A program made the position numbers and the translations under genes. A DNA stretch of 22,596 nucleotides from a virus. Under the pieces are notes generated by a model. That model saw nothing but the letters and a program-made list of their open reading frames with translations, made no database searches and was not told the DNA's origin. Shown here piece after piece: positions 1 through 22,596 of this stretch (positions are counted from its first letter, which is position 1; each line of letters opens with the position of its first letter). The stretch lies in IMG/VR virus record IMGVR_UViG_3300027849_000064, positions 1 through 22,596 of that record; one strand, 5' to 3'.

Positions 1-163
1 AGAATTCCATGATTTCTCTAATAGTCATATCTTCAAAATTAAAACCATACGTTTTCTCTTGCATGTTTTTTTGATGAGACATTATATCTTCTAAGTGTGT
101 TGTTGATTTATCATAGAAATCATTTACTTCTAGATCCTTACATTCATTATCTATATTTGCCAT
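1..163 (-). CDS. Partial phage protein, possibly an all-alpha NTP pyrophosphohydrolase/dUTPase-like enzyme (3' end outside window)
   Basis: An open frame starts at an ATG at 161-163 and runs off the left edge of the window without a stop. It begins MANIDNECKDLEVNDFYDKS, and the later part reads QEKTYGFNFEDMTIREIMEF. That short stretch, with a QEKTYGFxF segment followed by MTIREIM, reminds me of the N-terminus of phage all-alpha NTP pyrophosphohydrolases (dUTPase/MazG-like), which remove pyrophosphate from nucleotides. The metal-binding ExxE helices of that family would lie beyond the edge, so the assignment rests on memory of the N-terminus only. It follows the upstream gene by 12 bases, so the two are probably co-transcribed. 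The frame is secure; the function is tentative. Confidence 0.5.
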   Translation of the reverse strand, partial: MANIDNECKDLEVNDFYDKSTTHLEDIMSHQKNMQEKTYGFNFEDMTIREIMEF

Positions 164-175
164 TTGTTTTTTATT

Positions 176-451
176 TTAAAGGTTCTTTTCTTCATTAACG
201 TAGTTATCAAGTCCTTGGATATACGCAACAGCATCTAATAAATTATCACGTTTGTGATTGTAACTTTCTCTAGAGAATTTAAGAGCTACTAGTGCCTTAA
301 ACATATCTGCACCTGTTACTTCGTGACCTGTCATTCCTTGGAATATCATAGCTGCTCGGTCCATGCCTTCTGAAAAAGGACCGTAGTTACGATCAGCTTC
401 TTCACTTCTATTATTTACGATATCATTCGCTTCTTCTAAAATGCTTTTCAT
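176..451 (-). CDS. Small conserved phage protein, DUF6378-like
   Basis: This 91-residue protein starts MKSILEEANDIVNNRSEEAD. It contains the pattern R-x-YGPFSEGMDRAA early on, then a central GADMFKALVALK, then FSRESYNHKRDNLLDA and AYI. That order of motifs is what I recall for the DUF6378 family of small helical phage proteins, whose biochemical function is unknown to me. No membrane segment or signal peptide is visible. The gene lies 43 bases downstream of the next small gene and just upstream of the partial gene at the left edge, in a run of short minus-strand genes typical of early or host-takeover regions. The leader is AT-rich without a Shine-Dalgarno sequence. Family recall is moderate; the coding call is firm. 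Confidence 0.75.
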   Translation of the reverse strand: MKSILEEANDIVNNRSEEADRNYGPFSEGMDRAAMIFQGMTGHEVTGADMFKALVALKFSRESYNHKRDNLLDAVAYIQGLDNYVNEEKNL

Positions 452-494
452 TCTTTTTATGTTTGTTATTATACTAATAAATATTAAAATGTTT

Positions 495-704
495 CTAGTC
501 CATTTTAGTTAAAGCGACCCATCCTCTATTTTTACAAAACTTGTGAGGAATTCCATCAACCATTGTATATGGTGATCTAACTATTTCCTTTTCATTGTTT
601 TTAATTGCTCTTGCATTTAAATCATCAAATTCTTCTTTAGTTGGGTTTTCTACGATTTTTGCTTCTTGTTTAAATTCCCAAGGGTGTTTGTGTGAAATAG
701 CCAT
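495..704 (-). CDS. Small hypothetical protein (69 aa)
   Basis: The frame encodes 69 residues, beginning MAISHKHPWEFKQEAKIVEN and ending near NRGWVALTKMD. I do not recognise it. It is hydrophilic and charged, with a single cysteine and no membrane segment. A Trp-containing C-terminal half (HKFCKNRGWVALTK) could form a small beta fold, but this is only an impression. It starts 12 bases after the stop of the upstream 50-residue gene and is probably co-transcribed with it from the promoter-like element at 880-901. A competing plus-strand frame over the same bases has no translational context and was discarded. Confidence 0.65.
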   Translation of the reverse strand: MAISHKHPWEFKQEAKIVENPTKEEFDDLNARAIKNNEKEIVRSPYTMVDGIPHKFCKNRGWVALTKMD

Positions 705-715
705 AATTTGTTTGT

Positions 716-868
716 TTATTTGTTTTTATTATTTATTTGGTTTTCTAATTCGATTGCAAGATCTTCGATTCCTTCGTTATAAGCCCATTGGGTTTCATCG
801 CCTGGATTTCCGTATCTGATGTTTTCTGATGCTCTTTCTAATAGGATTTGTAATTCTTCTAGTTTCAT
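716..868 (-). CDS. Small hypothetical acidic protein (50 aa)
   Basis: A short frame from an ATG at 866-868 to a TAA at 716-718 encodes 50 residues, starting MKLEELQILLERASENIRYG and ending in an Asn/Lys-rich tail. It is acidic, probably mostly helical, and contains the segment GDETQWAYNEGIEDLAIELE. I do not recognise a family. It is supported by position: it fills an otherwise empty gap, is followed after 12 bases by the next gene, and its start lies about 16 bases downstream of a promoter-like element shared word for word with the gene at 940-1173. Function unknown. Confidence 0.6.
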   Translation of the reverse strand: MKLEELQILLERASENIRYGNPGDETQWAYNEGIEDLAIELENQINNKNK

Positions 869-879
869 ATGTTATGTGT

Positions 880-901
880 TTTGTTATATGTAAATATAAA
901 C
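880..901 (-). promoter_or_regulatory. Promoter-like element, copy A (22 bp)
   Basis: Read on the minus strand the 22 bases contain TATATTTACATATA and end in ACAAA. The same 22 bases occur at 1187-1208, and a 14-base core recurs at 10802-10815. The piece TATATTTA resembles the Bacteroidota -7 element TAnnTTTG, with the last G replaced by A. It lies 11-33 bases upstream of the start of the 50-residue gene, a fitting distance for a short leader. Identity of two copies in front of two short genes is what the sequence shows; promoter function is inferred. Confidence 0.5.
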
Positions 902-939
902 CTTTTTATTGATATAAAAAAACTTTATTGCATTTATTT

Positions 940-1173
940 TTAATAAGTTTCCATATCAGATTGTCGTTTCTCATGATCATGTTCACTATACACATTTAAG
1001 TTTAAGTAAGTATTACCTTCAGACAAACCTACGAAGGTAGTATTTTCTCTAATATCTTTATCATATGAAAAACAAAAATCATATTCCTCTTGAGTAAGGT
1101 ATTCCTGTGTGTTCATAATAGATTCAAATCTTTGGTACTCTTCGTTTGCTGTGTAATTTGTTTGTTCTGACAT
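940..1173 (-). CDS. Small hypothetical acidic protein (77 aa)
   Basis: The frame encodes 77 residues starting MSEQTNYTANEEYQRFESIM and ending ...RQSDMETY. It is acidic and rich in Tyr, Asn and Glu, with one Cys and no membrane segment. I do not recognise a family. It has its own likely transcription unit: a hairpin followed by a T run at about 1205-1242 ends upstream transcription, and a 22-bp promoter-like element at 1187-1208 lies 13-35 bases before the ATG. This arrangement suggests a strongly or early expressed small phage protein, possibly acting on the host, but the sequence itself gives no function. Confidence 0.65.
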   Translation of the reverse strand: MSEQTNYTANEEYQRFESIMNTQEYLTQEEYDFCFSYDKDIRENTTFVGLSEGNTYLNLNVYSEHDHEKRQSDMETY

Positions 1174-1186
1174 ATTTGATTGGTTA

Positions 1187-1208
1187 TTTGTTATATGTAA
1201 ATATAAAC
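1187..1208 (-). promoter_or_regulatory. Promoter-like element, copy B (22 bp)
   Basis: This stretch is base-for-base identical to 880-901 over 22 bases, with core TATATTTACATATA on the minus strand. It begins directly after the T run of the terminator hairpin at 1214-1242 and is followed 13 bases later by the ATG of the 77-residue gene. Terminator then promoter then start codon is a classic boundary between two transcription units. TATATTTA is close to the Bacteroidota -7 consensus. No clear -33 TTTG could be fixed. Confidence 0.55.
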
Positions 1209-1242
1209 AAAAAAAGTGAACCAGGAAAATCCTGACTCACTT
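1205..1242 (-). terminator. Rho-independent terminator after the rmlB operon
   Basis: Bases 1214-1242 form a hairpin: AAGTGA pairs with TCACTT, then after a two-base mismatch CAGGA pairs with TCCTG, leaving an AAA loop. On the minus strand it is followed by TTTTTTTG (1208-1215 side). It lies 31 bases beyond the stop of the 72-residue gene and so closes the operon that holds the cytidylyltransferase and dehydratase genes. Confidence 0.75.
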
Positions 1243-1272
1243 ATTTTTAAAAGTTATTAACAATTATACATA

Positions 1273-1491
1273 CTATTTTCCGATTTTTCCATAGTATTTA
1301 TTTAGAGCAGCTAACCTATCGTCTGCATCTACTAGCATTATTAACGCTTCTTCTGCGTTTTTGTAAAAATCCCCGGTAGAGTGATCCCCTATACCTGTTC
1401 CTTTTTCGCCTAATAAATCTAGGGATAGGAGTGCTTTTGCTTTATCTGCTTCAGCTGAAGTTCTAAGCATTATGATTAAATGTTTATTCAT
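1273..1491 (-). CDS. Small hypothetical protein (72 aa), last gene of the sugar-nucleotide operon
   Basis: The 72-residue product starts MNKHLIIMLRTSAEADKAKA, continues with a Gly-rich GEKGTGIGDHSTG stretch, and ends LAALNKYYGKIGK. I do not recognise a family; a short beta-strand followed by a helix at the N-terminus suggests a small alpha/beta fold. Its ATG overlaps the TGA of the upstream dehydratase gene in an ATGA arrangement, so translation is probably coupled. It is the last gene before the terminator at 1205-1242. Being in one operon with sugar-nucleotide enzymes does not prove a shared role. Confidence 0.65.
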   Translation of the reverse strand: MNKHLIIMLRTSAEADKAKALLSLDLLGEKGTGIGDHSTGDFYKNAEEALIMLVDADDRLAALNKYYGKIGK

Positions 1492-2420
1492 GTTTTTTTG
1501 TTTTTAATTGTGTTTACTTGTTCTAATAAAAATTCTTTAAATGATAGGTTAATCCATTCAGGGTATAAACCTCTTACCTTTGACGAATCAACAGCATATC
1601 TTCTATCATGTCCTAATCTATCTGCTACGAATTCAAACTTTGGTTTTTTACCTAACATCTCTCCGATCATATTTACGATTTCAATATTCTCATATCTTTC
1701 TCCGGATCCAATGTTATAAACTTCACCTTGTTCTTCAGATAACATAAGATTGTATAATATCTGTGTATTATCTTCTACGTCAATCCATTCTCTTATTTGG
1801 TTACCATCTCCATATACTGGGATTATTAAATCCTCTGCAATAGATTTTATGATTTTTGGAATAAACTTCTCTGCATTTTGTTTAGATCCGTAATTATTAC
1901 ATGTTCTTGTAATTAAGTATGGCAATCCAAATGTTCTTCCAGCAGCTTCTACTAAAAGATCACTCGCAGCTTTAGTTGCTGAATAATAAGAAGATCCTTT
2001 CAATCCGAAAGTTTCGTTAGATTCTGCATCCCAGCATATATCATCCATATCTCCATAAACCTCATCGGTTGAAATATGAATAAATTTCTTAAGGTCTTTG
2101 TTTTGTCTGGCACACTCTAATAAATTGAATGTTCCTTCAACATTAGTTCTAACAAATGGTTTTCCATCTTTAATAGAGTTGTCTACATGACTCTCTGCTG
2201 CAAAGTGTACGATATAATCATAAGAACCTAAGTCCTCTGCTGTTACATCACAAATATCCATATTAAGAAAATCAATATTAGGTACATTAACTCTACGTGC
2301 ATCTGCAGCATACGTTAAGTTATCAACTACCAATACTTCTGCATTTGGGTTTTTTCTTCCGATTGTGTTTACGAATTCAGATCCTATAAATCCAAATCCA
2401 CCTGTTACGATTATTCTCAT
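1488..2420 (-). CDS. rmlB: NAD-dependent sugar-nucleotide dehydratase, dTDP-glucose 4,6-dehydratase (RmlB) type
   Basis: The 310-residue protein is an extended short-chain dehydrogenase/reductase. The N-terminus MRIIVTGGFGFIGS carries the Rossmann GxxGxxG motif for NAD, followed by VVDNLTYAADARRV as in RmlB. HFAAESHVDNS and the catalytic STDEVYGDM (Thr-Asp-Glu) are present, and YSATK gives the YxxxK pair. These are the features of enzymes that convert dTDP-glucose (or a related NDP-sugar) to the 4-keto-6-deoxy sugar in the cytoplasm. It is somewhat shorter than the usual 340-350 residues. Its ATG overlaps the TGA of the cytidylyltransferase-like gene (ATGA), and the next gene overlaps its own stop the same way, so three genes are translationally coupled. 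In phages such enzymes may serve virion or DNA glycosylation or host surface change. The exact sugar cannot be read from sequence. Confidence 0.9.
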   Translation of the reverse strand: MRIIVTGGFGFIGSEFVNTIGRKNPNAEVLVVDNLTYAADARRVNVPNIDFLNMDICDVTAEDLGSYDYIVHFAAESHVDNSIKDGKPFVRTNVEGTFNLLECARQNKDLKKFIHISTDEVYGDMDDICWDAESNETFGLKGSSYYSATKAASDLLVEAAGRTFGLPYLITRTCNNYGSKQNAEKFIPKIIKSIAEDLIIPVYGDGNQIREWIDVEDNTQILYNLMLSEEQGEVYNIGSGERYENIEIVNMIGEMLGKKPKFEFVADRLGHDRRYAVDSSKVRGLYPEWINLSFKEFLLEQVNTIKNKKT

Positions 2421-2995
2421 GATTCTTCTAATAAGTCTTTAATTGCGTTTTTATATTGTTCCTTTGTTAAATTACCTTCAAAGTGCTGGGCTATTTGATC
2501 TCTAATTGCTAGCATCAAATACTGAGCAGGCGATGTGTTACTATCATTCTTTGCTCTGTCAATTAAATCAGGGTTTTGTTTAACCGTTTGTATAGTAATC
2601 AAGTCCTTTAGCTTAGTCGTAGACCATCCGTGGGCTCTAGTAGTATAAATAACTTCTGGAGATAGATTATCCCCTGAGAACCTCTTACCGATATAGTCAT
2701 CACCTAAAATTCTAATCTCAGGCTTATAAAATTCTATTAACTTTATTAAGTCTTCCTCTGTTTGATACGTAACAACCTCATCAACATATCTTATTGCCAT
2801 TAGTGTTTTATATCTTTCGTATAATGGAATTACTGGTTTGTATTTAGTGAATCTTGTTTCAGATGGATCTATTTGTAGAAACACCATGAAGTAATCACAA
2901 TGTTGCTTTGCAGTTTCAAATGTGTAAATATAACCTGGATGTAATAGATCAAAGTTACCTGCTGTAAATCCTATTTTTCCTTTAGAATTATTCAT
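2417..2995 (-). CDS. Cytidylyltransferase-like nucleotidyltransferase (TagD/RfaE-C type)
   Basis: The 192-residue protein opens with GKIGFTAGNFDLLHPGY, the nucleotide-binding signature of the cytidylyltransferase-like superfamily, where the usual motif is HxGH. Here residues 19-22 read HPGY, so the second His is replaced by Tyr. Further family marks are RYVDEVV (about 69-75), RILGDDYIGK (95-104) and the ISTT-like WSTTKLK (124-130). Enzymes of this type join CTP or ATP to a phosphorylated small molecule such as glycerol 3-phosphate or heptose phosphate. Residues 140-192 form an extra helical tail. The start overlaps the upstream 80-residue gene by 8 bases, and the stop overlaps the RmlB start. 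The pairing suggests a nucleotide-activated sugar or polyol pathway, but the substrate is unknown and the Tyr change makes activity uncertain. Confidence 0.8.
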   Translation of the reverse strand: MNNSKGKIGFTAGNFDLLHPGYIYTFETAKQHCDYFMVFLQIDPSETRFTKYKPVIPLYERYKTLMAIRYVDEVVTYQTEEDLIKLIEFYKPEIRILGDDYIGKRFSGDNLSPEVIYTTRAHGWSTTKLKDLITIQTVKQNPDLIDRAKNDSNTSPAQYLMLAIRDQIAQHFEGNLTKEQYKNAIKDLLEES

Positions 2996-3230
2996 ATAAA
3001 TTACCTTGTTTTAAGTTTAAATATAAGTATAGTTGCTTTGCTATGTCTTGGACAGTTTCATCCGGGAAAGCTTCATTTAAACATAGTGTTAATACATAAT
3101 GATCTACCATATTCTTAGCGGCATCAATATGTGATTGATTAATACAAGAGTCTATTGTCTTTTGTATTTTGTCTAAGGCCTTTGTTGACCATGTTGTGTA
3201 ATTCTCTGGTTTGAATAAAAATTGCTGCAT
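2988..3230 (-). CDS. Small hypothetical helical protein (80 aa)
   Basis: This 80-residue protein starts MQQFLFKPENYTTWSTKALD, continues KIQKTIDSCINQSHIDAAKN and MVDHYV, and ends in LYLYLNLKQGNLYE. It looks all-helical, with two Cys residues and no signal peptide. The block KIQ-x-TIDSCINQ-x-x-x-DAAKNM resembles small proteins I have seen in other phage genomes, but I cannot name a family. It is the first gene after the hairpin cluster at 3251-3327 and overlaps the cytidylyltransferase-like gene by 8 bases, so it heads the sugar-nucleotide operon. Confidence 0.7.
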   Translation of the reverse strand: MQQFLFKPENYTTWSTKALDKIQKTIDSCINQSHIDAAKNMVDHYVLTLCLNEAFPDETVQDIAKQLYLYLNLKQGNLYE

Positions 3231-3240
3231 ACGTGTCTGT

Positions 3241-3277
3241 TTAAATAAGAAATGCTCTGTAGTTTATACAGAGCATT
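3241..3277 (-). terminator. Perfect 11-bp hairpin, likely terminator of the packaged-protein gene run
   Basis: AATGCTCTGTA at 3251-3261 pairs perfectly with TACAGAGCATT at 3267-3277 around a five-base loop. On the minus strand it is followed by TTCTTATTTAAA, a moderate U tract. It lies between the 178-residue gene (stop at 3340) and the 80-residue gene (start at 3230), where the gene content changes from packaged proteins to small metabolic genes, so a transcription end is expected here. The U tract is weaker than in textbook terminators. Confidence 0.65.
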
Positions 3278-3287
3278 CTTGAATTGT

Positions 3288-3327
3288 TTCAACACGCGGT
3301 TGAATGTATTTCGATGATACGCGAAAT
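3288..3327 (-). other. Two further short hairpins next to the terminator
   Basis: Between the terminator stem and the 178-residue gene there are two more small inverted repeats. TTCAAC and GTTGAA (3288-3304) flank ACGCG, and ATTTCG and CGAAAT (3308-3327) flank an eight-base loop. Together with the 11-bp stem they make three stem-loops within about 80 bases. They could be an mRNA 3' end structure, an RNA processing site or a small RNA. The pairing is visible; the role is not. Confidence 0.4.
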
Positions 3328-3339
3328 TCGTTTAATATT

Positions 3340-3876
3340 TTATTTTGAGTCTATTGACATGAATTCGTTATCTCTAATCTCTAAATTGTTATTACCAACT
3401 GATGCCATTGTACCATAGATTGTATCTTTTTTAGAAGCTATTGGAGAATTCATCATTCCAGTCTTATCTATTTTCTTATACAATTTGCTACCGTTAACAT
3501 CATCCATAAATCCAACGTTAATTACTAATTCATATCCAACGAATAATTGGTTAGAATCTTCGCTGTTTAATTTATTAATTTCGTCAATATGAAATCCTTT
3601 ATCTAGATTAGCTGTTACGAATAATACTGAATCCATACTCTTTGCTCCCTTTTCAACAACATCCAAGATAATCTTTTCTCCAGTTGATTTAAAACTTGAC
3701 CATGCTTTATTAACCTCAGCTAAAGTTGCTTTTTGATCTCCTTCATAAGAAACTTTTTCTATAGTTTTCTTAAATGCTTGCATTACCTTTCCTACTAGTC
3801 CTTTAGAACTATAAACTCCAGTCATTCTATATACCTTTTCGTTTACGAATTGTTCGAATAATTGTACGTGTTTCAT
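3340..3876 (-). CDS. Putative capsid-internal protein with N-terminal capsid-targeting-like peptide
   Basis: The 178-residue protein starts MKHVQLFEQFVNEKVYRM. The first 13 residues match the layout of the T4 internal-protein capsid-targeting sequence (MKTYQEFIAE followed by A): Met-Lys, a short polar/aromatic helix with xFxxF, then an aliphatic-x-Glu where the T4 prohead protease cuts. Here the site would be FVNE followed by Lys, which is less usual than Ala or Gly. The rest is a mixed alpha/beta domain that I do not recognise, with VGYELVINVGFMDD in its second half. It is the last of six adjacent genes with such peptides or sites, and the hairpins at 3251-3327 follow it. Packaging is inferred from the peptide and the neighbours. 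Confidence 0.7.
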   Translation of the reverse strand: MKHVQLFEQFVNEKVYRMTGVYSSKGLVGKVMQAFKKTIEKVSYEGDQKATLAEVNKAWSSFKSTGEKIILDVVEKGAKSMDSVLFVTANLDKGFHIDEINKLNSEDSNQLFVGYELVINVGFMDDVNGSKLYKKIDKTGMMNSPIASKKDTIYGTMASVGNNNLEIRDNEFMSIDSK

Positions 3877-3902
3877 GATTTTATTTTAATTTTATTATTT
3901 TA

Positions 3903-5846
3903 TTAATATTCAAAAGGTGGAGTTCCATAATCCTTTCTCTTAACGGCATACCATACTGCTTTATATGTGAAATACCACCAATTGTCTGATTCTATAATAT
4001 AAACTTCTCCTTTAGGTGCTACTCTCTTGTAACCTCCTCTTGTAAAGTTCTTTGTTACTGGAACACCATCATCCCACGTTTTATTAGTTGATTGAGCTTC
4101 CATTCCAGAACCATCAAAGGTTGCTAAGTGAATTTCTGCATTTTTACCTTCAGCTTTTTCATCTGCTGCGAATTGTACAAGACCTGCAGATTTTGTAGCT
4201 GCTTCATTAACTATTGATTCATTGTATAAATGGACATAGTTACTTCCTTTTTCAGAATAAACTGATTTTATTTTAAATTCTTTTTGTGCTTTAGTATAAT
4301 ATGCTTTAAAGAATAAGTTATCTTCTAGATCTCCGAAGAAATGATCTGACTTACCAACATAAAATTTTGCATTTGGATAAAGTTTTGTAACTTCTTCTTT
4401 TGTTTTTGCATCTAGAACTTCTTTGTTGAATTCTTTTACAAATTTAGCTTCAGAAACTAATGATTCATACTTTTCCATATTGATGAAAACATCTGCAATA
4501 TCTTTATTACCTATTGTATTATAAACTGCATTTGGGTGTTTATTACCAATTGCTGCATTAACAACGTCTCCATTATCCTTTACTGTATAACTTCCACCAT
4601 CGTACTTTTCACCATCAATTGAAATTTCAAAACCAGCTCCTTTACCTTTAACATATTCTAAGTCGTGTACCTTTGCTTTAACCATATCAGCTTGAGAAAT
4701 TGCAGATGCTATTAAGTTAGCAGCAGCTTCCACTTCTTTTTTACTAAATTTAAATTTTTCAGTAACTAATGATTCGTATGCAGTACCTTTAACTTCTTCT
4801 GGTTTATTAAACCTTTTAATATTACTTTTACATTTTTTCAATAGATCTATAATACTATTTAATGTTTCGCCTTTACCTGAATCATTACCAGCTTTAAGCC
4901 AATCATAATACTTTGATAATTCTTGACTAGCTTTGTATAATTCATCTTCTATCGTATCCTTAGACATTCTAGAAAATGCTTCATTAACTACAGATTCGCC
5001 AAGTCCTAATAATTCATCGTACATTGAAGCTGCCATTTTCATTGTATCTTTTGTTTTCTTAACATCATCTTTAAATTCCTTAAAGAATTGTTTAATAAAT
5101 GAATTTTGATCTTTTGCATTTTTTGCTAAATCTTTGTATATTCCGAAAACACCTTCATTTGTATTTACAAATTCAGATAAATTTGTTGTTAATTTATTTT
5201 TTGATTCATTAAAAAATGATTCGAAGTTTTGTAATTTTTTCATTTTTTTCTTTTTCTTTTTATATTCCTTTTCAGAGTCTCCGCTACCTGCTGGGATATC
5301 CCCTGATCCAGTTTGAGTTGCCGTTGGTAAGGTAACCTCCCCCATTCCTGTAATAGAACTTGTTGTTATATTTTCGAAAATATCTTTTACTCTATTCTCT
5401 GTTTTTTTCAATTCGTGCTCTAGTTTCATTAAGAATTCTTTTTCATTATTAAATAAACCATACCCTAAATCAAATCCTTGTTCTACGGATAAATCTTTCT
5501 TTTTAAATTTTGATTTATATTTTTTATTAAATAATGAAATGAACGTATCAATCTTATCTTCACGTGGATAAAAATAAATGTGATAACCTGCAGTACGAGC
5601 AGAATCCCAATATATTCCTTGTGAATCTTCGCGTCTAACTAGTGGTAAATCATACTCTATAGTCCATTCGCCATCCTCGGTCGTTTTATCATATATAGTA
5701 TCTTCATTAGGACTACCTCCCTTAGGATCTCCTTTCCAAAACTTAAACCCATATTTTTTTAATAGTGATTCTATTTTGGCATCAATACTCTTTGATTCCT
5801 TTAATTGATTTTCTTCTAGTTCTTTCATATTACCAAGCGTAATCAA
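3903..5846 (-). CDS. Multi-module putative packaged protein with six protease-type linkers and an internal targeting peptide
   Basis: This 647-residue protein looks like two units in one frame. Residues 1-200 are an unrecognised alpha/beta domain ending in a Gly/Pro/Thr-rich tail (GMGEVTLPTATQTGSGDIPA) and a Lys run. At Met202 (5241-5243) the sequence MKKLQNFESFFNES restarts with a capsid-targeting-like peptide, preceded by an A-rich stretch that could bind a ribosome. After it come protease-type sites at about residues 214 (FFNE/S), 231 (NTNE/G), 289 (ESVVNE/A), 363 (ESLVTE/K), 466 (ESLVSE/A) and 548 (ESIVNE/A). They separate small modules of roughly 60-100 residues, the last rich in Trp and Tyr. 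None is a family I can name. The stop lies 26 bases before the 178-residue gene and the start overlaps the upstream gene. The homopolymer at the junction leaves open whether the two parts are really one gene. Confidence 0.75.
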   Translation of the reverse strand: MITLGNMKELEENQLKESKSIDAKIESLLKKYGFKFWKGDPKGGSPNEDTIYDKTTEDGEWTIEYDLPLVRREDSQGIYWDSARTAGYHIYFYPREDKIDTFISLFNKKYKSKFKKKDLSVEQGFDLGYGLFNNEKEFLMKLEHELKKTENRVKDIFENITTSSITGMGEVTLPTATQTGSGDIPAGSGDSEKEYKKKKKKMKKLQNFESFFNESKNKLTTNLSEFVNTNEGVFGIYKDLAKNAKDQNSFIKQFFKEFKDDVKKTKDTMKMAASMYDELLGLGESVVNEAFSRMSKDTIEDELYKASQELSKYYDWLKAGNDSGKGETLNSIIDLLKKCKSNIKRFNKPEEVKGTAYESLVTEKFKFSKKEVEAAANLIASAISQADMVKAKVHDLEYVKGKGAGFEISIDGEKYDGGSYTVKDNGDVVNAAIGNKHPNAVYNTIGNKDIADVFINMEKYESLVSEAKFVKEFNKEVLDAKTKEEVTKLYPNAKFYVGKSDHFFGDLEDNLFFKAYYTKAQKEFKIKSVYSEKGSNYVHLYNESIVNEAATKSAGLVQFAADEKAEGKNAEIHLATFDGSGMEAQSTNKTWDDGVPVTKNFTRGGYKRVAPKGEVYIIESDNWWYFTYKAVWYAVKRKDYGTPPFEY

Positions 5847-7551
5847 ATTTCTTAATCTTAGAAACTTTATCTTTTATTTCTTTAGCATAATTTTTAGCTT
5901 CTTTCTCAGCATAATTAGATGAGTATTTCTCTGCTTTAGCCTCTTCAGATTGTTTAGTATAATCAACGTATCTACTATAATCATCTAATATATGAGACAT
6001 GTGGTTTGATGCGTCTCTCATTTTAGCTTCATTACCCTTAGAATTTCTTCCAATAATAATATCTCCGTATCTTCCTTTTTCACCTTTAGCTAAACCCTCT
6101 TTAATTTGAGCTGATAATGCATCAATAGAATCTGAAACCATTTTATCTAATGGTAATTTAGAAGCTTTAGTTGCTAATATTTCTTGATATCTTGCTTTGT
6201 TTGCTTTTTTGAAGTCTTTATCATTCATAAATGCAGTAGCTCCTGATTTTTGATCTACTCTTGCAGCAATTTCTGATCTAGAAGATTTGGTAAGATTTGA
6301 TAAACTAAATGCTACTGCTCTATCTGCTAAATCAGCCGCTCTTTTAATTGAAGCTATTCCCGTTGCATCGTATCCTTTATATGCTTTGTTACCACCAACT
6401 GCCATTCTATCATCTCCACCTTTTAAAGTTTTGGTGTTCTTCTTTCTTCTATATCCTGTTGATTCATATTGAACTCCTAAGAAATCTTTTCCTCTTGTTA
6501 ATGCTAAAACACCAGGAGCAACTGATCCTGTTCCGAATGGATTTGCTTTGTCATTATCAACTATATAAAATACTACAGTGTCTCTATCGTTAGCATATGC
6601 TTTATAAGCTTCTTTAGGTGTCATGTCGATTAAATCTTCGTCTCCGATTTGATCTAATTTCATTTTAGTTAATTGATAAAATGCTTTAGGTAATGCAGCA
6701 TCTGCTTTATCGCCGTATGTCATTGAATCTGTCATTGTTAATAAGTTTCTTAACTTAGAAGATTTGAATGCTTCGTTAACTACTGATTCTTCGATGTATT
6801 CTGCTAAATCAGCATCATCCCATCCGTCTGGAGATGCTAAAACTTTTTCAAGATCTTCTCTTTTCCCCGTTAGTTCAACTTCTGGAAATCCTGAAGGACC
6901 TTCTTGATCAATAACTTCGATTGATACTTTGTTCTTTTTTAAGAATTTTAAAAAGGCTTTATCATCAGGTTGTGTTGCATCCATAACAACAGTTGCTTCG
7001 TTTGCACTAATAAATTCTTGAAAAGATTCCTTTACTAATTTAGTTTTCATAATTTGCGTGTTTTTGTTCTCTTGTAAATCTAGTGCCCATCCATACTCAA
7101 CGTATTTTATAGCATCTTCAATAAATACTTTATGTTTTTTTGCTAGTTTTTTAACTACATCTAATGTTACTTGACTGTTTGGCAATTTTGAAATTGCTTT
7201 ATCAAATCCACTAGGAACCCATACTTCTGGATTTTCTGTAGTTGCTTCGTTTACTGTAATTCCTTTAAGAATTCTTTTTCCTAAAGTTGATAATGAAATT
7301 CCTTCCTCAGAAACATTAAATAATTTACCATTTCTATTCATCCATCTTTTAGAGTTAGATGAAAGTTCCTTTAAAATTCTATCAAATTCACCAGTTGCTA
7401 CTTTACCATCCTTGATAGCTTCTAACATTTTATTTCTGATCTTAGCTGTCATTCCAACCGTTTTTGCAGGGTGTGATTCAGTATAAGCTCTTTTTGTTAC
7501 TAGCTTTTTCTCGTTCAATTTACCTGGTTGATCGCTATGTTGATTTTCCAT
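5830..7551 (-). CDS. Multi-module putative packaged protein with three protease-type sites and an internal targeting peptide
   Basis: The 573-residue protein carries protease-type sites at residues 102 (TVNE/A), 185 (SANE/A) and 260 (ESVVNE/A). From Met168 (7048-7050) the sequence MKTKLVKESFQEFISANEA looks like a second, internal capsid-targeting peptide ending at a site. Modules are: 1-102, basic and helical; 103-185, containing WVPSGFDKAISKLPN and a helical pair; 186-260, a small alpha/beta domain; and 261-573, a large basic helical domain with KYSSNYAEKEAKNYAKEI near its end. I recognise no enzyme. Start and stop overlap or adjoin neighbouring genes of the same kind. A TATAAATA box, the T4 late promoter sequence, lies 43 bases upstream of the ATG, which fits expression with the head genes. 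Confidence 0.75.
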   Translation of the reverse strand: MENQHSDQPGKLNEKKLVTKRAYTESHPAKTVGMTAKIRNKMLEAIKDGKVATGEFDRILKELSSNSKRWMNRNGKLFNVSEEGISLSTLGKRILKGITVNEATTENPEVWVPSGFDKAISKLPNSQVTLDVVKKLAKKHKVFIEDAIKYVEYGWALDLQENKNTQIMKTKLVKESFQEFISANEATVVMDATQPDDKAFLKFLKKNKVSIEVIDQEGPSGFPEVELTGKREDLEKVLASPDGWDDADLAEYIEESVVNEAFKSSKLRNLLTMTDSMTYGDKADAALPKAFYQLTKMKLDQIGDEDLIDMTPKEAYKAYANDRDTVVFYIVDNDKANPFGTGSVAPGVLALTRGKDFLGVQYESTGYRRKKNTKTLKGGDDRMAVGGNKAYKGYDATGIASIKRAADLADRAVAFSLSNLTKSSRSEIAARVDQKSGATAFMNDKDFKKANKARYQEILATKASKLPLDKMVSDSIDALSAQIKEGLAKGEKGRYGDIIIGRNSKGNEAKMRDASNHMSHILDDYSRYVDYTKQSEEAKAEKYSSNYAEKEAKNYAKEIKDKVSKIKKFDYAW

Positions 7552-7593
7552 TTATTATTACTTTTATTTTATATTATTAGATTATATATCTAT

Positions 7594-7601
7594 TATTTAT
7601 A
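7594..7601 (-). promoter_or_regulatory. T4-type late promoter box (TATAAATA)
   Basis: On the minus strand these eight bases read TATAAATA, the T4 late promoter -10 sequence. The box lies in the 59-base gap in front of the 573-residue packaged protein gene, 43 bases before its ATG, a workable leader length. Late expression is what a head-packaged protein would need. In DNA this rich in A and T the eight bases can also arise by chance, and no second well-placed copy was found in front of the neighbouring genes. Confidence 0.4.
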
Positions 7602-7610
7602 GTACTAAAA

Positions 7611-9494
7611 TTAATTAGTTAATTTATTCATATATTGTTCGAATGTCATGAATGATCCAGTTGTCTCTTTTGATTCTGGAACTAACTCCATAACGTTCTC
7701 TAATTCTGACTTTAAAACACCATACATTTTATGGATTGCCCTAGGAGTCATTTTCTTAAATGTCTTTTCATCACCATCTAATAATGCATTTCTAACTTGA
7801 GTTGCTGAAATATTATCATCTGTTCTTGGAATTTCAAAAAGACCAAAATCAGCTCTAGCATTTAATTGATCTCTATAAGAATCATTGTTTACTTGATATC
7901 CGTAAGATTTCATTCTATCAGATCCTGTTCCCCATAATACTGGTTCATAATTAGGTCTTAGTTCATTAAACATTTTATCTATCGCTGCTGATGGAAGTAC
8001 TATAATATCCTTTAGGAATTTATATTGCTTTTGAACATTTTTAAACATTTCAATTTGTAACTCTTCGCTATAAGGTCTTTTAAATTCTTCACCTTTCTTT
8101 ATCTTTTTTGCTTTAATTAAAAATACAACTACAGGAAATCCATTTTCCTTATGCATTGTTTCTAATACTTTAGCATGGCCAAGAGTAAACGGTTGAAATC
8201 TACCAACAAATATATTGACTGGTTGTTTTCCTTGTTCTCCGTATGTTACTGTTAATGCCTCATTAACACTCATCTTAGTTTTAATTTTATCGTGAAGTAT
8301 AAAGTTACTATAATCGTAAATAGAGTTTTCATCAGTGTTTTCTACGAATACAACTTCATTTATTTTATCTACTACATTATTTAATTGAACTATCATGTCA
8401 TCATTTAAAATGTCAGAGGACTTGCTCTTTTGCTTTCTAAATGTTCCTAGTGTAATTTTGAATAAACTTGATAATACGTCGTTAGATACATGTCTGAGTG
8501 TCTTCTCGTTCTTTATAAAGTTAGTGTTTAGGTTAAATGAGTTTCCTTTAGAGAATTCTGCATTTTCAAAATTAACTCCAATATATCTTGAAGCATTTTT
8601 ACCAATATATTCATTAAATACAACTGACATTAATTCAATATACCTATGATCAGCACTTTCCTCAACTAATTGTATTTTACTAAAGTCATAACTAGTAAAG
8701 TATTCTAATATATCTGCAATTGCTATTTGATACATGTGAGAACTTTCGCGACTTTCATTAATTGATTCTCTTATAAAATCTTCTAATTTAAATGATTTTA
8801 TCTTTTTTCCTTCTGCGAAGTTTAAGATTAAACCGTCAATTTCTTGTTCTAAATCTTCTTGTAATACTGATTTAGTTGAGTTTGGATTAAAAAGTTTGTA
8901 AATTTCTTTTGTAAATGAAGTTTCAGTCTCAGTTACTATATCATAATCAAATGACTGTGAGAATTCTTTATCATTCATTTCTAACAATTTTACTAATTGT
9001 TCTTTCTGCATTGAATCTAAGACACCATAAAAAATAACATCTTGCTTTTGCACTTCTAATACATTTGACCACTTTTCTAAAATAGATGGATCAATTATTG
9101 TTTTCTTAACCTTACCACCTTCAGTCATTTGCTGAATGTTTGTTAAGATTAAATTGCTAGTTGGCGTAGAATCGTATGAATATGAAGATACATTAGTTTC
9201 TGGTAAATATTCAAATCCAAATCTATAATCAGTAGGTAATTGTTCCTTAGAACTTGGACTTAAACTTTGAATGTGTTTAATACCAACTTCATATAAGGAC
9301 ATTATAGTCCTATCAATAATTGTAAGTGGTTTAGAGTTTGAAGACTTATAGAATTCAAACTTTTCATTAGTTCTTCTAACATAAAATGAAGGAGCTGAAA
9401 TCTTTTCAACAACCATCACTTTATTATTTAATAATCTCTGGAACTCGTTTGAGTTAGTTCCTTGAAAATGTTCTCTTAGTTTTGTAAGTGCCAT
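7611..9494 (-). CDS. Ligase-like nucleotidyltransferase fused to an NMN-adenylyltransferase-like domain
   Basis: The 627-residue protein appears to combine two enzymes. The N-terminal part has the order of motifs of the DNA/RNA ligase superfamily: EKISAPSFYV (Lys31, motif I, though KISA replaces the usual KxDG), RFGFEYLPE (91-99, motif III), EIDGLILNF (218-226, motif IV) and SFKLED (Lys236, motif V). The C-terminal part starts VNIFVGRFQPFTLGH (426-440) with the T/HxGH motif and has ISATQVR (562-568), the ISxTxxR motif of NMN adenylyltransferases (NadM/NadR type), which make NAD from NMN and ATP. A prohead-protease-type site, SVNE/A at 412, lies between the two, and a weaker SINE/S lies at 247. 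No N-terminal targeting peptide is evident. Neighbours on both sides carry such peptides. Motif I is unusual, so ligase activity is uncertain; the C-terminal call is firm. Confidence 0.8.
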   Translation of the reverse strand: MALTKLREHFQGTNSNEFQRLLNNKVMVVEKISAPSFYVRRTNEKFEFYKSSNSKPLTIIDRTIMSLYEVGIKHIQSLSPSSKEQLPTDYRFGFEYLPETNVSSYSYDSTPTSNLILTNIQQMTEGGKVKKTIIDPSILEKWSNVLEVQKQDVIFYGVLDSMQKEQLVKLLEMNDKEFSQSFDYDIVTETETSFTKEIYKLFNPNSTKSVLQEDLEQEIDGLILNFAEGKKIKSFKLEDFIRESINESRESSHMYQIAIADILEYFTSYDFSKIQLVEESADHRYIELMSVVFNEYIGKNASRYIGVNFENAEFSKGNSFNLNTNFIKNEKTLRHVSNDVLSSLFKITLGTFRKQKSKSSDILNDDMIVQLNNVVDKINEVVFVENTDENSIYDYSNFILHDKIKTKMSVNEALTVTYGEQGKQPVNIFVGRFQPFTLGHAKVLETMHKENGFPVVVFLIKAKKIKKGEEFKRPYSEELQIEMFKNVQKQYKFLKDIIVLPSAAIDKMFNELRPNYEPVLWGTGSDRMKSYGYQVNNDSYRDQLNARADFGLFEIPRTDDNISATQVRNALLDGDEKTFKKMTPRAIHKMYGVLKSELENVMELVPESKETTGSFMTFEQYMNKLTN

Positions 9495-9509
9495 ATTCTA
9501 TTTTATTGT

Positions 9510-10802
9510 TTATCTTCCTCCGTATTTAATGATTCCCATTAATTGATTAATTGCTGCAAATGTTCCAGTAAGTTTAAAAACTTTACCTTTATATACAAAT
9601 ACAACTCCCTCAGTTGGGATTATAGATTCAATACCTCCGATTCTATCTAATCTGTCTAATTCTGCAATTACTTTATTAACTTGTTCTGCACCTCCACCTT
9701 TTTTAATCTTGTCAGCTTCAGTTCTAATTTGAGTATGTAATCGTTGCATCTCCTTATCAGGATTAGCAGCAACAAAGTTACTTGCATTTTTAAGAATAAC
9801 ACTACCTAATTCTAAGAAAAGGTCTTCGAATGGTCTAATATTTTCCTTTTGTTTCTTTTTAAAATCTTCTTTATCGAATTTCTTAATAACTGATGCTTTA
9901 TCTTTTCCTAGTGTTTTATCTAAAGATCTTAAGTTAAGAGTCTTTTTATCTCCATAAGCCCATCTTAATAATAAACCTTCTTTATGGTCTTGTGTTAGAT
10001 CTGGAAAGTTTGCTTCTATTAATTCTCTCCACCACATCTCGTGATATCTAGAAACTTCATCAGCATCTGTTAAATTATAACGATTCTTTAGATCTTCTAC
10101 CTTTTTTATGAATTTATTCTTATTTGTTTCAAAGTCAATATCTTTACCTAGTTTAATAACTTGAGGTGGAATCACTGTAAATGTTTTTCCAATATTAAGT
10201 TTTAAATCTTTTAGTGCTTTTGCAATACTATTAGCATACTTAGTTTCTTCTCCAATAATATTACCTTCACCATCAGTTACTTTAATTCCGTGGAATTGAA
10301 TAACATCTCTGTCATAATATATAACGTTTGGATTCTTAGAGTAAATAAGCTCCATGTTCATGAAGTTCTTACCATTATCAAATATCTCTAAATCTTTAGA
10401 TGATAATTTATTTAATGAATCTGCTAAATCTTCTGCAGCAAATTGAAAAGTGTCTTGAACTAATTTACTTGGATGTCCATCGAATTTGTCTTTAAATTGA
10501 GATAGAGACATTGGGTTTTTCATATCCCCTTTGTTTCTAGCAAATTTAACTTCACCATCTTGTACTGTTGCAAATACATTTTGACCATCTGTCTTTTCAG
10601 TTGCTTCTTCTTCAAAGTTTAATTCACCCTGTAAACCAGCATGTACTATCTTTTTAAAATCTCCAAATGTTAATGATTGATCATCAAAGGGGTGCTTCAT
10701 GTGACCTGCTGCTCCTCCTTCTAATATTAATTGAGAGTCTTGTACGTTCGTATTAGATCTCTCTATAAGAAACTGTTCGTATGTTAAAATAGGTTTTTTC
10801 AT
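9510..10802 (-). CDS. ATP-dependent ligase-like nucleotidyltransferase with capsid-targeting-like N-terminus
   Basis: I place the start at the ATG at 10800-10802, giving 430 residues; an upstream in-frame ATG adds 14 residues but they would be read through the terminator hairpin. The protein begins MKKPILTYEQFLIERSN, a capsid-targeting-like peptide (site FLIE/R), followed by a second protease-type site, LILE/G at 28. The core shows ligase-superfamily motifs: EKTDGQNVFA (Lys70, KxDG, the lysine that takes AMP), ARNKGD (88-93), MNMELIY (149-155, motif III), TEGVVF (397-402, motif IV) and VFKLTG (408-413, motif V). Between III and IV lies a long insert. Such enzymes seal nicks in DNA or RNA. Whether this one acts on DNA or RNA is not visible. 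Next to it is a second ligase-like gene. The targeting peptide suggests that it travels in the capsid, which is inference. Confidence 0.8.
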   Translation of the reverse strand: MKKPILTYEQFLIERSNTNVQDSQLILEGGAAGHMKHPFDDQSLTFGDFKKIVHAGLQGELNFEEEATEKTDGQNVFATVQDGEVKFARNKGDMKNPMSLSQFKDKFDGHPSKLVQDTFQFAAEDLADSLNKLSSKDLEIFDNGKNFMNMELIYSKNPNVIYYDRDVIQFHGIKVTDGEGNIIGEETKYANSIAKALKDLKLNIGKTFTVIPPQVIKLGKDIDFETNKNKFIKKVEDLKNRYNLTDADEVSRYHEMWWRELIEANFPDLTQDHKEGLLLRWAYGDKKTLNLRSLDKTLGKDKASVIKKFDKEDFKKKQKENIRPFEDLFLELGSVILKNASNFVAANPDKEMQRLHTQIRTEADKIKKGGGAEQVNKVIAELDRLDRIGGIESIIPTEGVVFVYKGKVFKLTGTFAAINQLMGIIKYGGR

Positions 10803-10815
10803 ATATGTAAATATA
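10802..10815 (-). promoter_or_regulatory. Third copy of the TATATTTACATATA core
   Basis: The 14-base core of the elements at 880-901 and 1187-1208 recurs here, again on the minus strand and again just after a hairpin (10826-10849). It abuts the ATG of the ligase-like gene with no spacer, so if it is a promoter the transcript would be nearly leaderless or would start further downstream. Its repeat with the same hairpin-then-core order is the evidence; the function is unsettled. Confidence 0.35.
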
Positions 10816-10825
10816 ATAAAAGGAA

Positions 10826-10849
10826 ATGACCTGGAAAAATCCAAGTCAT
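10826..10849 (-). terminator. Terminator-like hairpin after the polyprotein gene
   Basis: ATGAC pairs with GTCAT and, after one mismatch, TGGA pairs with TCCA, with an AAAA loop. On the minus strand it is followed by TTCCTTTTATT. On the plus strand it is followed by ACTTTTTTTT, a better U tract, although no plus-strand gene is visible. The hairpin begins 16 bases beyond the stop of the 891-residue gene. Its loop and core resemble those of the terminator at 1205-1242. Confidence 0.55.
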
Positions 10850-10864
10850 ACTTTTTTTTGTTTT

Positions 10865-13540
10865 TTATCCTAATGAAGATGTTAAAATACCAACTGCAGC
10901 GCCATAATCTCCGTCGCTTTTAGATAAGATACCATCAATAGCTTCTTTTGCTTTAGCTTCGTCAAAATCTTCTCCGAATGCTTTTTGTAAAACAGTATTT
11001 GCGTATTCAGTAAATTCTTCGTCAGATTTAATTTCTGCTTCAGTAACTACTGATTCTTTAACAACTAATTCTGCATCTATTGCTACTTCATGTGAAATAG
11101 TCTCTAAACCATTAATTAGAATTGTACCATCCTTTTGTATGCCAGTAACTTCACCAGAATCAAAAGGTTTTTTAGAACTTTTACCTAAAACAGAAACTCT
11201 ATCGCCTATTTTAAATTTAGCTTCGTTAACTTCTGATTCTTTAATAAATATTGCTTCATCATCACTATATCCTGGTTCTAATGAAAGTCCATGTTTTTTC
11301 ATTAATGATTTGTATTTATCAACATTATTAATAAACTCAATAGCATCGTCACCCATATCACTTGGTTCTGTGTTTAGAAATCCTGAATAATGATCGTGCT
11401 TTTTATCAAATTGATAGTCGTTAGCGATATTTGCTAGGAATGTATTAACTCCTGATTTACCTTCGTTAACTTCTGATTCATTATAACTTACAATGTCAGA
11501 ATATTTAACTTCGTGTTCTTCACCGTCTTGATCTAATGCAAATATAACTTTGTCATTCCACATTGCAGTGTTTTCGTCATTTCCATTATCTGGGTTGTAT
11601 ATGATAAATTCATCACCATTTGCTAATTGAATAATACCATCATCTTGTTTCATTGCTTTCATTAACTTCTTCTTGTCAAATTTAGCTTCTGTAACTATTG
11701 CTTCTTCAACTTCTTCAGTCTCTTCAACTTCTTCAGTCTCTTCAACTTCTTCAGTCTCTTCAACTTCTTCAGTCTCTTCAACTTCTTCAGTCTCTTCAAC
11801 TTCTTCAGTCTCTTCAACTTCTTCAGTCTCTTCAACTTCTTCAGTCTCTTCAACTTCTTCAGTCTCTTCAACTTCTTCAGTCTCTTCAACTTCTTCAGTC
11901 TCTTCAACCTTGAAAGTTTCTCCTTCAAATTCAAATTCTTTTTCTCCAGCTTCTTTAGCTTTTCTAACTGCATCTCCGAAAGCATTACCTTCTTCAACTT
12001 CTTCTGCTTCAGTAATTACAGATTCAAAGGCTGGAACTAATCCAGAACCTCCGTAAATATCTGCCATCATCCAAGTTTTAGAACCTTCGTCCCATAGGTA
12101 AACATATTCTGCACCGCTCTCATCACTTGCTGTTCTAAGATAATTATCTATTTTTTTAACATTTCCTGTTTCTCCAGTAGTACTATCGTTATAGTAGTTT
12201 ATTGCATCAACATTTTTATCTAATCCTGAGTTGTTTCCTTTAGAAATAACAACATCAACATTTTTACCACCTTTAAATGATTGTTTGATAATTGGTAATA
12301 CGTTTTCTGGATATGAATCGTAATGCATATATACAGAAGTAATATTTCCTTTTTTATCTATTTTACCAAATTGACCTCTTGTTCCTTCGTTTAAAACCGT
12401 TTTAGTTTCTTTTAAAAGAACTGGGTAAGTGCTACCGTCATATTCAAATTCTTCTAAACCTTCATCTTTAGCTTTTCTAGCAGCTGCAACAAATGCCCTT
12501 CCTTCAGAAACTCTAGATTCCATAATTTGAACTGATTCAAATTGTGCATTAAATCCATTAAGTAAATTTTCAGCTGTTTTAGTTTCTTTTAAATAGTCTA
12601 AGAACATTGCTGTTCCTTCAACGATTGTAATTCCACCCCATTCTCCAGCAGTTGCGATTCTAGATGCAAGTTCTGAAATAGCTTCTCTAATTTTAGGCAT
12701 TGGTAGCTTTAATTCTACACCACCTAATTCTGCAACTTTAATAGTTACTGGTTTAATATTACCTTTGATTGTTTTCATGATAGCGTAAGCTTCTCTAGAG
12801 AAGTTTGCATCTTCCATTGCATCAAAGAATAATTGTTTTAATACTCCTAATTTATGTGATTGATCATTAGCTCCAAATGCAGGATATTCGTTCCATATTT
12901 TAACTAATTGATTAAATACTTTCTTAGCTCCTCTTTTACCTGTTACAATAATAGCTTCGTTAAGTTCATGTTGAACATTTTCTTTAATACCAAATTCTTT
13001 AGCTAACAGAGTTTGTACGTCTCCGACGTTTGCACCAGAGATTTCCATACCTTCAGTATCTATTGCAGCAAAATCTTCAGGTTGGGCATATACGAATTGA
13101 AACAATAAATCTTCAACATCATTAATGTCTTTCTTGTTCTTTTTGTAAACATCTTTTAATTCTTTCATAGTAACTGAAAGACCTAAAGCACCGTGCTCTT
13201 CAGAATCAATATCTAATTGAAATAATTCTTTAGCTTCAGTTATTAATGATTCATCAACTTCTTCATCAGATTCTTCATCTTCAATTTCATCAGATACTTC
13301 AATTTCGATTTCAACTTCTTCTTCAGAAACGTTTCCAAATGCTTTAGTTATAAATTCTCTTTTAGTATCTTCTGCTAAATCTTCAAATGAATTGATTTCC
13401 ATTTCATCAAGCAATGTTGATATTTTTGTAGCTAAATCAGAACGCTTTGTAGCATTCTCTTCAGCCAATTGTGTAGCAACTTGAGTTGCTTTGATTTCCG
13501 AAAAAGTCTTAAAGGACGTTATTCTATTAATTTCTGCCAT
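10865..13540 (-). CDS. 891-residue putative capsid-internal polyprotein with about ten protease-type sites
   Basis: The protein looks like a string of small domains separated by prohead-protease-type sites at residues 102 (SLITE/A), 195 (ELNE/A), 346 (SRVSE/G), 385 (TVLNE/G), 511 (SVITE/A), 517 (EVEE/G), 618 (AIVTE/A), 693 (SEVNE/G), 773 (SEVNE/A) and 834 (SVVTE/A). The N-terminus (SFKTFSEIKA, then QLAE) may act in capsid targeting, followed by a strongly acidic stretch at 73-97. Modules 347-373 and 518-544 repeat each other: xAFxxAxRKAKxxGxxEFEYxG. Residues 546-611 are eleven EETEEV repeats. Residues 775-808 look like a small SH3/KOW-type barrel (FKIGDRVSVLGK...GEVTGI). The last 57 residues form a helical module ending GDYGAAVGILTSSLG. 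No catalytic motif is seen. The gene lies just after uvsW. Cutting at all sites would give fragments of roughly 40-150 residues. Confidence 0.8.
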   Translation of the reverse strand: MAEINRITSFKTFSEIKATQVATQLAEENATKRSDLATKISTLLDEMEINSFEDLAEDTKREFITKAFGNVSEEEVEIEIEVSDEIEDEESDEEVDESLITEAKELFQLDIDSEEHGALGLSVTMKELKDVYKKNKKDINDVEDLLFQFVYAQPEDFAAIDTEGMEISGANVGDVQTLLAKEFGIKENVQHELNEAIIVTGKRGAKKVFNQLVKIWNEYPAFGANDQSHKLGVLKQLFFDAMEDANFSREAYAIMKTIKGNIKPVTIKVAELGGVELKLPMPKIREAISELASRIATAGEWGGITIVEGTAMFLDYLKETKTAENLLNGFNAQFESVQIMESRVSEGRAFVAAARKAKDEGLEEFEYDGSTYPVLLKETKTVLNEGTRGQFGKIDKKGNITSVYMHYDSYPENVLPIIKQSFKGGKNVDVVISKGNNSGLDKNVDAINYYNDSTTGETGNVKKIDNYLRTASDESGAEYVYLWDEGSKTWMMADIYGGSGLVPAFESVITEAEEVEEGNAFGDAVRKAKEAGEKEFEFEGETFKVEETEEVEETEEVEETEEVEETEEVEETEEVEETEEVEETEEVEETEEVEETEEVEETEEVEETEEVEEAIVTEAKFDKKKLMKAMKQDDGIIQLANGDEFIIYNPDNGNDENTAMWNDKVIFALDQDGEEHEVKYSDIVSYNESEVNEGKSGVNTFLANIANDYQFDKKHDHYSGFLNTEPSDMGDDAIEFINNVDKYKSLMKKHGLSLEPGYSDDEAIFIKESEVNEAKFKIGDRVSVLGKSSKKPFDSGEVTGIQKDGTILINGLETISHEVAIDAELVVKESVVTEAEIKSDEEFTEYANTVLQKAFGEDFDEAKAKEAIDGILSKSDGDYGAAVGILTSSLG
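11708..11905 (-). repeat. Perfect tandem repeat, 11 x 18 bp, encoding EETEEV
   Basis: Eleven copies of an 18-bp unit follow one another with no visible base change, plus a partial copy at 11702-11707. In the polyprotein frame each unit encodes Glu-Glu-Thr-Glu-Glu-Val, making a 66-residue acidic linker. The perfect identity, including silent positions, points to recent expansion by slippage or unequal recombination. Copy number is likely to vary between isolates. The long open frames on the other strand and in another frame here are products of the repeat. Confidence 0.95.
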
Positions 13541-13577
13541 TTTAATGTATTTTTTTATTTAATTTATCTTTATACTT

Positions 13578-15086
13578 CTATATATCTCCTTCAAATCTGA
13601 CTATTTTAATATTATAATCAAATTTTTCTTGTCTATATATTGCTTGGCGGGCCTTACCGTGTTTATAAAGGTAATTATCCCATTCACTTGTTCTTATATT
13701 ATCTACAAAATCTACTATTAATACCTTATCTTTGGATGAATGTTGTCTTAATCCACGTCCAATTGACTGTCTTATAATTACTTCCGATTTGAAAGATTCC
13801 GTAAAGAAGATATTGTGTATCTTTTTAATTGAGATACCTGTTGAAAAGGTACCAAACGATGCGACAATAACAACTTCTTCTCCTGCTTCCATTTTCTTTT
13901 TGTATTCTTCCCTAATATCTTTGTCAGTTCCACCATCAACATAAAATACACGCTTATTACTTTCTTGTCTAAGCTTTTCATATATTTTTTTACCGTGTTC
14001 AATCCTGTGAAAAAGGACAAGACTATTCCTGGGTATTCTGGAAATAACGCTTGTAATAAAATTGAGACGACCTTCGTTGTTAATAACGAAATTCTGTTCC
14101 AATGAAAAAACGTCTTTACTATCATATTTATTTTGTGCAAGCTCTTGAAATGCTTGTCTTTGTTTATCTGTTGCATAGTTCATTTCAATAACTTTAACTA
14201 AACACTTTGCGATATGTCCTTGTTCTTGTAAGAAACTTGCCTTTACTTCACTAATCACTGGGCCGGTCTGGCTCATTAGTGTTAGTTTATCTAAAGTACC
14301 ATCCTTAGGTATTGTACCTGATAGCCCATATTTATATTGAGCGTTTGTACATTTTTGTAGGATTGTTTTAATTGAAGCACTTTTTGCTTTGTGAGTTTCA
14401 TCAACTATAACTGCATCAAATTGTTCAAAATATTCCTTGTCTTTTTTAACAAGAGATTGATATGTACCAATAATAACATTCTTATTGCTCTTGATCTTTT
14501 TACCTGCAAATATTTGTTGAATCTTTAAGTCAACCTTATTCATATAATTATAGTCATGAAAATCTTCATGTGCCTGTAATACTAAAGAAACATTAGGTAC
14601 TATAAATAGTATCTTCTCAGCCTTTTTCTTTTCAAGCATATATGCTACGGTTAAAAAACTAATAAGTGTCTTTCCTGCTGATGTTGCAAGCTCCGCTAGA
14701 CACTTTCTAAATTTAAGTATATTATATGCAGTTTCTATCTGATAGTCCCTTGGCGTTATCTCTGCACCATCGAAGAACTTAAGAGCCCACTCCTCAAAGG
14801 CTTCTGCGTTAATATCTGGATCAATTAAACGTTTAATTCCGTTTATTTGTACCTCTATTTTATAATCTTTACAAATCTGAATTACATATCTCCACAATCC
14901 AGCTGGAATCCATTTGTCATCTTTAATATAAGAGACATATCCATCCCACACTCCTCGCTTTACTAACGGATTAAATCTCCAACTGTCGATACGTTTCGTC
15001 AGGGAGATTGTAGTCTGTTCTAATTCAAGTTCAGTAGCATCATCAATTCGTAAAAATTGATTATCGTCTGTTAATGTTAGTATCAA
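13578..15086 (-). CDS. uvsW: UvsW-type superfamily 2 helicase
   Basis: The 502-residue protein matches T4 UvsW in length (about 503) and layout. Residues 1-105 form the small N-terminal domain (FNPLVKRGVWDGYVSYI is typical). The helicase core follows with PRDYQ (112-116, Q-motif region), Walker A ATSAGKT (134-140), DETH (229-232), GLSGT (254-258) and, near the end, RQSIGRGLR (motif VI). UvsW unwinds branched DNA and R-loops, moves branches and, in T4, switches replication from origin to recombination mode. It follows uvsY by 18 bases, the same neighbours as in T4, which strengthens both calls. It is intact. The packaged polyprotein gene begins 37 bases downstream. Confidence 0.95.
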   Translation of the reverse strand: MILTLTDDNQFLRIDDATELELEQTTISLTKRIDSWRFNPLVKRGVWDGYVSYIKDDKWIPAGLWRYVIQICKDYKIEVQINGIKRLIDPDINAEAFEEWALKFFDGAEITPRDYQIETAYNILKFRKCLAELATSAGKTLISFLTVAYMLEKKKAEKILFIVPNVSLVLQAHEDFHDYNYMNKVDLKIQQIFAGKKIKSNKNVIIGTYQSLVKKDKEYFEQFDAVIVDETHKAKSASIKTILQKCTNAQYKYGLSGTIPKDGTLDKLTLMSQTGPVISEVKASFLQEQGHIAKCLVKVIEMNYATDKQRQAFQELAQNKYDSKDVFSLEQNFVINNEGRLNFITSVISRIPRNSLVLFHRIEHGKKIYEKLRQESNKRVFYVDGGTDKDIREEYKKKMEAGEEVVIVASFGTFSTGISIKKIHNIFFTESFKSEVIIRQSIGRGLRQHSSKDKVLIVDFVDNIRTSEWDNYLYKHGKARQAIYRQEKFDYNIKIVRFEGDI

Positions 15087-15104
15087 TTATCATTGAACTA
15101 TTTT

Positions 15105-15533
15105 TTATATTCTTGACATATCAAGGCGATTCTTTATTGCAAAGCCCATATTATCAAGAGTCTTCACAGAAGCTTCAATAAAGCTTTTCTGCGTTTCTAG
15201 TAAATCATACAGCTGTTTATCATCTGCAAGATCTGCTTCTAGAAATCTTTCTCTTTGTTTGTCGGTTAGTTTATAATCATACTGATAATATTCTATCCAC
15301 TTTTGTTTGTATTTTTGATCAACTGTTCCTTTTTGTGCTCTCATCTTATTAGACATTGAAGCAAGTTGTTCAACTAATATTTGCCTATAACTTAATGTAT
15401 ATGCACTAACTTCCTCAAGTTCAATACCCTTCTTTAAATTAACGGTAAGTTCTTTTATTTTATCAGTCCAGTCTATTCTCTGTTTACCGAGATACTCATC
15501 TAATTTAAGGATCTTTTCTTTTAAGTCTGCCAT
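15105..15533 (-). CDS. uvsY: UvsY-like recombination mediator
   Basis: The 142-residue, highly charged helical protein has a C-terminal end (LDNMGFAIKNRLDMSRI) that closely resembles the end of T4 UvsY (IKSRGFAIKHIQDMRAF). Length is close to T4 UvsY (137). UvsY helps load the UvsX recombinase onto DNA covered by gp32, so it works with the gp32 encoded nearby; uvsX itself is not in this window. The N-terminal two thirds is diverged from T4. Its position directly before uvsW matches T4 gene order. The call rests on the C-terminal motif plus synteny. Confidence 0.8.
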   Translation of the reverse strand: MADLKEKILKLDEYLGKQRIDWTDKIKELTVNLKKGIELEEVSAYTLSYRQILVEQLASMSNKMRAQKGTVDQKYKQKWIEYYQYDYKLTDKQRERFLEADLADDKQLYDLLETQKSFIEASVKTLDNMGFAIKNRLDMSRI

Positions 15534-15544
15534 GTATTGTTTAA

Positions 15545-15772
15545 TTAAAAAAGTTGATTGTTATTCTTATTCTTAGTTTGTTTAATATAAATGCTAGTAC
15601 CTATTTTCTTTTTAAATTTAGGTTCTGACATTATAATATTCTTTTCATCATAATTTAAAACAGAGTTTCTGTTAAAGCTTAATAGTAGCTTTATATTCTT
15701 TCTACTCCTTCGATCGTTTTCAAAGTCTTCAAACTCCTGATCTATCATTGTATTAATATCTATATTTTTCAT
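15545..15772 (-). CDS. Small basic hypothetical protein (75 aa)
   Basis: The 75-residue protein starts MKNIDINTMIDQEFEDFEND, then becomes strongly basic (RRSRKNIKLLL, then KFKKKIGTSIYIKQTKNKNN). I do not recognise a family. Its ATG overlaps the TGA of the primase gene (ATGA), so translation is probably coupled, and uvsY starts 12 bases downstream. The acidic head and basic tail, together with its place between a primase and a recombination mediator, would suit a small DNA-transaction or protein-binding role, but that is only inferred from context. Confidence 0.65.
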   Translation of the reverse strand: MKNIDINTMIDQEFEDFENDRRSRKNIKLLLSFNRNSVLNYDEKNIIMSEPKFKKKIGTSIYIKQTKNKNNNQLF

Positions 15773-16896
15773 AAGAAATAAGCATCTAGTTTTGAATTAC
15801 TAAAATATTTAGGTAGATGTTTTATACACCCATCTTTTAAATAATATGCAACTCTAACCAAATCATTTAAGTCACCTATTTCCTTAGGATATTTATCTCT
15901 ATTTTTTTTATCCATATTATCGAGATACTTTTCCCATTTAATATCTAACTTAGTTTCGCTAAAGAATTTACCCCACATAAAGATCTCTTTATTTCTACGT
16001 AGTTTTTGCATCATCTTTTCTTTACCAGTTTTATCGTTATCAAACATATAGCGTATTGTTGGTATCTCATCAAATTCCTCTGTTGATCTACCAGCTGTTG
16101 CAAGTCCTATACTATTTTGCATAAACATCGCATCAATAGGTCCTTCGAACATTGTAACTGTTCTTTGAAAATCAACTTGTAATATTCCAAACAGTGTAGA
16201 TATTTTCTTTAAACTAATTAGCTCATCTTCAACTACATTTAACTCTTTACCTTGATCTTGATATATTCTTTCAATATCATATGTTAGGTATCTTGCACTT
16301 TTATATTTAGATAGAGCTCTGGTTTGAAATCCAATTACTTTATTATTTGGAGCCATATTTAATACAACCATTCTCTTGTCTTTAGGAGAATACATAAAAT
16401 TATCTAACTTATGAGATAACATACGTCCTCTTAAATAAAAATAACCTGGACTTCCTGGTTCTATTTCAACATAACCGAATGCTTTAGTAAGTTCTTGCTT
16501 GGTTGGTGCTAAATCATATATTCTTTTAAATACATCGTGTTCTAAAACTTCAACAGAATTAGATTGAACTCTATGATCTTGTATAAAATCAATAACTGCA
16601 ATAGAATCTTCACGATCTTTAAAACCGATATGATGATCTTTTAATAATGAATAAACATCACCATGTTCCGAACAGTTAAAACAATGAAATTGCAAACTAT
16701 CCCAATAGATATTCCCTCTCTTTTTATGAGTATCTGTTGTTGAGTCTCCACAATAAGGACATGCTAACGTTAATCTACCTGGCATTTCCTTAAGCATTTG
16801 CTTATTATGATCTCGATGTTGTGTTGTTGCAACTTGCTTTACAAGACTTCTAATTTTTGATTTTAATGCTTCATCTATCTTAGTTGATACGGCCAT
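15769..16896 (-). CDS. 61: DnaG-type DNA primase (functional counterpart of T4 gp61)
   Basis: The 375-residue protein has an N-terminal zinc ribbon with two CxxC pairs (ACPYCG at 45-50 and CFNC at 72-75). The catalytic TOPRIM region follows with MFEGPIDAMFM (Glu251) and YMFDNDKTG (Asp286 and Asp288). These are the metal-binding residues of DnaG-like primases, which make RNA primers for lagging-strand synthesis together with a replicative helicase (gp41 in T4, not in this window). It is slightly longer than T4 gp61 (about 342). It sits between gp32 and uvsY, inside the replication block. The leader is AT-rich without a Shine-Dalgarno sequence. An intact enzyme is likely. Confidence 0.9.
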   Translation of the reverse strand: MAVSTKIDEALKSKIRSLVKQVATTQHRDHNKQMLKEMPGRLTLACPYCGDSTTDTHKKRGNIYWDSLQFHCFNCSEHGDVYSLLKDHHIGFKDREDSIAVIDFIQDHRVQSNSVEVLEHDVFKRIYDLAPTKQELTKAFGYVEIEPGSPGYFYLRGRMLSHKLDNFMYSPKDKRMVVLNMAPNNKVIGFQTRALSKYKSARYLTYDIERIYQDQGKELNVVEDELISLKKISTLFGILQVDFQRTVTMFEGPIDAMFMQNSIGLATAGRSTEEFDEIPTIRYMFDNDKTGKEKMMQKLRRNKEIFMWGKFFSETKLDIKWEKYLDNMDKKNRDKYPKEIGDLNDLVRVAYYLKDGCIKHLPKYFSNSKLDAYFL

Positions 16897-16937
16897 TCAT
16901 TATATTTTTAATATGATTATACTTATTTAAAACAAAG

Positions 16938-16975
16938 AAAGGGCCCTGAGCAGGTTATATGCATAAGGGCCCTTT
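16938..16975 (-). terminator. Strong GGGCCC hairpin terminator after gene 32
   Basis: AAAGGGCCCT (16938-16947) pairs perfectly with AGGGCCCTTT (16966-16975) around an 18-base loop. On the minus strand it is followed by CTTTGTTTTAAA. It lies 24 bases beyond the gp32 stop and before the primase start, so it can end or attenuate gene 32 transcripts, letting gp32 be made in excess over primase. Its GGGCCC core also occurs in the gene 32 leader at 17971-17987. Confidence 0.75.
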
Positions 16976-16999
16976 GTATTTTAATGTATTAATTCTGTC

Positions 17000-17908
17000 T
17001 TAAATATCTAAGTCATTTAGAAAAGAATCTAGATCATCACTGCTATCAACACTCGATGTAGGAGTTGATACACTTTCAGCTACTGCTTCAGCAACAGGTG
17101 CAGCTGTCTTTTTAGGAACTGCTTTAACTGCTGGTTTCGAAACCACTGAGTCTAATGAATCTCCTGGGTTTAAGTATTGTCTAAGAATTCCATTTACGAA
17201 ATCTCTTGCATCACCATCCCATACTTTATATTGATAAGGCTCTAAAGATGGAGCATTGTCTAACTCTTCTTTAATCACTGCCATACCTTCCTTAGTTCTT
17301 TCAGCTGGAGTACCACTTAAATCGATAGCACTATTAGATGATGAGAATTTAGAAGTATCATAGTTGTTATATTCTCCTTGACGAGTAATTACTAATTCAA
17401 AATTCTTTCCTGCAAATAGGTCAAATACTTGAGTTGGTTCACCAAAGTTTGGCTTTAATTCTGCATCAATTTTCTCTTTGATCTTATATCCAAACTTGTA
17501 GATAAGGTATGTACCTTCTAGTTCTGGATTTTGTGGATCTTTAATTACTTTAATAAGTGAGTAATATTGCTCACGTCTTTTTAGTTTTTCACTCATCTTA
17601 CGATCAACTGCTGAGTCACTATTACGTAACTTGAAAAATACTTCCGCAATTGGACATGATTCTCCAACAGAACTAGGTGAGTCGACTAATCGACCGTTAC
17701 CTGATGCATCTGTTAACCAGTGTACGTACTTTTTTACTAATGAGTTTCTTGGGTTTTCTGGATTAGGAACAAAACGTACTAGCGCTTTATAGGTTCCATC
17801 TTTTCCTTGATCTGCACTTGGCTTGTATAATACATCCGTTCTTGTGCTTTTTGCTTCGTGGGTTTCAACATCGCTTACGCTTAAGTTGAAAATGTCAAAT
17901 TCTGCCAT
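17000..17908 (-). CDS. 32: gp32-type single-stranded DNA-binding protein
   Basis: The 302-residue protein is the size of T4 gp32 (301) and follows its plan. A basic N-terminal segment has KSTRTD (20-25), like the LAST motif. The OB-type core includes KYVHW (60-64), REQYYSLIKVIKDPQNPELEG (112-132) and YKFGYKIKEKID (137-148), matching the T4 stretch ending in KYRFGKKIWDKI. The tail is acidic and Ser/Asp-rich (SSDDLDSFLNDLDI), the part that contacts partner proteins. T4 gp32 holds zinc with one His and three Cys; here His63 and one Cys (85) remain, so the zinc site appears lost. The gene has a leader of about 146 bases with palindromes and its own terminator, suggesting separate control. Confidence 0.93.
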   Translation of the reverse strand: MAEFDIFNLSVSDVETHEAKSTRTDVLYKPSADQGKDGTYKALVRFVPNPENPRNSLVKKYVHWLTDASGNGRLVDSPSSVGESCPIAEVFFKLRNSDSAVDRKMSEKLKRREQYYSLIKVIKDPQNPELEGTYLIYKFGYKIKEKIDAELKPNFGEPTQVFDLFAGKNFELVITRQGEYNNYDTSKFSSSNSAIDLSGTPAERTKEGMAVIKEELDNAPSLEPYQYKVWDGDARDFVNGILRQYLNPGDSLDSVVSKPAVKAVPKKTAAPVAEAVAESVSTPTSSVDSSDDLDSFLNDLDI

Positions 17909-18054
17909 TTCTTTAAATCTTTTAATTCGTTAATTTTCGTTAAATTGGTTATCTGTTAAACTTTGAGTTCTTTAAGGGCCCTTTAAATAAACTTACAAGA
18001 GTTATATAGAGAAACTTTAAAAGGTTTCAATTATAACTAATATATTTATTCTTT
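17909..18054 (-). promoter_or_regulatory. Gene 32 leader with GGGCCC palindrome
   Basis: This 146-base gap precedes gene 32. It contains the perfect palindrome AAGGGCCCTT (17974-17983, within 17971-17987) and an imperfect inverted repeat, GAAAC...GTTTC, at 18011-18028. In T4, gp32 represses its own translation by binding a structured leader. A similar role here is possible, but a pseudoknot like that of T4 was not identified by eye. The GGGCCC of the leader could pair with either arm of the terminator stem at 16938-16975. No confident promoter was found. Confidence 0.4.
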
Positions 18055-18240
18055 TTATTTTGGGAAGGTATATACTGATCCTACGGTGTCAACCCATGTA
18101 TGCTTGGCATGTTTGTATTTATATAGTCCGGCTTTGTTTAATATATTAACCATTTCTGATTCTTCTATTAAGGCACTATCAGTCATTATTTGTAGTGTTG
18201 TTTTAAGCTCCATGAGCCTAGAAGTAGGTATTGCTTGCAT
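18055..18240 (-). CDS. Small hypothetical protein (61 aa)
   Basis: The 61-residue protein starts MQAIPTSRLMELKTTLQIMT and ends HTWVDTVGSVYTFPK. It has a probable pair of helices followed by a short beta-like tail with Trp and Tyr. I do not recognise a family. It lies between the RuvC-like gene (75-base gap, AT-rich, nothing else seen in it) and the gene 32 leader. A plus-strand frame at 18086-18280 overlaps it but has no support from context. The call rests on strand, position and a clean start. Confidence 0.55.
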   Translation of the reverse strand: MQAIPTSRLMELKTTLQIMTDSALIEESEMVNILNKAGLYKYKHAKHTWVDTVGSVYTFPK

Positions 18241-18315
18241 GCTTTCTTTTTTATTTATTAAATTATTTTACTATTCTTGAAACTTTATTCCCAACCTGTA
18301 GTATAATTAAAGTAT

Positions 18316-18975
18316 TTAAAGCTTCGGGTTAAATAGCGTTCTAGCTAGGTGATTTAAGAAGTAAGCATCAACCAAATCATCCAACGGCTTAGGGACTCTC
18401 GTAACTTCCCCAATATTATCTTTACAGTATTTATGGAGTTCTGAGTTTTCCAAAGAAGGATCATCAAGAACGTTCTCTAAGAATTTAAGCCATAACTGGT
18501 CTTTCTTCATATTACCCTTACCCGCATGTTTCTTGATTGTAGATGGTGCAACTGTTAAGATATCTAAGACTTCAAGTCTCGACATTAGTTCCATCTTTAA
18601 GATAGCAGCACCAGCCGCCATGTCTATTATATTATTAGTACCCGCGGAAGAACCATAAGAAGATCCTTCAAACGCTATAACATATTGTTCTTTAGAATCG
18701 GTTACTCCAATAATAAAATTAATAATGTCATCAGCAGTCTTCATGTGTCGTTGAACCTTTATCATCTCACTCTTTGAGTAAGCTTCATTGTTAGTCCAAT
18801 CAGGCTGATACGACATTTGAACACCATCAAGCATATTAAGCTCTTCCTGCATCCTTTGTTCTTTTTTAGTTCCAGTCTTTGGTTTTAAATAACCAATAAA
18901 ATTATACTTGTTATCCTCTGTGTAAATACAGATTCCTGGTGAATTTAAAGAAAAGTCAATTGTTACGTATATCAT
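18316..18975 (-). CDS. RuvC-like Holliday junction resolvase
   Basis: The 219-residue protein shows the RNase H-fold pattern of RuvC-type nucleases. MIYVTIDFSLNSPGICIY supplies the first Asp (7), VIAFEGSSYGSS the Glu (103), VAPSTIKKHAGKGNMKKDQL the basic P-x-x-x-KK-x-x-x-GKGN segment (142-160), and KPLDDLVDAYFL the final acidic residues (Asp199/200 and 203). Such enzymes cut four-way junctions in branched replicating DNA before packaging. T4 uses the unrelated endonuclease VII (gp49) for this job, so this would be a different solution. Its ATG directly abuts the stop of the 122-residue gene. It heads the replication and recombination block. Confidence 0.85.
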   Translation of the reverse strand: MIYVTIDFSLNSPGICIYTEDNKYNFIGYLKPKTGTKKEQRMQEELNMLDGVQMSYQPDWTNNEAYSKSEMIKVQRHMKTADDIINFIIGVTDSKEQYVIAFEGSSYGSSAGTNNIIDMAAGAAILKMELMSRLEVLDILTVAPSTIKKHAGKGNMKKDQLWLKFLENVLDDPSLENSELHKYCKDNIGEVTRVPKPLDDLVDAYFLNHLARTLFNPKL

Positions 18976-19344
18976 TTATATAGATTTACCGATTGCAGCA
19001 CCTAAAGCGGCTCCGACTAATCGTGAAGTTAACATGTTATAAAATACTCCTTTTTCAATACCTAATACTTTAGCAATTGTTTTACCGATTGTTTTACCTA
19101 AAGCAAAACCTGTTAAACCACCAAATATAGATCCGAATAAACCTTCATTAGTTATCTCTCCATCAAATCTATCCATATCAAACGTACCATCTTCGTTCCT
19201 GTATTCAGAAACAAATTCTTCTAAAGCAGTGTCTACCTTTTCTTCTAGTTCAACGGTCCATTCAGTCTGTAATGACTCTTGTAATATTGTAAGTTCTTGG
19301 TCAGTTGCATTTGCTTCTGACATGTAGTCTAAAAATGTTTTCAT
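18976..19344 (-). CDS. Putative packaged pro-protein with glycine-zipper, fusion-peptide-like C-terminus
   Basis: The 122-residue protein begins MKTFLDYMSEANATDQ, a close match in layout to the T4 internal-protein targeting peptide MKTYQEFIAEA, with a protease-type site MSE/A at 10. Residues 12-64 are acidic and helical. A second candidate site, ITNE/G at 67, would release a 55-residue C-terminal piece that starts GLFGSIFGGLTGFALGKTIG and ends LVGAALGAAIGKSI. This piece is hydrophobic, basic and rich in GxxxG-type spacing, so it probably inserts into membranes or self-associates. Its new N-terminus resembles viral fusion peptides (influenza HA2: GLFGAIAGFI). It lies between the tail-tube-like gene and the resolvase. 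Packaging, cutting and membrane action are inferred; the site with Thr at P3 is less canonical. Confidence 0.75.
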   Translation of the reverse strand: MKTFLDYMSEANATDQELTILQESLQTEWTVELEEKVDTALEEFVSEYRNEDGTFDMDRFDGEITNEGLFGSIFGGLTGFALGKTIGKTIAKVLGIEKGVFYNMLTSRLVGAALGAAIGKSI

Positions 19345-19358
19345 ATAATTATATATCT

Positions 19359-19910
19359 TTAATCTATTTCTAACTTTAAGTTAAATTTATTATAATAGAA
19401 GTTAAGTGTGAATGTATTAAATTCTGCAATGTTTGAACTCATGTTTAATTCAAGTTCAGTTATTGAATTCATAATTGGCTTTTCAAAAACAGCACTCATT
19501 ACATGGATCCCTTCAGCATCTAATATCTGTAATTTTAAATCATCTAAGAAAGGTTTTCTAATATCCTTTGAATAATAATATAATAAAGTGTCTTGCATTA
19601 TCCAATAGTTAATAAAACCATCTAACAATTGCATTTCTATTGTGAATTGTCTTTCAATAGTATTTTGGATTGGCACCGAACCTCTGTGATACGTTATAGT
19701 TCCATCATTAGGTGCTTGTTCAATAGGATCAAACGATAATCCTGGAAGTGCAACACCTTGTATAGAATAATTAATAAAGTCAATAGGCTCAGTTATTAAA
19801 TTACCGGGCATTCTATTTAAATACTTTCTATATTTGTCAGCAACTTCCTTAGGAACAAACGTTCTAGGAAACTTAAAGTTAAATAAATTATTTCTACTGT
19901 TTAATATCAT
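19359..19910 (-). CDS. Tail-tube-fold virion protein (T4 gp19-like)
   Basis: The 183-residue protein has the pattern of T4 gp19 and related tube proteins. After an N-terminal arm comes a strand with INYSIQGVALPGLSFDPIEQ (compare the T4 segment FQCKATALPAGIVEKIP). Then a beta-hairpin region leads to ERQFTIEMQLLDGFINYW. Near the end, SITELELN followed by FNTFTLNFYYN parallels the T4 end VGELQLDWDSNNEIQTFEVTL. Such proteins stack as hexameric rings to form the inner tube of contractile tails. It could instead be a related baseplate/tube initiator (gp54/gp48 type). Its start overlaps the stop of the 685-residue gene by one base (TAATG), so the two virion genes are coupled. Confidence 0.65.
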   Translation of the reverse strand: MILNSRNNLFNFKFPRTFVPKEVADKYRKYLNRMPGNLITEPIDFINYSIQGVALPGLSFDPIEQAPNDGTITYHRGSVPIQNTIERQFTIEMQLLDGFINYWIMQDTLLYYYSKDIRKPFLDDLKLQILDAEGIHVMSAVFEKPIMNSITELELNMSSNIAEFNTFTLNFYYNKFNLKLEID

Positions 19911-21967
19911 TATACGATTTTTACTTTTCCATAATACAACATAGACTCCGTTGCCCCATTCTTTAAATTAATATAGAATTTGTCAGGAGATGTATTAGTA
20001 TCTTTTTGATCAAATCTAGCTGCAGTAGCTTTGGTTACTTTAAATAAGACTTCTCCATTTCCTAAATCAATATCTGGGAAAGTAGGATCGTGATATATTT
20101 GTTGTTCTGTTACTCCACTCTTAATAATTAAAATAATATCCTCAGCATTAACTAAACTTATAGCCTCTAAACTATCTCCTTTAGGTTTTGCAATACTAAA
20201 TTTAATAAAGTTATCTGATACTTTAGAAAGTGTAATTTCTGTTTCTCCCTCGGCTTTATAATCTATTTCGTTTGTTGCAGCTATAGAAGTTGCTTCTAAA
20301 GTTACATTAGTTGAACCTGCCAAGATACCATAAGTATCTAAAGCTACTGAAACATATTTTGTTTCCCCAACTGCCGATTTAGATGAATTTATAAATTGAT
20401 TAAGTTCTCTATTTACCTCAGTATTCGATAGTTTGTTATATATTAGTGTTGGTCCGAAATTACCATTTAAGTTAATCTTAGACATTCTCTTTCCGTACTT
20501 CTTAGGTTTATTATAAACTAAAGATGCGTACTTTACTATTTGTGTATTATCTGTTTCATTATAGATCCTCATTGCAACTGTTAATAAAAAGTTACTTGAA
20601 ATTCCTGAATTTAAAATTACCGGTCTATATATTAGTGGATTATCAAAATTAGTGACTTGCACAAAGCTTGTTGAATAAGTGCTAAGATAATTTAAACCTA
20701 ATTGTTCACTTACTTCAACATCATAAAATACACTAACATCGTCTCCGGATTCTTGAATAATTCCATTGATATAGTTTTCAAATCCGGCAGTCGATCCATC
20801 CTTTGTTCCGAAGAATTCAAAGAAATCACCACTAGTTGATTCTCTTAAGTTAATTGCAATATCTACAAACTCATCTTCCTGCGATAGTGTTAAAGATTTT
20901 TGATCTGATATTTCTATATAATCATAGCCATCAACAGTTTTTACTGTTTCAATTAATCCTAATTCAATTTCGTAGTTACTTGATGTTATTAAACTATCTT
21001 GACCAGCTCCAAAGAATGTTGTTGCAAATTCTTCATTTTTTGCAGGGTCATTCATATGAATTAAAGATGGTACTTTAATTTCAATATATTTTGAGAAAGA
21101 ACTATCTGCTAGTGTAAATGGTTGAGGGTTTTGAACCTCATAGCTTGAAGAGTTTAAATATACTAAAGACGTAAAATATCCGTATTCTCCAGATTGTCTT
21201 TTTGCTTTTACTTTAAAATTAAAACCTTCATATCCTCTTCCACTAAATGAATATCCTGTTCTTAAGTGTAATCTAATAGTGTCATACCATACTGCTTGGA
21301 CTTCTGCAACCGGAACTACTGATAATGAAGAACTATTTGTTCCTAACCATTCAGCAGAATCTAAATAACTTAAATCATTTCCTAATAAAGCAAATGTTCC
21401 TTCGTTGCTTGTTGGTACTGCATAATATCTACCGCCCTCGCCCGGTGCAGTTTTAATAGTATTTCCTGTTTCTTGTAGTGGCTTTGCATATAATGAATTT
21501 GCTCTAGCTCCAACCGATATGATACCTCCAATAAATTCAGTAACACTTAAGTCTTTATAACTATAAGTATATTTTCCATCAGTGTTAGGTGAATATGTTA
21601 CTATTCCACTGTTGTGTGATTGCGCAACTCCATTAATATAAAATCCATTTAAATTATCAATAGAAGCATCATTAAGATCGAATTTATAAGTTAATCCGTT
21701 TTTTAATATTAATTCTCTAGCTGCAAAATTGTTAACGTATACATATCCATTTGCTATATTAACTGTAAAGTTAACAACATCAGATCCTAGTTCATGAATT
21801 AGCATTCTAGTTTTACTGTTGTTACCTGCTACTGTATTTAGATATTTTAATTGACTACCATTATCATCATTCTCAATCTTTACAGAGTCTACATTACTCT
21901 GATCGTGATAGATAAATTCTAATAGTACATCTTCGTCAAGTCTTGCAAATTTTGATGATAAAGCCAT
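19910..21967 (-). CDS. Large beta-rich virion structural protein (685 aa), tail or baseplate associated
   Basis: The 685-residue protein starts MALSSKFARLDEDVLLEFIY and is rich in Ser, Thr, Asn, Tyr and alternating hydrophobic residues throughout, as in beta-sheet phage tail and baseplate proteins. No enzymatic motif, transmembrane segment or protease-type site was seen. The N-terminal phrase resembles uncharacterised virion proteins of marine T4-like phages, from memory only. The C-terminal part (about 530-685) looks like one or two immunoglobulin-like strands-and-loops domains. The gene is coupled to the tail-tube-like gene by a one-base overlap. Candidate roles are a baseplate component, a tail-associated adhesin or a tail-fibre base; I cannot decide among them. 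Confidence 0.6.
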   Translation of the reverse strand: MALSSKFARLDEDVLLEFIYHDQSNVDSVKIENDDNGSQLKYLNTVAGNNSKTRMLIHELGSDVVNFTVNIANGYVYVNNFAARELILKNGLTYKFDLNDASIDNLNGFYINGVAQSHNSGIVTYSPNTDGKYTYSYKDLSVTEFIGGIISVGARANSLYAKPLQETGNTIKTAPGEGGRYYAVPTSNEGTFALLGNDLSYLDSAEWLGTNSSSLSVVPVAEVQAVWYDTIRLHLRTGYSFSGRGYEGFNFKVKAKRQSGEYGYFTSLVYLNSSSYEVQNPQPFTLADSSFSKYIEIKVPSLIHMNDPAKNEEFATTFFGAGQDSLITSSNYEIELGLIETVKTVDGYDYIEISDQKSLTLSQEDEFVDIAINLRESTSGDFFEFFGTKDGSTAGFENYINGIIQESGDDVSVFYDVEVSEQLGLNYLSTYSTSFVQVTNFDNPLIYRPVILNSGISSNFLLTVAMRIYNETDNTQIVKYASLVYNKPKKYGKRMSKINLNGNFGPTLIYNKLSNTEVNRELNQFINSSKSAVGETKYVSVALDTYGILAGSTNVTLEATSIAATNEIDYKAEGETEITLSKVSDNFIKFSIAKPKGDSLEAISLVNAEDIILIIKSGVTEQQIYHDPTFPDIDLGNGEVLFKVTKATAARFDQKDTNTSPDKFYINLKNGATESMLYYGKVKIV

Positions 21968-21982
21968 TTCTTTATTTATATT

Positions 21983-22596
21983 TTAAAATTTTAACCAACT
22001 TGGTGAATAATAAACACCAACTCCAATTGAAGGACCTGTACTTATTACTTGATTATTGTTTAAGTTCATTCCGTATCCGAAACCAACCCCAATAGACCAA
22101 CCTGATTTTTTCTTTTGTTTTAGATTTAATTTATCATTAACAATATTAATATTTTCAATCGAAGTAAAATCTAAACCAGGATAAGGAGTTGTAATTCTTA
22201 AAATGTTTCTTCCTTCTTCCTTAACGATTGCTGTTGTTAAACTAATGCCTTGATTAAAATCAAATCTAGAAGATTTAACGTTGAACATTGAATCTAATTT
22301 TACTAGTTTCAATTCTCCACTAAACTCTCTATAATTATATTTATCCCAATTTTTATTGTCACTAAACTTAAATGTAACAGTATCTTTATCTTGTGAAACT
22401 ATAACATTTGAATTTAAGATAGAATCTTTAATAGTTAAATCAGTTGAGATTAATGTGTTTATGTTTTCTAGTTTGGTTTTTTCTTTAAGAACCTTATCGT
22501 ATCTATTTAACAATTTAGATTTATCTGACTTTAATACTTCAACATCATATTCAAATGTTCCTATTTTAGAAACTAATTCGCCATTCTTATTTAACT
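21983..22596 (-). CDS. Partial hypothetical protein with coiled-coil-like start and glycine/aromatic C-terminus (5' end outside window)
   Basis: The frame stays open to the right edge of the window, so the TTG near 22513 is not the true start; the visible part is about 204 residues. The first 60 residues (for example LNRYDKVLKEKTKLENINTL) suggest a coiled coil. A middle domain with alternating beta pattern follows. The C-terminus reads GWSIGVGFGYGMN, then TGPSIGVGVYYSPSWLKF, like the closing strands of Bacteroidota outer-membrane barrels or small surface proteins. I have a weak memory of similar tails in Bacteroidota phage proteins of unknown role, perhaps linked to the cell envelope or lysis. 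It lies 16 bases upstream of the 685-residue virion gene. Confidence 0.55.
   Translation of the reverse strand, partial: LNKNGELVSKIGTFEYDVEVLKSDKSKLLNRYDKVLKEKTKLENINTLISTDLTIKDSILNSNVIVSQDKDTVTFKFSDNKNWDKYNYREFSGELKLVKLDSMFNVKSSRFDFNQGISLTTAIVKEEGRNILRITTPYPGLDFTSIENINIVNDKLNLKQKKKSGWSIGVGFGYGMNLNNNQVISTGPSIGVGVYYSPSWLKF

Follow-up and report, generated by a model that had tools for sequence, protein, structure and literature searches.

What does the small gene that follows the tail-tube gene of this virus encode, and at which step of the phage life cycle would its product act? The window, that is, the whole 22,596-nucleotide stretch analyzed, is a 22.6-kb virus fragment, and an open reading frame of 122 aa occupies positions 18976-19344 on its minus strand. 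The gene sits between the tail-tube gene directly upstream (19359-19910, minus strand; PHROG 45, E = 8.5e-7) and a RuvC-like gene, beyond which a gp32-type single-strand binding protein and a primase are encoded. A weak UvsY-like match and a helicase with annotated phage DNA helicases among its matches were also present in the neighborhood. Pfam, PHROG and NCBIfam gave no assignment for the product, only sub-threshold zipper or chance matches. A sequence-only reading of this DNA had proposed a precursor that enters the head, is cut by a protease and releases a membrane-active fragment resembling the influenza HA2 fusion peptide.

The precursor starts with MKTFLDYMSEA, which has the T4-type capsid-targeting form. 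In the T4 record, IPIII and IPII start with MKTYQEFIAEA and IPI starts with MKTFKEFT. In T4 IPIII, packaging is governed by residues 4 and 7 and processing by residues 8 and 10 (PMC9026906). The window protein has F4, Y7, M8 and E10 at these positions, so the aromatic residues at 4 and 7, the hydrophobic residue at 8 and the Glu at 10 are all present. The T4-like targeting peptide claimed by the sequence-only reading (MKTFLDYMSE, residues 1-10; 19315-19344, minus strand) was thus borne out. E10 is lost in some close homologues, and Lak members have no MKTF-type start. In G001, a 236-kb relative, the targeting pattern gave 30 matches versus 0 in the reversed sequence, and about 25 of them were at gene starts. 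This indicates that the pattern is a genome-wide tag and not a chance likeness. About 25 other G001 proteins open with near-identical peptides, such as MKHIKLFEQFVNEA, and the shared tag ends with [VIL]xE. By analogy with T4, the peptide would package proteins into the head, which supports the proposed entry of the precursor.

The G001 (L072-L083) proteins carrying the N-terminal peptide MKxxKLFEQF[VIL]NE, about 25 in number, are otherwise different and occur in clusters, for example at 24.5-25.2, 35.6-47.4, 98.5-99.5, 122-123.4, 147.5-151.5 and 205-207 kb. This set probably represents the cargo that is packaged in the head and injected, and the peptide lists probable head-packaged proteins of these phages straight from sequence. 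A search of one literature library with the MKHIKLFE motif returned nothing relevant. In L178, a series of targeting-like gene starts (MKSLSSYLTEAK, MKSLKYYLVEKE, MQNLNSYLNEER and others) was observed at 8321-11438, right after the glycine-zipper gene.

The targeting peptide is the beginning of an acidic propeptide (residues 1-67; 19144-19344, minus strand) with a median net charge of -14 in the family and a variable sequence with indels. It ends at the putative prohead-protease junction E67/G68 (19141-19146, minus strand), where the codon of E67 is 19144-19146 and that of G68 is 19141-19143. The range 18976-19143 corresponds exactly to residues 68-122 and the stop codon. E67 and G68 were 100% conserved (76/76 distinct intact-junction sequences), while columns 64 and 69 were 42% and 34% conserved, respectively. 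The protease-type cut site that had been placed right before the tail is therefore an invariant position, and its location exactly at the tail start supports the release of a piece of about 55 residues. Homologues without both the site and the hydrophobic tail were looked for and did not occur. L178 carries the same tail behind an unrelated N-terminal part of about 150 aa, and the joint is again ELNE/G. The N-terminal part of the Lak proteins is short, and the joint is IVDE/G. These alignments point to the site plus the tail as the conserved unit, with a replaceable N-terminal part.

The junction is mostly T/V/I/L-N-E/G among the homologues. The P1 Glu is invariant. At P3, 61 of the 76 sequences have T, 11 have V and the others have L or I. 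V, I or L is found at P3 in the distant clades (IVNE/G, EINE/G, ELNE/G and IVDE/G) and T in the clade of the window. Because P3 of the window junction ITNE67/G68 is Thr, not Ile, ITNE is not a literal match to the T4 I/L-x-E site. A trained site matrix was built from 24 inferred targeting-peptide sites of G001, and its profile had L/V/I at P3, mostly N at P2 and mostly S/A/K/G at P1'. With this matrix, most of the junctions of distant homologues were at the 96th-99th percentile and one, IIEE/G, was at the 95th, while the window junction was at the 92nd percentile only, owing to its P3 Thr. TNE[AG] occurs in three other G001 targeting-peptide proteins (SVTNEA, SVTNEA and SLTNEA) and in 0 of the remaining 66,895 aa of the G001 proteome (P = 0.0005). 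The longer form [VIL]TNE/[AG] is seen again in other head-targeted proteins of this genome. The pattern [VIL][NT]E[AGS] was enriched 6-fold in the G001 targeting-peptide proteins (P = 1e-9) and its D-for-E control was not, although the pattern used to choose the set itself ends in E, which accounts for part of this enrichment. All these site statistics describe one 236-kb genome.

E23 (ILQE/S; 19276-19278, minus strand) is a second conserved candidate cut site. It stands in an L-x-E/S setting in which L21 and E23 are 96% and 97% conserved, reads LNE/S in many homologues, and was the best-scoring or a near-best site with the trained matrix. A putative second cut at E23 would be in line with the propeptides of SPN3US, which are cut at multiple sites (PMC5694885, PMC10052503). 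Neither a protease gene nor a capsid gene was found in the 22.6-kb window, a fragment too short to include the S77 protease. Peptidase_S77 was above the curated Pfam cut-off in G001, LR756500, Lak-C1 and Lak-B5, all of which have a Gp23-type major capsid protein, and it was also present in 9 of 15 further long contigs. The cut position of the major capsid protein was not located, since its alignment with T4 gp23 was too loose. Given the targeting peptide, the invariant E67/G68, the S77 protease of the relatives and the confinement of TNE[AG], we consider head targeting and cleavage of the precursor well supported and highly probable.

The S77 protease ORFs of G001 (5510-7432, minus strand) and L063 (12389-14143) are 584-640 aa long, against about 210 aa in T4, and have a long helical or acidic C-terminal part. 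They are possibly protease-scaffold fusions.

One IMG/VR scan gave 60 relatives of the precursor, and an alignment-based IMG/VR scan gave at least 537. Beyond IMG/VR, LR756500 (462 kb) matches the protein over its whole length, and the Lak megaphages of Prevotella also carry relatives, of which only the tail was matched in the first search. The gene thus occurs from environmental phage contigs of 170-236 kb to Lak megaphages of 540 kb. The order of tail tube followed by glycine-zipper gene was kept in 133 of the 135 loci with enough upstream sequence. In an unbiased sample of 90 loci chosen by the tail-tube gene alone, 89 carried the gene, and the contig of the 90th (L281) ends at its first codons. 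This shows that the gene is a core gene of this large-phage group. The conservation of the mature part was 72.7% versus 83.6% for the tail tube and 64-75% for primase, SSB and RuvC-like protein, and the mean column conservation was 0.83 in the tail versus 0.67 in the propeptide. No homologue was found in T4, nor in Tenacibaculum phage pT24 and four phages of 634-735 kb, which have the tail tube in common. Among the Lak phages, the gene maps about 4 kb upstream of the protease, and its neighbors were found to include no tail tube of the window type. The hosts are probably Bacteroidota, judging solely from relatives (Prevotella for Lak and Tenacibaculum for a tail-tube relative). The sole match of a genome-contig scan, L180 (Clostridia MAG), consists of low-complexity GKTL repeats, did not match in full and was rejected as chance.

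The predicted mature piece of 55 residues (18979-19143, minus strand; net charge +5) reads GLFGSIFGGLTGFALGKTIG... in the window. It contains 7 GxxxG pairs (P = 0.0007 by shuffling), so the glycine zipper assigned to this fragment was confirmed, and the small-residue helix described at its end is present as LVGAALGAAIG. In G001, the homologue of the tail ranked at the top of 293 ORFs for GxxxG, and the next best had 4. AlphaFold2 predicted two helices for the mature piece alone (its residues 2-27 and 33-54; pLDDT 80) and shorter broken helices for the full-length precursor (pLDDT 72). Helix 1 (residues 69-94; 19063-19140, minus strand) has Gly at every fourth residue (71-75-79-83-87) and a Lys stripe at 84/88/92, and the run of five glycines is kept in 74 of 76 homologues. 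Helix 2 (residues 100-121; 18982-19047, minus strand) has Gly at 111-115-119 and a near-invariant LTSRLV motif. Every-fourth Gly spacing favors close helix packing and is common in membrane helices. The mature piece is thus predicted to be a two-helix hairpin capable of tight packing through its glycine zipper.

The best 19-residue hydropathy (KD19) was 1.15-1.54 across all 76 mature pieces, under the transmembrane rule of thumb of 1.6. Two hydrophobic spans above the usual cut-off, as in a channel- or holin-like two-span hairpin, were absent in all 76. At its center, helix 2 also carries a conserved Arg, replaced by Lys in one Lak form, and in Lak it contains Glu. Membrane insertion is possible, and hydropathy does not indicate it. 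The piece is basic, with a median net charge of +5, and a DNA-binding role was considered weak since the charge is only +1 in Lak. A PDB fold search with the full-length and mature models gave no significant match, and a search of one literature library on glycine-zipper ejection proteins gave nothing relevant.

Compared with known systems, the precursor looks like an internal head protein processed in the T4 manner, except that its mature product is unusual. Like IPI, IPII and IPIII of T4, it is small, carries an N-terminal MKT[FY]xx[FY] tag and has a site after Glu, and its relatives, like T4, have a gp21-type S77 protease and a Gp23-type capsid. Unlike them, it has a propeptide of 67 residues rather than 10-19, its mature piece is a predicted glycine-zipper hairpin, and its gene is a conserved core gene, whereas the T4 genes are variable. 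The processed ejection proteins of SPN3US/phiKZ, such as gp47, have a long N-terminal propeptide cut after A-x-E or S-x-E, and SPN3US gp47 carries a predicted transmembrane helix (PMC5694885). The present precursor shares the long propeptide before a prohead-protease-type site, at which a cut is predicted, but its mature product is only 55 aa and its targeting peptide is T4-like; no sequence relation between them was seen. The glycine-zipper families PF13488, PF13441 and PF05433 share the GxxxG repeats, but all matches covered short stretches only and were below the curated cut-offs (Gly-zipper_Omp, 18.4/25 bits, the best score of the window protein; YMGG, 17.2/28.9 bits; Rick_17kDa, 13.1/24.2 bits). 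The ejection proteins gp14-16 of T7 and gp7/16/20 of P22 may be alike in role, as head proteins leaving with the DNA, but no sequence or fold match to them was seen.

Inner-membrane passage of the DNA of contractile-tailed phages is still poorly understood. Here, the sequence of a small core gene with no assignment in Pfam, PHROG or NCBIfam suggests that its product is targeted to the head, cut during maturation and folded as a tightly packing helical hairpin. We believe that the best explanation as a whole, at about an even chance, is a head-targeted, cleaved precursor whose mature piece acts in DNA entry. The N-terminal peptide and the acidic propeptide would bring the precursor into the prohead core, as their likeness to the T4 internal proteins suggests. 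Conservation and site statistics suggest that the S77 prohead protease would then cut after E23 and at E67/G68, leaving the basic hairpin of 55 residues, whose two helices are predicted to be able to pack tightly through the zipper. The mature piece would stay in the head and most likely leave with the DNA. In the least supported step, the zipper helices would assemble at or in the inner membrane and aid DNA entry. T4 internal proteins such as IPI are known to be ejected; for this reason, and because a zipper is unusual for a soluble peptide, ejection with action at the inner membrane was favored. Taken alone, a membrane or DNA-entry role of the mature piece is a tentative proposal that we regard as rather doubtful. 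Oligomerization of the released hairpin into an inner-membrane DNA pore switched on by head maturation is unlikely; if true, this pore would be a built-in, proteolytically activated DNA-entry channel of T4-type large phages.

Several other explanations share part of this evidence. The resemblance to HA2 came from the first four residues and the Gly/Phe content of the window sequence alone. Only 6 of the 76 distinct homologues begin their tail with exact GLFG, the usual starts being GIL, GML, GVL and GFL, so that of the proposed site before GLFG the site stood (76/76) and GLFG did not. Tail positions 2 and 3 are occupied by various hydrophobic residues, hydropathy is sub-transmembrane, Lak has Glu in helix 2, and no PDB fold match and no Pfam or NCBIfam match of such a kind was found. 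A fusion peptide of the HA2 type is extremely unlikely, and the likeness is an accident of the window sequence. It is also quite improbable that E67 is left uncut and that the invariant Glu-Gly just opens helix 1 of a stable protein with two domains. The non-canonical P3 Thr of the window clade and a structural use of E-G at a helix start would agree with this, but the flanking positions vary freely, the N-terminal part is replaceable (L178), and distant relatives show consensus-grade sites at the same position. An early-acting membrane cargo, such as a superinfection exclusion or other host-takeover factor delivered like the T4 internal proteins, is very unlikely. The same genomes hold many other targeting-peptide proteins resembling variable cargo, but the glycine-zipper gene is in nearly every sampled locus and the other targeting-peptide genes appear less conserved (versus G001, 40-51% for two and 61-70% for others).

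There is a modest chance that the mature piece is kept in the virion as a structural component, for example a ring- or plug-shaped oligomer at the portal, the neck or the tail-tube end, and becomes active by removal of the propeptide. The position directly after the tail-tube gene almost everywhere and the core-gene-like conservation agree with this, and the near-invariant LTSRLV and glycines suggest fixed partners; LTSRLV in particular is more suggestive of binding to a specific protein than of a generic membrane peptide. However, gene order alone is weak evidence, and the Lak gene, about 4 kb from the protease, was found without such a tail tube beside it. A serious rival, with a small chance of being right, is a prohead membrane tether, in which the tail is at the inner membrane during head assembly, the N-terminal part binds the core, and cleavage at E67/G68 frees the matured prohead. 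In T4, prohead assembly starts on the inner membrane, and the particles come free once the maturation cleavages have taken place (PMC9958956); the same course has been proposed for SPN3US (PMC10052503). In every homologue, the site also marks the exact boundary of the zipper tail with the core-binding-like part. Against such a tether, the hydropathy of the tail is sub-transmembrane, and the tail would have to reach the membrane from within the core, for example through the portal. To our knowledge, no such tether is known in T4.

Other candidate processed head proteins were also observed. The Lak protein at 6473-7723 (minus strand) of L063 is divergent from the glycine-zipper gene and has ALNE/LFGFG near its N-terminus and a hydrophobic stretch; it is possibly a second processed head protein. 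The ORFs at 3340-13540 (minus strand) of the window are rich in repeated ES[VI][VI][NT]EA-type motifs, with 21 [VILT][NTS]E[AGSK] sites, and none of these sites was found in the tested replication or tail genes of the window, the glycine-zipper gene excepted. These ORFs may encode long internal head proteins that are cut into several pieces. The sequence GMGEV[ST]LP...GSGD[IV]P[AV]G is common to the ORFs at 3903-5846 (minus strand) of the window and at 7665-8315 of L178, otherwise different head-type proteins. A DNA tandem repeat at 11695-11997 (minus strand) reads (VEETEE)n in the frame of an 891-aa ORF. The 627-aa ORF at 7611-9494 (minus strand) combines a nicotinamide-nucleotide adenylyltransferase-like domain (residues 428-569) with a C-terminal peptide, FMTFEQYMNK, that resembles a targeting peptide; its product may be a head-packaged enzyme acting on nucleotides or NAD.
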